Source: Lebetimonas natsushimae (GTDB lineage Bacteria; Campylobacterota; Campylobacteria; Campylobacterales; Nautiliaceae). From it: 64,000 nucleotides of DNA. How positions within the stretch are numbered: the first letter of the stretch is position 1; each line of letters begins with the position of its first letter. Below the pieces are notes generated by a model, which was given only the letters and a program-made list of their open reading frames with translations, was not told the origin of the DNA and did not search any database. Where the stretch lies: positions 186,001-250,000 of the forward strand of contig NZ_BDME01000002.1 of NCBI RefSeq assembly GCF_002335445.1. The letters are read 5' to 3'. The position numbers were made by a program, and so were the translations under genes. Below, in pieces: positions 1-64,000 of the stretch.

Positions 1-591
1 GCCTCTTTTTCTAAATTAAAAACTTATCATAAAGATGAAATAATTTTTTATGAAGGTGAAAAAAAAGATAAATTTTATGGTATTGTAAGAGGTAATGTTT
101 TAATGTATGATTCTGACGAAAAAGGTGAAATTATTCCAAAAAACCAGTTTGGATGCGGTGATATTTTCGGACTAATTTCTCAGATTCAAAACAGGCCTTA
201 CTGCCTTAGTGCAGTGAGTATTAATGAATCGGAAATTATTGAGATTGATTATAATAAGTTTGCAAAATACATCTCACATCCTCCGTTTAGCGATAGAATT
301 ATAAAAATGCTCAGTAACCAGATTTTACAGGAGATGGAATTTAACAAACTTCAAAAATATGATGCTACAAAAAGGGTTGTTTTTACTCTTTTAAATTTTC
401 CTCAAAAATTTGTAAAAAGAAAAAAATATATGCTAGCAAAAGAGCTGGGTATGAGCCCGGAAACCCTCAGCAGAATTTTAAGCAGGTTAAAAAATGAAGA
501 AATTATCTGTTATTGTGAAAAGTCTATAAAAATTTTGGATAAAGAAAAATTAAAAGGTTTGATAAATGGTTCTTTTTCATATTCACAGTGA
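1..591 (+). CDS. Crp/Fnr-family transcriptional regulator (5' end outside window)
   Basis: The reading frame is open from base 1, so the true start lies upstream; 196 residues are visible. The first ~85 residues look like the second half of a cyclic-nucleotide-type beta-roll sensor domain (EIIFYEGEKKDKFYGIVRG, then GCGDIFGL). The C-terminal third carries a winged helix-turn-helix, best seen in LAKELGMSPETLSRIL, the recognition-helix pattern of Crp/Fnr proteins. No Fe-S cysteine cluster is visible in the part present, so the effector is unknown. Its last 26 bases overlap the start of dnaE, so the two are probably co-transcribed. Family assignment is firm; the regulon is not known. Confidence 0.85.
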   Translation, partial: ASFSKLKTYHKDEIIFYEGEKKDKFYGIVRGNVLMYDSDEKGEIIPKNQFGCGDIFGLISQIQNRPYCLSAVSINESEIIEIDYNKFAKYISHPPFSDRIIKMLSNQILQEMEFNKLQKYDATKRVVFTLLNFPQKFVKRKKYMLAKELGMSPETLSRILSRLKNEEIICYCEKSIKILDKEKLKGLINGSFSYSQ

Positions 592-3500
592 TTATTCACT
601 GCTTCATTCAACTATCAGAATAAAAGATCTGGTAAAAAAGGCAAATGAATACGGATATAATGCACTTGGAATAACCGAACTTGATAATATGTTTAGTGCA
701 ATTGAATTTTATGAAACATGTAAGAAAAATGAAATTAAGCCGATTATCGGAAGTGAAATTATCATAAACAGAAATGATTTTCTCTCAAGAGTGATAATCT
801 TAGCTAAAAATAAAAAAGGTTATGATAATTTAATGTATTTAAGTTCGGTGAGTTATCTGGATTTTTATAAAAAAGTGCCTCAGATTCCTTTTGAAAAATT
901 GCTTGAAAATCAGGACGGATTAATTGTGATTTTACCTATGCTTGAGAGCGAAGTCGGGTTTCATTTAAATATATTTGATGAAGAAAATGTTTTAAAAGGT
1001 GCAGGGGGAATAGAAAGAGCAAAAGAAATTTTAAATGATTATAAAAAGTTTAATGAACTTTTTTTGGAGATAAGAAGGGATAATGAAAAAGAGACTTTAA
1101 TTGAAAATGATTTAATTGCCTTAAGCCATGAATTTGATATTCCTCTGCTTGCAAGCAGCAATGTTTTTTATCTTGAAAAAGGCGATTATATTTATAAAGA
1201 AGCGCTTGAGTGCATAGAAAACAATAAACTTTTTGATGATTTACATAGAAAAATAGAAGTTGGAAAAAATTATTTTAAATCAATTGATGAGATGAATGAA
1301 ATTTTTGCCGATTTGCCCGAGGCTGTTGCAAATACGGATAAACTCTCTGCAAGTGTGAATCTTGAAATTCCTCTTGGAAACCCTACTCCTCCTACTTTTA
1401 AATTTACAAAAGAGTATGCGGCGGCTGAAGGGCTTGAAATTGAGAGCGATGTGGAATATTTTGAATATAAATGCCGTGAGGGGCTTAAAGAGAGGCTTAA
1501 AAACATTCCGGAAGATTTGCATAAAACTTACTGGGACAGACTTGAATATGAAATAGATATTATAAAAAGAATGAAATTCCCAGGATATATGCTGATAGTC
1601 TGGGATTTTGTAAGGGAGGCAAAAAAAAGAAAAATTCCTGTAGGACCCGGAAGGGGTAGTGCAGCAGGAAGTTTGGTTGCATATTCTCTTAAAATTACAA
1701 ACCTTGATCCCATAAGATATCATCTGCTATTTGAGAGGTTTTTAAACCCTGAGAGGGTTTCAATGCCAGATATTGATATGGACTTTTGTCAGGAGCGAAG
1801 AGGGGAAATAATTGAATATGTAAGAAACAAATACGGTAAAGTAAACGTGGCACAGGTTATTACATTCGGTTCTTTGCTTGCAAAAGGGGTTTTAAGGGAT
1901 GTTGCAAGAATTTTTGGAATAAAATATGACGAAGCCGACAAATTTGTAAAACTGATTCCGGACCAGCTTGGAATTACCCTCCAAAAAGCTCTTGAAATGG
2001 AAGAGAAAATAAAAAAAATAATAGAGGAAGAGCCTTTATATAACAGACTTTATTCGTTTGGTTTAAATCTTGAAGGGTTAAAAAGAAATACCGGAATGCA
2101 TGCTGCCGGGGTTGTAATAAGCGATGAGGAACTTTGGAAAAAATCCCCTTTATACAGACCTGATGAAAATGATGATACAATTGTTACACAGTATTCACTG
2201 AATTACCTGGAACCTGTGGATTTGATTAAATTTGACTTTTTGGGTCTTAAAACATTAACGGTAATTGACAGGGCTATTAAAAATGTAAAAGCAAACAGAG
2301 GCGAAGATGTAGATATTGACAATCTGAATTTAGATGATGAAAATGTTTTTAATCTGATTCAATCAGGTAAAACCCTTGGCTTATTCCAAATAGAATCTCA
2401 AGGGATGCAGGATTTGGCAAGAAGGCTTAAACCTTCCACTTTTGAGGATATTATTGCGATGCTGGCCCTCTACCGTCCGGGACCGATGGAAAGCGGAATG
2501 CTTGATGATTATATAGAAAGAAAACACGGCAGAAAAGAGATAAGTTATTTTTTTGATGAATTTACGGAAGTGCTTGAACCCATTTTAAAACCGACTTACG
2601 GAGTTATCGTTTATCAGGAACAGGTTATGCAGATAGTCCAGGCAATCGGCGGATTTTCTCTTGGAGAAGCCGATATTATCAGAAGGGCAATGGGTAAGAA
2701 AAAAGCCGATTTGATGGCAAAATATGCTGAAGAGTTTGCAACCCGTGCCGCTGAGAAGGGATTTTCTTATGAAAATGCCAAAAGTTTATTTAATTTAATA
2801 GAAAAATTTGCAGGTTACGGATTTAACAAATCCCATTCAGCTGCATATGCGCTTATTACTTATCAGACTTCTTTTTTAAAAAAATATTATCCAGCGGAAT
2901 TTTTTGCAGCTTTAATGACCTATGAAGCCGATAATACAGATAAAATTGCAAAATATATTGAAGAAGCTAAATCTCTTGGAATAGAAGTACTGTCTCCAAA
3001 TGTCAATAAATCTAATGCCGAATTTACTCCAATTGGAGAAAAAATTCTTTTTGGACTAAGTGCGATTAAAGGGGTAGGTAGCAAAGCAATTGAATCAATT
3101 GTGGAAAACAGGCCGTTTAAAGATTTAAATGATTTTATTTTAAATGTGGATACTACTAAAGTTAATAAAAAAGTTTTGGAACAGCTTATAAAAGCCGGGG
3201 CCATGGATGATTTTGGATATTCAAGAAAAGCAATGCTTAACGCAATTGAAGATATGCTTGAATACAAAAAAAGAGTGGAAGATAGAAAAAATGCACTAAA
3301 TCATGCCAACTCTTTGTTTGCTGATTTACAAGAAGAGGAAGAAGTGGAAGAACTTAAAATTCCAAATTTAGTGGAATTTGATGTAAAAACCCTGCTTGAG
3401 GGTGAATTTGAAACGCTTGGATTTTATGTTTCAGCCCATCCGCTTGACCCATTTAAAGAACAGATTGATAAACTTGAATATAACCTTTCAAGTGAAATTG

Positions 3501-3958
3501 AAGAAATTTTGGGAAAAGAGGCTTTGTTTGTAGGTAAGATTGAATCAATGAAAGTGAGAATGTCAAAAAAAGGAAATAAATTTGCAATAGCGACACTTAT
3601 GGATTTTCATGGAAAAATTGATATTATGATTTTTGAGAGGGATTTGGAAAATTTAGAACAATTTAATTTGGATGAACCTATTGCTATAAAAGCAAATGTG
3701 GATAAAGTGGCAGATTTTTTAAGGATTACCTGTAAAAAAATAATGTCTATTGAAGAAGCTCAGAACGAAAAGGCTGCAATTAAAGAAGAAATTTGTCTAA
3801 TTGAAAGAGAATTAAGTGAAAATTATGAAGAGGATTTAATAAAAATATATAATGAAATAATAAAAAATCCGGGAAATAAAAGAGTAAACCTCCTTCTTAA
3901 AACTCCTTTTGGATTTAGTTTAAAAATAAATACAAATCTTAGAACGTCACTCAACTAA
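566..3958 (+). CDS. dnaE: DNA polymerase III alpha subunit
   Basis: Replicative polymerase catalytic subunit, 1130 residues, close to the usual ~1160. The N-terminus is a PHP domain opening with HIHSDYSLL. The pol-beta-like catalytic core follows: GPGRGSAAGSLVAY near residue 362, the metal-binding aspartates in PDIDMDF near 400, and a third in FDFLGL near 555. A helix-hairpin-helix element (SAIKGVGSKAIESI) lies near 830 and an OB-fold segment near 990. The start overlaps the preceding regulator gene; it sits two residues before the PHP motif begins, so it cannot be much further downstream. The 3' end overlaps a convergent hypothetical gene by 12 bases. Assignment by motif content is very secure. 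Confidence 0.97.
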   Translation: MVLFHIHSDYSLLHSTIRIKDLVKKANEYGYNALGITELDNMFSAIEFYETCKKNEIKPIIGSEIIINRNDFLSRVIILAKNKKGYDNLMYLSSVSYLDFYKKVPQIPFEKLLENQDGLIVILPMLESEVGFHLNIFDEENVLKGAGGIERAKEILNDYKKFNELFLEIRRDNEKETLIENDLIALSHEFDIPLLASSNVFYLEKGDYIYKEALECIENNKLFDDLHRKIEVGKNYFKSIDEMNEIFADLPEAVANTDKLSASVNLEIPLGNPTPPTFKFTKEYAAAEGLEIESDVEYFEYKCREGLKERLKNIPEDLHKTYWDRLEYEIDIIKRMKFPGYMLIVWDFVREAKKRKIPVGPGRGSAAGSLVAYSLKITNLDPIRYHLLFERFLNPERVSMPDIDMDFCQERRGEIIEYVRNKYGKVNVAQVITFGSLLAKGVLRDVARIFGIKYDEADKFVKLIPDQLGITLQKALEMEEKIKKIIEEEPLYNRLYSFGLNLEGLKRNTGMHAAGVVISDEELWKKSPLYRPDENDDTIVTQYSLNYLEPVDLIKFDFLGLKTLTVIDRAIKNVKANRGEDVDIDNLNLDDENVFNLIQSGKTLGLFQIESQGMQDLARRLKPSTFEDIIAMLALYRPGPMESGMLDDYIERKHGRKEISYFFDEFTEVLEPILKPTYGVIVYQEQVMQIVQAIGGFSLGEADIIRRAMGKKKADLMAKYAEEFATRAAEKGFSYENAKSLFNLIEKFAGYGFNKSHSAAYALITYQTSFLKKYYPAEFFAALMTYEADNTDKIAKYIEEAKSLGIEVLSPNVNKSNAEFTPIGEKILFGLSAIKGVGSKAIESIVENRPFKDLNDFILNVDTTKVNKKVLEQLIKAGAMDDFGYSRKAMLNAIEDMLEYKKRVEDRKNALNHANSLFADLQEEEEVEELKIPNLVEFDVKTLLEGEFETLGFYVSAHPLDPFKEQIDKLEYNLSSEIEEILGKEALFVGKIESMKVRMSKKGNKFAIATLMDFHGKIDIMIFERDLENLEQFNLDEPIAIKANVDKVADFLRITCKKIMSIEEAQNEKAAIKEEICLIERELSENYEEDLIKIYNEIIKNPGNKRVNLLLKTPFGFSLKINTNLRTSLN

Positions 3959-4378
3959 TTCTTTTATTTTTTCTTTAAAATTACATAAAAACATTGGAAA
4001 TTCAGCATCTACTTTGCTTATATCTACATATTCTTTAAAAAATGTATTTATATCAATTCCTTTTTGCATTCCAAGAGAAAATCCTTTAAACATTTCTTTA
4101 AGTTTTGGTGAATCTACAAGTTCTATCAGATTTTCGCAGTAACTTATTCCTTCTTCATACATTCCTTCTTTGTAGTATCCGATTATGTTATCAAATAATG
4201 TTACTAATGCAAACAATTCGTCTTCATTGGATAAATCAAATTTTTTATTTTCACTTAATTTTTGTTGATAATATAAAAAAGCTTCATTAAAAGCTTTTTC
4301 AAATTCCTCTTCCGCTTTGGCTGTATCTCCTTTACTTAGGGCATTTCTAAATTCTATATAATGTTGTTTTACAGACAT
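3947..4378 (-). CDS. hypothetical alpha-helical protein
   Basis: A 143-residue acidic, helix-rich protein with no signal peptide or membrane segment. Repeated aromatic/alanine spacing (KAEEEFEKAFNEAFLYYQQK, then IIGYYKEGMYEEGISYCENL) is reminiscent of TPR-type helical pairs, but no consensus repeat is clear. The start is supported by an AAAGGA site a few bases upstream on the minus strand. It converges on dnaE and overlaps its last 12 bases, and is divergent from the RRM gene. I do not recognise the family and assign no function. Confidence 0.7.
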   Translation of the reverse strand: MSVKQHYIEFRNALSKGDTAKAEEEFEKAFNEAFLYYQQKLSENKKFDLSNEDELFALVTLFDNIIGYYKEGMYEEGISYCENLIELVDSPKLKEMFKGFSLGMQKGIDINTFFKEYVDISKVDAEFPMFLCNFKEKIKELVE

Positions 4379-4435
4379 ACTTTTCCTTTTTTTTAAAATT
4401 TTATCATTTTATTTGCAATTTTGTTAAAAAGGTGT

Positions 4436-4467
4436 TATACTGTCAGTGCAAATTTAATTTTAGGAAG
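4436..4467 (+). promoter_or_regulatory. promoter -10 and ribosome site of the RRM gene
   Basis: TATACT at 4436-4441 is a good -10 box with no recognisable -35. AGGAAG at 4462-4467 is the ribosome binding site for the start at 4473. Confidence 0.55.
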
Positions 4468-4472
4468 ATCAC

Positions 4473-4727
4473 ATGAAAACACTTTACGTAGGAAACATTA
4501 ACTATCAAGCAACTGAAGAAGATTTAAAACCATTATTCGCAGAATATGGGGAAGTAATTTCAGTAAAAATTATAAATGATAGAGAAACAGGTAGAAGCAA
4601 AGGATTTGGATTCGTTGAAATGGAAAGCGGTGCTGATACAGCTATAGAAGAGCTAGACGGTAAAGATTTCCAAGGAAGAAGACTTAGAGTAAACGAAGCT
4701 AGACCAAGAGCTCCAAGAGGAGAATAA
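4473..4727 (+). CDS. small RNA-binding protein with a single RRM domain
   Basis: The 84 residues are essentially one RNA recognition motif. RNP2 is TLYVGNI (residues 3-9) and RNP1 is KGFGFVEM (about 45-52), both with the aromatic residues that stack on RNA bases. A short Arg/Pro-rich tail (RPRAPRGE) follows. Proteins of this size and design occur in cyanobacteria and in Campylobacterota and are often cold- or stress-related RNA chaperones; that role is family knowledge and is not shown here. The gene is monocistronic, with its own -10 and a terminator whose stem includes the last codons. Confidence 0.92.
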   Translation: MKTLYVGNINYQATEEDLKPLFAEYGEVISVKIINDRETGRSKGFGFVEMESGADTAIEELDGKDFQGRRLRVNEARPRAPRGE

Positions 4728-4741
4728 TTTTTCTCCTTTTT
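4718..4741 (+). terminator. intrinsic terminator of the RRM gene
   Basis: AGGAGAA (4718-4724) pairs with TTCTCCT (4731-4737) around a short loop and runs into a T tract. The stem overlaps the last codons and stop of the RRM gene. Confidence 0.75.
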
Positions 4742-4758
4742 AATAATTTATAAATTAA

Positions 4759-4769
4759 GTGTCTGGCAC
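4759..4769. repeat. REP-like imperfect palindrome GTGTCTGGCAC
   Basis: An 11-base imperfect palindrome in the 175-base gap between the RRM gene and acpP. It resembles the core of REP-type sequences mobilised by RAYT transposases in many bacteria. A related 11-mer, GTGACTGACAC, occurs at 48847. No RAYT gene is in the window, so the identity is tentative. Confidence 0.3.
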
Positions 4770-4871
4770 ATATTTGTACATTTTTTATTATTGTTTTTAA
4801 AAAATATTAAATTATATTATTCAATAATTAAGTAATTTAAATGGAATTTGTAAAATAGAGTTATTTTTTGG

Positions 4872-4896
4872 TAAAATGCTAAAAAATTAAAAGGAG
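4872..4896 (+). promoter_or_regulatory. acpP promoter -10 and ribosome site
   Basis: TAAAAT at 4872-4877 is the likely -10; AAGGAG at 4891-4896 is a strong ribosome binding site 6 bases before the start. Only 25 bases separate the -10 from the ATG, so the leader must be very short. Confidence 0.5.
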
Positions 4897-4902
4897 ATTA
4901 TA

Positions 4903-5136
4903 ATGGCATTATTTGATGAAGTAAAAGAAGTTATCGTTGAGCAGTTAAATGTAAGCCCTGATGAAGTAAAACCTGAATCAAGATTTGTAGAAGACTTAGG
5001 TGCTGACAGTTTGGATGTGGTAGAAATGATTATGGCGCTTGAGGAAAAATTTGAAATTGAAATTCCAGACAGTGAAGCTGAAAAAATCAAAACAGTTCAA
5101 GACGTTGTTGATTATATAGAAAAAGCAAAAGCTTAA
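4903..5136 (+). CDS. acpP: acyl carrier protein
   Basis: A 77-residue acidic protein of the standard ACP length. Ser36 in GADSLDVVE is the 4'-phosphopantetheine attachment site, and the surrounding DSL motif and helix II are intact. It carries growing acyl chains in type II fatty-acid synthesis. It is the first gene of an acpP-fabF-accA block, which puts carrier, condensing enzyme and a carboxylase subunit together. A pair of overlapping intercistronic hairpins separates it from fabF and may allow acpP to be made in excess of the downstream enzymes. Confidence 0.97.
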
Positions 5137-5142
5137 TTTTTT

Positions 5143-5201
5143 ACTCTCTTTTTTGAGAGTAGTAAGTAATGAATAAAAAGATTTATTTATTACCTACTAC
5201 T
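5143..5201 (+). other. two overlapping intercistronic hairpins between acpP and fabF
   Basis: Hairpin A: ACTCTC (5143-5148) pairs with GAGAGT (5155-5160) around six T. Hairpin B: 5158-5177 pairs with 5182-5201 over 20 positions with one mismatch and one G-U pair, around an AAGA loop. They share bases 5158-5160, so full formation of one disturbs the other. Hairpin B ends just before the fabF ribosome site (5204-5210). There is no long T tract after B, so it is not a classical terminator. Confidence 0.6.
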
Positions 5202-5215
5202 TTAAAAGGATGTTT

Positions 5216-6433
5216 ATGAGAATAGTTGTAACTGGTATAGGAATGATAAATTCTGTAGGATTAAATAGAGTTGAAAGTTTTAATAATATTATAGCTGGAA
5301 AAACCGGTGTTGATAGAATAACCCATTTTGATCCTGAAGGTTTTGCTTCTCAGGTTGCAGGAGAAGTAAAAGGATTTGATCCAACAACAATAATGAATCC
5401 GAAAGATGTAAAAAAAGCTGATAGATTTATTCAATTTGGACTTGCAGCTGCAAAAGAGGCAATGGCTGATAGCGGACTTAGCGAATATGACAGTGACAGA
5501 TTTGGTATTTCTGCTGCAAGTGGAATCGGCGGTCTTCCTGTAATTGAAAAGGCAAGTGTAATTGTTGAAACAAGAGGTCCAAGAAGAATTTCACCGTTTT
5601 TTATTCCAAGTGCATTAGTAAATATGCTTGGAGGTTTTGTATCAATTGAATATAAGTTAAAAGGACCGAATCTTGCAAGTGTAACTGCTTGTGCTGCCGG
5701 AACCCACGCAATAACTGAAGCATATAAAACAATAAAAGCCGGAATGGCAGATAAAATGATGGTAGTAGCAGGTGAAGCTTGTATATGTCCTGTAGGAGTT
5801 GGAGGATTTTCAGCTATGAAAGCTCTTTCTACCAGAAATGATGAACCTCAGAAGGCTTCTAGACCGTTTGATGCAAAAAGAGATGGTTTTGTAATGGGAG
5901 AAGGCGGTGCGTGTCTTATATTGGAAAAATATGAAGATGCACTTGAAAGAGGCGCAAAAATTTATGCTGAAATCATAGGAGTAGGTGAAAGCGGTGATGC
6001 CAACCATATTACTACCCCAGCACCAGGAGGTGAGGGAGCATACAGGGCTATGAAAATGGCATATGAAATGGCTGGGTGTCCTAAAATTGATTATATCAAC
6101 GCACATGGAACTTCTACAAAATATAATGATTTATATGAAACTATGGCTATTAAAAAACTTTTTGGCTCAAAAGAAAAATGTCCTCCTGTAAGTTCAACAA
6201 AAGGTGCGACAGGGCATTGTCTGGGAGCTGCTGGTACAATAGAAGCGGTAATTACATTAATGGCTATGCAAAAAAATATATTACCTCCTACTATTAATTA
6301 TGAAGAACCGGATCCAGAATGTGATTTGGATTATGTGCCAAATGAGGCAAGGGAAGCCGAAATTAATGTAGCTATGAGCAATTCTTTTGGTTTTGGTGGA
6401 ACCAACGGCGTTGTAATTTTTAAAAAGGTATAA
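5216..6433 (+). CDS. fabF: beta-ketoacyl-ACP synthase II
   Basis: Condensing enzyme of fatty-acid elongation, 405 residues from the chosen start. The nucleophilic Cys lies in [10 protein letters not shown] near residue 160. The two catalytic histidines are in [11 protein letters not shown] near 297 and TGHCLGAAG near 333. The C-terminal FGFGGTN glycine motif of KAS enzymes is present. An ATG exists two codons upstream at 5210, but it overlaps the ribosome site AAAAGGA (5204-5210); the ATG at 5216 has proper spacing and begins exactly at the MRIVVTGIG beta strand. It is followed within two bases by accA. Confidence 0.96.
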
Positions 6434-6434
6434 T

Positions 6435-7373
6435 TTGGCGGTACTTGATTTTGAGAAAAAAATTGAAGAAATTAAATCACAAGTAGATATCGCTAAAATC
6501 AAAGGCGATATTCATGCTGCTGAAACTCTTGAGAAAGAACTTAAAAAAGAAATAGAAAAAACCTTTAAAAATTTATCTCCTTATCAAAAACTTCAACTAG
6601 CTCGTCATCCTGACAGGCCTCATTCCATAGATATTATTAATTTAATAATGGATGAAAAATATGAATTGCATGGAGATAGGGAATTCAGAGATGATCCTGC
6701 AATTGTGTGTTTTATCGGTAAAATAGGTGATGTTGAATGTGTTGTGATAGGAGAGGAAAAAGGTAGAAACACAAAAGAAAAAATAACAAGAAATTTTGGA
6801 ATGCCTCATCCTGAAGGTTATAGAAAAGCTTTGCGTATAGCAAAGCTTGCTGAAAAATTTAATTTACCAATTCTTTTTTTAGTAGATACTCCGGGTGCAT
6901 TTCCTGGAATAGGTGCGGAAGAGAGAGGTCAGAGTGAAGCGATTGCAAAAAATCTGTTTGAACTCTCACGTATAAAAACACCAACTGTTTCTGTTGTTAT
7001 AGGAGAAGGCGGAAGCGGTGGTGCACTTGCTATAGGGGTTGCAGATAAATTTGCTATGCTTAAATATTCTGTGTTTAGTGTAATTTCTCCTGAAGGTTGT
7101 GCGGCAATCTTATGGGGTGATGGAAGTAAGGCTGAAGATGCTACAAAAGCCCTTAAAATTTCTGCAGAAGAACTCAAAGAACTGGGATTAATAGATGATA
7201 TTATCGATGAACCGATTGAAGGTGCCCACAGGGATTATGAAACAACTGCAAAAAATATAAAAGATTATTTTCTTAAAAATATAAAAGAATTAAAAGAACT
7301 GTCCGTTAATGATTTACTTCAAAGAAGATTTGAAAAATATTTAAATTATGGAAGTTTTGAAGAAGGAAATTAA
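6435..7373 (+). CDS. accA: acetyl-CoA carboxylase carboxyltransferase alpha subunit
   Basis: 312 residues, the normal AccA length. AccA and AccD together transfer the carboxyl group from biotin-BCCP to acetyl-CoA to make malonyl-CoA, the first step of fatty-acid synthesis. The N-terminal helical region ([13 protein letters not shown]) and the crotonase-like core ([18 protein letters not shown], then [12 protein letters not shown]) are typical. The start is TTG at 6435, one base after the fabF stop, with AAAAAGG just upstream inside the end of fabF; no ATG gives a full-length protein. The partner accD is not in the window. Confidence 0.96.
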
Positions 7374-7586
7374 TTATCTTCCACATCTTCTAAAACCAAA
7401 TCCTCCTCTAAAAAATCTTCTAAATGCACGTCCCCACCCGAGACATCTGTTAAATAAGCGTCTTCCTAAATCTCTACCGTATCCGTAGCCTTTTTCAAAA
7501 TTTCTATCATAGTCAATATTCCTTCCATAACTGAAACCTCTGTCATGTCCAAAACCTCTTCTATATCCTCTACAAAATCCTCTCAT
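7374..7586 (-). CDS. small Gly/Arg-rich protein, paralogue of the tail of the next gene
   Basis: A 70-residue basic protein of MRGFCRGYRRGFG type, very rich in Gly, Arg, Phe and Tyr, with three cysteines. It clearly matches the C-terminal tail of the NifX-like protein immediately upstream: both begin MRGF, both contain IDYDR, and both have YGYGR repeats. The start is backed by AAAGGA upstream. Its stop abuts the accA stop with no space. Small glycine-rich proteins accompany DUF134/NifX-like genes in other anaerobes, which is family context. The function is unknown; metal or nucleic-acid binding are guesses. Confidence 0.65.
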   Translation of the reverse strand: MRGFCRGYRRGFGHDRGFSYGRNIDYDRNFEKGYGYGRDLGRRLFNRCLGWGRAFRRFFRGGFGFRRCGR

Positions 7587-7634
7587 TTTTTTCCTTTAAT
7601 TTAATTTTAAAAAATTTTTGAAAAAGGAGAAGAA

Positions 7635-8249
7635 TTAATCTTCCCATCTTCTCCATCCGAATCCTCTACCAAATCCTCTTCCGTAACCTCTACCAAATCC
7701 ACGGCCAAAACCAAAACCTCTGCCATAGCCGCGTCCTAAACCTCTACCGTATCCAAAACCTCTTCCATATCCATATTCTCTATCTAATTCATCTCTTTCA
7801 AAATCTCTGTCATAGTCAATGTCTCTTCTATAACCAAAACCTCTTCCGTAGCCATATCTTCTACCATATCCGAAACCTCTACCAAATCCTCTCATATCTT
7901 CCTCCTTAATTTGATTTAGTACATTTTCAATATTTTTTTCATCTGTTTGATAAGGAATAATTCCCTCTCTTTCAAGATTAAAAGCTATACCTTCCCCAAA
8001 TTCCCTTGACACCAATACGTTTACCCCCGCTTCTGCCAAAAGTGGAGGTATTACCCTACCAGTCCCAAGCCCTCTCTCACCTTCTTTTGTGCCTTTTAAA
8101 TCAATGTGTTCTTCTTGAATTTGTTTCATTATAGGATTTTCAATATAAAATTTTTCTCCTGTTTCGGTATCTATAATCAATAATCCTTTGCAAAGTCCTA
8201 TATGACCTGCTATTGTTTCTTTATTGTTTGTTGGAAATGCAATTTTCAT
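7635..8249 (-). CDS. NifX/MTH1175-type protein fused in frame to a Gly/Arg-rich tail
   Basis: Residues 1-118 are a dinitrogenase iron-molybdenum cofactor-type domain (NifB/NifX/MTH1175 fold): MKIAFPTNN start, an AGHIG loop, and GTGRVIPPLLAEAGVNVLVS. Residues 119-204 are an RGFGYGRG-type low-complexity tail. An ATG at codon 119 (7893-7895) is preceded by TAAGGAGG (7901-7908), a near-perfect ribosome site at 5-base spacing, so the tail can probably also be made as a separate 86-residue protein. Upstream is the DUF134 regulator, 10 bases away, and downstream the paralogous Gly/Arg-rich gene. No nif genes are present, so a role in metal-cluster or redox handling is only inferred. Confidence 0.8.
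   Translation of the reverse strand: MKIAFPTNNKETIAGHIGLCKGLLIIDTETGEKFYIENPIMKQIQEEHIDLKGTKEGERGLGTGRVIPPLLAEAGVNVLVSREFGEGIAFNLEREGIIPYQTDEKNIENVLNQIKEEDMRGFGRGFGYGRRYGYGRGFGYRRDIDYDRDFERDELDREYGYGRGFGYGRGLGRGYGRGFGFGRGFGRGYGRGFGRGFGWRRWED
7893..7908 (-). promoter_or_regulatory. internal ribosome binding site and start inside the NifX-like gene
   Basis: On the minus strand TAAGGAGG (7908-7901), five bases, then ATG (7895-7893) begins MRGFGRGF. It is as strong as the site of the gene's own start and lies exactly at the domain boundary. Confidence 0.55.
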
Positions 8250-8259
8250 TTTCTCCTCC

Positions 8260-8535
8260 TTAAAAGTTTTCTATTTCTATTGCCCTGCCTTCAATCAAAG
8301 CAGTGGCAATTTTTTTTCTTGCATTATTTAATATTCTGCTAAATGTAGGTCTTGAAATTTCCATTTCTTTTGCAGCATCTTCTTGGTACATCCCTTTAAA
8401 ATCAGCAAGTCTTATGGCTTCTATTTCATCTTTTGTAAGAGTTATATGTTCTAATTTATGACCAGGCATTCCACATGGTTTAAAACAGTTATGATGAAAC
8501 CTACCCTGTATTCGTCTTCTGATTCTTTTTGGCAT
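8260..8535 (-). CDS. DUF134 family DNA-binding regulator
   Basis: 91 residues with the DUF134 layout: an N-terminal RRIQ..H..CFKPCGMPGH segment with Cys/His ligands, then LTKDEIEAIRLADF and a helix-turn-helix close to sigma-70 region 4 (YQEDAAKEMEISRPTFSRIL). DUF134 genes commonly neighbour NifX/MTH1175-type genes, as here. The promoter is a TTGACA/TATAAT pair at 17-base spacing overlapped by palindromic ATATGTTCAA sites, one of which reaches the ribosome site. That pattern suggests autorepression. The inducing signal is unknown. Confidence 0.85.
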   Translation of the reverse strand: MPKRIRRRIQGRFHHNCFKPCGMPGHKLEHITLTKDEIEAIRLADFKGMYQEDAAKEMEISRPTFSRILNNARKKIATALIEGRAIEIENF

Positions 8536-8542
8536 TGCTTAT

Positions 8543-8595
8543 CCTTTGAACATATGTTCAAAGGAATTATAATAATTTTTTGAACATATGTCAAG
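8543..8595 (-). promoter_or_regulatory. consensus sigma-70 promoter with palindromic operators for the DUF134 operon
   Basis: Read on the minus strand: TTGACA at 8594-8589, 17 bases, TATAAT at 8571-8566. A perfect 22-base palindrome with core TTGAACATATGTTCAA spans 8543-8564, from just after the -10 to the ribosome site. A second imperfect copy (TTGACATATGTTCAA) overlaps the -35 at 8580-8594. Perfect -35 boxes are rare in this window, and the two operator copies bracket the core promoter, as expected for repression. Confidence 0.8.
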
Positions 8596-8601
8596 ATAAG
8601 G

Positions 8602-9603
8602 TTATTTGATTTTTTTAAATTCAAAAAAAGCAGGTTTTTCTTTTCCGTCTTTTGTTTTTAGGCCCCAATATTTTTCTGCTATATTAAAATAACCTTTATG
8701 TAAAGGATTGTCTATATAATTAAAATAATTTATTCCGATTAAATGAGCACTTTTTTTGAAAAGAGGTAAGAGTGAATTTAATTTTTTAATTACTTGTGTT
8801 TGGATTTTATCATTTTTATAACTTGATATTGCCAAATAAGCTAAAAATGTAGGTTTTTTATATTTTTGATAGAGATATATTGAAAAAGCCAGAGCCCTTT
8901 CAGGTGTGTTTAAAATTTCTTTTTTTTTGTTTTTTGTAACAGCTCTCATTTCCTGAAATGCAACAAAATCACTTACTCTTACGCTGTAATCAATATTTTT
9001 GGTATCATAATCCCAATTTTCATTATCCCATATTCTGTCATATATTCCAAAATCTCCGAAGCATATACCTATCTTGGTATTTTTTACTTTTTCTTTTATG
9101 TCTAATATAGATTTGGCTTGCAGGTAATCAAATTTTTTATATTCTGAAATGTTATTTTCATTGAATTCAGGATTAAAAATGATTATTTTTTCTCCATTTA
9201 TTTTTTGGAGAAATTTTGAAAATTTTTTTATTGCATTTAAATAGTTGTTTTTATTTTTTTTGACAAATTCAGGTGATATATCATCTCCAAACCAGTAAAA
9301 TATAAAAATTGGAGTGTAACCTTTTTTTATAAAATTGTTTATTGTTTTAGCCGGATACCAGTATTCTTTCCAATCTTTTGTAATCCATATTGAAATTGCA
9401 TTTACATTAGGGAGTTCTTTTTTTAAAAAGTAACTTATGTTTTTTCTTTTTTTAAACAGACATTTTTTACTGTATGTGCTTATTGTCTTATTATGATATT
9501 CGCATACACTAAATCCTCCGACTCCTATATAAAAAGAATAGACATTAGTAATAAACAAAAATGGCAATGTTAGATAATGGATTAATTTCTGAAATTTCAA
9601 CAT
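8602..9603 (-). CDS. secreted glycosidase-like protein of the polysaccharide operon
   Basis: 333 residues beginning with a signal peptide or membrane anchor (KLIHYLTLPFLFITNVYS). The body looks like a TIM-barrel glycoside hydrolase: GYTPIFIFYWFGDD and IIIFNPEFNENN resemble strand-end motifs with a candidate catalytic Glu. The C-terminal INYFNYIDNPLHKGYFNI segment resembles the barrel end where an aromatic substrate platform sits. I cannot name a GH family. It is the last gene of the operon and overlaps the deacetylase by 59 bases, with AAGGA eight bases before its ATG. By analogy with the hydrolase half of PgaB it may trim the exported polymer, which is inference. Confidence 0.6.
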   Translation of the reverse strand: MLKFQKLIHYLTLPFLFITNVYSFYIGVGGFSVCEYHNKTISTYSKKCLFKKRKNISYFLKKELPNVNAISIWITKDWKEYWYPAKTINNFIKKGYTPIFIFYWFGDDISPEFVKKNKNNYLNAIKKFSKFLQKINGEKIIIFNPEFNENNISEYKKFDYLQAKSILDIKEKVKNTKIGICFGDFGIYDRIWDNENWDYDTKNIDYSVRVSDFVAFQEMRAVTKNKKKEILNTPERALAFSIYLYQKYKKPTFLAYLAISSYKNDKIQTQVIKKLNSLLPLFKKSAHLIGINYFNYIDNPLHKGYFNIAEKYWGLKTKDGKEKPAFFEFKKIK

Positions 9604-11347
9604 CCATATATTCCTTGGTTTTTTTAATTATTTTTATTTTGGAATTTACAATTTCTGTAACTATTGATTTTATTTTTATATCAGGGGTGTAAATTCTTAT
9701 TTTTAGATTTTTTATTGAAATTTTATTTTTATTGTTAATATTGATAACAGCTTTATTATTATAAAAAGCTGTGGATATATGAATGTTTTTTTTCCAGTAA
9801 TATCTTTTAATTAAATCCATACCCTTTAAAGGCATAATGTCTTTTTTTGTTTTTAAATAATCAAAGTATGCTTTTTCAATAGCAATATTGGATTTATAAC
9901 TTAAAAGGTGGGTATGAACACTTAGGGTATAAATAGTATTTATTTTGGTTAAAAAATCTGTTTCATATATTATTCTTTTTAAGATTTTGGTTTTATCCCA
10001 GTCAAGCTGTACCAAATAAAGATAATCGTCTGTACCGTGTCTTGGAATAGTTACAATTCCTTTATATTCTTCTTTTGGCAGTAAATAAGGTTTTTCTTTT
10101 TCCATAACATACTTATATCCCCCTTTTATTAATAAATTTATCATTGTTTTGTCGATTTCTTCTCTTGGTGGTCTGAATCCGTAAATTTTTTTGTTTATAA
10201 TTTTTTCTAAAATCTGTTTGGAACCAATAGTTTCTTGTTTATATTTTTCTAATGTAGTTCCTACTATTTTAGTATGTGAATAACTGTGGGAGCCTATTTC
10301 AACATTGGAAAATTTACTTTCCTTTTTTGTGATTTCTGGATATTCTTCAGCAAGTTTTGCTACACAAAACATTGTAACGTTAATGTCATATTTGTTCGCA
10401 AGAGTTGCAAAGTTAAGTCCGTAAGGATATTCATATTCTGTGTCTTCTGAAATGAATACGGCCTTTTTATAGTCTATATACGGATAAATGGATACTGTAA
10501 TAGGATTTTTGAAATAATTAATAATATTATTTAATATAAAGTTAAAATCGTTATTATTCAAATCTAACAATACATAAAGGGGAAAATTAAAATATAGCCA
10601 GTTTCCCTTCATATATTTCCCATGCCATACCGCTCCATCTTCATAAAAATCTAAAAGTTTGTTTGTGTCTAAATCCATTAAGGTGGAAGTGATTGCCCAG
10701 TTTGTATATACAAAATCTGGAATTTTTGATGACCTAAAAACAGGTATTATATCCCCTCCGTATAATGCCGAATCAATTCTATGAGCTTTTGTAGATGAAA
10801 GTATAAAAGGAGATAAAACTTTGGGTACCAAGAAAGGTGAATTTTTTTTTGAAATACCTTCCTTAATGTATTTTAATTTTGTAATTTCCTCTATTCTTTT
10901 GGCTTTTACTAATTTATTGTTATCCATATATCCAAAATGATAATTAAAAATAATATTTCCTCCGTTTGCTAAAAATTGTTTTATTATATTAAACTCTTTT
11001 TTACTGATTGAAATAATATCAGGTAATATTATTATAGAGTTTTCAGGAATATTTTTTATATCTTCAATATTGATTATTTTGCTTTTTATATTTGCCGTTA
11101 GGAATTTGTTTTGAAGTTTTATTATATTGTCTTTATAATTGTCTAAAATCCCAATATCCAAAAAATAATCATTGTTTGTATTTGAATTAATTATATATAT
11201 ATCAGTTTTTTCTTTGTTATTGAAAAATGAAAAGTTTAATTTGTTTTTAGGAAATACTTGATAAAAGAAATATCCCATGAAAATTACCATTAAAAGAAGA
11301 AAAAATATTATCATCACATCATATTTCAGTCTATTCAAAGAATACAT
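9545..11347 (-). CDS. membrane-anchored polysaccharide deacetylase (NodB/CE4 type)
   Basis: 600 residues from the chosen start at 11347, whose ATG follows a GGAGGAGA site; an ATG six codons upstream lacks one. Residues ~10-32 are a membrane anchor. Residues ~45-160 form an alpha/beta domain resembling ThuA/GATase-like folds (SIIILPDIISISKKEF, then LANGGNIIFNYHFGY). The CE4 deacetylase domain follows from ~300 to 460: SEDTE at the metal/base position, GSHSYSHT as the metal-binding HxxxH, RPPREE as motif 3 and IPRHGTDDY later. A beta-rich tail ends the protein. It probably removes N-acetyl groups from the polymer in the periplasm, like the deacetylase half of PgaB, but lacks a fused glycosidase half; that seems to be the next gene. 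Confidence 0.8.
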   Translation of the reverse strand: MYSLNRLKYDVMIIFFLLLMVIFMGYFFYQVFPKNKLNFSFFNNKEKTDIYIINSNTNNDYFLDIGILDNYKDNIIKLQNKFLTANIKSKIINIEDIKNIPENSIIILPDIISISKKEFNIIKQFLANGGNIIFNYHFGYMDNNKLVKAKRIEEITKLKYIKEGISKKNSPFLVPKVLSPFILSSTKAHRIDSALYGGDIIPVFRSSKIPDFVYTNWAITSTLMDLDTNKLLDFYEDGAVWHGKYMKGNWLYFNFPLYVLLDLNNNDFNFILNNIINYFKNPITVSIYPYIDYKKAVFISEDTEYEYPYGLNFATLANKYDINVTMFCVAKLAEEYPEITKKESKFSNVEIGSHSYSHTKIVGTTLEKYKQETIGSKQILEKIINKKIYGFRPPREEIDKTMINLLIKGGYKYVMEKEKPYLLPKEEYKGIVTIPRHGTDDYLYLVQLDWDKTKILKRIIYETDFLTKINTIYTLSVHTHLLSYKSNIAIEKAYFDYLKTKKDIMPLKGMDLIKRYYWKKNIHISTAFYNNKAVININNKNKISIKNLKIRIYTPDIKIKSIVTEIVNSKIKIIKKTKEYMDVEISEINPLSNIAIFVYY

Positions 11348-11513
11348 ATTCTCCTCCGATTTCATCTAAAATTTCTTCATATAATTTTTTTTTGTTTATA
11401 TTTTTTTTACTTGCCTCTCTTTTTTTATATAAAAAATATGCAAGTACACCAAAAACCAAAGTTAGTATTGTTATTACTAAAATTAACATTGATAAAAAAG
11501 CCAAAAGATTCAT
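11331..11513 (-). CDS. small single-span membrane protein, PgaD-like by position
   Basis: 60 residues from the ATG at 11513. Its ATGA overlaps the stop of the synthase gene, and AAAGGGAG lies just upstream; a longer frame from 11543 lacks a ribosome site. One hydrophobic helix (LLAFLSMLILVITILTLVFG) is followed by a Lys-rich cytoplasmic tail and an acidic end (EEILDEIGGEYVFFE). It sits directly after a PgaC-type GT2 synthase, where PNAG operons place PgaD, a small membrane subunit needed with PgaC for c-di-GMP-dependent synthesis. Sequence similarity to PgaD itself is not evident; the role is inferred from position and topology. Confidence 0.6.
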   Translation of the reverse strand: MNLLAFLSMLILVITILTLVFGVLAYFLYKKREASKKNINKKKLYEEILDEIGGEYVFFE

Positions 11514-12817
11514 ATTCTCCCTTTCCTCTCCAATTTTCCCCAACTCATTTCAATTCCAAACCATTCTTCTATTGTAGCTAAAATTTTAGCAATATTTATT
11601 ATTGTAATAAAAAATAATCTGTAAAATACCGCATAAAACATTAAACTTAAATCTTCTCCCGTTACAAGCAGACAATAAAACGCTCCCGCCATATCTACGA
11701 TTGTAAACATTAACCACCAGTAAAAAATTAAAATACTGACTCCTGATGTTAGAGCTAAATAAATTATAAATATATTTGTCCATACATCGATAAATGGCCA
11801 GAAAATACCTTCAAAAAGCATATACCATAACGTTATTGAAGCTGCGGGATTAATTTTAAAATGCCATAATAAGTGTTTGTGTTTTTTTATGGATTGTAAA
11901 ATCCCTCTTGTCCATCTATATCTCTGTTTTATTAAATCAAGTAAATTTTCAGGTGCTTCAGTATAAGCTACTGCATCGCTTTCAAAATCAATTTTATATC
12001 CTTTAGCGATAAGTTTTAATGTAACATCACAATCTTCTGCAAATGTATCGTCATCATAAAGTCCAACTTCATACAAAGCTTCTTTTCTAAACATTCCGAT
12101 GGGGCCGGGGATTATATTTACAAGTTTAACTAATGCCTGACCGTTTCTTATCATATTAAGTCCCTCAATATATTCAAGGGCCTGTAATTTAGTTATTAGA
12201 TTTACTTTATTTGCCACAAATACACTGCCCGCAACAGCAGCTATATCTGGATCTGTAAAATATTTTTGCATAAGTTCGACTGCATTTTTTTCAAGCTTTG
12301 AATCCGCATCAACTACCATTATTATTTCGCCAGTGGAATTTTTTATTCCCATATTAATAGCACTGGCTTTGCCTCCGTTAGGTTTTTTTATAGGTATTAC
12401 CGGTTTATTGTATTTATTGTGTATAAATTTTGAAGCAATTTTATATGTATTATCTGTGCTACCATCATCTACAACAATTATTTCCATATATGGGTAGGTT
12501 TGTTTTAGGAGTGATTCGATAGATGAAGCAATTACCGCTTCTTCATTATATGCAGGTATAATTACAGAAACTTTATGATTGATAATATTTTCAAATTCTC
12601 CTTCATCAGCTGTTTTAAATATTGTTTTTAACATTGAAAAAAATAGCATTATCATATATCTGAGCAATACCAAAGAAGTAAAAAACAAAATTATTCCATA
12701 ACCTATTTTTGCAAAAATATTGTTTATTAAATAAAAATCCCTGTAAAAAAAATACATTATTATTCCAAGCAGTACAATTAATAAAATAGTTATTAAAAAA
12801 ACAGTAAAATCTTTCAC
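11510..12817 (-). CDS. processive GT2 glycosyltransferase (PgaC/NodC-type polysaccharide synthase)
   Basis: About 435 residues, the size of PgaC. Two N-terminal membrane helices precede the GT-A domain: VSVIIPAYNEE at its start, VVDDGSTDNT for UDP binding, DADSK as the DxD metal motif, TFAEDCDVTL with the catalytic Asp, and QRYRWTRG, the processivity (QxxRW) motif. Membrane helices follow to the C-terminus. The preferred start is GTG at 12817, where GTGA overlaps the stop of the upstream gene behind AGGGAAAG; an ATG nine codons earlier (12844) has no ribosome site. It would polymerise and translocate a beta-linked sugar across the inner membrane. There is no PilZ domain, so any c-di-GMP control must come through partners. 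Confidence 0.88.
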   Translation of the reverse strand: MKDFTVFLITILLIVLLGIIMYFFYRDFYLINNIFAKIGYGIILFFTSLVLLRYMIMLFFSMLKTIFKTADEGEFENIINHKVSVIIPAYNEEAVIASSIESLLKQTYPYMEIIVVDDGSTDNTYKIASKFIHNKYNKPVIPIKKPNGGKASAINMGIKNSTGEIIMVVDADSKLEKNAVELMQKYFTDPDIAAVAGSVFVANKVNLITKLQALEYIEGLNMIRNGQALVKLVNIIPGPIGMFRKEALYEVGLYDDDTFAEDCDVTLKLIAKGYKIDFESDAVAYTEAPENLLDLIKQRYRWTRGILQSIKKHKHLLWHFKINPAASITLWYMLFEGIFWPFIDVWTNIFIIYLALTSGVSILIFYWWLMFTIVDMAGAFYCLLVTGEDLSLMFYAVFYRLFFITIINIAKILATIEEWFGIEMSWGKLERKGRI

Positions 12818-15800
12818 CAGTCTTTCCCTATGGTAAATATACATTCATAAAAATTATAATTATTAGAAGAGAAATTTTTAGAAGAGTTACTGTATTTACA
12901 ACCCAATCTACTGTAAAAAGAATCAAAATTTATTGTATCAATCCATCCGCCTATTTCATATAGTTTTATTCTGTCCCAAAAACTATAACCTATTCCGGCT
13001 TTTGCAACTAAATGTAAATATTTTGAGATATTATTATTGTATTTTATACCTATTATGTTGTTATCAATTTTATTAGGGGAATAATAACACTCAGACTGTT
13101 TTGAGTTAAACTGATACCATCCTGAAAAATATATGTTAATCGGTTTTAAATATAATATGTCAGTGTCTATTTGGGGAGTAAACACACTGTTTCCATCGTC
13201 AATTTTTTCATAAGCTATTGAATACCATAATTCTTTATGGTTAGAGTAATTGTAATTGGTAATTTCTGCTTTTAATCTTTTATGTTTTGAGGCACATATC
13301 GTTTTTCTTGAATATACGAGATTACGTTTATTTAAATTAAATAAAAAATAAGGAAATCTATAACTTAAATCCCATCCGATGGAGTTTGTTCCGCTGTTAT
13401 CTTTAAAAACATCCATTGTCAATCTGTTTTTTGTAAATCCCATTCCTGTATCATTTCCACTTTTTTGAGCGTTTTTTTCATAAATTTTATACCACCTGTG
13501 AAATAAAAAAATGTCAAAATTTTTAAAACTTCTTTTATATTGTAAATAATGAGTCAGCATTTTTGTTTGTTGATTGTCTTTAAAATAATCTAAATTATAA
13601 ATCAGATGATTTTTATAATAACTGTAATTTAACAAATCTGAAGAAAGAATTTTGTTTATTTTCGCTTTATTGATGCTTTTTAATTTTATATATTGATAAT
13701 TTAAAGTTTGATTTTCTTCTACCAGCTTTTTTTTTGAAGTTAATTTAATCGGAGAACTCAAATTGGATTCGTTTAAATATTTTGATATATTTTCTTCGAT
13801 TGTTTGAATATTTTGTGTATTGTTAAAGTTGTTAATATTTTCATTAATTACTTTTTGGGGATTAAAAGGTTTTTTTTTTAAATTTTTTAAATTTTCATAT
13901 ATATATTTTTCTAATGAGTCATTTTTATTATAAGGGATATATTTTCCGGCTTTCCATTGTTCTTTTATAATTTTGCAATTTGTTTTATTGTTACATTTGA
14001 TCCATAAAGTTTTGTAACCTTTGTCTTTTTTGTTTTTTGATGCATATGTCTGAAAAAATTTTACAATATAAATATTTTTTTCTTTTTTAATTAAAACAGG
14101 ATCATAAATACCAACGCTTATAAACCATGCATTTTTAAATATATTTTGTTTTCTTAATTTCCAATAAATATTGTTTTTTATTTTTTTGTCATAAAAAGAG
14201 GAGTATTTTTCAAAATTCATACTCTCCCAGGCTTTTTTCCATTGTTCTAAAAAGTTTTTTAAGAAGTTTGGCAAAGGTTTTGGTAAAGAAGATAAAATTT
14301 CTTTGTATATTTTTTTTGCTTTATCAATTTGTCCGGATTGTTGTAAGTTATAAGCATAGTGATATTTTGTTAAATTATCATTTTTATACCACATTAAAAG
14401 AAAAAATTCACCTGCTGCTTTTTTATACTCTTTATTATATTCCAATGTATAAGCATATTTTTCCCTGACATTATAATCATTTGGGTTTAATATCAAATAA
14501 TTTTTGTAATAATCGCCCGCAGTTGCATAAAAACCGTTAAAATATGCCCTGTCTCCAAATACAAGAAGTTCTTTTGACTTGTTGTTAAAGTATTCATCAA
14601 TTGTTGCAGCGGAAGATGAATTTACAAATCTAGGGTTTATTTTTAAAATTTTTGCTTTTAAAATAACAGCATCTTCATAATTAGGATATTTTTTTAATAT
14701 ATCATCAACAACTGAAAGAGCTTCCCTGTTGAATCCATACCAGTAATATCTTTTAGCCAAATCCAAATATGCTTCTTTTGTATTTTTCATATTTGCATAA
14801 TATTCTAAATATCCGAAAGCTTTATAATAGTTTTTAAGTGCTAGGTAAATATCTCCCAATGTTTTATATGTTTCTATTTTTTCAGGATGAAGTTTCAAAT
14901 ATTTTTCATAAAATTGTGCAGCTTTTTTATAATTTTTGTCTTGATAATATAAATCGGCCAATTTTAAAATAACTTCTTCACTAGGATTTTTTAAATAAAT
15001 TTTTTCATATTTTTTTATTAGGGGTTTGACATTTCCGCTTAAAATCATTAAAGCTTCTTTTACTTCTTCATCATCAGGGTTTTGTTTTAAAAGTTTTTCA
15101 AAAATTTTTTTAGCTTTTTCTTTTTTGTCTTGCCACATGGCTATAAATCCAAGCATTTTTAAAGCTTCATATTTTTCTTGAATATTACCATTGTCATATA
15201 CATCGCTTAAATAAACTATTGCTTTATCATAATTTCCATCCCATGCAAATATTTTACCAATAAGCAGTTTTGCTTTAACTGAATTTAAATTTCTTAAATA
15301 TTTTAGAGCCTGTTTTGTATCACCGTTCCAGGTAAGAACTTTTGCAAAAAAGATTTTTGCATTGTCATCTGTAGGATTGTTTTTTATGTATTCTTCCATT
15401 AATTTGTAGGCTTTTTCTTTGTCTTCATTGTATAATGCATAAAAAAGAGGTTGTAAATTTTTAAAGGTAGGTTCTTTTTTGTAATTTTCATATAATTTTT
15501 TAATGTATTCTTCTTTTAGTTTATTAAGTTTTTCTTCATATTCTTTAACTATTGGATTATTTCCGTTTCTTTTCAGATAAAAGAGTAATTTTTTTGCATT
15601 TTCTATATCTTTATTGATTAAATATATATCTAAAAGTTTTTTTGCATATTCTAATTTACCGGTAGAATAATATAAAATTTTAAAATATTTTTCGGCTTCT
15701 TTTAATTTCCCCATATAATAGTAGTCATATGCTTTTATTTCATAAACATCTACATTTTTTTTATCTTTTACAAAATTTAATAAGTATAATGAATCATTAT

Positions 15801-16194
15801 ATTTACCTTCCCACATATATACTCTAGCAATTTTTAACAAACTTTCATCTTTTAAAGTATCAATTTTTTTATAGCTTTTATAAGCTTCAAAAAAATTTAG
15901 AAGTTCTTTATATTTTTGTTTATCATAAAGGTCTTTAATTTTTTGATTTGCATTGGTGGTTTTAAATTTTATGATATAAAGAAATTGTTTTGCATATTTG
16001 TTGTTTTTGTCTTTTTTTAATACATCATTTATGTACTTTAAAGCTTTTGTTTCATTTTTGTCTATATAATATTTTATTAATACCAACCTGTTATTAATAT
16101 CATCAGGATTGGAAGTAACTTCTTTTTCCAAAGATGAAATGTTTATATCAATGGCAAATAAAAAAGTTCCTATTAATAAAATAATTCTTTTCAT
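12814..16194 (-). CDS. outer-membrane TPR / NTF2-like / beta-barrel export protein (PgaA-like)
   Basis: About 1126 residues. Start chosen at 16194, where ATGA overlaps the upstream stop and a signal peptide begins (MKRIILLIGTFLFAIDI); a frame from 16221 would bury the ribosome site AAAAGGA. Residues ~20-640 are successive TPR helices (for example YYYMGKLKEAEKYFKIL, ALKNYYKAFGYLEYY). Residues ~645-750 look like the NTF2-type domain of epsilonproteobacterial L,D-transpeptidases such as Csd6 (FLEQWKKAWESMN, then KGYKTLWIK). From ~835 to the end are amphipathic strands ending in an aromatic residue, consistent with a C-terminal barrel. TPR plus barrel is the PgaA layout for polymer export; the inserted NTF2-like domain is unusual. 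Confidence 0.8.
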   Translation of the reverse strand: MKRIILLIGTFLFAIDINISSLEKEVTSNPDDINNRLVLIKYYIDKNETKALKYINDVLKKDKNNKYAKQFLYIIKFKTTNANQKIKDLYDKQKYKELLNFFEAYKSYKKIDTLKDESLLKIARVYMWEGKYNDSLYLLNFVKDKKNVDVYEIKAYDYYYMGKLKEAEKYFKILYYSTGKLEYAKKLLDIYLINKDIENAKKLLFYLKRNGNNPIVKEYEEKLNKLKEEYIKKLYENYKKEPTFKNLQPLFYALYNEDKEKAYKLMEEYIKNNPTDDNAKIFFAKVLTWNGDTKQALKYLRNLNSVKAKLLIGKIFAWDGNYDKAIVYLSDVYDNGNIQEKYEALKMLGFIAMWQDKKEKAKKIFEKLLKQNPDDEEVKEALMILSGNVKPLIKKYEKIYLKNPSEEVILKLADLYYQDKNYKKAAQFYEKYLKLHPEKIETYKTLGDIYLALKNYYKAFGYLEYYANMKNTKEAYLDLAKRYYWYGFNREALSVVDDILKKYPNYEDAVILKAKILKINPRFVNSSSAATIDEYFNNKSKELLVFGDRAYFNGFYATAGDYYKNYLILNPNDYNVREKYAYTLEYNKEYKKAAGEFFLLMWYKNDNLTKYHYAYNLQQSGQIDKAKKIYKEILSSLPKPLPNFLKNFLEQWKKAWESMNFEKYSSFYDKKIKNNIYWKLRKQNIFKNAWFISVGIYDPVLIKKEKNIYIVKFFQTYASKNKKDKGYKTLWIKCNNKTNCKIIKEQWKAGKYIPYNKNDSLEKYIYENLKNLKKKPFNPQKVINENINNFNNTQNIQTIEENISKYLNESNLSSPIKLTSKKKLVEENQTLNYQYIKLKSINKAKINKILSSDLLNYSYYKNHLIYNLDYFKDNQQTKMLTHYLQYKRSFKNFDIFLFHRWYKIYEKNAQKSGNDTGMGFTKNRLTMDVFKDNSGTNSIGWDLSYRFPYFLFNLNKRNLVYSRKTICASKHKRLKAEITNYNYSNHKELWYSIAYEKIDDGNSVFTPQIDTDILYLKPINIYFSGWYQFNSKQSECYYSPNKIDNNIIGIKYNNNISKYLHLVAKAGIGYSFWDRIKLYEIGGWIDTINFDSFYSRLGCKYSNSSKNFSSNNYNFYECIFTIGKDW

Positions 16195-17522
16195 TTGCAT
16201 ATATCCTTTTTTTCCGGCCATTCTATTGCTTCAATTATTTCATATTCGTTTTTGTTGAGATTGAATTTGTTTTTTAATCTGTTTTCAAAAAATATTTTTG
16301 TTACATCAATTAGAATTATACAGGTAAATTTTTCAGATTTAAAAATAAAATCATGCATTCTTAGTTTTTTTTCGATATTATTGATTTTTTTGTTTAATTT
16401 AATGATTGAAAAATATATCTTTTCGTTGTATAAATTTTTAATGATTTCATTTAAATTTTTTGATGACATTATCTGTTTTAACGCAGGCAGTTTTTGTATA
16501 ATTTTTGTATAAAAATAATTGTTTGTTGCTTTTTCCAATATAAAAATATATTCTTCTAAATTAAAAATTTTAGGTATTATTTCATAACATCCTAAATAGT
16601 TGATTTCCATTTTGTCTTCTGTTCTTATAAAATCTTTGTTTATAAAGTAAATAATTTTAGAATTAAATTTGTTTTCTTTTACCAAATTACAAACTGTTCT
16701 ATCAGGTCTTTCTTCTCCAGTCTGATATATGATAAGATCGGGATTTTGCATAATTTTACTTAATACTTCTCCAATAGTTTTGGCAAATAATAAATCAAAA
16801 TATTTTTCAAAAAGATATTTGTGTAATTTTATAAAATATTCATCTTTGGAAATTATCAGCATTTTCGGTTTTGTTTTTATTGTTATATTTTCATTTCTTT
16901 GTGTATTGTCTTTTAATTTTTCTAAACTGAAATTTTTTAGTGAAAAAAAATATTCATAACTTTCCAGAGGATATATTGAATTTTTAATAATTATTTTTCT
17001 CAAATTGTTTTCGTTTTTTATTAAGAAAGTGATATCAGTATAATTTTCACTGAATTTACTAATAACCGAATCAATATCTGTAGTGATAAAAAGTTTAAAA
17101 TTAAGAGTGTTTTTTAAATTAATTAAATTTTCTATAAAAGTTTTTGCATATTCAAATTCTATTTCGCTAAACATTAAATCAGGTCTGTGAAAAATTAAAG
17201 TATCGGGTTTTTTATCATTGATTAATTTGTTTAAATCCTCTGTCAGTAAATCAAAACCGTAAGATGTTTTTATATTTTCCCAATTGCTTTTTAAAGAATA
17301 TAATTGAATGTTTTGGAATATTTTTTGAAAATTATTATTTTGTGTGTTTTTTAAATTATCTAATCGTTTTTGAATTATGGATTTATTTATAGTGGATATT
17401 AATAACGGATTGTTTATATTTAATTTATTTAGCATAAAAAGTGAAAAAGTAAGTTTTCCTGATTTGCTATTACCTTCTATAAGTGAAAAATCCGATTTTT
17501 TAATCGCTTCTATCAACTGCAT
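16191..17522 (-). CDS. BcsE-like regulator: degenerate NTPase, REC and GGDEF-remnant (GIL-like) domains
   Basis: 443 residues. Residues ~1-200 form a RecA-like fold with a P-loop relic (EGNSKSGKLTFS); the expected acidic Walker B residue is His (TLIFHRPD). Residues ~218-335 are a receiver-like domain without the phospho-acceptor Asp (PDLIIYQTG). Residues ~350-443 match the end of a GGDEF domain in which R388-M-H-D391 falls exactly at the RxxD inhibitory-site position, while GGDEF itself is replaced (EKFTC). The order NTPase-REC-GGDEF remnant is that of BcsE, which binds c-di-GMP through its GIL domain in enterobacterial cellulose synthesis. ATG follows the kinase stop directly, behind AAGGA. 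Homology to BcsE itself is inferred from architecture. Confidence 0.6.
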   Translation of the reverse strand: MQLIEAIKKSDFSLIEGNSKSGKLTFSLFMLNKLNINNPLLISTINKSIIQKRLDNLKNTQNNNFQKIFQNIQLYSLKSNWENIKTSYGFDLLTEDLNKLINDKKPDTLIFHRPDLMFSEIEFEYAKTFIENLINLKNTLNFKLFITTDIDSVISKFSENYTDITFLIKNENNLRKIIIKNSIYPLESYEYFFSLKNFSLEKLKDNTQRNENITIKTKPKMLIISKDEYFIKLHKYLFEKYFDLLFAKTIGEVLSKIMQNPDLIIYQTGEERPDRTVCNLVKENKFNSKIIYFINKDFIRTEDKMEINYLGCYEIIPKIFNLEEYIFILEKATNNYFYTKIIQKLPALKQIMSSKNLNEIIKNLYNEKIYFSIIKLNKKINNIEKKLRMHDFIFKSEKFTCIILIDVTKIFFENRLKNKFNLNKNEYEIIEAIEWPEKKDICK

Positions 17523-19325
17523 TTATTTTCCTTGTATTAATAATTCCGGTTTTAATTTGAGAAGTAATTTTTCTGCTATTTTATCATTTTTATTTTCCAA
17601 TATTTTGTAGAGATAGTTTTTAGCCTTTTGAATATCGTTTAATTTTATATATGTTTTAGCAAGTAAGAGGTTAATTTTATAATTATCTGTATTTTTAGGC
17701 AAAATATTTATTATTTTTTTATAATTTTTTGATTTGAAATAAAATTCTGCTAATAAATATAAAGTTTCATTGTTTTTTGCAATTTCACACGCTTTTTTTG
17801 CATATAAAATTCCATTGTTGTTATTTTCTTTCAATAAAATCGTTCCGTATAAATAATATGGTTTATAAGAGATATTGTTTATAGTTTTAATGGATTTTTG
17901 CAAATATCTTTTAGCAGTGAGAATATCATTTTGTTTATATGCTTCTAAAGCCTTGTAATAATTTATTAAAGAAATAAAGGTAAATTTTTTAAAAGGAGAA
18001 TATAAATTGTCTTTAATGGCTTGAATTTTACCATACCATCTGCCATCAGGTAAATTATCTAATGTAATTATTTTTTTATCGGTATCAATTTCTTTAATAG
18101 TTGAAATATTATTATTTTTTAGCAAGTAAATTCTAAAGTTTTTATATATAGACTGCCAGGCTATTTTGACAATTTTGCCAGATTTTATAAAAATTTTTTC
18201 AACTTTTTTTGGAAGAGGTACTATTTTTAATTTATTTGAAACAACTAAACCTTTGTTTTTAGGAATTATAAAATTTTTCGCCTTTATTTTTCCGTTAAAT
18301 ACACTTACGCTAGTTTCTTTTTTTACATTTGTTTCAAATTCTGTTCCTAAATTTTTTAAACTTATATAAGGAGAGATAACTTTTATTTTATTTCCGTTTG
18401 TTTTGATATATGTATCAGCTCTTGATATGATAATTTTTGTTTTAAATTTATTAGAAAAAAGATTTTTATATGCTTTAATTTTATATTTATCATTTATATA
18501 ACTTTTTATAAAAACTCCGTTTTCAAGCATTGCAATTTTTATATTGCCATTAGTTTTATATTTAATATTTTGAGGGAAAAAGCAAAAAAAATAATTTATG
18601 ATAAGAGAAGATATGAGTATAAATGAACTCATGGCTAATGTCAATTGTTGTATTTTTATTTTTTTAGCAATTTTGGGCAGTAGAATATAAAAAGAAGTGC
18701 CTTTGTTTTTTTCACTTTCAAAATATATTTTTCCACCTAATGTTTTAATTACGGCTTTTACAAAATTAAGTCCAATTCCGCTTCCTGTTTTATCTGTTGT
18801 AAAATATCTTTTAAATATTTCTTTTTGTTCTTCTTTTGATATACCTATGCCGGTATCTTTTATGGTAATTAAAAAATTTTTTTCATTCTCGTCTATGAGA
18901 ATAATAATTTTTCCGTTTTGTTTATTATATTTTATTGCATTATGAAGAATATTGTATATTGCTTTTTTTAACCATTTTTCATCTGCTTTTATACAAGCGT
19001 CTTTTTTTGTAAAATAAATGGTTATATTCTTTTTTTCAGTTTCTGTTTGCAGCTCGTTTATAACTTTTTCTATTAAATCACCTAAGTTTATATTTTTATA
19101 ATTTAAAAATCTTTCTTTTTTGTATTGATCTAATTCAAGATAATCTAATACCAAATCAATTGATTCTTCTGTTGTAATGGAAATTTTTTGAAGGATGTCT
19201 TTTTCTTTTTCGGGAGAGAGTTTTTTGTTTAAAAGTAAAAAAAGATTAAATTTTATACTGAATAATTTGTTTTTTAAATCATGAAAAAATACTTTAGCTA
19301 ATGAATCTTTTTTTACCTTAAACAA
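17523..19325 (-). CDS. inside-out histidine kinase with C-terminal FecR, FN3-like and TPR part
   Basis: 600 residues. The protein opens with a kinase and no sensor: His15 in FFHDLKNKL is the H-box, HNAIKYN the N-box, DTGIGIS the G1 box and GSGIGLNFV the G2 box. One membrane helix follows at ~229-250 (ISSLIINYFFCFF). The rest should be periplasmic: a FecR-type beta domain at ~285-350 (LGTEFETNVKKETSVSVF), an FN3-like domain (LPDGRWYGKIQAI) and TPR helices to the end. Ordinary kinases put the sensor first; here it is last. It is encoded between its response regulator and the export genes, suggesting that it senses the envelope or secretion apparatus. H and ATP-site residues are intact, so it should be active. 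Confidence 0.82.
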   Translation of the reverse strand: MFKVKKDSLAKVFFHDLKNKLFSIKFNLFLLLNKKLSPEKEKDILQKISITTEESIDLVLDYLELDQYKKERFLNYKNINLGDLIEKVINELQTETEKKNITIYFTKKDACIKADEKWLKKAIYNILHNAIKYNKQNGKIIILIDENEKNFLITIKDTGIGISKEEQKEIFKRYFTTDKTGSGIGLNFVKAVIKTLGGKIYFESEKNKGTSFYILLPKIAKKIKIQQLTLAMSSFILISSLIINYFFCFFPQNIKYKTNGNIKIAMLENGVFIKSYINDKYKIKAYKNLFSNKFKTKIIISRADTYIKTNGNKIKVISPYISLKNLGTEFETNVKKETSVSVFNGKIKAKNFIIPKNKGLVVSNKLKIVPLPKKVEKIFIKSGKIVKIAWQSIYKNFRIYLLKNNNISTIKEIDTDKKIITLDNLPDGRWYGKIQAIKDNLYSPFKKFTFISLINYYKALEAYKQNDILTAKRYLQKSIKTINNISYKPYYLYGTILLKENNNNGILYAKKACEIAKNNETLYLLAEFYFKSKNYKKIINILPKNTDNYKINLLLAKTYIKLNDIQKAKNYLYKILENKNDKIAEKLLLKLKPELLIQGK

Positions 19326-19387
19326 AATTATCCTTTAGGGCTTTTTCAAAAATATTATAATATAAATTTATGATATTTAAATGATAT

Positions 19388-20020
19388 TTAAGTTATATTT
19401 AATTTATAGCCTATTTCTCTTTTTGATATTATTAAATCTTTTTTCCCCAATTTTTTTCTTAGTCTTTTAACCAAAGCCGCTATCGTATTATCCGGTACAT
19501 ATTCATTCCATATATGAAGTGCGATTTCTGCAGTAGATAAAAATCTGTGTTTATTTTTTAATAATACTTCTAAAAGCATAGATTCTTTATGTGTTAATTC
19601 AATATTCTCATTGTTAATTATAAGCTCTTTGGTGTTTTTGTCATAAAAAATACCAGAATCAATTTTAATACGATTTAAATTATATAATTTTTTGATTCTT
19701 ATTAAAATTTCTTCAGGTTCGAAAGGTTTTTTAATAAAGTCATCAGCACCTAAATTATAAGCCGTTTTTATGTTTTTTATATCACTGTGAGAGGATATTA
19801 TAATAATTTTACCTTTGTCAATTAAATTTCTTTTTTTCATTTCTTCTAAAAAATTTCCGTCACCTAGTGCTATGTCAGCTATTATTACATTATACGTATT
19901 ATCGTCTTTTAAAAAATCTTTTAAATTATAAAAAGAATATATTTTATATCCTTCCATCTCAAGCAGTGTTGAAATGGCATCATTTAAAAAAGTTTCATCC
20001 TCAATTACTGCTATTTTCAT
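19388..20020 (-). CDS. OmpR/PhoB-family response regulator of the polysaccharide operon
   Basis: 210 residues. The receiver domain (1-115) has the acidic pair (VIEDE), the phospho-acceptor Asp in NVIIADIALGDG, Ser/Thr in IIISSHSD and Lys in FIKKPFEPEE. The C-terminal winged helix (~125-210) has the OmpR pattern (ELTHKESMLLEVLL, then IAALVKRLRKKLG). The start lies inside the end of uvrA (20-base overlap), with AAAGGGG upstream, so its translation is tied to uvrA messages. The kinase gene follows 62 bases later. It probably controls this operon or related envelope genes; no target site was identified. Confidence 0.9.
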   Translation of the reverse strand: MKIAVIEDETFLNDAISTLLEMEGYKIYSFYNLKDFLKDDNTYNVIIADIALGDGNFLEEMKKRNLIDKGKIIIISSHSDIKNIKTAYNLGADDFIKKPFEPEEILIRIKKLYNLNRIKIDSGIFYDKNTKELIINNENIELTHKESMLLEVLLKNKHRFLSTAEIALHIWNEYVPDNTIAALVKRLRKKLGKKDLIISKREIGYKLNIT

Positions 20021-22832
20021 TAACCCCTTTTATCCTTTCCAATTCATTTGCCAGGTATTTGGCAGTATAACTTATATCTTTATATTTTTTGATTATATCT
20101 GCAATCGCCCCTGCTGCAATTACTCTTCCCCCCTTACTTCCGCCTTCAGGCCCCATATCGATAATATAATCGGCATTTTTTATAAAATCTAAATTATGTT
20201 CAATTACAATTACACTGTTTCCCAAATCCACAAGATGGGATAATACTTTCATTAAATTGTCTATATCTGCAAAATGAAGTCCGGTTGTAGGTTCGTCTAA
20301 AATATAAAGAGTGTTTCCTGTATCGCGTCTAGAGAGTTCTTTTGCAAGTTTTATTCTTTGGGCTTCTCCGCCGCTTAGGGTTGTGGCGTTTTGTCCAAGT
20401 GTTATATATCCAAGTCCCACATCTTTTAAGGTTTGCAGTTTCTGTTTTATTTTTGGAATTTTTTCAAAAAATTCATACGCTTCATCCACGCTCATTTCAA
20501 GAACGTCTGCAATTGATTTGCCCCTGTATTTAATTTCAAGGGTCTGTTCGTTGTATCTTTTCCCGCCACATGCCTCACATGTTACCATTACATCAGGCAG
20601 GAAGTGCATTTCTATTTTTATCTGACCCTCACCTTTACACACCTCACATCTTCCTCCCTTTACGTTAAAACTGAATCTTCCCGGAGTATATCCTCTAAGC
20701 TGGGCTTCCGGGGTTGATGCAAAAAGACTTCTTATATCATCAAATACGCCTGTATAGGTTGCAGGATTGCTTCTTGGTGTTCTTCCAATCGGGCTTTGGT
20801 CAAGATAGATTACTTTATCAAGTTTTTCAAGGCCGTTAATTTCTACGCCTTTTACTTTGTTTATTTTTTTTGCGTGATTTAGTATTTCCCTTGCTACCGG
20901 AAGCAGTGTTTGAAGAATAAGTGAGCTTTTTCCACTACCGCTTACACCCGTTACACATACAAGGTTTCTCAGAGGGATTTTGACATTCAGGTTTTTAATA
21001 TTATGGATATTTACATTCTTAGCTTCTATCCATTCATTTTGAGGGCGGTTTTTTTGATAATTTATATCTTTTTCATAACGAAGATATTTAGCGGTTTCAG
21101 TATCACTTTTAAGAAGCTCTTCTACATTTCCGCTAAATACGACTCTTCCTCCTTCTTTTCCGGCTTTTGGTCCTATATCCACAATATAATCTGCATTTAG
21201 GATTGTTTCCCTGTCGTGTTCTACTACAATTACGGTGTTTCCTCTGTCTCTTAGATTTTTGAGGGTATTTATGAGTTTCATTGTATCTCTCTCGTGCAGT
21301 CCGATACTTGGCTCATCGAGTACATACATAACGCCTGTGAGTCCGCTTCCAATCTGGCTTGCTATTCTGATTCTTTGGCTCTCACCCCCGCTTATTGTCC
21401 TTGCGTCCCTGTGAAGTGTAAGGTATCCAAGCCCCACATCCACAAGGAAAAACAGTCTTTCTTTTATTTCTTTAATAATAGGGGCTGCAATCATTTTATC
21501 CTGATTGCTTAAATACTCAAAATTTTTTTCATTATTGAAAAATTTATAAGCATCTTCTATAGGCATTGAAATAATTTCGGCAATAGTTTTTTGGGCAACT
21601 TTAACTGCCAGGCTTTCTGGTTTTAGTCTGTATCCAAGACACACAGGACATGTGCTTTCGCTCATAATGTCGCTTATATCGTCTTTATACAAATCAAGGG
21701 CTATCTGTTTAAGCCCCGGCCATGGTTTTGAAATTTTATGTTTTCCATACATAAAAGTTATATCATAAGCGGTACCGTTTAAAATAATTTTCTTTTGAAG
21801 TTCGTCAAGTTCGTAAAAACTTTTATTCATATCAATGCCGACTTCCGCACATAAGGCTTTAAAAAATTCCTGATAATATTTTTTATTAAATCCCCAAATA
21901 AGAGGGATTCCTCCTTTATTTAGGGGTTTGTCTTTTATAACTTTTTCAATGTCAAGTGAATATACAACCCCAAGTCCGTCACATTTAGGACATGCGCCTT
22001 TGGGGGAGTTGAATGAAAAAGAGGTGGGTTCTAGTTCTTCAAAACTCACCTTACATCTGAAACATGCTTTATGTTCGCTGTAATGTATAAAATCTCTCTC
22101 AAGGTTTAATTCTTTTGCGTTTAATATTTCCACTTCAACTTCACCGTAGCTTTTATTAAGGGCTTTTTCCACAGCTTCCGCTATTCTTGTTTTGTTTTCC
22201 TCTTTTACGATCACCCTGTCAATGACCGCTTTTATTGTGTGTTTTTTTGTTTTTTTAAGTTCAATCTCTTCATCAAGTCTTACCAGCACTCCGTCAATAT
22301 ATGCCCTGATTATCCCCTCTTTTCTTAGTTTTTCTAATAAATCGTTAAATTCTCCCTTTTTTTCTTTTACAATAGGGGCATAAATTATAATTTTTGCCCC
22401 CTGAGGCAATTTTAAAATTTCATTTATGATATCCTGAGGAGTCATTTGAGTTATTTTATCTCCACAAATATGACAGTGCTGTATGCCTATTCTTGCATAT
22501 AAAAGTCTTAAATAGTCATATATCTCGGTTACAGTTCCGACAGTGGAGCGCGGGTTTTTTGAAGTTGTTTTCTGGTCTATTGCAATTGCGGGTGTCAAAC
22601 CTTCAATTTTATCGACATCAGGTTTTTGAGCCTGGTTTAGAAACTGTCTTGCGTATGAACTCAAACTTTCAATGTATCTTCTTTGTCCTTCTGCGTATAA
22701 TGTATCAAATGCGAGGGTGGATTTTCCGCTTCCTGAAAGACCCGTGAAGACTATAAGCTTGTTTTTTGGTATTTCCAAATTTATATTTTTTAAATTGTTT
22801 TCCCTTGCACCAATTATTTTAATTTTATCCAT
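20001..22832 (-). CDS. uvrA: excinuclease ABC subunit A
   Basis: 943 residues, the normal UvrA length. This is the damage-recognition ATPase of nucleotide excision repair. Two ABC modules are present: Walker A GLSGSGKSTLAFD near residue 31 and GVSGSGKSSLI in the second half, with signatures SGGESQRIRIAS and LSGGEAQRIKLAKE. Zinc-finger cysteine pairs occur (CHICG, CFRC/CPKC, CEVC/CEAC). G+C is visibly higher than in the following polysaccharide genes. The gene lies downstream of a small membrane protein gene and its 3' end overlaps the response regulator start. Confidence 0.97.
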   Translation of the reverse strand: MDKIKIIGARENNLKNINLEIPKNKLIVFTGLSGSGKSTLAFDTLYAEGQRRYIESLSSYARQFLNQAQKPDVDKIEGLTPAIAIDQKTTSKNPRSTVGTVTEIYDYLRLLYARIGIQHCHICGDKITQMTPQDIINEILKLPQGAKIIIYAPIVKEKKGEFNDLLEKLRKEGIIRAYIDGVLVRLDEEIELKKTKKHTIKAVIDRVIVKEENKTRIAEAVEKALNKSYGEVEVEILNAKELNLERDFIHYSEHKACFRCKVSFEELEPTSFSFNSPKGACPKCDGLGVVYSLDIEKVIKDKPLNKGGIPLIWGFNKKYYQEFFKALCAEVGIDMNKSFYELDELQKKIILNGTAYDITFMYGKHKISKPWPGLKQIALDLYKDDISDIMSESTCPVCLGYRLKPESLAVKVAQKTIAEIISMPIEDAYKFFNNEKNFEYLSNQDKMIAAPIIKEIKERLFFLVDVGLGYLTLHRDARTISGGESQRIRIASQIGSGLTGVMYVLDEPSIGLHERDTMKLINTLKNLRDRGNTVIVVEHDRETILNADYIVDIGPKAGKEGGRVVFSGNVEELLKSDTETAKYLRYEKDINYQKNRPQNEWIEAKNVNIHNIKNLNVKIPLRNLVCVTGVSGSGKSSLILQTLLPVAREILNHAKKINKVKGVEINGLEKLDKVIYLDQSPIGRTPRSNPATYTGVFDDIRSLFASTPEAQLRGYTPGRFSFNVKGGRCEVCKGEGQIKIEMHFLPDVMVTCEACGGKRYNEQTLEIKYRGKSIADVLEMSVDEAYEFFEKIPKIKQKLQTLKDVGLGYITLGQNATTLSGGEAQRIKLAKELSRRDTGNTLYILDEPTTGLHFADIDNLMKVLSHLVDLGNSVIVIEHNLDFIKNADYIIDMGPEGGSKGGRVIAAGAIADIIKKYKDISYTAKYLANELERIKGVNENSSN

Positions 22833-22858
22833 TCAACTCCTTTAATTTTTCCATTTTT

Positions 22859-23314
22859 TTATCCCAGTTCTATATTCCATATGGCAAATAAAAATACAAA
22901 CATTTCAGTGGCATACAGTTTCCATTTTGGCTGGGGTTTGTAAAGTTCCCCTTTAATTTCTATATATTCAGAATAAGTAAGAGTCGAAAACATTCTTTTT
23001 ATAACTGTATCAATGTAATCATCTTTGTCGTCAGTTTTTAAGGTTATAAAGATATGTCTGTATATTATAAACATTTCAATTGTTGCAAGTATAATAAGTG
23101 CAATATCAACAATATGAAGCAAACCAATTTGGATTATAATTATTTCAACTATATAAAATATTATAATGTAAGCCAGTATTGGATGATGGTTTCTTAAATA
23201 ATAAAGTGCAAACAGTTTATCAGCAGCACTTTTAATTTTAAAACTCTCAAGTATGTAAATTCTGAAAGCTATAAGTAAAAAAACGATTATTTCGGTTATT
23301 AATTTTAAATCCAT
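22859..23314 (-). CDS. hypothetical multi-span membrane protein
   Basis: 151 residues with about four hydrophobic helices (LITEIIVFLLIAFRIYIL, PILAYIIIFYIVEIIIIQIG, HIVDIALIILATIEMFIIY and one near the end). A conserved-looking cytoplasmic stretch, YLRNHHPILAY, precedes helix 2. I do not recognise the family. It lies eight bases after the TauE-type permease and 26 bases before uvrA, so it is likely in the same transcript. No function assigned. Confidence 0.7.
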   Translation of the reverse strand: MDLKLITEIIVFLLIAFRIYILESFKIKSAADKLFALYYLRNHHPILAYIIIFYIVEIIIIQIGLLHIVDIALIILATIEMFIIYRHIFITLKTDDKDDYIDTVIKRMFSTLTYSEYIEIKGELYKPQPKWKLYATEMFVFLFAIWNIELG

Positions 23315-23322
23315 AAAATTCC

Positions 23323-24054
23323 TTAAAAATATAATTTATATACCATTGAAAGAAACACCCCGATATACCAGATAAGTAAAAGTTTTTTATGATGTTTCGG
23401 GTGTAATTTATGATATGCCCTTATCCCGAAATATGTCCCAATCAGACTTGCAATTCCTATAGTAAATCCTATTGTATAATTTATATGACCCGCCAGACTT
23501 TGGGAAATAAAACCCGAAACAGAAGAAAATACCACAAAAAACAGACTAAGACTCACGGTTGTTTTTAATTTGTATTTTAAAAAACCTACTAAAATAGGGG
23601 TTATTAAAATAGCTCCTCCCACTCCCACACTGATTGCAATCATTCCTACAAACATACCTATGAAAAACAGTTTTTTATTATCAATTGGTGGTTCGTATTG
23701 CGGTTCTTCCACCGTTATAAAAAATCTCACTATTGCTATAAATACTAAAGTTAAGAAAATTAATCCCAAAATTTCTTTTGGTGTATATTTTACAATAAGT
23801 CCGCTTAGCATTGCCCCGAGGGCTCCTCCTATACCAAGAGAGAGGCCGTTTTTTATTTTAAGAAGGCCTCTTTTGTAATTTAAATAGCTTCCATAAATAG
23901 AGCTCATCATCATTTGTGTTACACTGATTCCTATGGCTTCTTTTAATGGAAATCCTAAAAACAAAAGGGTTGGTACAAGTATAGTCCCGCCACCAATCCC
24001 AAAAAATCCGCTTGCAAAGCCTGTAAAAATTCCAGCTATTATCGCACTTATCAA
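23323..24054 (-). CDS. TauE/SafE-family anion permease
   Basis: 243 residues, almost entirely membrane-spanning, with the glycine-rich repeats of the TauE/SafE family: GIFTGFASGFFGIGGG near the start and GMIAISVGVGGAILITPI in the second half, the internal duplication typical of these carriers. Members move sulfonates, sulfite or other organic anions out of or into the cell; the substrate here cannot be told. The start is TTG (24054) behind AAAGGA. Its 5' end lies only 44 bases from the divergent cheX-like gene, so the two promoters must overlap. Confidence 0.85.
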   Translation of the reverse strand: MISAIIAGIFTGFASGFFGIGGGTILVPTLLFLGFPLKEAIGISVTQMMMSSIYGSYLNYKRGLLKIKNGLSLGIGGALGAMLSGLIVKYTPKEILGLIFLTLVFIAIVRFFITVEEPQYEPPIDNKKLFFIGMFVGMIAISVGVGGAILITPILVGFLKYKLKTTVSLSLFFVVFSSVSGFISQSLAGHINYTIGFTIGIASLIGTYFGIRAYHKLHPKHHKKLLLIWYIGVFLSMVYKLYF

Positions 24055-24098
24055 AATATTCCTTTTTTTGATAAAATTATATCTAAAAGGGGCGCACT

Positions 24099-24497
24099 AT
24101 GATTGAAATTATAAAGAAGAGTGTTGAAAACTATCTTTCATCACTTGAAGCAGATTTTAGCGAGTGTCGGGATGAAAATATAAACGGATATGTCAGTAAA
24201 ATTGAAATTAAAGGTGATAAAAAGGCTGATATTTATATTGTGGTTCCAAGAAAAAAGTTAGAATATATATCTGAGTATTGGTTTGGCGATAAAAATTTTA
24301 ATGAAAAAGATTTGACAAATGAAATTGCAAATCTGATTATAGGAAATGCCAAAATTGTGGGTAGTAGGGAAAATGTGAATTTTAATATTTCTACCCCGGA
24401 ATTTTTAGGTGAATATAAAAATAATATTGATTTTGACGATGTTTTATCCTTTAAGTATAAAGATGTCTGTTTTTATATTTTGTTTAAGGAAAAATAA
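24099..24497 (+). CDS. CheX/CheC-family chemotaxis phosphatase-like protein
   Basis: 132 residues. The helix DLTNEIANLIIGNAK carries the E..N pattern used by CheX/CheC/FliY phosphatases to dephosphorylate CheY, although the usual ExxN spacing should be checked. The N-terminal region MIEIIKKSVENYLSS and the beta strands that follow fit the CheX fold. Its stop overlaps the fliN start by one base, placing it with the flagellar switch, where a CheY-P phosphatase would act. The ribosome site AAAAGGGG precedes the ATG. It could also be a switch-associated FliY-like fragment. Confidence 0.7.
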   Translation: MIEIIKKSVENYLSSLEADFSECRDENINGYVSKIEIKGDKKADIYIVVPRKKLEYISEYWFGDKNFNEKDLTNEIANLIIGNAKIVGSRENVNFNISTPEFLGEYKNNIDFDDVLSFKYKDVCFYILFKEK

Positions 24498-24802
24498 TGG
24501 AAAATTTAAATGAAGAAAGAATTGATGAGTTAATACCTGATTATAGGCATTTATTAGATACGGAAGTAGTGTTTGAAAGTGATCTGGGCAGGGTTGAAAT
24601 GACTCTCAGGGATATTTTAAATTTGCAAAAGGGAAGTGTGATTGATTTAAATAAACCAGCAGGTGAGAGTGCGGAAGTTTATATAAACGGCAGAATTATA
24701 GGAAAAGGTGAAGTAATGGTGTATGAAAAGAATTTGGCTATAAGAATTAATGAAATACTTGATGCAAATTCTTTAGTATATTACTTGACAAAGGAAAAAT
24801 AG
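24497..24802 (+). CDS. fliN: flagellar motor switch protein FliN
   Basis: 101 residues consisting of the SpoA/FliN surface-presentation domain: VEMTLRDILNLQKGSVIDL and VYINGRIIGKGEVMVYEKNLAIRI without the long N-terminal phosphatase part of FliY. FliN forms the base of the C-ring, takes part in CheY-P-driven switching and docks the export apparatus. It overlaps the cheX-like gene by one base and the fliO-like gene by one base, a tight three-gene cluster. Confidence 0.93.
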   Translation: MENLNEERIDELIPDYRHLLDTEVVFESDLGRVEMTLRDILNLQKGSVIDLNKPAGESAEVYINGRIIGKGEVMVYEKNLAIRINEILDANSLVYYLTKEK

Positions 24803-25548
24803 TGAAAAAATTAGTTTTTTTATTTTTAGTGTGTTTAATTTACGCCGCCAATTTAATTGATGTAAATTTTTTTGAAAGTAAAAATAAACTTGATATTCTT
24901 TTTTCATTGGACAATAAATTTAATGGAAAAATAATAAAAATAAATAATAATAAATATCTGATCAGAAATATAAAATGTGACAAGGAAATAGAAAAAAATT
25001 TTAATAATTTTTTTATTCATTCCGTAATTATTGCCCCTGAGAAAGACGGAGTTTTATTGGAAATTATTTCAAATAGAAAATATTCTGTTTCAATTGCCCT
25101 TACCCCTGATGGCTATGGTATAAGGGTGAGGGTAAAATCTGATGAAATAATTAAAAATTCCCTGCCACCTATGCCCAAAGAGAAATTTTCTTATACTAGA
25201 TATTTTATTGTAGTTGCAATTTTAATTATTTTGGCTATAATCCTTCTTTTTATAAAAAGAAGAGGTTTAAATGCAAAACTTCCTGCTTTGAAAAAAGATA
25301 TGAAAGTTTTATCCCAAAAATTTATAGATGCAAAAAATAAAGTAGTTTTATTTGAATATCAAAACAAAAAATATTTAATGTTAATAGGTAATACAAATCT
25401 TCTTTTGGATGTTTTTGATGAAAATTTTAAACCACCGAAAAATGAAATTGAATTTGATGAAATGTTAAAACTCAATAGTAAAATAGATGAAATAGAAAAA
25501 TATATTCAAAAAGCTGATAATATAAAGGAGTTAGATGAAAGAATTTGA
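24802..25548 (+). CDS. FliO-like flagellar export protein
   Basis: 248 residues with a signal-like N-terminus ([15 protein letters not shown]), an extracytoplasmic beta domain to ~130, one membrane helix at ~135-152 ([18 protein letters not shown]) and a cytoplasmic end containing [19 protein letters not shown]. That last motif resembles the FliO signature (a valine-rich strand, then YLLLGV-type). Position right after fliN supports FliO, which assists assembly of the FliP export core. The start is GTG at 24802 behind AAGGAAAA. Similarity is weak, so the name is left out of the symbol field. Confidence 0.6.
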
Positions 25549-27403
25549 TGTTATAGTGGTTGGCGGCGGTCATGCAGGAATAGAAGCGGCCAACGCTGCG
25601 GCAAGAATGGGAAAAAGAACGCTTTTACTTACTATGCTTGTAGAACAAATCGGAGCCCCAAGCTGTAACCCCGCAATCGGAGGGCTTGCTAAAGGGCATT
25701 TGGTAAAAGAAATTGACGCTCTTGGAGGGCTTATGGCATTGGCTACCGATAATGCGGGAATTCAATTTAGAGTTCTTAATGAAAACAGGGGACCGGCTGT
25801 AAGAGGAAGCAGGGCTCAGATTGATATGGACAGATACAGAATATGGATGAGGACGGCTCTTCTTAATACTCCAAATCTTGAAATGGCCCAGGAGATTGTA
25901 GATGAAATTTTGGTAAAAAACGGAAAAGTTGTAGGTGTTAAGACAAATCTTTTGAATGAATACAAAACAAAAACATTAATTCTAACCACCGGTACATTTA
26001 TGAGGGGGCTTATGCATTTTGGACCTGTTAAACTTGAAGGTGGTAGATTTCACGAACTTCCGGCCAAAAAAATTTCAAAATCACTGGAAAATCTTGGATT
26101 TAAGCTTGAGAGACTAAAAACAGGAACGACTGCCAGAATTGATGCAAGAAGTATTGATTTTTCAAAAATGGATTTGCAGCCGGGAGATGAAAATCCAAAG
26201 CCTTTTTCATTTAGAACCGATAAAAACACATTCAATCCCGAGCAGCTTCCATGTTACATAACATATACAAACGAGACGACTCACGATATTATTAAAAGCA
26301 ATTTTCACAGGGCACCTCTATTTACCGGACAGATTGAGGGAATAGGGCCGAGATACTGCCCGAGTATTGAAGATAAACTCAATAAATTTCCGGATAAAGA
26401 AAGACATCACGTATTTGTTGAGCCTCAGACAAAAGAGGCGACTGAATATTATTTAAACGGGCTTTCAACTTCGCTTCCGATGGATGTGCAGGATGCATTC
26501 ATCCATTCAATTCCGGGACTTGAAAATGCAAAAATAGTAAGATACGGATATGCAATTGAATATGATTTTATCCAGCCTACAAACCTTAAACATTCACTTG
26601 AAACAAAAGAGATTGAAGGTTTGTTTTTCGCAGGTCAGATTAACGGGACCACCGGATATGAAGAAGCGGCAGCTCAGGGTATAATGGCCGGGATTAATGC
26701 GGCGCTTAAAGTTGAAGGAAAAGAGCCTGTGATTTTTAGAAGGGACCAGGCCTATATCGGTGTTTTAATTGATGATTTAGTTACAAAAGGAACAAACGAA
26801 CCTTACAGAATGTTTACAAGCAGAAGTGAATACAGACTGCTTCTTAGAGAAGATAATGCAATTTTAAGGCTTGCAGATTACGGATATGAACTTGGACTTC
26901 TTGATAAACAGACATATGGGAGGGTATTGAAACTAAGAGAAGAAATAGAAAAAGGCCTTAAAATTCTAAATTCCACTTTTGTAACTCCAAATAAAGAAGT
27001 TAATGCTAAGCTTGAAAGTCTTGGGGAAGAGAAAATCCAAAATAAAATGGAAATTAGAAAAATTGCAGGAAGACATACATTTAATAAAGAAAAATTATTA
27101 GAAATGTTCCCTGAATTTAAAGAATTCAGTGATGAAGCCCTGGAGCAGATTTTAATAGAAGCAAGATATCATCACTATATTGAAAGACAAAAAGCCCAGG
27201 TCGATAAAATGAAAGAGATGCTAAGCGTTAAAATTCCAGAGGATTTTGAATATAGAGGGATTCCGGGACTTAGCCGTGAAATTGTAGAAAAACTTGAAAA
27301 ATATAGACCTACAACTTTATTTCAGGCAAGTGAAATTAGCGGTGTGACACCTGCAGCAATTGATATTTTGCATATGTATATAAATATGAGGAGAAAAAAA
27401 TGA
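25535..27403 (+). CDS. mnmG: tRNA uridine 5-carboxymethylaminomethyl modification enzyme MnmG
   Basis: 622 residues, standard length. With MnmE it uses FAD, methylene-tetrahydrofolate and glycine or ammonium to modify the wobble uridine of several tRNAs. The FAD-binding Rossmann motif [15 protein letters not shown] is at the N-terminus, followed by [15 protein letters not shown] with the catalytic Cys and [32 protein letters not shown] lies near residue 370 and the helical MnmE/tRNA-binding C-terminus is complete. It overlaps the fliO-like gene by 14 bases and the next small gene by an ATGA. Confidence 0.97.
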
Positions 27404-27684
27404 ATTATTTATATGTTTACACCGCTGATGATAAAAAATTCGATAGACTTGATAAAATGGCGGATGTGGCAAAAAATTTAGAGGATTTTGTATTTGGGGT
27501 AAATGATATTGAAAGTATTGTTTATTTAAAAGAAAAATACGGTTTTAAAGCCATGAATGTGGATGCCGTTATTGATGTTTTAAATGCCTGCACTCAGGAT
27601 GATGTTATTTATTTATGCACACCTGAAGATAATACAATAGTTAAAGCCAGTTTTAATAATGTCAAGGAGATATGTAATGAATAA
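27400..27684 (+). CDS. hypothetical 94-residue protein
   Basis: A soluble, mildly acidic alpha/beta protein ([17 protein letters not shown], then [19 protein letters not shown]). Its start ATGA overlaps the mnmG stop and its own end overlaps the start of a 37-residue membrane protein, so it is translated within the mnmG message. There are no recognisable motifs beyond two cysteines (one in LNACTQDD, one in EICNE). Family not recognised and no function assigned. Confidence 0.7.
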
Positions 27685-27790
27685 TAATGAAAAACCGTTT
27701 AATTTTTGGCTTTTTATGGGAGGAATGTTTATAGGGCTTTTGGTTTTAACTTCTATTGTGGTAGGGATTCCTTATCTTCTTTCAAAATAA
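27677..27790 (+). CDS. 37-residue single-span membrane protein
   Basis: [20 protein letters not shown] begins a 37-residue frame with one hydrophobic helix of about 22 residues ending in PYLLSK. AAGGAG (27664-27669) lies seven bases upstream of the ATG. The start overlaps the end of the previous gene by eight bases and the 3' end overlaps the convergent kinase gene by 38. The good ribosome site, coupled start and clean membrane helix argue that it is real. Function unknown. Confidence 0.6.
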   Translation: MNNNEKPFNFWLFMGGMFIGLLVLTSIVVGIPYLLSK

Positions 27791-28514
27791 TAGAAAATCT
27801 GCTTCCTTTTTTCTTTTGGCTTTCTATGTTTAAAGAGAAATTGTGCATATCAAGAATTTTTTTTGTAATATAAAGTCCAAGTCCTAGAGAATTATCCCAG
27901 TCGTTTTTTGCAATCCTGTAAAATTTTTTTGTAATTAAATCCAACTTTTCTTTTTCTATTCCTATACCTTTATCAATAACTTCTAATTTATTTTCATTTA
28001 AGTTTATTGTTACTTTATCTTTTGAATATTTTAATGCGTTTGATATAAGGTTTGAAATTGCTATTTCTATTAAATTCCTGTCTGCAGTTATTGTTACAGG
28101 CTTTAAATTTAAAATAATTCTTTCTTCATCAAATGATTTTATAAGTTCTTTTATCAGAGAATCTAATCCGATATTTTGAAAATCAGGTTTTAATTTTTGA
28201 TTTTCAAGTTTTGTGACTAAATAGAGTCTGTCGATGAGTTCGGAGAGTCTAGCCGAATTTTTATGTATTTTTTCAAGAAATTTTTGATTGGTTTTTTCAT
28301 CTAGCCTATTTACAAGGATTGTTTCAATATAACCGTTGATTATGGAAATAGGATTTTTAAATTCATGGGAAATGGCGGAAATTACATCGTCTTTAAATTC
28401 ATTTATTTTTGCAAGTTTTTTGTTTTCTAATTCCAGTTTTTTAATCTGTTTTTTTAATTTTTCTATCTCTTTTTTTTTATTTTTACAAAATAAGTTTTTA
28501 ATTTTGTTTTTCAT
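27753..28514 (-). CDS. soluble PhoR-like histidine kinase
   Basis: 253 residues. The catalytic parts are complete: H-box ISHEFKNPISII near residue 51, N-box ISNALKYSKDK, G1 VIDKGIGIEKE and G2 GLGLYITKKIL. Unlike typical PhoR it has no transmembrane or PAS domain; the N-terminus is a Lys/Glu-rich coiled coil (residues ~10-40). It follows phoU and a PhoB-type regulator and faces pstSCAB across a Pho-box-like site, so control of phosphate uptake is likely. The start region consists of the AT-rich dispersed repeat described elsewhere. How it senses phosphate without a membrane domain is open; contact with PhoU or PstB would suffice. Confidence 0.82.
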   Translation of the reverse strand: MKNKIKNLFCKNKKKEIEKLKKQIKKLELENKKLAKINEFKDDVISAISHEFKNPISIINGYIETILVNRLDEKTNQKFLEKIHKNSARLSELIDRLYLVTKLENQKLKPDFQNIGLDSLIKELIKSFDEERIILNLKPVTITADRNLIEIAISNLISNALKYSKDKVTINLNENKLEVIDKGIGIEKEKLDLITKKFYRIAKNDWDNSLGLGLYITKKILDMHNFSLNIESQKKKGSRFSIILKEDKESLPQ

Positions 28515-28550
28515 TCTCCATTTTCCATTTTCAATTATCCATTATTTTAA
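28510..28550 (-). repeat. AT-rich dispersed repeat, copy 1
   Basis: On the minus strand this reads as tandem ATGGATAATTG / AAAATGGAAAATGG / AGAATGAAAAAC blocks, lying between the regulator and kinase genes and running into the kinase start codon. Related copies are at 36199, 48918 and 54282. Confidence 0.55.
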
Positions 28551-29174
28551 TGTATAACCAATTCCTCTTTTGGCATCTATTAAATTGATTTTATGATTGA
28601 GCCTGTTTATTGCAACATTTACGCTTTTTTCACTGATTTCTAAAATATCAGCTATTTCTTCTTTTGTAATTATTCTTTTCGGATTTTCAAAAAAGATATT
28701 TAAAAGATTAAATTCAGATTTTGTCAAATCTATTGTATCGTTACCTATTAAAAGATTTTTATTAAGTAAATCAAGTTTATAATTTTTATATGTTAAAAAA
28801 TTGATTTTTTTATTATATCTTTTTAAAACCGCTTTTATTCTTGCAATCAGTTCTTTTATTGAAAAAGGTTTTTTAATATAATCATCCGCTCCTTTTTCAA
28901 ACCCGTCTAAAATATCTTCTTCACCTACTTTTGCGGTCAAAAAAATAACAGGGATGTTAAACCCCTCATTTTTAAGTTCTTTTACAAATTCGCTGCCTTC
29001 AATACCAGGCAGGTTTCTATCTACTATTAACAGGTCGGGATTTTCCTCTATTATAAAATCCTTAACTTTTTTGGTATTTAAAAATCCGACCGCATCAAAT
29101 CCTGCATTTATTAAATTGAATTCAAGTAAATCTAGTAAATCCTCTTCATCTTCAATTATTGCAATTTTTATCAA
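28542..29174 (-). CDS. phoB: PhoB-like response regulator
   Basis: 210 residues. Receiver: acidic IIEDEEDLL, phospho-acceptor Asp in DLLIVDRNLPG, Thr in IFLTAKVG, Lys in YIKKPFS. The OmpR-type winged helix follows (DLTKSEFNLLNIFF, then VNVAINRLNHKIN). The start is TTG at 29174, overlapping the phoU stop as TTGA. Its place between phoU and a kinase, divergent from pstS, identifies it as the phosphate regulator of this genome by context. The direct repeats upstream of pstS are its expected binding site. Confidence 0.82.
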   Translation of the reverse strand: MIKIAIIEDEEDLLDLLEFNLINAGFDAVGFLNTKKVKDFIIEENPDLLIVDRNLPGIEGSEFVKELKNEGFNIPVIFLTAKVGEEDILDGFEKGADDYIKKPFSIKELIARIKAVLKRYNKKINFLTYKNYKLDLLNKNLLIGNDTIDLTKSEFNLLNIFFENPKRIITKEEIADILEISEKSVNVAINRLNHKINLIDAKRGIGYTLK

Positions 29175-29731
29175 AATTCCATTCCTTCTTTTGCAAACAA
29201 AAGATATTTTGTAATTGTTTTTACACTGTCTGTAATCCTCTCAAGTCTTTTTGCCACATTTATAATTTGAAATATTTCTTCAATATTTTCTTTAGTCTTA
29301 AGTTCCGTAAACAGTTCTTTATAAATTTCATCAGCTATTTTTTCCTGAGATATGATTGTTGAATATGCATCTTCGATTGTATCGCCTTTTATTGCAAGTT
29401 TGAGTGTTTCAAGGGAAGTAAGGGCTACTTGATAAAGTGCGTCAATTTTTTCGTTTTTAAAATTATATTTTTTAATAAAATATTTGATTGAGCGTTTTAT
29501 TTTATTTAAAAAAGGGGTGATTTTCAGTATTGCAATCGCTTCTCTTAAATATTCTCCCTGAGGATGCAAAAGGGCAATAAACTTGATAACTTCTTCATCC
29601 AATTCTTTTAGGTCGATTAAGAAAAAGTCATCATCTATTTTTCTGTTTTTAAGGGTATTCGCTAAAATTTCAACGCTTTTTTCAAAGTCTTTTTCTATTT
29701 TATTTATTTCTTTTTCAAATCTTGAAAGCAT
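29171..29731 (-). CDS. phoU: PhoU-like phosphate regulatory protein
   Basis: 186 all-helical residues, somewhat shorter than the usual ~215. Acidic metal-binding helices of the PhoU type are visible: EKDFEKSVEILANTL, then FLIDLKELDEEVIKFIALL and, near the C-terminus, INVAKRLERITDSVKTI, the typical E/D-x3-R-x3-D helix. PhoU couples Pst transporter state to the PhoR kinase and lowers Pho expression. It is first in a phoU-phoB-phoR operon that diverges from pstS, sharing a 107-base control region. Confidence 0.85.
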   Translation of the reverse strand: MLSRFEKEINKIEKDFEKSVEILANTLKNRKIDDDFFLIDLKELDEEVIKFIALLHPQGEYLREAIAILKITPFLNKIKRSIKYFIKKYNFKNEKIDALYQVALTSLETLKLAIKGDTIEDAYSTIISQEKIADEIYKELFTELKTKENIEEIFQIINVAKRLERITDSVKTITKYLLFAKEGMEF

Positions 29732-29778
29732 TTATTTCCTTTTTTTATAAAATTATATAATAATGTTTAAAAAATATT

Positions 29779-29811
29779 TGTTATCAAAATGTTATTTTCT
29801 TTTTTTATAAT
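29779..29811 (+). promoter_or_regulatory. Pho box and promoter of pstS
   Basis: TGTTATC (29779-29785), four bases, TGTTATT (29790-29796): two 7-base direct repeats at an 11-base period, the geometry of a PhoB box. A TATAAT -10 lies nine bases further on at 29806-29811, where PhoB takes the place of a -35 box. Confidence 0.7.
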
Positions 29812-29838
29812 TCCGGGACTAAAAATTAAGGAGAGAGA

Positions 29839-30837
29839 ATGTTAAAAAAATTAGCTTTTGGAGCATTAATTAGCGTAAGTACATTTGCATGGACAATTAA
29901 CGGGACAGGTTCATCTTTTCAATATCCGGTAAATAAAACATGGATAAAAGGATTTTACTCTGAAACCGGAAACAGGGTAAATTATACTGCAACAGGTAGC
30001 GGTACAGGTATTAAAGAAATTATCGCAAGACACGTTGACTTTGGCGGGACTGACAAACCTCTTTCACCAAAAGAACTTAGAAAAAATCATTTGGCTCAGT
30101 TTCCTATAATTATTGGGGGAATTACATTGGCATACAATATTCCGGGGGTTCACAAGTTAAAACTTAGTGAAGTTGCAATTGAAGGTATTGCACTTGGAAC
30201 TATTCAGTATTGGGATAACCCTGTAATAGTAAAATATAATCCAAATGAAAAACTGCCTCATAAAAAAATTATTTTTGTTCATAGAAGCGATAAATCAGGA
30301 ACTACTTTTAACTTTACATATTATTTAGCTAAAATGAGTACAGTTTGGAGACATCATTATGGAGTTAAAAAAGCTCTAAACTGGCCAACAGACGCCCAAG
30401 GCAGAGGTGTGGCTGGTAAAGGAAATGCAGGTGTTAGTGCCGCAATTAAAACAAACGCTTATTCAATCGGATATGTGGATTACGCCGATGCTGTTACAAA
30501 CGGGTTAAATTTGGCTGTTGTTCAGGGAAGAGACGGGGCTTTTTATGAACCAAACCCTGCAAATTTTGCTAAAGGTGCGGCATATGGCGGATTTTCAGCT
30601 AAAAATGATTTCTTTAAATTAATTGCATATCCTAAAAAAGGTTATCCAATTCTAGCACCGTCATTTGATTTGGTACATACTGATGATAGAAATGCTAAGA
30701 AAGTTACAGCATTCTTCAATTATGCTTTTGACCATGATGAAATGGCAAGCAAACTAGGATATATCCCTCTTCCAAGCAATGTAAAAGCAATGGTTAGAAA
30801 ATACTGGGAAGAAAAAGGAATTTCTCCTGAAAAATAA
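29839..30837 (+). CDS. pstS: periplasmic phosphate-binding protein
   Basis: 332 residues with a short signal peptide (MLKKLAFGALISVSTFAW). The PstS core is clear: INGTGSSFQYPVNKTW, GSGTGIKEI, DFGGTDKPLS and HRSDKSGTTFNFTYYL supply the phosphate-binding loops (TGSS, the Asp in DFGGTD, RSDKSGT). It delivers phosphate to PstC/PstA. It is first in a pstSCAB operon; pstC has a further -10 box of its own. Confidence 0.96.
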   Translation: MLKKLAFGALISVSTFAWTINGTGSSFQYPVNKTWIKGFYSETGNRVNYTATGSGTGIKEIIARHVDFGGTDKPLSPKELRKNHLAQFPIIIGGITLAYNIPGVHKLKLSEVAIEGIALGTIQYWDNPVIVKYNPNEKLPHKKIIFVHRSDKSGTTFNFTYYLAKMSTVWRHHYGVKKALNWPTDAQGRGVAGKGNAGVSAAIKTNAYSIGYVDYADAVTNGLNLAVVQGRDGAFYEPNPANFAKGAAYGGFSAKNDFFKLIAYPKKGYPILAPSFDLVHTDDRNAKKVTAFFNYAFDHDEMASKLGYIPLPSNVKAMVRKYWEEKGISPEK

Positions 30838-30869
30838 TAAAGGTACTTCAAATCCTTTTTCTTTTTTCT

Positions 30870-30889
30870 TATAATTTCAACAAAAAAGG
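30870..30889 (+). promoter_or_regulatory. internal -10 box and ribosome site of pstC
   Basis: TATAAT at 30870-30875, with AAAAAAGG at 30882-30889 just before the pstC start. CCTTTTT at 30854-30860 could mask the ribosome site in read-through mRNA, but the match is mostly homopolymer. Confidence 0.45.
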
Positions 30890-30895
30890 CCATAT

Positions 30896-32032
30896 ATGGA
30901 ATTTGTTTTTAAAAAATTAACTTCTATAAGCGCTACTTTTATTTTAATAATACTTTCCGCTATTTTTATAGTTTTGTTTATTTATTCAAAACCTGCGATA
31001 AAAGAATATGGTCTGAAGTTTTTAATTGATCCAAGATGGGGTGTAACAATTAAAATACCTAAAAGCAATCCGAGTAATTTATCTATATCTGATAAAAAAA
31101 CTGCCGTTTCTGGTAATTTATCACAAGAAAAATTAGGTACTAAAAGTGATAATGAAGATGATAATAGTTTATTAAATGATGATAGCGATAATGATAATAA
31201 TTTATTGAATGACGACAGTGATAATAGTAATAATGATTCTTCTTTGAATAATGACAGTGATAATGATGATAATTTATTGAATAGCGATAGCGATGATGAT
31301 AGTGATTTAATGGGAAATGATAATGAAGCAAATTCGAATTATGTTACTAAAGAAATATACGGCGGTCTTATTCCCATTGTCGGTACAATTCTTTCAACAA
31401 TAATAGCTTTGCTTTTTGCCGTTCCCATTGCAATGGGAATTGCCATATTTTTAAGTGAAATAGCACCACCGTTTTTATCTAAACCTGTCGGTATTGCAAT
31501 AGAGCTTCTTGCTGCAATTCCAAGTATAATTTACGGTATGTGGGGGCTTTTTTATTTTGGGCCTTTTGTTTCTAAAATTGTAGGAGGACCTAGTGTCAAT
31601 CTTCTTGTTGCCGGGCTTGTGCTTGGTGTTATGATAATTCCATTTATGGCCTCTTTAACCAGGGACAGTATGAATACAACCCCAAATGTACTGAAAGAAT
31701 CGGCTTATGCTTTGGGTGCTACCAAATTTGAAGTAATTAAAGATGTGATTTTCCCTTATGCAAAAAGCGGGATTATAGGTAGTATTATCTTGGCTTTGGG
31801 ACGGGCACTCGGGGAGACAATGGCGGTTGCATTTGTAATCGGCGGAGTATTTAAACTTCCAAAACATTTAACAGACCCGACCGTTTCAATTCCTGTCGTT
31901 CTTGCAAATAATTTTGCAGAAAGCAGTGGAATGAGTATGGCGGCACTGTTTTATTTGGCACTTGTTTTATTTGTAATATCTTTTATTGTAATTGTGACTG
32001 CCAAATTTTATTTTTTAAGGAATAAGAAATGA
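30896..32032 (+). CDS. pstC: phosphate ABC transporter permease PstC with an Asp/Asn/Ser repeat insertion
   Basis: 378 residues, longer than the usual ~300-320. Helix 1 (ISATFILIILSAIFIVLFIY) is followed by a periplasmic loop that, between about residues 83 and 145, holds four imperfect 11-13-residue repeats of NDDSDNDNNLL type. The permease core then resumes normally: IPIVGTILSTIIALLFAVPI, the EAA-like loop ESAYALGATKFEVIKDVIFP and ALGRALGETMAVAFV. The core looks functional and pstA follows with a 4-base overlap. The insertion is strongly acidic and should lie outside the inner membrane, near where PstS docks. Calcium or other cation binding is a possibility only. Confidence 0.93.
   Translation: MEFVFKKLTSISATFILIILSAIFIVLFIYSKPAIKEYGLKFLIDPRWGVTIKIPKSNPSNLSISDKKTAVSGNLSQEKLGTKSDNEDDNSLLNDDSDNDNNLLNDDSDNSNNDSSLNNDSDNDDNLLNSDSDDDSDLMGNDNEANSNYVTKEIYGGLIPIVGTILSTIIALLFAVPIAMGIAIFLSEIAPPFLSKPVGIAIELLAAIPSIIYGMWGLFYFGPFVSKIVGGPSVNLLVAGLVLGVMIIPFMASLTRDSMNTTPNVLKESAYALGATKFEVIKDVIFPYAKSGIIGSIILALGRALGETMAVAFVIGGVFKLPKHLTDPTVSIPVVLANNFAESSGMSMAALFYLALVLFVISFIVIVTAKFYFLRNKK
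31175..31312 (+). repeat. 33-base coding tandem repeat in pstC
   Basis: Four imperfect units at 31175-31207, 31208-31246, 31247-31279 and 31280-31312 encode NDDSDNDNNLL, NDDSDNSNNDSSL, NNDSDNDDNLL and NSDSDDDSDLM. All length steps are multiples of three, so the frame is kept. Confidence 0.85.
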
Positions 32033-32838
32033 GGCTTTTAATAAATAAAATAATTTTAACCCTTTCAACTTTAGCAGCCATATTGGGTCTTGTTTTTTTA
32101 TTTTGGATACTTATTACATTGACCATAAAAGGTGTTAAAGCTTTGGATTTATATATTTTAACTCACGATTTGGTTGATAACGGGCTTAGAAACTTGTTTA
32201 TCGGGCAGTTTATTATGGCATTTATTGCCGTTATTATAGGAGTTCCTATTGGAATGGTTGCCGGAATTTATCTGCAGGAATACTCTTTTGGAAATAAATA
32301 TGCCCAGTTTATCAGAAATTTAAGCGACGTTATGATGAGTGCCCCGTCAATTGTAATAGGTGTATTTGTATATGCCGTTATGGTAAATCCCATCGGTCAT
32401 ATGAACGGATGGGCTGGGGCTGTTGCTCTTGCTATTTTGATGCTGCCTATTATTGTAAGAACGACTGACGATATGTTGGGGCTTGTACCAAAAGAGCTCA
32501 GAGAAGCCGGAGTTGCAATAGGCGCTCCTAAATATAAAGTAATTTTTGATATAGTTATAAAAGCTGCAAAAACCGGTATTATGACGGGGCTTTTACTTGC
32601 TTTTGCAAGAATAGCAGGAGAGACTGCACCTCTACTTTTTACCAGTGGAAACAGTGCGTACTTTACGCTTAATTTAAATAACGAATTTCCAAGTTTAACT
32701 GTTGCAATTTACGATTTGGCCACAATGCCTGATAAACATTTGGTTGATATTGCATGGGCTGGAGCGTTTTTGCTTACAATTATTATTTTATTAATAAATT
32801 TACTTGGAAGATATGTAATTAGAGAAAGGAAAAAATAA
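32029..32838 (+). CDS. pstA: phosphate ABC transporter permease PstA
   Basis: 269 residues with about six membrane helices. The PstA pattern includes [20 protein letters not shown] near residue 60, [20 protein letters not shown] as the ATPase-coupling loop and [15 protein letters not shown] near 200. With PstC it forms the inner-membrane channel. It overlaps pstC by four bases and pstB by one, so the three are translationally coupled. Confidence 0.95.
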
Positions 32839-33617
32839 TGCAGAAAGTTATGGATATAAAAAATTTTTCTTTTACTTATGCAGGGGCTGAAAAACCGAGT
32901 CTAAAGAATATAAATATGTCTATTTATGAAAAAAAAGTGACTGCTTTAATTGGACCAAGCGGTTGTGGTAAATCAACTCTTCTTAGAAGTCTTAATAGAA
33001 TTCACGATTTATATCCGGGGAATAAATATGAAGGTGAAATTTTACTCAAAAATCCCGAAAACAGTGAAATGGAAAATATTTTGGAATTTAAAAAAGAAAA
33101 TGAATTAATTAATCTTCGCCAGAGAGTTGGAATGATTTTTCAAAAACCGACCCCTTTCCCTATGAGTATTTATGACAATATTGCTTACGGGCTTAGACTT
33201 ATGGGAAAAAAACAAAATCTTGATGAAAAAGTAGAAGAAGCACTGCGTGGTGCAGCACTCTGGGATGAGGTAAAAGACAGACTAAAAGACGATGCAAGGG
33301 GTCTTAGCGGAGGTCAGCAGCAAAGACTTTGTATTGCAAGGGCAATTGCTGTTGAACCGGAAGTACTTTTGATGGATGAGCCTACAAGTGCGCTTGACCC
33401 AATCTCTACTGTTGCTATTGAAGAGCTTGTTACAAAACTAAAAGATAAAGTAACAATTGTAATAGTAACTCACAATATGCAGCAGGCAAGCCGTGTTAGT
33501 GATTATACTGCTTATATGTATTTAGGGGAACTTATTGAATTTGGAACAACTGAGCAGATTTTCCTTTCTCCTAAGAAAAAACATACAGCAGATTATATTG
33601 CCGGTAAATTTGGATAA
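32838..33617 (+). CDS. pstB: phosphate ABC transporter ATPase PstB
   Basis: 259 residues. Walker A is [15 protein letters not shown], the Q-loop is [10 protein letters not shown], the signature is [16 protein letters not shown] and Walker B is [12 protein letters not shown], with the switch histidine in VTHNMQQA. It powers phosphate import through PstC/PstA. The FQKP(N/T)PFP stretch is characteristic of PstB. It is the last gene of pstSCAB; the PiT permease gene starts 54 bases on with its own -10. Confidence 0.97.
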
Positions 33618-33626
33618 AATTATTTT

Positions 33627-33668
33627 ACTTCCTTTTTTTTATTTAGTACAATTTTAAAAAAAGGAAGT
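33627..33668 (+). promoter_or_regulatory. PiT gene -10 box inside the loop of a ribosome-site-masking inverted repeat
   Basis: 33627-33639 (ACTTCC plus seven T) is a perfect 13-base inverted match to 33656-33668 (seven A plus GGAAGT), which contains the ribosome site of the gene at 33672. TACAAT at 33647-33652, in the 16-base loop, is a likely -10. RNA from that promoter would lack the 5' arm; RNA reading through from pstB would carry it. Confidence 0.55.
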
Positions 33669-33671
33669 TTT

Positions 33672-35288
33672 ATGCAAGAGCTTCAGACACTTTCTAAAAT
33701 AGAAAAGAAAATTCAAAAAAAATCTCCTTCATCTATTGTCAAAATCGGTATAGCGTTGTTTTTTATTGCAGTTGCGGTTATTTATGCCTATACAAATACC
33801 GGCAATGTTCCTAATGATGTTTATTTACTCATTGCAGTTGTATTTGGTGCTTATATGGCTATGAATATTGGTGCTAATGATGTTGCAAATAATGTCGGAC
33901 CTACTGTCGGAAGCGGGGCTTTGAGTCTGACAGGGGCAATAATAATTGCCGCTATTTTTGAGGCAAGCGGAGCTTTGATTGCTGGGGCCGATGTTACAAA
34001 CACAATTAGAAAAGGTATTATAGATCTGCATACTTTTGGTAATGTTGAAATTTTTATCTGGGCTATGATGGCAGCACTTCTTGCGGCAGCCCTCTGGCTT
34101 AATCTTGCCACTTATTTAAAAGCCCCTGTTTCCACTACACATTCAATTGTAGGTGGGGTAATGGGAGCCGGTATTGCTGCTGGCGGTTTTAATGTGGTTC
34201 ATTGGATTACAATGGGGAAAATTGCTGCTTCATGGGTGATTTCTCCAATAATTGGAGGAATTATTGCCGCTTTATTTTTATATGCGATTAAAAAAAGTAT
34301 AGTTTTTAAAGATGATAAAGTAAATGCAGCCAAAAAATGGGTGCCTTTTTATATTTCAGTTATGACATGGGCATTTATTACTTATATCATTATGAAAGGG
34401 TTTAAACATATTTGGGGCGATGTTGTTGCTTTTTTACCTTTTCCTTATTCTAAAAAACCACTTTTTTGGGAAGCGGCTGTTATTGGCTTAATTTTTGCGA
34501 TAATTTCTTATTTTTGGTTAAAAGCTAAATTAAATAAAGAAGAAATTGAAAATACAAGAAAGGGAATTAATAAATATTTTATAGTTCCTCTTATTTTTTC
34601 AGCAGCACTTCTTAGTTTCGCACATGGAGCCAACGATGTTGCAAATGCAGTGGGTCCTCTTGCAGCAATTGCCGATGCAGTAATAAATGGCGGTATTAGT
34701 GCAAAAGCTGAAATTCCTTTTTGGGTAATGGTAATAGGGGGAGTTGGTATATCTTTTGGGCTTGCGCTTTATGGGCCAAGACTTATTAAAACAGTTGGTA
34801 AAGAGATTACAAAAATAGATCCGATAAGAGGTTTTTGTATAGCTCTTGCCGCTGCAATTACCGTAATTATTGCCTCTCAACTAGGACTTCCGGTAAGTTC
34901 CACCCATATTGCGGTAGGTGCTGTTTTTGGTGTGGGATTTTTAAGAGAATGGCTGCAAATTGTAAAAAAAGAAGATAAAGAGACAGAAAATGAGTTAAAA
35001 ATAGCTGAGAAAGAATTGAAAAATGTTTTAAATGAGTTGGAAGTTTTAAAAAGTAAAGAAAATAAACAAAAAGAAGATTACAAAAGAATAGTTACTTTAA
35101 TGGAAAAAGAAGATGTATTAAATGAAAAAATAAAAAAACTTAAAAAAATTCTAAAAAAAGAAATAAAAGCAAAATATGTGGAAAGAAATTTACTCTGGAA
35201 AATAGTGGCAGCCTGGATTATTACCGTTCCTGTTGCCGGAGTTCTTTCTGCAATGCTGTTTTTTATGATTAAAGGTATGATGGGGTAG
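33672..35288 (+). CDS. PiT-family inorganic phosphate permease with a coiled-coil insertion
   Basis: 538 residues. Both PiT signatures are present: GANDVANNVGPTVGSGALS near residue 68 and HGANDVANAVGPLAA near 320, with about ten membrane helices. PiT carriers move phosphate by cation symport with lower affinity than Pst. Between the last helices, residues ~430-505 form a charged Lys/Glu coiled coil (KIAEKELKNVLNELEVLK) absent from most short PiT proteins. Placement directly after pstSCAB suggests joint phosphate control, though it has its own -10 and I see no Pho box there. Confidence 0.9.
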   Translation: MQELQTLSKIEKKIQKKSPSSIVKIGIALFFIAVAVIYAYTNTGNVPNDVYLLIAVVFGAYMAMNIGANDVANNVGPTVGSGALSLTGAIIIAAIFEASGALIAGADVTNTIRKGIIDLHTFGNVEIFIWAMMAALLAAALWLNLATYLKAPVSTTHSIVGGVMGAGIAAGGFNVVHWITMGKIAASWVISPIIGGIIAALFLYAIKKSIVFKDDKVNAAKKWVPFYISVMTWAFITYIIMKGFKHIWGDVVAFLPFPYSKKPLFWEAAVIGLIFAIISYFWLKAKLNKEEIENTRKGINKYFIVPLIFSAALLSFAHGANDVANAVGPLAAIADAVINGGISAKAEIPFWVMVIGGVGISFGLALYGPRLIKTVGKEITKIDPIRGFCIALAAAITVIIASQLGLPVSSTHIAVGAVFGVGFLREWLQIVKKEDKETENELKIAEKELKNVLNELEVLKSKENKQKEDYKRIVTLMEKEDVLNEKIKKLKKILKKEIKAKYVERNLLWKIVAAWIITVPVAGVLSAMLFFMIKGMMG

Positions 35289-35310
35289 ATTAAAATAAAA
35301 AAGGATATAA

Positions 35311-36210
35311 ATGAAAATTGTTTTTATGGGAAGCCCTGATTATGCGGTAAAAATACTTGATGGTTTAGTTGAAAATTTTGAAGTTGTTGCGGTTTATACT
35401 CAGCCGGATAAACCGGTTGGCAGAAAAAAAATATTAACCCCAACACCTGTTAAAAAATATGTTCTTGAAAAAGGAATTCCTGTTTTTACACCTACAAAAC
35501 TTAATGTAGATGAGATTAAAAATTTTAATCCCGATTTTATTGTTGTAGCGGCTTATGGGATAATTTTAAAAAAAGATGTGTTGGAGATTGCCCCGTGTAT
35601 TAATCTTCATGCCTCGCTTTTGCCAAAATACAGAGGAGCAAGTCCTATTCAGAGTGCTATTTTAAACGGGGATAAATATACAGGTGTAACTTCCATGCTT
35701 ATGGATGAGGGGCTTGATACAGGAGATATTTTGGTTTGGGATTATACAGAGGTGGATAACAAAACAAGTATGGATTTATTTAATGAATTAGCTGATATTG
35801 CCGCTAAGCAAATTGTTTATACGATAAAAAATTTTGATAATATTAAGCCTCTTCCTCAAATAGATGCTTTAAGCTCTTATGCCCCTAAAATTAAAAAAGA
35901 AGATGGGTTTGTTGATTTCATCTCAGCACTTATTATGGATAGAAAATATAGAGCTTTTCAGCCTTGGCCCGGGATTTTTTGTGACAAATTTAAAATCAAT
36001 AAAATGAAATTAGTTGATACCGATTCAACTAATATAAAAGGACAAATAATTGATATTGATAATGAAGGGGTTGTTGTAGGGTGTAAAAAAGGAATGGTAA
36101 AACTTATAAAAATTCAGGTACCGGGTAAAAAAGAAATAAGAGCAATTGATTATATAAACGGTAAAAGACTAAAAATTGGAGACAATATATTAACGCAAAA
36201 TGAAAAGTGA
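35311..36210 (+). CDS. fmt: methionyl-tRNA formyltransferase
   Basis: 299 residues. It formylates initiator Met-tRNA using 10-formyl-tetrahydrofolate. The N-terminal catalytic domain has MGSPDYAVKIL, the active-site stretch NLHASLLPKYRGASPIQ (Asn, His and the SLLP loop) and the catalytic Asp in DEGLDTGDIL. A C-terminal OB-like domain follows (KEDGFVDF...QPWPG). AAAAAAGG precedes the ATG, with TAAAAT close upstream. birA overlaps the end by 11 bases. Confidence 0.96.
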   Translation: MKIVFMGSPDYAVKILDGLVENFEVVAVYTQPDKPVGRKKILTPTPVKKYVLEKGIPVFTPTKLNVDEIKNFNPDFIVVAAYGIILKKDVLEIAPCINLHASLLPKYRGASPIQSAILNGDKYTGVTSMLMDEGLDTGDILVWDYTEVDNKTSMDLFNELADIAAKQIVYTIKNFDNIKPLPQIDALSSYAPKIKKEDGFVDFISALIMDRKYRAFQPWPGIFCDKFKINKMKLVDTDSTNIKGQIIDIDNEGVVVGCKKGMVKLIKIQVPGKKEIRAIDYINGKRLKIGDNILTQNEK

Positions 36211-36233
36211 AAAATTAAAAATTAAAAATGAAA
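36199..36233 (+). repeat. AT-rich dispersed repeat, copy 2, used as coding sequence
   Basis: Blocks of AATGAAAAGTG / AAAAATT / AAAAATT / AAAAATG at the fmt-birA junction supply the birA start codon and its first dozen residues (MKSEKLKIKNEI). Confidence 0.5.
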
Positions 36234-36832
36234 TTTGGAATATAATTTATTTTGATGAAATTAGCTCAACTCAAAAATATTTGCTTAATAATTTAAATAA
36301 ATTTAATTTACCTGTTTGTGTTTGGAGCGAATTTCAGACAGACGGGATTGGAAGCAGGGGAAATAAATGGCTAGGAGAGAGGGGAAATCTTTTTTTTTCG
36401 TTTGCTATAAAAAACAATTTTGATGTACCGCTTCAGAGTTTTTCCATATTTTTTGCATATATTATGAAAAAAAATCTTGAAAAATATAATATCAAGCTGT
36501 TAATGAAATGGCCAAACGACTTATATACTAAAAATTTAAAAAAAGTATGCGGTGTTTTGACTAATTTAAAAAAAAATGTTTTGGTAGTAGGAATAGGGCT
36601 TAATACTAAAAAATCACCTTTAAAAAATTTTGACGGGTTGGATTTAAAAATAAAAAATGATAAAATTCTAAAAAGCTTTTTAGAAAATGTCTATAAATAT
36701 TCTTGGAAAGACATTATAGAAGAATATAAAAAAGAATTTGATAAAACTAAAAGTTTATTTGATATTTATGGTGATTTGCAAAACGATGGCAGTTTAAAAA
36801 TCAAAAATGAAAAGGTTTATTCAAAAAGATGA
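36200..36832 (+). CDS. birA: biotin-[acetyl-CoA-carboxylase] ligase (class I BirA)
   Basis: 210 residues. It attaches biotin to the carboxylase carrier protein by way of biotinyl-AMP. The ligase motifs are GIGSRGNKWLGERGNLFFS (the GRGRxGRxW loop in a variant form) and KWPNDLYTKNLKKVCGVL with the biotin-binding Lys. There is no N-terminal DNA-binding domain, so it is not an operon repressor. The first ~12 residues come from the AT-rich dispersed repeat. The body starts at IWNIIYFDEISSTQKYL, the usual ligase beginning. It overlaps fmt by 11 and parA by 4 bases. Confidence 0.9.
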   Translation: MKSEKLKIKNEIWNIIYFDEISSTQKYLLNNLNKFNLPVCVWSEFQTDGIGSRGNKWLGERGNLFFSFAIKNNFDVPLQSFSIFFAYIMKKNLEKYNIKLLMKWPNDLYTKNLKKVCGVLTNLKKNVLVVGIGLNTKKSPLKNFDGLDLKIKNDKILKSFLENVYKYSWKDIIEEYKKEFDKTKSLFDIYGDLQNDGSLKIKNEKVYSKR

Positions 36833-37608
36833 TAGAAATAATATCTGTAGCAAATCAAAAGGGCGGTGTGGGAAAAACTACAACGGCTGTAAATTTAGCA
36901 GCTTCTATTGCAATAAATGAAAAAAAAGTGCTTTTAATTGATGCGGACCCTCAGGCAAACACCACTTCATCTTTAGGATTTTATAAAAGTGATTATGAAT
37001 TTAATCTTTATCATGTATTAATTGGTTCTAAATCCATAAATGAGGTTATATTAAATACTAAAATACCGACTCTCGATCTAGTGCCTTCCAATATCGGGCT
37101 TGTAGGAATTGAAAGAGAATTTGATGAACTTGAGGATAAAGAGCTTGTACTTAAGAAAAAATTAAAAGAATTAAATACAGATTATGATTATATTATAATT
37201 GATACTCCTCCGACTCTCGGGATTATTACTATTAATGCTTTAAGTGCTAGTGACAGTGTGATTATACCTGTTCAAACCGAATATTTTGCTCTTGAAGGGC
37301 TAGGGCAGCTTCTTCAGACTATAAAGCTTCTTAGACGTACTAAAAACCCTAAGCTTAAAATTAAAGGAATTCTTCCTACGATGTATACGAAATCTAACAA
37401 TCTCTCAAAGCAAGTACTTCATGATATTATAAAACATTTTAGGGATAATATGTTTAAAACAGATGATAAATTTATAGTAATACCAAGAAATGTCCGCCTC
37501 GCAGAAGCCCCTAGCTTTGGAATGCCTGTAATTTCTTATGATGTTAAAAGTTCAGGAGCTATTGCTTACGAACTTTTAGCAAAAACTATTTTGGAGAATA
37601 ATAAATGA
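36829..37608 (+). CDS. parA: chromosome-partitioning ATPase ParA (Soj)
   Basis: 259 residues of the chromosomal Soj type. The deviant Walker A is KGGVGKTTTAVNLA near residue 10, followed by LLIDADPQANTT and DYIIIDTPPTLG for Mg and ATP. There is no N-terminal DNA-binding extension of plasmid P1/F type. With ParB it drives segregation of the origin region. It overlaps birA and parB by four bases each; parAB next to the ATP synthase genes is the usual Campylobacterota order. Confidence 0.95.
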   Translation: MIEIISVANQKGGVGKTTTAVNLAASIAINEKKVLLIDADPQANTTSSLGFYKSDYEFNLYHVLIGSKSINEVILNTKIPTLDLVPSNIGLVGIEREFDELEDKELVLKKKLKELNTDYDYIIIDTPPTLGIITINALSASDSVIIPVQTEYFALEGLGQLLQTIKLLRRTKNPKLKIKGILPTMYTKSNNLSKQVLHDIIKHFRDNMFKTDDKFIVIPRNVRLAEAPSFGMPVISYDVKSSGAIAYELLAKTILENNK

Positions 37609-38429
37609 AAAGGCTTGGTAAAGGTTTGGGAGCAATTTTGGCTGATGTGGAAGCCGGATATTTAAAAGATTTACCTGAAGAAGGTTTAAATCAAATTGAA
37701 ATTGAAAAAATAAAACCTAATCCTTTTCAGCCAAGAAAAGAATTTGATGAAAAATCTATTGAAGAGTTGGCTACTTCAATAGATAGATACGGACTCTTAC
37801 AGCCGATAGTTGTTATAAAAGATAGTGGAAATTATATATTAGTGGCGGGGGAGAGAAGATTAAGGGCAGTTAAGAAATTAGGTAAAAAGGATATTAAAGC
37901 AATAGTTCTTGATATCGATTTAAATGAACTTAGGGAATTTGCATTAATTGAAAATATTCAAAGAGAAAATTTAAATCCTATAGAAATTGCAAAATCATTA
38001 AAAAGCCTTATTGAAGAACATAATTACACCCATGAAGAGCTTGCTAAAATAATTTCTAAAAGCAGAAGTTATGTAACCAATCTGTTGAGATTGCTTAGTT
38101 TACCTGAGTATGTACAGGAAAAAGTTAAAAATAATGAAATAAGTGTAGGACATGCAAAAATAATGGCCAATTTAGATGAAAATGAAATAAAACATGTTAT
38201 AAGTGAAATTAATAATAAAAAATTAAATGTAAGAGAAACTGAAAATTTAATTAACAAAATAAAAAATAAAAAAGAAAATAAAGAGATAATACCAGAAGTT
38301 ACAGTTTTATCTGAAAAATTAAAAAATTTAGGTTTAAAAGTGGAAATAGGCAATAAATATATTAAAATATTATGGAAAAATGAAAAAGATAGAGAAAAAT
38401 TAAAAAAATTGATTGATTTAATAAGTTAA
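37605..38429 (+). CDS. parB: chromosome-partitioning protein ParB (Spo0J)
   Basis: 274 residues. The N-terminal CTPase/ParB domain has KPNPFQPRKEFDEKSIEELA, LLQPIVV and the GERRLRAVKKLG and ENIQRENLNPIE boxes. The helix-turn-helix for parS binding is at ~130-160 (LAKIISKSRSYVTNLLRLL). The C-terminal dimerisation domain is short and Lys-rich. No TTTCACGTGAAA-type parS site was seen in the window. It ends 31 bases before atpF'. Confidence 0.95.
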   Translation: MKRLGKGLGAILADVEAGYLKDLPEEGLNQIEIEKIKPNPFQPRKEFDEKSIEELATSIDRYGLLQPIVVIKDSGNYILVAGERRLRAVKKLGKKDIKAIVLDIDLNELREFALIENIQRENLNPIEIAKSLKSLIEEHNYTHEELAKIISKSRSYVTNLLRLLSLPEYVQEKVKNNEISVGHAKIMANLDENEIKHVISEINNKKLNVRETENLINKIKNKKENKEIIPEVTVLSEKLKNLGLKVEIGNKYIKILWKNEKDREKLKKLIDLIS

Positions 38430-38436
38430 AATTATG

Positions 38437-38459
38437 TAAAATTTCAAAAAAGGAGAATT
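38437..38459 (+). promoter_or_regulatory. -10 box of the ATP synthase operon
   Basis: TAAAAT at 38437-38442 and AAAAAAGGAG before the ATG at 38461. The only gap between parB and atpF' is 31 bases, so this is the sole room for a separate promoter. Confidence 0.45.
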
Positions 38460-38460
38460 T

Positions 38461-38886
38461 ATGCTTGAAATTAATATATGGCTGATGTTAAGTGTAGCTG
38501 TGATTTTTTTAGTTACAATGTTTTTTTTGAATCAGTGGTTGTTTAAGCCATTAGTTTCTTTTATGGAAGAGAGGGAAGTAAAACTTCAAGAACAAATGAA
38601 AATGATTAATTCCAATTCGGAAGATACGGAGAAATTGGAAAAAGAAATTGAAGAAATTTTAAACAACGCTAAAAAAGAAGCTGCTAAAATTAGGGAAGAG
38701 GCAAGGGTAAAAGCTTTAGAAGAACTGCAGGAGCTAAAAGATAAAAAACAGGCTGAAATAGAAGAAGCTAAGGTTAAATTAGCAGAAGAAATTGAAAAAG
38801 AAAAACAGAGAATTCTAAATGAGTTAAGTAAAGAAAGCAGTGAAATTAAATCTATGATTGAAAATAAATTAAGGAATGTGGCATGA
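38461..38886 (+). CDS. atpF': ATP synthase subunit b' (first b-type stator subunit)
   Basis: 141 residues: an N-terminal membrane helix (WLMLSVAVIFLVTMFFLNQW) followed by a long charged coiled coil. It is one of two b-type genes in a row, as in Campylobacterota and photosynthetic bacteria, where b and b' form a heterodimeric peripheral stalk. The phrase NQWLFKPLVSFMEERE at the membrane exit is typical. It overlaps atpF by four bases. Subunits a and c (atpB, atpE) are not in this cluster. Confidence 0.92.
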   Translation: MLEINIWLMLSVAVIFLVTMFFLNQWLFKPLVSFMEEREVKLQEQMKMINSNSEDTEKLEKEIEEILNNAKKEAAKIREEARVKALEELQELKDKKQAEIEEAKVKLAEEIEKEKQRILNELSKESSEIKSMIENKLRNVA

Positions 38887-39386
38887 AAAAAATAGCAGTT
38901 TTATCGCTTATTTTCAGTGCAGTTTTATTTGCAGGTGAATCATCAATTAGCGGAACGGATATTGTGCCAAGGACTATTAACTTTTTAATTTTTGTTGCTA
39001 TTCTTTGGTATTTGGTTGGTAACAAGGCAGTGGAGTTTTTTAGAAAAAGAAAAGAAAATATTGCTGCAAAATTTCAGGAGGTTGAAAATAAGTTAAGAGA
39101 GGCGAAAGCTAAAAAAGAAGAATTGGAAGCTAAACTTGAAGAAGCAAAAGTTACAGCTAAAAATATAATTGAAGATTCAAAAAATGAAGCAACCGTAATT
39201 TATAATAAAATTATGGAAGATGGGAAATTAGAACTTTCCGCAATGGATAAATTGTTTGAATCATATAAAGAAAATGAATTAAGAAAAGCTAAAAAAGCAA
39301 TTGTTAAAAAATTCCTTGAGGATGTATTGAAAGACATTCATATCAGCAGTGAAGAAGCTGCAAAACTTATATTAAAGGCTGCATAA
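38883..39386 (+). CDS. atpF: ATP synthase subunit b
   Basis: 167 residues. A cleavable-looking hydrophobic N-terminus (KKIAVLSLIFSAVLFAG) precedes the true membrane helix (TINFLIFVAILWYLVGNKAVEFF). The long amphipathic stalk follows (KKEELEAKLEEAKVTAKNI). An extra N-terminal hydrophobic stretch is common in the Campylobacterota b subunit. It forms the stator with b' and delta and overlaps both neighbours. Confidence 0.93.
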   Translation: MKKIAVLSLIFSAVLFAGESSISGTDIVPRTINFLIFVAILWYLVGNKAVEFFRKRKENIAAKFQEVENKLREAKAKKEELEAKLEEAKVTAKNIIEDSKNEATVIYNKIMEDGKLELSAMDKLFESYKENELRKAKKAIVKKFLEDVLKDIHISSEEAAKLILKAA

Positions 39387-39901
39387 TGGTAATAGAAAAA
39401 TATACAAAGGCATTAATTAGTTCTTTAAATAAAGATGAGCAAAAAGAAATATTTGAAGCTTTAAAAAAATTAGCACTTTTAAGTAAAAATCAGAAATTTA
39501 TTTTGATATTGAAATCTCCGCTTTTATCTCAAGAAGAAAAAATCAATTTTGTTAAAGAGTTAACGAATTGTTCAAATCAAAAATTTGTTAATTTTATTCA
39601 TATTCTACTTGAAAATAAAAGAATTGATTTATTAAAAGATATTTTTAAAAATTATTATGCCAAATTAGCGTTTTTAAACAATACGTTTGAAGGTGTAGTA
39701 GAGGGTGAAATTAGTGAAGATACATTAAAAGCTTTAGAAGAAAAACTTTCATCTAAATTTAATGCTATAATTAAACTGAATTTAGAAAAGAAAGACATAA
39801 ATGGGATTAAAGTTTTTGTTGACGTTTTAAATGTTGAAGTTGCAATTGATGAAAATAGAATTAAACAAGATATAATTACAGATATCTTAAAAGCAATCTA
39901 A
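39386..39901 (+). CDS. atpH: ATP synthase subunit delta
   Basis: 171 residues, helical N-terminal domain (YTKALISSLNKDEQKEIFEA) and a C-terminal alpha/beta part ending DENRIKQDIITDILKAI, which matches the delta (OSCP) signature around Gly-Gly/Ile with divergence. It links the top of the alpha3beta3 head to the peripheral stalk. It overlaps atpF by one base and lies 15 bases before atpA. Confidence 0.92.
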   Translation: MVIEKYTKALISSLNKDEQKEIFEALKKLALLSKNQKFILILKSPLLSQEEKINFVKELTNCSNQKFVNFIHILLENKRIDLLKDIFKNYYAKLAFLNNTFEGVVEGEISEDTLKALEEKLSSKFNAIIKLNLEKKDINGIKVFVDVLNVEVAIDENRIKQDIITDILKAI

Positions 39902-39916
39902 AAGAAAGGAGTATAT

Positions 39917-41416
39917 GTGGTACAAGAAATCACTTCAATCATAAAAGAGAGAATCGAAAATTTCGATTTAAAAGTTGACGTTGAAGAAGTAGGTAAAGTA
40001 ATTTATTCTGCTGATGGTATTGCTAAAGTTTACGGTTTAACAAATGCAATGGCTGGTGAAATGGTAGAATTCGAAACAGGTGAAAAAGGTTTGGTGTTTA
40101 ACTTAGAAGCCGACAATGTTGGTGTTGTTGTACTTGGAAAAGGTACAGACATTACAGAAGGAAGCTCTGTAAAAAGACTTGGAAGACTTATTTCAGTGCC
40201 TGTTGGGGAAGCTTTAATAGGTAGGGTTGTAAATGCTTTAGGTGAGCCAATCGATGGTAAAGGGGCTATAGAAGCGGCTGAATACAGATATGTTGAAGAA
40301 AAAGCGCCAGGAATTATGGCTAGAAAATCTGTTCATGAACCACTTCAAACAGGTCTTAAAGCAATTGATGCATTAGTTCCAATCGGAAGAGGTCAAAGGG
40401 AATTAATTATTGGGGATAGACAAACTGGTAAAACTACTGTTGCAATTGATACAATTATCAACCAAAAAGGTCAGGATGTAATCTGTATTTATGTTGCAGT
40501 AGGTCAAAAACAATCAACTGTTGCAAATATTGTAAGAACACTTGAAGAACACGGAGCAATGGAATATACAATTGTTGTAAACGCCAGTGCATCTGAAGCT
40601 GCTTCACTTAAATTTTTAGCACCGTACGCTGGTGTAACAATGGGTGAATATTTCAGAGATAACGGAAAACATGCATTAATCGTATATGATGATTTAAGTA
40701 AACATGCTGATGCTTACAGAGAAATGTCACTTCTTTTAAGAAGACCTCCAGGAAGAGAAGCATATCCAGGGGATGTATTCTACTTGCATAGTAGATTACT
40801 TGAAAGAGCGGCTAAACTTAATGATAAATTAGGAGCTGGAAGCCTTACAGCACTTCCAATTATTGAAACAAAAGGTGGTGATGTAGCCGCATATATTCCA
40901 ACAAACGTAATTTCAATTACAGATGGACAAATTTTCCTTGAAACTAATTTATTCAACAAAGGTATAAGACCTGCTATTAATGTTGGTTTATCTGTTTCAA
41001 GGGTTGGTGGTGCGGCTCAAATTAAAGCTATGAAACAAGTTGCCGGTACACTAAGACTTGATCTTGCTCAATACAGAGAACTAGAAGCATTTGCCCAGTT
41101 TGCAAGTGACCTTGACGAAGCAAGTAGAAAACAGCTTGAACGTGGTCAAAGATTAGTAGAAGTTCTAAAACAACCGGCAAATCAACCGTTACCGGTAGAA
41201 AAACAGGTGGTTATCATTTATGCAGGTACTAGAGGTTATTTAGATGATATATCTGTTAAAAGTGTAAGAAAATTTGAAGATGAACTATATCCATTCATTG
41301 AAGCAAAATATCCTCAAATTTTTGAAAATATTAGAAGTAAAAAACAAATTGACAGTGAAACCGAAGAATTACTTAAAAAAGCCCTAGAAGAATTTAAAAC
41401 TCAGTTTGAGGGATAA
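39917..41416 (+). CDS. atpA: ATP synthase subunit alpha
   Basis: 499 residues. The P-loop is [15 protein letters not shown] near residue 170 and the arginine finger lies in the conserved [17 protein letters not shown] stretch. It is the non-catalytic nucleotide-binding subunit of F1. The start is GTG at 39917 with GAAAGGAG five bases upstream; an out-of-frame ATG at 39915 should be ignored. Part of atpF'FHAGDC. Confidence 0.97.
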
Positions 41417-41429
41417 GAAGGGATTTTAA

Positions 41430-42305
41430 ATGGCAACTTTAAAAGAGTTAAAACAAAAAATAAGCAGTGTAAAAAACACACAAAAAACAACTAGAGCAAT
41501 GAAACTGGTTTCTACTGCCAAATTAAAAAGAGCAGAAGAAGCCTTGATTCGCTCTAGGGATTATGCAAGAAAAATTGATGAAGTATTGCATGATATTTCA
41601 GCAAAATTATCAGCGGTAAAAGATGTTATAGATTTAAGAGCTTTTGCTAAAGTGGATATTAAAAAAGTAGATTTAATAGTTATTACCGCTGATAAAGGTT
41701 TATGTGGTGGATTTAATATTCATACAATTAAATCGACTCTTAATTTAATAAAAGAGCTTAAAGATAAAAAAGTTAAAATAAGACTAAAAGTAATTGGTAA
41801 AAAAGCGGTTGAATATTTTAAATTTGTCGGTATAGAAATGAATGAAGAAATTATTGGCCTTTCTTCTGCTCCAAATTATGACAGAGCAAAAGAAATTATT
41901 GAAGAGAGTTATCATGATTATGTAAATGAAGATATAGACAATATAATTTTAATTTATAACGGTTATGTAAATAAACTTACACAAAAAGTTCATATTAAGG
42001 AACTTTTACCAATTGAAGTTGAAGAAGAAGAAAATGATGTTTATCTTGAAGTAGAACCAGATCAGGATTACGAAGTTATTCTTGAAACTTTAGTTAAACA
42101 ATATTTAGAATATTCATTGTATTTTGCATTACTTGATTCACTCGCCGCAGAACACAGTGCAAGAATGCAAGCAATGGATGCTGCAACAAATAATGCAAAA
42201 GAGATGGTTCATCAACTAACTCTTGAATTTAACAAAGTAAGACAAGAGAGTGTTACAAGAGAATTAATTGAAATAGTAACCGCTATTGAAGCAATGAAAA
42301 AATAA
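41430..42305 (+). CDS. atpG: ATP synthase subunit gamma
   Basis: 291 residues, the usual length. The N-terminal coiled-coil helix MATLKELKQKISSVKNTQKTT and the C-terminal helix AMDAATNNAKEMVHQLTLEFNKVRQ form the rotor shaft, and TADKGLCGGFN is the family's central motif. It transmits rotation of the c-ring to the catalytic sites. It lies between atpA and atpD with 13- and 9-base gaps. Confidence 0.97.
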   Translation: MATLKELKQKISSVKNTQKTTRAMKLVSTAKLKRAEEALIRSRDYARKIDEVLHDISAKLSAVKDVIDLRAFAKVDIKKVDLIVITADKGLCGGFNIHTIKSTLNLIKELKDKKVKIRLKVIGKKAVEYFKFVGIEMNEEIIGLSSAPNYDRAKEIIEESYHDYVNEDIDNIILIYNGYVNKLTQKVHIKELLPIEVEEEENDVYLEVEPDQDYEVILETLVKQYLEYSLYFALLDSLAAEHSARMQAMDAATNNAKEMVHQLTLEFNKVRQESVTRELIEIVTAIEAMKK

Positions 42306-43718
<1,413 letters not shown>

Positions 43719-43727
43719 AGGTAAAAA

Positions 43728-44102
43728 ATGACAGCAGAAATCGTTACACCTCTTGGAAAAGTTTTTGAAGGTGAAATTAAAGAAGCTTATTTTCCTGGTA
43801 TAGAAGGGGAATTCGGGGTATTGGAAAACCATGCCCCTTTGGTTACTTCTTTAGCACCTGGGGTTATTACTTTAATAAAACCTGATGGTAAAAAGGAAAT
43901 TATTGCTATTGATAAAGGTTATGTAGAAGTTACACCAAATAAGGTTAATGTGTTAATTTCTACAGCAGTACCAGTCAGTGGTCCTGATGAAAGCGAAATT
44001 GCCAAAAAACTAGAAGAAGCAAAAAAACTTCTAAGAGATGCAATTTCAAGTGATACATTATATGCTAATGTTGAAGCAAAGATAGAAAGTGCAATTAGAT
44101 AA
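43728..44102 (+). CDS. atpC: ATP synthase subunit epsilon
   Basis: 124 residues: the N-terminal beta-sandwich (EIVTPLGKVFEGEIKEAYFP, then GEFGVLENHAPLVTSL) and a short C-terminal helical part. It caps the rotor on gamma and in many species restrains ATP hydrolysis. Its last 14 bases overlap the start of tolQ, so the Tol genes may be read from the ATP synthase message. Confidence 0.95.
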   Translation: MTAEIVTPLGKVFEGEIKEAYFPGIEGEFGVLENHAPLVTSLAPGVITLIKPDGKKEIIAIDKGYVEVTPNKVNVLISTAVPVSGPDESEIAKKLEEAKKLLRDAISSDTLYANVEAKIESAIR

Positions 44103-44637
44103 TATTCTGGCTAATCCTATAAACATTGTTGTTTTAGGATGGCTCGGAATTTATCTTTTTTTTGTTTTTTTTATTTTTTTTTATAAGTATTTAACACTTG
44201 CCTCTTGGATAAAGAACGAAGAAGAATCGCTAAATACATTGCTTATGAGTAAAAATTTTTCTATAAAGTCCTCTTTAAAAACATGTATTGAAAATAAAAT
44301 CATTAATAAATATTCTTTTAATGCCTGTATTGAAGCTGCCAAGAAAAAGGCAAATAATTTTATTATATTTTTAAGTATTGTTGCCTCAACCGCACCTTTT
44401 ATCGGATTATTCGGTACTGTTATAGGAATTTTACAAGCTTTTAATTCCATGGAAAAAGTAACTACTATTAATATGATTGCACCCTCAATTGCAGATGCTC
44501 TGATTGCAACGGCTATAGGTATAGTAACCGCGGTACCCGCATACAGTTTTCATCAGATACTTTCAAAGAAAGTGGATGATTTAATAACAATACTCAAAAT
44601 TCAAAGGGATGTGTATTTAGCTGATGAAAAAGCCTGA
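44089..44637 (+). CDS. tolQ: TolQ/ExbB-family proton-channel protein
   Basis: 182 residues with three membrane helices. The TolQ/ExbB/MotA channel region is ASTAPFIGLFGTVIGILQAF with a following helix PSIADALIATAIGIVTAVPA. It uses the proton gradient with TolR to energise the Tol-Pal system. The start is GTG at 44089 inside the end of atpC; the ribosome site is weak, suggesting translational coupling. The complete tolR-tolA-like-tolB-pal set downstream favours TolQ over ExbB. Confidence 0.9.
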   Translation: MQLDNILANPINIVVLGWLGIYLFFVFFIFFYKYLTLASWIKNEEESLNTLLMSKNFSIKSSLKTCIENKIINKYSFNACIEAAKKKANNFIIFLSIVASTAPFIGLFGTVIGILQAFNSMEKVTTINMIAPSIADALIATAIGIVTAVPAYSFHQILSKKVDDLITILKIQRDVYLADEKA

Positions 44638-45001
44638 ACTTAATATAACCCCTTTTGTAGATATTATGCTGGTTTTATTAGCCATTTTAATGGTGTCTGT
44701 AACAATGAGCACCTATCAGGAAAAAAGTGTAAATCTTCCAGAAGGAAGTAAAACAACTCCTGCAGTTAAAAAAGCTTCTATAAACATTGTAATTACCAAA
44801 GATTTAAAAGTTTTTGTAAATAAACAGGAGTTTTCTTTAAATGATTTTTTAGAAAATTTTAATTTGAAATATGGAAATTTTAACAAAAACGCATTGGTAT
44901 ATATTGCGGCTGATAAGAATATCAGATATGAATATTTTATGAAAGTATATGCTGCGGTTGTTAAAACTGGATTTACCCAGATAGGATTACTTACTAAATG
45001 A
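44624..45001 (+). CDS. tolR: TolR/ExbD-family protein
   Basis: 125 residues with one N-terminal membrane helix. The protonatable Asp is in ITPFVDIMLVLLAILMV, the family hallmark. The periplasmic part (KASINIVITKDLKVFVNKQ) fits TolR. It overlaps tolQ by 14 bases and the TolA-like gene by four. Confidence 0.92.
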   Translation: MKKPELNITPFVDIMLVLLAILMVSVTMSTYQEKSVNLPEGSKTTPAVKKASINIVITKDLKVFVNKQEFSLNDFLENFNLKYGNFNKNALVYIAADKNIRYEYFMKVYAAVVKTGFTQIGLLTK

Positions 45002-45672
45002 GGGTTTTTGTTTCACTGATTTTAACTCTTTTTTTTTATTCTCTTATTGTTTACTTCTTTTTCTTAATATTTAATAAACCAAAACCGAAACAGGAAGTGT
45101 TAATTCATACTGCAATTGTACTGCAGAATAAAACTAAATCTGTAATTAATAATCATGCTAAAAAAACGGAAATTCCTAAAAAAAAGTCTGTTAAAAAAAC
45201 GGTAAAAACCGTTAAAAAAGTAAAAAAAGGTTCCAAATCCGCTTTTACCAAAGGCGGTGAAGTGAATTTTAACGATATATTCAAGAATGTAAAATATAAT
45301 GTTGATAGTAAAAAACTACATCAAAAAAAGCAACTTGAAATGAGTAGATTTAAAGGAATAGAAAAAAACTTAAAAAAAGTAAAATTGATAAATTTTGATA
45401 TTTCATATACTAATAGTGGAGGCAGCGTCAGTGATAAGGATATTGAAAATATAATTGCAAAAAAATTATCTCCTATCTGGGATTCAATTTCAAATATTGC
45501 CGGTGAATATGCTAAAATAAATATTATTTTTAATGGTACTGTGAATGTAAATATAATAGAAAGTAATTTACCTGATGATAAGCAAAATCTGTTAATAGAA
45601 AAAATAAAAGATTTAAAATTTGATAAAAATTTTAATATAACAGTAAAATTTATAACAAAGGCTAATAAATGA
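44998..45672 (+). CDS. TolA-like envelope-spanning protein
   Basis: 224 residues: a membrane helix at ~4-22 (LILTLFFYSLIVYFFFLIF), a Lys-rich linker (KKTVKTVKKVKKGSK) and a C-terminal alpha/beta domain (SPIWDSISNIAGEYAKINI... KFDKNFNITVKF) of TonB/TolA type. The linker is much shorter than in E. coli TolA. Its place between tolR and tolB makes TolA the natural reading, bridging TolQR to Pal. Sequence identity to known TolA is low, so the symbol is omitted. Confidence 0.75.
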   Translation: MRVFVSLILTLFFYSLIVYFFFLIFNKPKPKQEVLIHTAIVLQNKTKSVINNHAKKTEIPKKKSVKKTVKTVKKVKKGSKSAFTKGGEVNFNDIFKNVKYNVDSKKLHQKKQLEMSRFKGIEKNLKKVKLINFDISYTNSGGSVSDKDIENIIAKKLSPIWDSISNIAGEYAKINIIFNGTVNVNIIESNLPDDKQNLLIEKIKDLKFDKNFNITVKFITKANK

Positions 45673-46820
45673 GAAAAATTTTAATAATACTTTTTTTCAT
45701 TGCAGGTTTATTTGCGAATGAACTTGTGATAACTAAATATCTTGAAAACAAACCTAAAATATCAGTTCAATTTAACGGAGATAAAAATGTATTAAAAATT
45801 TTGGATATGGATTTAAAAGTATTAGATCATTTTAATTACAAATACAATGATGAAAATGCTTCTTTTAAAGTAGATTTTGAATATAAAAACAATAACTTAA
45901 CCGTTAGATATTTCAGTGGTAACAATTTATTGCAAACACATATTTACAAATCCAACACTTATGCCTTTTTCCCTTTTTTGGTTCATAAAGCGGTGTATGA
46001 TTTAAATAAATATTTTAATTTACCGGATGCTAAATTTTTAATTAGAAAAGTCATATATTCAATGTTAGTGGCGCCAAAACAGGCAAATATTTATATTTCC
46101 GACTATACTCTTTCATATAAAAAAAGATTAATAAGCGGAGGGCTTAATATTTTTCCGAAATGGGCTGATGAAAAGCAAAGGGAAATTTATTATACAAAAC
46201 TTGGAAAATATGCAACGATTTATAAATATAATATTTATACCGGAAAAAAAGAAAAAATATTAAGTTCACCCGGACTTGCTATTGTATCTGATGTTCATGA
46301 AAATAAAATATTAATCACACTGGCCCCACAGGGATTACCTGATATTTACGAATATGATACAGTTACAAAAAAACTAATAAGACTTACAAAATATTCTGGA
46401 ATAGATGTAAGCGGTAAATTTTGGGGGAATAAAATTGCATTTGTAAGTGACAGATATGGAATTCCGTTTGTATTTTCAAAAGATTTAAATACAGGCAAAA
46501 CAATAAGAGTGCTCTATCAGGGTAAAAATCAAATAGGTGTGGATACTTTTAAAAATTTACTTGTAGTGAGTGTAAGAGAAACAAATAAGGAATTTGGTGA
46601 AAATACTTTTAATCTTTTTTTGATAAATAAAAATGACGACAGCTTAAAAAGGCTCACTTTTGGCGGACAAAATATGTATGCAAATTTTTCAGTGGACGGA
46701 AATTCGATAATGTTTATAAAAAGAGAGCATTTTTTTAGTAAAATTGGTATAATACGTTTAAAGGAAAACAAGGTGTTTTATTATAAGTTGCCAAAAATAT
46801 TACAATCATTTGATTGGTAA
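45669..46820 (+). CDS. tolB: Tol-Pal system protein TolB
   Basis: 383 residues with a signal peptide (KILIILFFIAGLFANE). An N-terminal alpha/beta domain is followed by beta-propeller repeats; WADEKQREIYYTK, GLPDIYEYDTVTKKLIRLT and NKIAFVSDRYGIP are the WD-like blades typical of TolB. It binds Pal in the periplasm. It overlaps the TolA-like gene by four bases; pal starts 11 bases after its stop. Confidence 0.92.
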   Translation: MRKILIILFFIAGLFANELVITKYLENKPKISVQFNGDKNVLKILDMDLKVLDHFNYKYNDENASFKVDFEYKNNNLTVRYFSGNNLLQTHIYKSNTYAFFPFLVHKAVYDLNKYFNLPDAKFLIRKVIYSMLVAPKQANIYISDYTLSYKKRLISGGLNIFPKWADEKQREIYYTKLGKYATIYKYNIYTGKKEKILSSPGLAIVSDVHENKILITLAPQGLPDIYEYDTVTKKLIRLTKYSGIDVSGKFWGNKIAFVSDRYGIPFVFSKDLNTGKTIRVLYQGKNQIGVDTFKNLLVVSVRETNKEFGENTFNLFLINKNDDSLKRLTFGGQNMYANFSVDGNSIMFIKREHFFSKIGIIRLKENKVFYYKLPKILQSFDW

Positions 46821-46831
46821 AGGAGAAAAAA

Positions 46832-47419
46832 ATGAAAAGAAAATTATTAGTAGGTATTGCAGCGGCAGTTCTATTTTTAGCAGGATGTTCTAAACAGCCG
46901 AGTTTGGAAAATGCTCAAAATGTAAATGCTAATCAAACACAGACAGAACAGACTGCACAAACAAATGAAAATGCAACAAATCAAAATGAGAGTGTAAGTA
47001 CTGAAAATGCAAATGTTGAGGAAGAGACACTCGGTGGAGCAAAAGTCAGTGCTGAAAATGCGAATCAGGAGTTTGCAAAAAAACTTTCAAATATAGTTAT
47101 ATATTTTGATTTTGATAAATATAATATCAGACCGGACCAATGGCCAAAAGTTGAAAAACTTGCTGAACTTATAAAAAGCAATCCAAGCAATTACACAATA
47201 AGAATTGAAGGTAACTGTGATGAGTGGGGAACTGAAGAATACAATTATGCTTTGGGTTTAAAAAGGGCAAATTCTGTAAAAAATGCTTTAATAAAACTTG
47301 GTGTAGATCCTAAAAAACTTACAGTTATCAGTTATGGTGAATTAAATCCGGTATGTACTGCTCATGCTAAATGGTGCTGGAGATTAAACAGAAGAGATAA
47401 TTTTACATATCTTCCATAA
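46832..47419 (+). CDS. pal: peptidoglycan-associated lipoprotein
   Basis: 195 residues from the ATG at 46832, which follows AAAGGAG; an in-frame ATG six codons earlier would place that site inside the gene. The signal peptide ends in the lipobox LFLAGC. A Gln/Asn/Glu-rich spacer follows, then the OmpA-like peptidoglycan-binding domain: VIYFDFDKYNIRPDQWPKVE, EGNCDEWGTEEYNYALGLKR and SYGELNPVC. It anchors the outer membrane to the wall and to TolB. The C-terminal ends with an unusual WCWRLNRRDNF, close to the normal NRR motif. Confidence 0.95.
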   Translation: MKRKLLVGIAAAVLFLAGCSKQPSLENAQNVNANQTQTEQTAQTNENATNQNESVSTENANVEEETLGGAKVSAENANQEFAKKLSNIVIYFDFDKYNIRPDQWPKVEKLAELIKSNPSNYTIRIEGNCDEWGTEEYNYALGLKRANSVKNALIKLGVDPKKLTVISYGELNPVCTAHAKWCWRLNRRDNFTYLP

Positions 47420-47424
47420 TCAGG

Positions 47425-47448
47425 TACAATTCCTAAAAAAGGAATTGT
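47425..47448 (+). promoter_or_regulatory. cpoB -10 box within a perfect ribosome-site-masking inverted repeat
   Basis: ACAATTCCT (47426-47434) and AGGAATTGT (47440-47448) form a perfect 9-base inverted repeat with a five-A loop, directly before the ATG at 47449. The 3' arm holds the ribosome site; the 5' arm overlaps TACAAT (47425-47430), the likely -10. Confidence 0.55.
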
Positions 47449-48294
47449 ATGAAAAAACTTCTTTTTTTACTTCCCTTATTATTATTTGCTGATGTTGACC
47501 CTTTTAATGCAGGTAATTTGAATTCTCCTAACCCGTATGGTCTGACTCCGGATGAGAAAGCTATTTTAAAAAATAAGAATGAAATAAATAAAAATAAAAA
47601 AACAATTTTAAAATTGGAAAATGAAATAAAAAAAATAAAAAATGATATAGCCAGTAAACTGGTAATGTATGATGAAACTATTAACGATTTAAAAGATAAA
47701 ACTTCTTCAATCAATACTATTATCAGTGAAATAGACAATTTGAATCAAAAAATAAGCATTATTGAAAACAATCTTTCAAATTTAGAAAACAATATCACCG
47801 CTTTAAACAAAAAATATGATACGTTAAAAGAAAGTATTAATCAAATTGTAAAAGTCCAAAATGAAAATTTTAAATATTTGACAACTTCTATCCAAAATAT
47901 ACTGATTCAAATAAAAAATCAAAACACATCGCCGAAATCCGCATTTTTAAAAGCAAAAAAATTATATTTTTCAGGTAAATTAAATGAGGCAAAAAATTTA
48001 TTTTTAATATCACTAAATAATAATTATTTACCGGCTACTAGCAGTTTTTATTTGGGTGAAATTGCTTATAAGCAAAAAAAATATAAAGAAGCTTTGGCGT
48101 ATTATAAAAAAAGCATAAGTTTATATCCGAAAAAAACTTCTTTTACTGATAAACTTCTTTATCATACAGGAATGTCATTTGAAAAACTGGGCATGAGTGA
48201 AAATGCAAAATTAACGTTTGAAAAATTAATTCATGATTTTAAAAATTCAAAATACGCGAATTTAGCTAAAAAAGAGTTGGAAAAACTGAAATAA
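47449..48294 (+). CDS. cpoB: CpoB/YbgF-like periplasmic coiled-coil TPR protein
   Basis: 281 residues: signal peptide (KKLLFLLPLLLFADVD), a long coiled coil at ~45-155 (KKTILKLENEIKKIKND, SIIENNLSNLENNITAL) and C-terminal TPRs (AKKLYFSGKLNEAKNLFL, YFLGEI-type helices, then LLYHTGMSFEKLG). CpoB works with Tol-Pal and links outer-membrane constriction to septal wall synthesis. It is placed just after pal, as in most proteobacteria, with its own -10 and inverted repeat. Confidence 0.85.
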   Translation: MKKLLFLLPLLLFADVDPFNAGNLNSPNPYGLTPDEKAILKNKNEINKNKKTILKLENEIKKIKNDIASKLVMYDETINDLKDKTSSINTIISEIDNLNQKISIIENNLSNLENNITALNKKYDTLKESINQIVKVQNENFKYLTTSIQNILIQIKNQNTSPKSAFLKAKKLYFSGKLNEAKNLFLISLNNNYLPATSSFYLGEIAYKQKKYKEALAYYKKSISLYPKKTSFTDKLLYHTGMSFEKLGMSENAKLTFEKLIHDFKNSKYANLAKKELEKLK

Positions 48295-48299
48295 TATGT

Positions 48300-48305
48300 T
48301 ATACT
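48300..48305 (+). promoter_or_regulatory. -10 box of the FKBP gene
   Basis: TATACT at 48300-48305, with AAAGGA before the ATG at 48329. Confidence 0.45.
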
Positions 48306-48328
48306 GTGAAAAATTATAAAGGAAAATT

Positions 48329-48817
48329 ATGGCTGAAGTTTATTCAATAGAATATACAGTAAAAAATAAAGAAGGTGAAGTAGTTGATACTAATAAAGGA
48401 CAGGCTCCGCTTGAATTTGTTGCAGGAAAAGGACAGATTATCCCTGGTCTTGAAAAAGAAATTGTGAAAATGAATGCCGGAGAGGAAAAAAGCGTTGTAG
48501 TACCTGCTGCTGAGGCATATGGTGAAAGAAATGAAGAAGCGGTTCAAACTCTTCCAAGAGAGCAGTTTGAAGGAATTGAACTTCAAAAAGGAATGACACT
48601 TTACGGTCAGTCTCCTGATGGACAAACAATTGCAGTAACTGTTAAAGATTTTAATGATAAAGAAGTTACAATAGATTATAATCATCCGTTAGCGGGGGAA
48701 GATTTATATTTTGATGTAAAAGTTGTATCAAAAAGAGAAGCCACACCAGAGGAGGCTTTAACTGGTCAAATTGGCGGTAATGCCTGCGAATGTGGTGAAG
48801 GATGCGGGTGCCATTAA
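48329..48817 (+). CDS. slyD: SlyD-type FKBP peptidyl-prolyl isomerase
   Basis: 162 residues. The FKBP core (GKGQIIPGLEKEIVKMNAGE near residue 30) carries the insert-in-flap domain between PAAEAYGERNEEAV and YNHPLAGEDLYFDV, the SlyD arrangement of prolyl isomerase plus chaperone. The tail CECGEGCGCH is a short Cys/His metal-binding segment; in SlyD such tails supply nickel for hydrogenase maturation, relevant to a hydrogen-using epsilonproteobacterium, but not demonstrated. The stop codon lies in the loop of a strong terminator. Confidence 0.9.
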   Translation: MAEVYSIEYTVKNKEGEVVDTNKGQAPLEFVAGKGQIIPGLEKEIVKMNAGEEKSVVVPAAEAYGERNEEAVQTLPREQFEGIELQKGMTLYGQSPDGQTIAVTVKDFNDKEVTIDYNHPLAGEDLYFDVKVVSKREATPEEALTGQIGGNACECGEGCGCH

Positions 48818-48832
48818 TGGCCCGCTTTTTTT
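48804..48832 (+). terminator. intrinsic terminator overlapping the end of the FKBP gene
   Basis: GCGGG (48804-48808) pairs with CCCGC (48821-48825) and CCAT with ATGG inside it; seven T follow (48826-48832). The stop codon 48815-48817 lies at the tip. Confidence 0.85.
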
Positions 48833-48846
48833 ATTGGAATTAATTG

Positions 48847-48857
48847 GTGACTGACAC
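48847..48857. repeat. REP-like imperfect palindrome GTGACTGACAC
   Basis: Eleven bases between the FKBP terminator and fabD, with the same GTG...CAC ends as the element at 4759. No transposase gene nearby. Confidence 0.25.
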
Positions 48858-48917
48858 TTAAAATTTACTCATAAAATAGTTTATTTTAAATATAATTAAT
48901 ATAATATCCCAATTTTA

Positions 48918-48944
48918 CATTATCCATTTTCAATTTTTCATTTT
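48918..48944 (-). repeat. AT-rich dispersed repeat, copy 3
   Basis: On the minus strand: AAAATGAAAAATTG / AAAATGGATAATG. It lies 38 bases before the fabD start and upstream of its TATAAT (48956-48961). Confidence 0.5.
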
Positions 48945-48981
48945 AAGAATTATTGTATAATTTTATAAAAAAAGGATATAA

Positions 48982-49887
48982 ATGAAACTTGGTCTTTTAT
49001 TTCCGGGACAGGGTTCTCAGTTTATTGGTATGGGAAAAGATTTTTATGAAAATTCAGAACTTGCACGAGAAATGTTTGAAATTGCAAGTGAGGCAATCAA
49101 AATTGATTTTAAAAAACTTATGTTTGAAGAAAATGACGATATTAATAAAACAGAATATACTCAACCGGCAATTTTGCTTTATTCCGCAATAGCCTATAAA
49201 CTTTTTGAGCAAAATAAAAACTTTACATATAATTTTTCACTTGGGCATTCTCTTGGTGAATTTAGTGCCCTGTATTCTGCCGGGGCAATGGAACTTGCTG
49301 ATGCTATCAGATTGGTACATGAGAGAGGAAAACTTATGAATTTAGCTTTTAAAGACAAAGTGGGAAGTATGATGGTGGTTTTAGGACTTGATGATAATAT
49401 TGTAGAGGAAGTGTGCAAAGATTCAAATTTAAAAGTTTGGCCTGCAAATTATAATAGTGACGGACAGATTGTAATTGCCGGAATCAGAGATGATTTGGTT
49501 AAATTGGAACCTGTTTTAAAAGAGAAAGGTGCAAAAAGGGTAATGCTTCTTAATATGAGCGTTGCAAGTCACTGTCCTTTGCTTGAAAGTGCGGTTAAAC
49601 CTTTGAAGGAACTGCTTGATGAATATTTGAAAGATGAATTTAAAAATGTTGTAAGCAATGTAACTGCAAAAGCATATAATACTAAAAAAGAAGCATTGGA
49701 ACTTTTACCGATTCAGCTTACAAAACCTGTTCTTTATAAACAGTCAATCAAAAATTATGAAAATGAGGCGGACTTTTTTATTGAGTTTGGAGGAAAAGTT
49801 TTAATGGGAATAAACAGAAAAATAACCAAGAAAAAAACATATCCTGTAACTGATATGGCAAGTTTGGAAAAGGTTATAAATTTATGA
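48982..49887 (+). CDS. fabD: malonyl-CoA:ACP transacylase
   Basis: 301 residues. The N-terminal LLFPGQGSQFIGMG oxyanion region, the nucleophilic Ser in GHSLGEFSAL near residue 88 and the catalytic His in VASHCPLLESAV near 195 are intact. It loads malonate onto AcpP for fatty-acid synthesis. Its promoter has TATAAT at 48956-48961. It overlaps the nitrilase-family gene by an ATGA; fabD near mtnN and ttcA matches the Campylobacter gene order as I know it. Confidence 0.96.
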   Translation: MKLGLLFPGQGSQFIGMGKDFYENSELAREMFEIASEAIKIDFKKLMFEENDDINKTEYTQPAILLYSAIAYKLFEQNKNFTYNFSLGHSLGEFSALYSAGAMELADAIRLVHERGKLMNLAFKDKVGSMMVVLGLDDNIVEEVCKDSNLKVWPANYNSDGQIVIAGIRDDLVKLEPVLKEKGAKRVMLLNMSVASHCPLLESAVKPLKELLDEYLKDEFKNVVSNVTAKAYNTKKEALELLPIQLTKPVLYKQSIKNYENEADFFIEFGGKVLMGINRKITKKKTYPVTDMASLEKVINL

Positions 49888-50624
49888 AAATAGCTCTAGC
49901 ACAGATAAGACCAAAATTAAGTCCTGATAATCTCAGTAAACATATTGAATTTATAGATAAAACCGATGCAGATTTAATTATTTTTCCGGAACTGAGTCTA
50001 AATGGATATAAAATAAAAGATGCCTTGCTTGAAGATGCTTTCAATGTTGTTTTTTTTGAAAAAATAAAATTCAATAAAGATGTTGTGTTGGGGGCTGCAT
50101 TAAAAATTGACAATAAGATTTTTAATTCGGCTTTATATCTGGGGGAAGAATTGATAATTCATCATAAAAAACATCTACCGACTTACGGCGTGTTTGAAGA
50201 GGGAAGATTCTTTTTTGCAGGGAGTGAATTTAAAAGTTTTAATACAAAATTCGGGAAAACCAGTATGTTTATATGCGAAGATGTATTTAGTGGTGAGGCC
50301 ATTGATTTTGTTGCAAAAGAAAAGCCCGATTTAATTATTGTAATTTCCGCTTCTCCTGCAAGAGAATTTAAGGATAATAAGCTGTTAATAGAAGAGCAGT
50401 GGGAGAGTGTATTAAAAACAATGGCTATTTTAAGCGGCGGATATGTGGCATTTTGCAATAGGGTGGGGTTTGAAGACGGACTTGGATTTTGGGGAGGCAG
50501 CAGGGTAATTAACCCAAAAGGGGAGGTTGAAGTAAAAGCCTCTTACTTTGAAGAGGAACTGATTGAGAGTGAGCTGAGTCATAAACTAACTTTTACCCAG
50601 AAATATTTTTTAAGGAAATCTTAA
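49884..50624 (+). CDS. carbon-nitrogen hydrolase (nitrilase superfamily) protein
   Basis: 246 residues. The catalytic triad can be placed: Glu in FPELSLNGY, Lys in HHKKHLPTYGVFEE and Cys in MFICEDVFS. The Lys and Cys surroundings (KxxLPxYGVFxE, ICED) resemble the glutaminase domain of NAD+ synthetases more than omega-amidases, but no synthetase domain is attached. The substrate is unknown. It overlaps fabD by four bases and mtnN by one, so it is co-translated. Confidence 0.82.
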   Translation: MKIALAQIRPKLSPDNLSKHIEFIDKTDADLIIFPELSLNGYKIKDALLEDAFNVVFFEKIKFNKDVVLGAALKIDNKIFNSALYLGEELIIHHKKHLPTYGVFEEGRFFFAGSEFKSFNTKFGKTSMFICEDVFSGEAIDFVAKEKPDLIIVISASPAREFKDNKLLIEEQWESVLKTMAILSGGYVAFCNRVGFEDGLGFWGGSRVINPKGEVEVKASYFEEELIESELSHKLTFTQKYFLRKS

Positions 50625-51313
50625 TGATAGCTATAATGTGTGCAATGAGGGAAGAGCTTGAACCTATTTTAGAATATCTGAAATTAAAAGAAACAGTGGA
50701 ATATGCTAATAATAAATATTATTTGGCAAAATTTAATAATTTGGACTTGGTTTTAGCCTATTCAAAAATAGGAAAAGTGAATGCTGCTTTGAGTGCTGCT
50801 ATACTTATTGAAAAATTTAATGCTAAAAAACTGCTTTTTAGCGGTGTTGCCGGAGCGATTGAGAGAGATTTGAAAATAGGGGATTTGATAATTGCTACAA
50901 AAACCTGTCAGCATGATATAGATTTGACGGTATTTGGATATGAGCCCGGTTTTATACCTGAGAGTAAAGTATTTTTTGAATGTGATGAAAATTTAAATCA
51001 TATTGCAAAAAAAGTAGCCGGTAAACTTGGTATAAAATTAAAAGAAGGTATTATTGCAAGCGGAGACCAGTTTATCCATTCAAAAGAGAAAAAAGAATGG
51101 ATTGCCAAAACTTTTGGAGCGAGTGCCATTGAGATGGAAGGCGGGGCTGTAGGATGTGTATGTGATAATGAAAGTGTGCCTTTTTTTATGTTGAGGGCTA
51201 TAAGTGATGCGGCGGAAGAAGGTGCCGGAATTGATTTTGATGAATTTTTAGAGGAATCTTCACGTGTGAGTGCCAAATTTTTAATTGAAATGTTAAAGGA
51301 AATAGATGAATAA
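50624..51313 (+). CDS. mtnN: 5'-methylthioadenosine/S-adenosylhomocysteine nucleosidase
   Basis: 229 residues. Phosphorylase-superfamily fold: FSGVAGAIERDLKIGDLIIA, substrate loop SGDQFIHSKEKKEW, ribose-binding AIEMEGGAVGCVC and the catalytic Asp in LRAISDAAEEG. It recycles methylthioadenosine and SAH; in Campylobacterota the same enzyme also splits 6-amino-6-deoxyfutalosine for menaquinone synthesis, which is family knowledge. It overlaps both neighbours. Confidence 0.94.
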   Translation: MIAIMCAMREELEPILEYLKLKETVEYANNKYYLAKFNNLDLVLAYSKIGKVNAALSAAILIEKFNAKKLLFSGVAGAIERDLKIGDLIIATKTCQHDIDLTVFGYEPGFIPESKVFFECDENLNHIAKKVAGKLGIKLKEGIIASGDQFIHSKEKKEWIAKTFGASAIEMEGGAVGCVCDNESVPFFMLRAISDAAEEGAGIDFDEFLEESSRVSAKFLIEMLKEIDE

Positions 51314-52496
51314 ACAAAAATATTTGATAATGGGAATAACTTTTTTAATTTTAATAGCCATAACACCTTTTGTTTTTTCAAAACTTATGAATGCAAAACT
51401 TAATAAAATGGTGGAAAACTTAAATAAAGAAGGTTACAGCGTTAAATTAATTAAAGATAAAAGTTCTTATTTAAAAACTGACAAAGTTTTTTTGGTTGAT
51501 ATACCCGGAGATAAACTCAATAACCAGTTAGTTGATAATCTTAAATTTAAAATAGAAACCACTTTTAACAATCTGCCTGTAACAAAAGTTGATTTTAAAG
51601 GTGTTTTGGAAAAAATTGATTTGACGGCAAAAGAATATAATGATGAGATAAATTCACTTTTTGATAAAAAAATAAAATTTACCGCCGTAACACCTAATTT
51701 TAAGGTATATGATTATAAACTTGAAGATATAAATTTACCTGTAGGAAATGCTGAAGTTAACATAAAAGGGATTAAAGGAATTTTTGAATACAGTGATATA
51801 AAAAACAATAAACTCTCAATTGATGATATTTCTTTTATAACAGATAATCTCTTAATTGAAATGAAAAATATAAGAAACAATTCTTTTTATAAAAAAAATA
51901 ACATAAAAAATGAAAACAGTTTTGATTTTTATTTAAAAGTGGCAAATAACAATATTCAAATTAATAATGTTAAAATTTCCACTAATTCACTGATTGATAA
52001 AAAAACTTCCGTTATTTCCAAAATATCTTTTGATAAGTTTATAAGTAATTTTTTAAATATGGATAATTTTATGTTTAATATAAATGTTTTGAATCTTGAT
52101 ACTCCTGCATTAATTGCAGTTGCAAATGAAATAGACCCGCAAAAAAGGGATTTACTTACATTAAATTTACTTAAAAAAGGTTTAGAAATAAATTTACAAT
52201 CACAGGCTGAAAAAATTGAAGTTATGAATAAAAGTCTTGGTTTTTATTTAGTTGATGCAAATTTAAAAGTATTGCCGGATCCTAATTTGCAAGAAGATAT
52301 TAAAACCAATAATTTAAAATTTTTAGATTCAACCATACATTATGAAAGCACTCCTGAAATTGCAACATTATTTATGAATCTTTTTCCAAAAAGTGCATTT
52401 TTGTTTGCTTTAGCTAAAAAAACAAATGGAAAAGTTATTTTAGATATATCTTTAAAAAATTCAAAATTATTGATTAACGGGGAAGAAGTTAAGTGA
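51306..52496 (+). CDS. DUF945/YdgA-like periplasmic protein
   Basis: 396 residues with an N-terminal signal anchor (YLIMGITFLILIAITPFVF) and a long extracytoplasmic beta-rich body (LPVTKVDFKGVLEKIDLT, LNLLKKGLEINLQSQ, LFPKSAFLFALAKKTNGK). The pattern of an anchor followed by repeated hydrophobic strands and a late NG(K/V)xxxD segment fits the DUF945/YdgA group, whose function is not settled. It overlaps mtnN by eight bases and ttcA by a GTGA. Assignment is tentative. Confidence 0.55.
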   Translation: MNKQKYLIMGITFLILIAITPFVFSKLMNAKLNKMVENLNKEGYSVKLIKDKSSYLKTDKVFLVDIPGDKLNNQLVDNLKFKIETTFNNLPVTKVDFKGVLEKIDLTAKEYNDEINSLFDKKIKFTAVTPNFKVYDYKLEDINLPVGNAEVNIKGIKGIFEYSDIKNNKLSIDDISFITDNLLIEMKNIRNNSFYKKNNIKNENSFDFYLKVANNNIQINNVKISTNSLIDKKTSVISKISFDKFISNFLNMDNFMFNINVLNLDTPALIAVANEIDPQKRDLLTLNLLKKGLEINLQSQAEKIEVMNKSLGFYLVDANLKVLPDPNLQEDIKTNNLKFLDSTIHYESTPEIATLFMNLFPKSAFLFALAKKTNGKVILDISLKNSKLLINGEEVK

Positions 52497-53266
52497 ATCC
52501 GATAAAAGATATATTTTTTTCAAAAAAAGTGACTAAATTTGTAGGACGGGTTCAGGGTGAATTTGAACTGATAAAACCTGGTGACAGGGTTTTGGTGGCC
52601 TTCAGTGGTGGAAAAGACAGTTTTGTTTTGCTTCATGTATTAAAAAGAATGCAGCTTATCGCCCCTTTTTCTTTTGAACTTGCCGCAATTACCATTGATT
52701 CTCAGACAGGAATTGATTATACTCCTTTAAAAGAGCATTGTGAAAAATTCGGGATAGAGTATATTTGGTATAAGACACCTATTTTTGAAATATTGGAAGA
52801 AAAAAAGCGACCCGGGAGCAGTCCATGCAGTTTTTGTGCAAGAATGAGAAGGGGGGCGCTTTATACAAAAGCAAAAGAGCTTGAATATAATAAATTAGCA
52901 TTAGGACATCATTTTGACGATGCGGTGGAAACTTTTTTTATGGGACTTTTTTATAATGGAATAATGCGTTCAATGCCTCCTAAATATACGGCCTATACAG
53001 GTCTTGAAGTAATAAGACCTATGATCAAGGTCAGGGAAAAATGGATTGAATATATGGCAGGTAAAAACAGTTTTCCGATAATCAGTGGAGAAGAAAGCTG
53101 CTTGGCTTACAGGGCCAGTGACGGAAAAGAACCGTATGCCAGGGAAAAAGTAAAGAATTGGCTAAAAGAAATGGAAAAAGAAAATCCAAAATTTTTTCAA
53201 AGGCTTGAGAGTGCATTTTCACATATAGACTGCGATACGTTTTTTATGAAGGAGTTTTTGAAGTGA
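52493..53266 (+). CDS. ttcA: TtcA-like tRNA 2-thiocytidine synthetase
   Basis: 257 residues. The PP-loop ATP pyrophosphatase motif is AFSGGKDSFVLLHVL near residue 36. A cysteine pair, PCSFCARMRRGALY, binds the Fe-S cluster with a third ligand (EESCLAYR). TtcA puts sulfur on C32 of certain tRNAs. The start is GTG, overlapping the upstream stop as GTGA. mnmA, a second tRNA thiolation gene, follows with the same kind of overlap. Confidence 0.88.
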   Translation: MNPIKDIFFSKKVTKFVGRVQGEFELIKPGDRVLVAFSGGKDSFVLLHVLKRMQLIAPFSFELAAITIDSQTGIDYTPLKEHCEKFGIEYIWYKTPIFEILEEKKRPGSSPCSFCARMRRGALYTKAKELEYNKLALGHHFDDAVETFFMGLFYNGIMRSMPPKYTAYTGLEVIRPMIKVREKWIEYMAGKNSFPIISGEESCLAYRASDGKEPYAREKVKNWLKEMEKENPKFFQRLESAFSHIDCDTFFMKEFLK

Positions 53267-54285
53267 GAGTGTTAATGGGAGTTAGCGGAGGGGTTGACAG
53301 TGCAGTCGCTACTTATCTTTTAAAACAAAAAGGTTATGAAGTAATTGGAATTTATCTTAAAATGCACAGAGGTGTAAATCATAAGGAAAATTTGGAAAAA
53401 ATAGAAAAAATCAGTAAAAAAATAGGTTTTGAATATGTTGTTGAAGATGTTGAAGAAGAATTTCAAAAAGAAGTATATGAATATTTTGTAAAAAGTTATG
53501 AAGTTGGGGCGACCCCGAATCCGTGTGCAATGTGTAACAGAAAAATAAAATTTGGAATTTTTATGAATTTTTTGGAAAAATACAACTGCCAAAAAGCTGC
53601 AACCGGGCATTATGTAAGAAATGACGGAGAATTTTTATATGAGGCCAAGGATAAAAACAAAGACCAGAGTTATTTTTTGTTTGGAATAAAAAAAGAAATT
53701 TTACCCAAAGTTATTTTTCCGCTGGGGGATTATACAAAAGATGAAATTAAAGAAATTGCCAAAAAAATCGGGCTTGATGAATTTGCAAACCAGAAAGAAT
53801 CCCAGGATATCTGTTTTATAGACACAAATTATATTGAGGTGCTTAAAAATCATTTTAATCCCCAAAAAAAAGGTATAGTGGTAGATAAAAGTGGTAAAAA
53901 AATAGGTTACCATAAAGGATATGCGTTTTATACGATAGGTCAGAGAAAAGGATTTAATCTTTTTAAAGCCCATAAACCCCATTATGTAATTGGAATTGAT
54001 GCTAAAGCCAATAAACTGATTGTCGGAGAAAAAAAAGATCTGGAAAAAAGGACGGTTTTTCTAAAAGGGGTAAATTTATTTATTGATAAGAATGAATTTG
54101 CAGCGCTTTCAAAAGTAAGATACCGTGCTCCTAAACTGCCATCTGTTGTAAAAATGGAGAGTAAAACTAAAGCCGTCGTTAAGTTTTTAGAACCGGCTGT
54201 GGGAGTGGCAAAAGGCCAGGCATGTGTATTTTATGACGGTGAAAAACTCCTTGGAGGGGGATGGATAAGGGGGGCGAAAAAATAA
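53263..54285 (+). CDS. mnmA: tRNA-specific 2-thiouridylase MnmA
   Basis: 340 residues. The PP-loop is GVSGGVDSAVATYLL at the N-terminus; catalytic cysteines are in TPNPCAMCNRKIKF and ESQDICFIDT, and GQRKGF follows as usual. MnmA thiolates U34 of Lys, Glu and Gln tRNAs, acting on the same wobble base as MnmG. The start is GTG overlapping ttcA. Its stop codon is part of the AT-rich dispersed repeat. Confidence 0.96.
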   Translation: MRVLMGVSGGVDSAVATYLLKQKGYEVIGIYLKMHRGVNHKENLEKIEKISKKIGFEYVVEDVEEEFQKEVYEYFVKSYEVGATPNPCAMCNRKIKFGIFMNFLEKYNCQKAATGHYVRNDGEFLYEAKDKNKDQSYFLFGIKKEILPKVIFPLGDYTKDEIKEIAKKIGLDEFANQKESQDICFIDTNYIEVLKNHFNPQKKGIVVDKSGKKIGYHKGYAFYTIGQRKGFNLFKAHKPHYVIGIDAKANKLIVGEKKDLEKRTVFLKGVNLFIDKNEFAALSKVRYRAPKLPSVVKMESKTKAVVKFLEPAVGVAKGQACVFYDGEKLLGGGWIRGAKK

Positions 54286-54314
54286 TGGATAATGGATAAT
54301 GAAAAATTAAAAAT
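54282..54314 (+). repeat. AT-rich dispersed repeat, copy 4
   Basis: Blocks of ATAATGG / ATAATGG / ATAATG / AAAAATT / AAAAAT begin at the mnmA stop codon and fill the first part of the gap before prs. Confidence 0.55.
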
Positions 54315-54408
54315 ATAAAAAAATGTAAGAAGAATAATATAAAATTAAAAAATGAAAATTTAATTTAATTTTGATAACATTTCAATAACAAAACTAAGGA
54401 GAAAAAAA

Positions 54409-55335
54409 ATGAAATTTAAACTTTTCAGTGGAACTGCCAATCCGGAAGTTGCAAAAGATATTTCGGAATTTCTTGACAGACCTCTTAGTAAAATTACAGT
54501 TAACAGATTCAGCGACGGAGAGATTAATGTTCAAATCGGAGAGAGTGTAAGGGGGATTGACTGTTTTATCGTTCAGCCGACATGTGCGCCTGCAAATGAT
54601 AATTTAATGGAACTTTTGATTATTACGGATGCAATGAGAAGGGCAAGTGCAAACAGCATAACTGCGATTATACCTTATTTTGGATATGCAAGACAGGACA
54701 GAAAAGCGGCTCCAAGAGTTCCAATTTCTGCAAAACTTGTTGCAAATATGATGGAAAAAGCGGGAATTGACAGGGTTGTAACACTTGATTTGCATGCAGG
54801 GCAGATTCAGGGATTTTTTGATATTCCGGTTGATAATCTTTATGGAAGTATTCTGTTTTTTGATTATTTTAAAGAACTGCATCTTAAAAATCCGATTATT
54901 GCATCGCCTGATATCGGAGGAGTTGCAAGGGCAAGATATTTTGCAAGTAAACTTGGTCTTGATATGGTGATTGTTGATAAGAGAAGAGAGAGGGCAAATG
55001 TCAGTGAAGTTATGAATATTATCGGTGATGTTAAAGGAAAAGATGTAATTTTAATTGATGATATGGTGGATACTGCCGGGACCATGGTAAAAGCTGCCGC
55101 TGCTCTTAAAGAAAGAGGGGCTATAACTGTCAGAGCTTATGCAACCCACGGGGTATTAAGCGGTCCGGCAATTGAAAGGATTAAAAATTCTGTTTTGGAA
55201 GAGTTAATCATCAGTGATACAATTCCTCTAAAAAAAGATTGTAAAAAAATTAAAGTTTTAAAAACAGGAAAACTTTTTGCAGAGGTTATCAGAAGAATAG
55301 TGTACAACGAAAGCATTAATAAACTTTTTGCTTAA
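54409..55335 (+). CDS. prs: ribose-phosphate pyrophosphokinase
   Basis: 308 residues. It makes PRPP from ribose 5-phosphate and [18 protein letters not shown], the flexible catalytic loop [11 protein letters not shown] and the PRPP loop [15 protein letters not shown] are all intact. The gap before it holds the AT-rich repeat and a good ribosome site (AAGGAG). The yigZ-like gene begins on its last base. Confidence 0.96.
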
Positions 55336-55889
55336 TGAAAACTGTTAAAAAACTTAGCGCAGCAAGCATAGAAGTTAAAAATTCTAAATTTCACTCTTTC
55401 TTGCTTCCTTTTTCTGAATTTGAAAAAAAACTCAGTGAATTAAAGCGTCTTCATCCAAAAGCAAATCATTTTGTAACGGCTTACAGATACCTTAATGAGA
55501 ATAATCAAATAGTTGAAGGCTCATCCGATGACGGAGAACCCAGGGGAAGTGCCGGAAGACCCACACTCAAAGTTTTACAGGGTGAGGATTTAATAAATGT
55601 CGGAGTTATAACTATCAGGTATTTTGGAGGAATTCTTCTTGGAGTCGGAGGGCTTGTGAGGGCTTACAGCGATGTCGTAAAAGAAGCTATTAAAAATGCC
55701 AAACCGACAGAATACAAAGATATTTTTGAGTTTAGTTTTGATGTGGATTATGATAAAACTCGTGAAATTGAATATTTAATAAAAAAATACAATATTTTGG
55801 TAATAGAGAGGGCTTTTGGATGCGAGGGTATTGAATATACTATCCGTGATGATTTGGAAAAAATTAATTTGATAAAAGAAAAGCTTTAA
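55335..55889 (+). CDS. YigZ/IMPACT-family protein
   Basis: 184 residues. The UPF0029 signature GSSDDGEPRGSAGRP is near residue 55, followed by GVITIRYFGGILLGVGGLVRAY. The C-terminal ferredoxin-like part is complete. The eukaryotic relative IMPACT regulates translation stress; the bacterial role is poorly defined. It overlaps prs by one base. Confidence 0.9.
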   Translation: MKTVKKLSAASIEVKNSKFHSFLLPFSEFEKKLSELKRLHPKANHFVTAYRYLNENNQIVEGSSDDGEPRGSAGRPTLKVLQGEDLINVGVITIRYFGGILLGVGGLVRAYSDVVKEAIKNAKPTEYKDIFEFSFDVDYDKTREIEYLIKKYNILVIERAFGCEGIEYTIRDDLEKINLIKEKL

Positions 55890-55899
55890 ATTTAATGAT

Positions 55900-55920
55900 A
55901 TAATTCCTAAAAAAAGGAAC
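55900..55920 (+). promoter_or_regulatory. RNase T2 gene -10 box and short ribosome-site inverted repeat
   Basis: TATAAT (55900-55905) runs into TTCCT (55905-55909), the inverted match of the ribosome site AGGAA (55916-55920). ATG is at 55924. Confidence 0.45.
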
Positions 55921-55923
55921 AAT

Positions 55924-56553
55924 ATGAAAAAATTACTAACGCTTTTTTTAATTTTAGGAAGTCTGTTATATGCCATATCTACAGAAAATATTTTGGCGCT
56001 ATCCTGGCAAAACGGTTTTTGTAAGGTGCATCCCAGAAATCCGGCGTGTTTAAACAGACACAGGGGGGATTATTCACTTACCAATTTTACACTCCACGGA
56101 CTTTGGCCAAAAAAAGAATATTGTGCTTATAAACCGATGAATTTGGATAAGAGATTTATGAAAATTTTAGAAAAATTTATGCCGGCTGCAAAATTTGGTC
56201 TTGCTAAACATGAATGGAAAAAACACGGGGTATGTTTTGGAACTGATGCTAAAACATATTTTTTAACATCTATAAAATTAACTCAGCAATTTAATGAATC
56301 ACTTTTTAGACAGTTTTTTGTAATGCATATGGGGCAGAGTGTAAGCCTTCAGAGACTTAGAATGATTTTCAGGGATGTTTTTGGCAAAGGTAATTCAAGA
56401 AAATTTCAACTTGTTTGTGAAGACGGATATATTACAGAAATCAGGATTAATCTAAAAGGGGACCCTGTTAAAAAAGACTTATATGAATTAATTGACAGTG
56501 CAAAAGAGATGCATAAAAAGCAGTGTCAAAGAGGAATTATAGCACTGCCTTAA
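55924..56553 (+). CDS. secreted RNase T2-family ribonuclease
   Basis: 209 residues with a signal peptide (KKLLTLFLILGSLLYAI). The two catalytic blocks are FTLHGLWPKKEY (CAS1, His) and KHEWKKHGVCFG (CAS2, Glu/His/Lys), with cysteines placed for disulfides. RNase T2 enzymes such as E. coli RNase I cut RNA in the periplasm and can feed nucleotides or phosphate to the cell. Its last 17 bases overlap the convergent pgpA gene. Confidence 0.93.
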   Translation: MKKLLTLFLILGSLLYAISTENILALSWQNGFCKVHPRNPACLNRHRGDYSLTNFTLHGLWPKKEYCAYKPMNLDKRFMKILEKFMPAAKFGLAKHEWKKHGVCFGTDAKTYFLTSIKLTQQFNESLFRQFFVMHMGQSVSLQRLRMIFRDVFGKGNSRKFQLVCEDGYITEIRINLKGDPVKKDLYELIDSAKEMHKKQCQRGIIALP

Positions 56554-57037
56554 TTTTTAAATAAATTATATATAAAATTCCGGCCATTATTCCACCAAAA
56601 ATTCCGGCAACAATATCATCTCCCATAACCCCCAGGCCTCCAGGGGCTTTTTTGTCAATTTTGCCTATGATGGACGGTTTATAAATATCAAAAAACCTAA
56701 AACAAATAAAAGCGAAAACTAATTTTATTAAAGTGTCTTCTTTTAAATTTCCAAGAACCCCGATTGAAATTAAAACCCCTGCAAATTCGTCTATCACGAT
56801 TCTTTTATCATCGTGAATACCGCCAGAGTTTTCATATTCATTTACAAATTTATATCCTGTTACACTGAAAAGTATTATTAAAAGCCAAATAGTTGTATAA
56901 GGATTTGGAAAATAAACAATTATTAAATATGCCAAAATAGTGGCAACCAAACTTCCCCAAGTCCCAGGGGCTTTTGGTAAAAGTCCGCTAAAAAAACCGG
57001 TAATTATAAACCATTTAAATTTATTAAATCTATTCAT
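56537..57037 (-). CDS. pgpA: phosphatidylglycerophosphatase A
   Basis: 166 residues with four membrane helices. The PgpA motifs GFFSGLLPKAPGTWGSL, DDKRIVIDEFAGVL and VMGDDIVAGIFGG supply the acidic metal-binding residues. It makes phosphatidylglycerol from its phosphate. It lies at the end of a minus-strand run from ispDF and overlaps the phosphoribosyltransferase gene by eight bases. Confidence 0.94.
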   Translation of the reverse strand: MNRFNKFKWFIITGFFSGLLPKAPGTWGSLVATILAYLIIVYFPNPYTTIWLLIILFSVTGYKFVNEYENSGGIHDDKRIVIDEFAGVLISIGVLGNLKEDTLIKLVFAFICFRFFDIYKPSIIGKIDKKAPGGLGVMGDDIVAGIFGGIMAGILYIIYLKIKAVL

Positions 57038-57680
57038 TGTTCATCCATAAATTGTTGTTTTTTAAATCATTAATTAAAGCGAGCACCTCTTCATCACTTA
57101 AATCGTGAAAATCTTCATAAAAAGAAGCCACTGCAAAAGGTTTTAGTGGAGAAGTTATGAGACAATACACTTCATCAAAATATTTTTTCAATAATTCTTT
57201 TGTATCCTCCGGGCATACAGGGGCTAATGCTATAATTTTTTGTGGATTTAATTTTTTTATCATTTCATATGCCGCAACGGCACTGTATCCACTTGCAAAT
57301 CCGTCATCTACTATAATTGCTGTTTTACCTTCTAAATCTGAATAAGGATTATTATTTCTGTATTTTAAATCTCTTCTTTTAACTTCCTGCAACACTTCTT
57401 TTGCAATTTCTTCCACGGGTATTTCTGAGAAAAGATATTCAAATTTTGGATTTAATATAACTTTTCCGTCTATTGTTATTGCTCCAAATCCGGCTTCCGG
57501 GTTAAAAGGAATAGGCAGTTTTCTTACAACCACTATATCCATCGGGATTTGTTGGGATTTGCTTATGGCATATGCCACCGGAACCCCGCCTCTCGGGATA
57601 GCAAATAAAACACTGTTTTTGGGGAGTTTATAAATTTCACTTAATTTTTTTCCAGCATCAAATCTGTCTTTAAATATCAT
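57030..57680 (-). CDS. phosphoribosyltransferase-domain protein
   Basis: 216 residues. The PRPP-binding loop is AIIVDDGFASGYSAVAA near residue 118, and the N-terminal LFAIPRGGVPVAYAIS and VVVRKLPIPFNPEAGFGAI match stand-alone PRTase proteins of the erythromycin-esterase-linked type. The nucleobase substrate is unknown, and several such proteins may not be true transferases. It lies between sat and pgpA. Confidence 0.85.
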   Translation of the reverse strand: MIFKDRFDAGKKLSEIYKLPKNSVLFAIPRGGVPVAYAISKSQQIPMDIVVVRKLPIPFNPEAGFGAITIDGKVILNPKFEYLFSEIPVEEIAKEVLQEVKRRDLKYRNNNPYSDLEGKTAIIVDDGFASGYSAVAAYEMIKKLNPQKIIALAPVCPEDTKELLKKYFDEVYCLITSPLKPFAVASFYEDFHDLSDEEVLALINDLKNNNLWMNNE

Positions 57681-57689
57681 TTTTTTCCT

Positions 57690-58865
57690 TTATGTAAGTG
57701 AACTTGTCTGATAAAGTTTCATCAGTGCAATATAAAAATCCTCATCGGTACTCTCTTCAATAAGACCTTTATTTGGTGAAATGTCGTAAAACAGTTTTTC
57801 AAGATTTTTAAACCTGTTTGGAAACATATGGGCTAAAAATTTTGCGCTTATTTCTTTTCTCATTAAAATTGTAGGAGGCATAAGGCCGGTTTTAAGCAGT
57901 TCTAAAATAGAATCGCTGTGATAACTTATGTGATGATGGCTTCCATGAGGGCATGAATTAACACTGACGATTGTTTTGCATATATTGCAATATACATATT
58001 CATTTATTGTTTTTGCCTCTATTTCAAGATTCATTGAATCAAAAATACTTTTTAAATGGTCCGCCTGATAATAAATTCCCAAGCCTTTATGTGTTTGCCC
58101 CATTATAAATTTGTTGCATCCGAAGTTTTTGGCAATCATTGCATCAAGTATAGCCTCATTTACTCCTGAAAAGATGTAAGTATTAATAAGAGGAATAATA
58201 ATGATTTTTTCTTTAGGAAAATAAGTATCTACTAAATATTTCAATGTTTCAAATCTCAGTTTATATGGTACATCCTCTTCTTCAATATTTTTAATTAAAA
58301 ACACTATTAATAAATCGTTTCTTTCAATCGCCTGACGCATTATTTTTTCATGGACCCTGTGTATAGGTTTTGCATGCATTGTCATTCCGACAACATCTTT
58401 TTTATTTTTAATTATTTCTCTTACATAATCTATTTTTTTCTTTATTCCGTAGTCTTCTACCCAAAAATTCCCGGCAATTGCATATTTTCCAAGTCTTTTA
58501 AGTGTTTTTGCAATTTGAGGATAGGTTTTGGTATCTTTGCTTCCATAAATTGTTTCCACTCTTTTTAAAGGGTCAATTTCATAAATTTCTTCTACCTCGA
58601 CTTCTCCTATTTTTCTATTATTGTAAAAAAGTTCTATTTTTTTTGGATTGCTCTTTATTACTTCTTCATTTCTCCTCCCAGCCGGTGCAAGAATAAAAGA
58701 AAAGGGAATAGATTTTCCTTTATATTTTTTTTCCCTGTCGGCAGTTTGAGCTTCTTTTTTATTCATCAGTTTATCAATAGGATTTAATAATCCCGCCTGA
58801 ACCATTGCAAGGGTATAATATGCTTCTTTATCAATAAATATTTTATTTTTGTTTGAAAATGCCAT
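57690..58865 (-). CDS. sat: sulfate adenylyltransferase-like protein with divergent active site
   Basis: 391 residues of the ATP-sulfurylase family. The N-terminal PUA-like part and the nucleotidyltransferase core are present, but the QTRNPxHRAHE motif reads MHAKPIHRVHE and the GRDHAG motif reads GQTHKGLG: the HxxH histidines are kept while the usual sulfate-binding arginines are not. A CNIC...CPH cluster near residue 295 looks like a zinc site, as in some thermophile enzymes. It overlaps the orphan regulator gene by 23 bases. Campylobacter has a sat-like gene at the same place (Cj1609 as I recall). Whether it still acts on sulfate is uncertain. Confidence 0.75.
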   Translation of the reverse strand: MAFSNKNKIFIDKEAYYTLAMVQAGLLNPIDKLMNKKEAQTADREKKYKGKSIPFSFILAPAGRRNEEVIKSNPKKIELFYNNRKIGEVEVEEIYEIDPLKRVETIYGSKDTKTYPQIAKTLKRLGKYAIAGNFWVEDYGIKKKIDYVREIIKNKKDVVGMTMHAKPIHRVHEKIMRQAIERNDLLIVFLIKNIEEEDVPYKLRFETLKYLVDTYFPKEKIIIIPLINTYIFSGVNEAILDAMIAKNFGCNKFIMGQTHKGLGIYYQADHLKSIFDSMNLEIEAKTINEYVYCNICKTIVSVNSCPHGSHHHISYHSDSILELLKTGLMPPTILMRKEISAKFLAHMFPNRFKNLEKLFYDISPNKGLIEESTDEDFYIALMKLYQTSSLT

Positions 58866-59709
58866 ATTTTTTCCTTTTTTCCCACAAACTTTTTCTGCTG
58901 ATACCTAATTTTTTACTAAGTTCCGTATCCGGGAATTTATGTTGATGGGTTGTGATTATGAATTTAATATATTCTTCAATTGACAGTATTTCATCTTCTA
59001 AAATTATTTTTTTAGGGGAATTTATTTCAATTTCAATAAATTCATTAAATATATTTTGAAAATCTTTGTCTGCTAAAAACACTGTTTTTCTCTTAAAAAG
59101 AATTAATGGAATATGTTCCAAATTTTTTTCTATATTAAAGCAGTAATATATCTGTTTTTCATCTCTTAAATCATTTTCACTGAAATTGTTTAAATTAATT
59201 ATTTTTACAGGTATGTTTTCTTTTTTTGCTATTTCAAAAACAATTTTATCTGCAGCTTTTTTTAAATTTGTTTTTATTAAAAGCGGAAAGCGTATATTTT
59301 TTGGTATTTCCACTTCGATATCCTCAAGCAGATATTCTATGAAATTTTTAAAACAATGTGTTTTGTTTTTAAGGGTATAAAATTCCCTTAAGTGTAAAAT
59401 TTTTCTGATTAATTCTTCTATAGAAAAAGGTTTTTGAATATAATCATCCGCTCCAAGTTCTATCGGCTGGGTTACGTTTGAATGTGTTACGTATGGTGCC
59501 AAAAGAATAATTATTTTATCTTTGTTTGAAAGTATGAAATTTTTTAAATTTCCCTGCAGGTTTGTATTTACAAGAAAGATATCCGCATTTGATTTTGCCG
59601 CTTCGTCATATGATGCGTAAATTTCGCATTTGGCATTCAGTTTTTCGCTTAAGTTGTTTTGAATACTCTGGGCTAAATATAATTCATTTTCTACTATTGT
59701 AATCTTCAT
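58843..59709 (-). CDS. HP1021/Cj1608-like orphan response regulator
   Basis: 288 residues. The receiver (1-110) is atypical: the first acidic position is VENE, and the phospho-acceptor site reads FLVNTNLQG with Asn in place of Asp; the Lys is kept (YIQKPFS). A middle domain without recognisable ATPase motifs follows and a Fis-like helix-turn-helix ends the protein (ELSKKLGISRKSLWEKRKK). Between sat and ispDF it matches the position of Cj1608 in Campylobacter, whose H. pylori relative HP1021 is an atypical regulator of replication and metabolism. The first gene, ispDF, overlaps it by 26 bases. No kinase partner is nearby, in line with phosphorylation-independent control. Confidence 0.8.
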   Translation of the reverse strand: MKITIVENELYLAQSIQNNLSEKLNAKCEIYASYDEAAKSNADIFLVNTNLQGNLKNFILSNKDKIIILLAPYVTHSNVTQPIELGADDYIQKPFSIEELIRKILHLREFYTLKNKTHCFKNFIEYLLEDIEVEIPKNIRFPLLIKTNLKKAADKIVFEIAKKENIPVKIINLNNFSENDLRDEKQIYYCFNIEKNLEHIPLILFKRKTVFLADKDFQNIFNEFIEIEINSPKKIILEDEILSIEEYIKFIITTHQHKFPDTELSKKLGISRKSLWEKRKKYGIFKQK

Positions 59710-60805
59710 ACCAGTCCTTATAAGTTAGTGTTGCGCTAGATATAACCGCAATTCCCTCGCCCCTTCCGATAAATCCCATTTTTTCATTTGTGGTGGCTTT
59801 TACATTTACAGGAGCATTTATGAGTTTTGTGAGGTTTTTGGCTATTTTTGTTTTATAGTTTTTCAGTTTTGGTTTTTCGGCTATTATTGAAATATCTGCA
59901 TTTATTATTTCCAAACCTGTTTTTTCTAAAATATTGATAACTTCTTTTAAAAGTTTTATTGAAGAGATGTTTTTGTATTTTTCATCGGTATCCGGGAAAA
60001 ATTCTCCAATGTCCCCGTATCCTGCCCCTCCAAGCAGTGCGTCTATTAGTGAATGAATTACCACATCTCCGTCGCTGTGTGCTTTTAAACCGTAAGGAAC
60101 GTCTATTTCCACTCCTCCTAGTATCATTTTTTTATTTTCCTCAAATTTATGCGTATCATAACCGCTGCCGGTTAGGAATGTTTTTTTTGGAGGTTTTAGG
60201 CATGGGAGGTTTAAATCTTTAAAATATGTAATTTTTCTGCTCTCTTCACTTCCTTCAATGTATAGAATTTTGCCTCCAATATTTTCAATCAGAGCTCTTT
60301 CATCTGTAAAAAGTTTATCTGTATTTATTGCTTTTTTGAGTGTTTCAGTTTTGCTTAACTGTGGTGTTTGGATTAGTTTTACATCGTCTCTGTCAATGGT
60401 GGAATTTTTATAAACCACTGTATCAACAGGTTTTAAAAAAGGCACAATGCACTCAGCCTTATCTTTGTTTTCAATTAAATCTAAAATAATTTTTTCGGGA
60501 ATGCACGCCCTTGCAACGTCTATAACCATTACGTAAGGAGTTTTAACTTTTTCAAGCGCATTTTTTAGACTGAATTGTCTTTCTCTCTCTCCCGGGACTA
60601 TTGTATAATCGCTTATTTTTTTATAAATCCTTACTTCTTCAGGATTTGCGGTAATTATTGTTTTTTTAAAATTGTAAAAGCTGTTTAATCTATCAGCTAC
60701 AAACTGCCACAGGGGTTTATTTTCAATTCTTAGCCACTGTTTTTTTACGATATAATTAAATCTGCTAGAATTTCCGGCACTAAGTACTATTAAAGTAACA
60801 CTCAA
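59684..60805 (-). CDS. ispDF: bifunctional MEP-pathway enzyme IspD-IspF
   Basis: 373 residues. The N-terminal half (~1-210) is IspD (VLSAGNSSRF nucleotide loop, KKQWLRIENKPLWQF, then the FTDERALIE-type region), which makes CDP-methylerythritol. The C-terminal half (~215-373) is IspF (GSGYDTHKF, HSDGDVVIHSLIDALLGG, TTNEKMGFIGRGEGIA), which closes the cyclodiphosphate. The fusion is standard in Campylobacterota. The start is TTG at 60805 behind AAAAGGAAA; no ATG gives the Rossmann strand. Upstream is a TATAAT -10 flanked by TCGTAACAT repeats. Confidence 0.94.
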   Translation of the reverse strand: MSVTLIVLSAGNSSRFNYIVKKQWLRIENKPLWQFVADRLNSFYNFKKTIITANPEEVRIYKKISDYTIVPGERERQFSLKNALEKVKTPYVMVIDVARACIPEKIILDLIENKDKAECIVPFLKPVDTVVYKNSTIDRDDVKLIQTPQLSKTETLKKAINTDKLFTDERALIENIGGKILYIEGSEESRKITYFKDLNLPCLKPPKKTFLTGSGYDTHKFEENKKMILGGVEIDVPYGLKAHSDGDVVIHSLIDALLGGAGYGDIGEFFPDTDEKYKNISSIKLLKEVINILEKTGLEIINADISIIAEKPKLKNYKTKIAKNLTKLINAPVNVKATTNEKMGFIGRGEGIAVISSATLTYKDWYEDYNSRK

Positions 60806-60823
60806 TTGTTTCCTTTTGTAAAT

Positions 60824-60855
60824 ATGTTACGATATTATACAAAAAAATGTTACGA
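60824..60855 (-). promoter_or_regulatory. ispDF promoter with two TCGTAACAT direct repeats
   Basis: On the minus strand, TCGTAACAT at 60855-60847, then TATAAT at 60839-60834, then TCGTAACAT at 60832-60824. The copies lie 23 bases apart on the same face, one upstream and one just downstream of the -10, as an operator would. Confidence 0.55.
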
Positions 60856-60878
60856 ATTGTAAAAAATGTAAAAAATCG

Positions 60879-61033
60879 ACACTGACTAAATGTACTCAAC
60901 AAGAGTGTAAATTTTTAAACGCTGCAAAAAAGTTAAAAAGTGCAAACGCAAGCACCCTACGGGTTAAGTGTACTTTTTTTAATGTTTTTTTTTCGCTAAA
61001 ATTTACAATTGTTTCGTTTTATTTAGTCAGTGT
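60879..61033. repeat. 155-base nested imperfect palindrome
   Basis: In the 310-base gap between ispDF and thiC. Outer arms ACACTGACTAAAT (60879-60891) and its exact inverse (61021-61033); inside them TGTAAATTTT (60906-60915) and its inverse (60998-61007); then about ten pairs between AAAAAGTGCA and TGTACTTTTT near 60935-60944 and 60968-60977, with CCC-TAC-GGG at the centre. Together they would fold into one long hairpin. No frame or known RNA family is visible; a MITE-like element or structured RNA fits. Confidence 0.6.
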
Positions 61034-61061
61034 TTTAAAATAAATGGTATTTAAAATTTAA

Positions 61062-62492
<1,431 letters not shown>

Positions 62493-62554
62493 TATATTGA
62501 CAAAAACAAAAAAAAGTAATATAACCTATTTAAAAATTAATTTAAGGAGTTGAA

Positions 62555-63673
62555 GTGAAAGAAAAAATTAAAGAACTTTTGCAAAAAGTTGTATATCCTG
62601 GATTTAAAAAATCAGTGGTTGATTTTGGATTTGTAAAAGATATTGAGGTAAGCGAAGATGGTAAAAAAACAATTATAACTTATCAAATCCCATCAAGCGA
62701 TGATGAGGTGGCTCAAAGATTAAACGATACTACCGTAGAAACTTTAAAAGAAGCTGGAATTGAAGCAACTACTCAAATAATAAGACCTAAAAAACCAAGA
62801 GAGACTTCAAGCAGAGGTGTTAATAAAATGCCAAGCGTTAAAAGTTTTGTAATGGTATCTTCCGGAAAAGGCGGGGTTGGTAAAACTACAACCGCCGTTA
62901 ATTTAGCGCTAGCTCTTGCAAAAGAAGGTAAAAAAGTGGGAATTTTAGACGGAGACATTTACGGACCGAATGTTGCCAGAATGCTTGGAATGCAGGATAG
63001 AAAACCGGAAGTTGTGGGAAATAAAGTAAAAGCGTTTGAAGTTATGGGAATTAAATTTATGTCTATGGCAAATTTGCTGCCTGAGGGTAAAGCGCTTATG
63101 TGGAGAGGTGCTATGCTTGTAAAAGCGCTTCAACAATTTATGGAAGATGTGGACTGGGGAGAACTTGATATTTTAGTTATAGATATGCCTCCAGGAACCG
63201 GGGATGCTCAAATGACAATGGCACAGCAGGTACCGGTGACTGCAGGGGTGGCGGTAACTACCCCTCAAACAGTGGCAGTAGACGACGCAAAAAGAAGTTT
63301 TGATATGTTTAAACAGCTTCACATTCCGATTGCAGGTGTTATTGAAAATATGAGCGGATTTATCTGTCCAAATTGCGGAATGGAGTATGATATTTTTGGA
63401 AAAGGTGCTGCTGCGAAGTTGGCAAAAGATTATGATACAAAAGTACTTGCACAAATTCCAATTGAACCGGAAATCAGAGAAGGCGGAGATACAGGAAAAC
63501 CTATTGTTGTATCAAGACCCGAGAGTGAGAGTGCAAAAAGATTTTCTAAAGCCGCAAAAGAGTTGATTGAATTTATTGATTATGTGTTGGCTGAAGATTT
63601 GGCCGGAAATGAGATGATTCAGCCAATTTATGGGGTAAACGGCGCTCCTAGTGCTTGCAGCGTAAACAGATAA
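62555..63673 (+). CDS. mrp: Mrp/NBP35-family Fe-S cluster carrier ATPase
   Basis: 372 residues. The N-terminal MIP18-type domain (1-~80, ELLQKVVYPGFKKSVVDFG) lacks the common Cys. The P-loop domain has SSGKGGVGKTTTAVNLALA, DGDIYGPNVARMLG and IDMPPGTGDAQMTMAQ. The cluster-binding CxxC is FICPNCGMEYD near residue 270. It carries and delivers Fe-S clusters. The start is GTG at 62555 behind AAGGAG. Campylobacter also has mrp near ispDF. Confidence 0.95.
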   Translation: MKEKIKELLQKVVYPGFKKSVVDFGFVKDIEVSEDGKKTIITYQIPSSDDEVAQRLNDTTVETLKEAGIEATTQIIRPKKPRETSSRGVNKMPSVKSFVMVSSGKGGVGKTTTAVNLALALAKEGKKVGILDGDIYGPNVARMLGMQDRKPEVVGNKVKAFEVMGIKFMSMANLLPEGKALMWRGAMLVKALQQFMEDVDWGELDILVIDMPPGTGDAQMTMAQQVPVTAGVAVTTPQTVAVDDAKRSFDMFKQLHIPIAGVIENMSGFICPNCGMEYDIFGKGAAAKLAKDYDTKVLAQIPIEPEIREGGDTGKPIVVSRPESESAKRFSKAAKELIEFIDYVLAEDLAGNEMIQPIYGVNGAPSACSVNR

Positions 63674-63712
63674 CTCTTCTTTTTTCTTCTTTTTATATTT
63701 TTAAAAATATGC

Positions 63713-63730
63713 TATATTAATAAAAAAAGG
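63713..63730 (+). promoter_or_regulatory. -10 box of the last gene
   Basis: TATATT at 63713-63718 and AAAAAAAGG before the ATG at 63737. Confidence 0.4.
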
Positions 63731-63736
63731 CTTTAA

Positions 63737-64000
63737 ATGCTTGAAAAAATCAGAAAAATATATGAATCTAAAAATTTAACAACTCCTTTTGAAAAAGCAC
63801 TTGAGATTTATAATTCTACGCCTTGTTTTAAAATAAATGAAAATGTTTATGATAAAAATCCAAACTGGAATGATGATGTGCATTTTCTAATGCGTCTTAT
63901 TGCAACAGAAAAAATGAAAAAAGTTTTTAAAGCTCTTAAAATTGATATGGACGATCCTAATGTTGCTGAAAATTTAGAAGAGGGGAATATCGGAACCGCC
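63737..64000 (+). CDS. unidentified protein, 3' end outside window
   Basis: The first 88 residues are visible: MLEKIRKIYESKNLTTPFEK, then TPCFKINENVYDKNPNWNDD and a charged end at EEGNIGTA. It is soluble, with no signal peptide. The helix HFLMRLIATEKMKKVFKAL followed by LEEGNIGT recalls the region before the catalytic core of GTP cyclohydrolase I-type proteins, but I cannot confirm this from the fragment. It has its own -10 and ribosome site. Confidence 0.6.
   Translation, partial: MLEKIRKIYESKNLTTPFEKALEIYNSTPCFKINENVYDKNPNWNDDVHFLMRLIATEKMKKVFKALKIDMDDPNVAENLEEGNIGTA

Follow-up and report, generated by a model that had tools for sequence, protein, structure and literature searches.

A BcsE-architecture protein with two invariant RxxD motifs is a candidate c-di-GMP receptor for a PilZ-less, PgaC-like synthase in a deep-sea bacterium

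BcsE has so far been described as a cellulose secretion accessory, and the PNAG synthase PgaC and its c-di-GMP-dependent partner (PgaCD) bind c-di-GMP themselves, without a known c-di-GMP domain. The GIL region of BcsE is a degenerate REC-GGDEF tandem with an I-site (R415TGD), and the last ~40 residues of the protein form an unresolved tail (PMC7439463). The degenerate receiver (REC*) adds a second I-site, R306ATD, and the composite pocket holds an intercalated c-di-GMP dimer (dual site ~140 nM, against ~2.5 uM) (PMC11470070). Our literature search, which was partial in coverage and does not establish absence, found no paper on a BcsE-like protein in Campylobacterota.

The window analysed here, a stretch of 64,000 nucleotides from Lebetimonas natsushimae (NZ_BDME01000002.1, positions 186,001 to 250,000), contains an intact ORF for a BcsE-architecture protein of 443 aa (P0001; 17522..16191, minus strand), recognised from the ORF, its AlphaFold model and Foldseek. 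It is present as a single copy in the 1.64-Mb genome. In minus-strand order, the locus encodes an OmpR-type response regulator (19388..20020), a histidine kinase whose C-terminal part has FecR-like and TPR regions (17523..19325), P0001, a TPR/outer-membrane export protein (12814..16221; TPR match, with only a weak match to the PgaA model), a PgaC/IcaA-like GT2 synthase (11510..12844; Pfam, and TIGR03937 at 5.8e-58, below that model's cut-off), a NodB-type polysaccharide deacetylase that also has an amidotransferase-like domain at its N-terminus (9545..11365; PF01522 at 8.7e-17, PF08532 weak) and a conserved 333-aa protein (8602..9603). The ATG of P0001 comes immediately after the kinase stop codon, and the probable start of the TPR export gene is an ATG at 16200 or 16194, overlapping the 3' end of the BcsE-like gene. 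Pfam searches found no PilZ domain in the operon, GT2 included, and neither a PgaD-like small gene nor BcsR/Q/F/G-like neighbours were seen there; BcsB was not found in the genome. A scan of the operon for terminators and promoters gave a result no better than chance. The operon is taken to serve a surface polysaccharide and is not a cellulose operon, in agreement with the first-pass annotation, which had described a non-cellulose operon with a PilZ-less synthase.

Several neighbouring features deserve mention in their own right. The 333-aa protein has no Pfam, NCBIfam or PDB match, yet it is 40–62% identical to its counterparts in most sister operons. The histidine kinase has its kinase domains at the N-terminus, followed by a likely membrane helix and then the FecR-like and TPR regions, which is an inverted sensor-kinase order. 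A further minus-strand gene (7635..8249) encodes a protein in which a Nitro_FeMo-Co domain is combined with a long repeat tail rich in Gly, Arg and Tyr.

No Pfam or NCBIfam model matches P0001, and its domains were assigned by structure prediction and family alignment. Residues 1–205 (16908..17522) form a degenerate RecA/KaiC-like NTPase domain, for which Foldseek returns BcsE and then KaiC; one member of the family matches the Pfam KaiC ATPase at 0.0042. Within it, the family alignment places a P-loop relic, GNSKSGKL, at residues 17–24 (17451..17474). The Gly-Lys of this loop (G17xxxxG22K23) is kept family-wide, the S/T after Lys is usually replaced, mostly by L, and FHR occupies the position of the Walker B acid. 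One member (L022:1456-2841) has a complete Walker A (GKRNSGKS) and lies on a contig other than that of the synthase genes. Residues 218–336 (16515..16871) form a degenerate receiver: in an hmmsearch against PDB receiver domains, the family profile matches at residues 225–340, with an NtrC-type REC at E = 1.7e-5. The phospho-acceptor Asp expected at the end of beta3 is absent from the query ('PDLIIYQT') and from 16/17 members, being present in L078 only, and a phosphorylatable response regulator was rejected for this reason.

The full-length AlphaFold model has a mean pLDDT of 85 and a pTM of 0.51, so single domains are well predicted and the inter-domain arrangement is not. When this model was compared with the PDB using Foldseek, three E. 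coli BcsE chains ranked on top (best 4.5e-13), with KaiC next. As KaiC was close behind and the TM-scores were low, probably owing to the domain arrangement, the full-length search is not specific by itself, and the C-terminal domain was therefore searched alone.

The isolated C-terminal domain (residues 338–443; 16194..16511) is predicted at pLDDT 87.7 and pTM 0.80, and AF2, Foldseek and hhalign together identify it as a degenerate GGDEF domain (GGDEF*). Its best PDB match is BcsE (6tj0_B, probability 0.98, E = 0.015). BcsE entries supply 10 of the top 12 matches and T. maritima one, a GGDEF domain; the matches to BcsE are moderate (TM-scores 0.47–0.63, rmsd 4–6 A, E-values 0.015–0.1). The domain contains R388MHD391 (16350..16361), followed five residues on by EKFTC and then by IILID. 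A GG[DE]EF motif occurs in 0/17 members, which rules out an active diguanylate cyclase as a class. HMMER searches of the PDB with the C-terminal profile did not find GGDEF, so the fold is not settled by sequence search alone, and we used the structure search together with shuffled controls. When hhalign was run on the last 106 residues of the family against 8 canonical GGDEF domains from this genome, R388xxD391 fell on RxxD and the alignment ran gap-free through the GG[DE]EF position, with a score of 21.4 that was reached by 0/300 column shuffles. Against the GGDEF* of BcsE the score was 21.8 (0/300 shuffles; best shuffle 16.7). As a yardstick, the GGDEF* of BcsE itself scored no better than shuffles against canonical GGDEF (56/300 reached its score), so weak sequence scores are to be expected for this fold. 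The first-pass annotation had proposed from the letters alone that P0001 follows the BcsE domain order, with a P-loop relic lacking the Walker B acid, a receiver-like domain lacking its Asp and a GGDEF remnant with RMHD at RxxD, EKFTC and IILID. Each of these elements was borne out, and the structure prediction and fold comparison that it had suggested did return a GGDEF-like C-terminus.

P0001 belongs to a Campylobacterota family. Whole-genome searches yielded 17 members, the others being 22–45% identical to the 443-aa query. Where contigs are named, the close relatives come from Nautiliaceae MAGs, which by kinship share the family of the window and place it in Nautiliaceae; tblastn searches of plasmids found no relatives. 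Only six columns are invariant across the 17 members (R300, D303, F337, Y338, R388 and D391), and four of these make up two RxxD motifs: R388MHD391 and R300TED303 (16614..16625). The latter lies in REC* at the position of R306ATD in BcsE and was absent from the first-pass annotation; the observation is confirmed and is stronger than first noted. Searching the phylum also gave weak extra matches (E 1e-7 to 1e-3). Most of them fall on the receiver region and were taken as ordinary receiver domains, 15 of which served as controls for the REC* motif. Since these controls carry the Asp in 11 cases and the Arg in 1, the Arg is the distinctive part of R300xxD303. Two loci (L025:9103-9903 and L082:5726-6535) encode a standalone REC*-GGDEF* that has no NTPase domain; in the genomes concerned, the deacetylase of the operon was not found.

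In an unconstrained hhalign comparison of the family with 10 BcsE sequences, R300/D303 fell on R306/D309, within a gapless block, and R388/D391 fell on R415/D418. The REC-GGDEF* score was 20.8, against 19.7 for the best of 400 column shuffles (nominal E-value 0.035), and profile-profile E-values with BcsE are weak overall (0.03–0.07). P0001 thus shares with BcsE the NTPase*-REC*-GGDEF* order, the degeneration of both receiver and cyclase, an RxxD at matching positions in each of the last two domains, and linkage to genes for a polysaccharide synthase and a TPR outer-membrane exporter. However, identity is about 12%, the phylum is another one, and in Pfam searches of 11 members, with E allowed up to 10, the BcsE model (PF10995) did not appear among the matches. 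The P-loop Gly-Lys is lost in BcsE but largely kept in the Campylobacterota family, and the partner here is a PgaC-like GT2 without PilZ. BcsE has a long BcsQ-binding C-terminal tail, whereas P0001 ends ~12 residues past its last predicted strand, and the extra ligand contact H445 of BcsE has no evident counterpart. We have not filed P0001 as BcsE, because the sequence model does not recognise it, its operon lacks the cellulose partners and it has no such tail. The best reading is that it works like BcsE, which would entail c-di-GMP binding and control of the synthase.

Other known systems resemble the locus in part. PelD likewise combines a degenerate GGDEF and its I-site RxxD with an operon whose synthase has no PilZ, but its four membrane helices and GAF domain stand where P0001 has KaiC-like and REC domains, and membership in PelD was rejected on these grounds. 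As in the PgaCD system, a GT2 nearest to PgaC is encoded with a deacetylase and a TPR outer-membrane protein; the BcsE-like protein is found here instead of a PgaD-like partner. PleD-type REC-GGDEF cyclases also place a receiver before a GGDEF fold with an I-site, but P0001 has neither GG[DE]EF nor the phospho-acceptor Asp, and it has an extra N-terminal NTPase-like domain.

In the window, as in L014-L021 and L077-L081, the gene immediately downstream of the BcsE-like gene is the one for the TPR export protein, and wherever the contig extends far enough the synthase and deacetylase come after it. Every full-length copy whose surroundings could be read sits beside the TPR-porin/GT2/deacetylase genes, with the exception of two genomes in which the synthase is on another contig. 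Adjacency to the kinase and regulator is seen in Nautiliaceae and in L077 but not in L021 or L078-L081. As these latter loci keep only the synthase/export link, the BcsE-like gene travels with the synthase and not with the two-component system. Of 397 genomes drawn from the phylum, 10 have the full-length protein, and these are also the 10 that have the deacetylase (a raw count that ignores kinship); in G041 and G056 they co-occur though on different contigs. G026 and G045 have the REC*-GGDEF* form only, with no match to the deacetylase, and the genomes G016 and G017 are incomplete, breaking off at contig ends. A deacetylase without the BcsE-like protein in G031 was considered as a counterexample and rejected, as it is a lone paralogue, 30% identical, with no synthase genes beside it. 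Near a lone deacetylase relative, L093:2782-6506 carries three adjacent double-receiver genes with a GGDEF-like C-terminus. In three loci (L079:6070-9221, L081:1563-5014 and L021:2116-5638) the TPR-porin is encoded as two ORFs, a TPR part and a barrel part, possibly through sequencing error; this split resembles AlgK/AlgE rather than PgaA.

We consider P0001 to be a cytosolic BcsE-architecture c-di-GMP receptor dedicated to the operon's PilZ-less PgaC-like GT2 synthase, with a probability of roughly 0.74. Computation supports the architecture, the fold, both RxxD motifs and the synthase linkage. The first-pass annotation had raised c-di-GMP binding conditionally, as a possible control of the synthase, and this idea fits the invariance of the dual I-site as well as the synteny and the co-occurrence. 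In the mechanism that we infer, a composite pocket of R388xxD391 and R300xxD303 would take up c-di-GMP, probably in the form of an intercalated dimer, which would bridge GGDEF* and REC* and close one domain against the other, as in E. coli BcsE. The NTPase-like domain may dimerise P0001 or anchor it at the synthase, presumably through contact with the GT2, and the closed form would promote, rather than inhibit, the assembly or activity of the synthase-export complex. A synthase without PilZ would in this way come under c-di-GMP control.

The same fold could serve another input. If the RxxD sites bound a different nucleotide, or held REC* and GGDEF* together by salt bridges, P0001 would be a synthase scaffold and no c-di-GMP sensor; invariance reflects constraint and says nothing about the identity of a ligand, and the missing match to H445 is in keeping with this. 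Yet in PelD, BcsE and active cyclases an RxxD at this place in the GGDEF fold serves as the I-site (PMC7439463, PMC8461298), and the genome encodes 23 GGDEF domains (with 9 EAL domains) against only one PilZ protein, which leads us to regard a different input or a scaffold role as improbable. Vent Campylobacterota are known to have many cyclases (PMC2628731). Still less probable is that P0001 is a partner of the neighbouring kinase and regulator and has operon transcription, instead of the synthase, as its target. The receiver-like domain and, in Nautiliaceae, the position directly behind the kinase would suit such a role, as would the binding of Nus factors by the N-terminal domain of BcsE (PMC7439463), but the receiver has no acceptor Asp, and the export/synthase link persists in loci where the kinase and regulator are not adjacent.

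A separate matter is origin. REC-GGDEF tandems are common, and a KaiC-like domain could have been joined to a receiver and a degenerate GGDEF independently, with the shared sites reflecting common c-di-GMP chemistry. The marginal sequence scores to BcsE agree with such convergence, as do the standalone REC*-GGDEF* proteins of L025 and L082 and the split BcsE genes of P. putida (PMC7439463). We nevertheless think it unlikely, considering that the three-domain order is identical, that a gapless block covers the second half of the receiver with R300 on R306, and that the C-terminal domain alone still ranks BcsE first in the PDB. Convergence would in any case be compatible with the same function.

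A broader view, which we offer as speculation and hold to be doubtful, is that BcsE is one branch of a wider group of synthase-attached c-di-GMP sensors, the Campylobacterota sensor being the sole c-di-GMP input of its PilZ-less synthase and responding jointly to c-di-GMP and to the energy or nucleotide state. The NTPase domain, in which the P-loop Gly-Lys is kept and, in L022, the motif is complete, may also sense or use a nucleotide.

With both motifs unchanged in 17/17 members examined, our results suggest that the BcsE-type c-di-GMP switch is not confined to cellulose. If so, the occurrence of the same architecture and both I-sites with a different synthase in another phylum would make the sensor a reusable module, and it would supply the missing c-di-GMP input for PgaC-like synthases that have neither PilZ nor PgaD. 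For this deep-sea bacterium, whose genome has one recognised PilZ receptor, P0001 provides one definite candidate c-di-GMP receptor.
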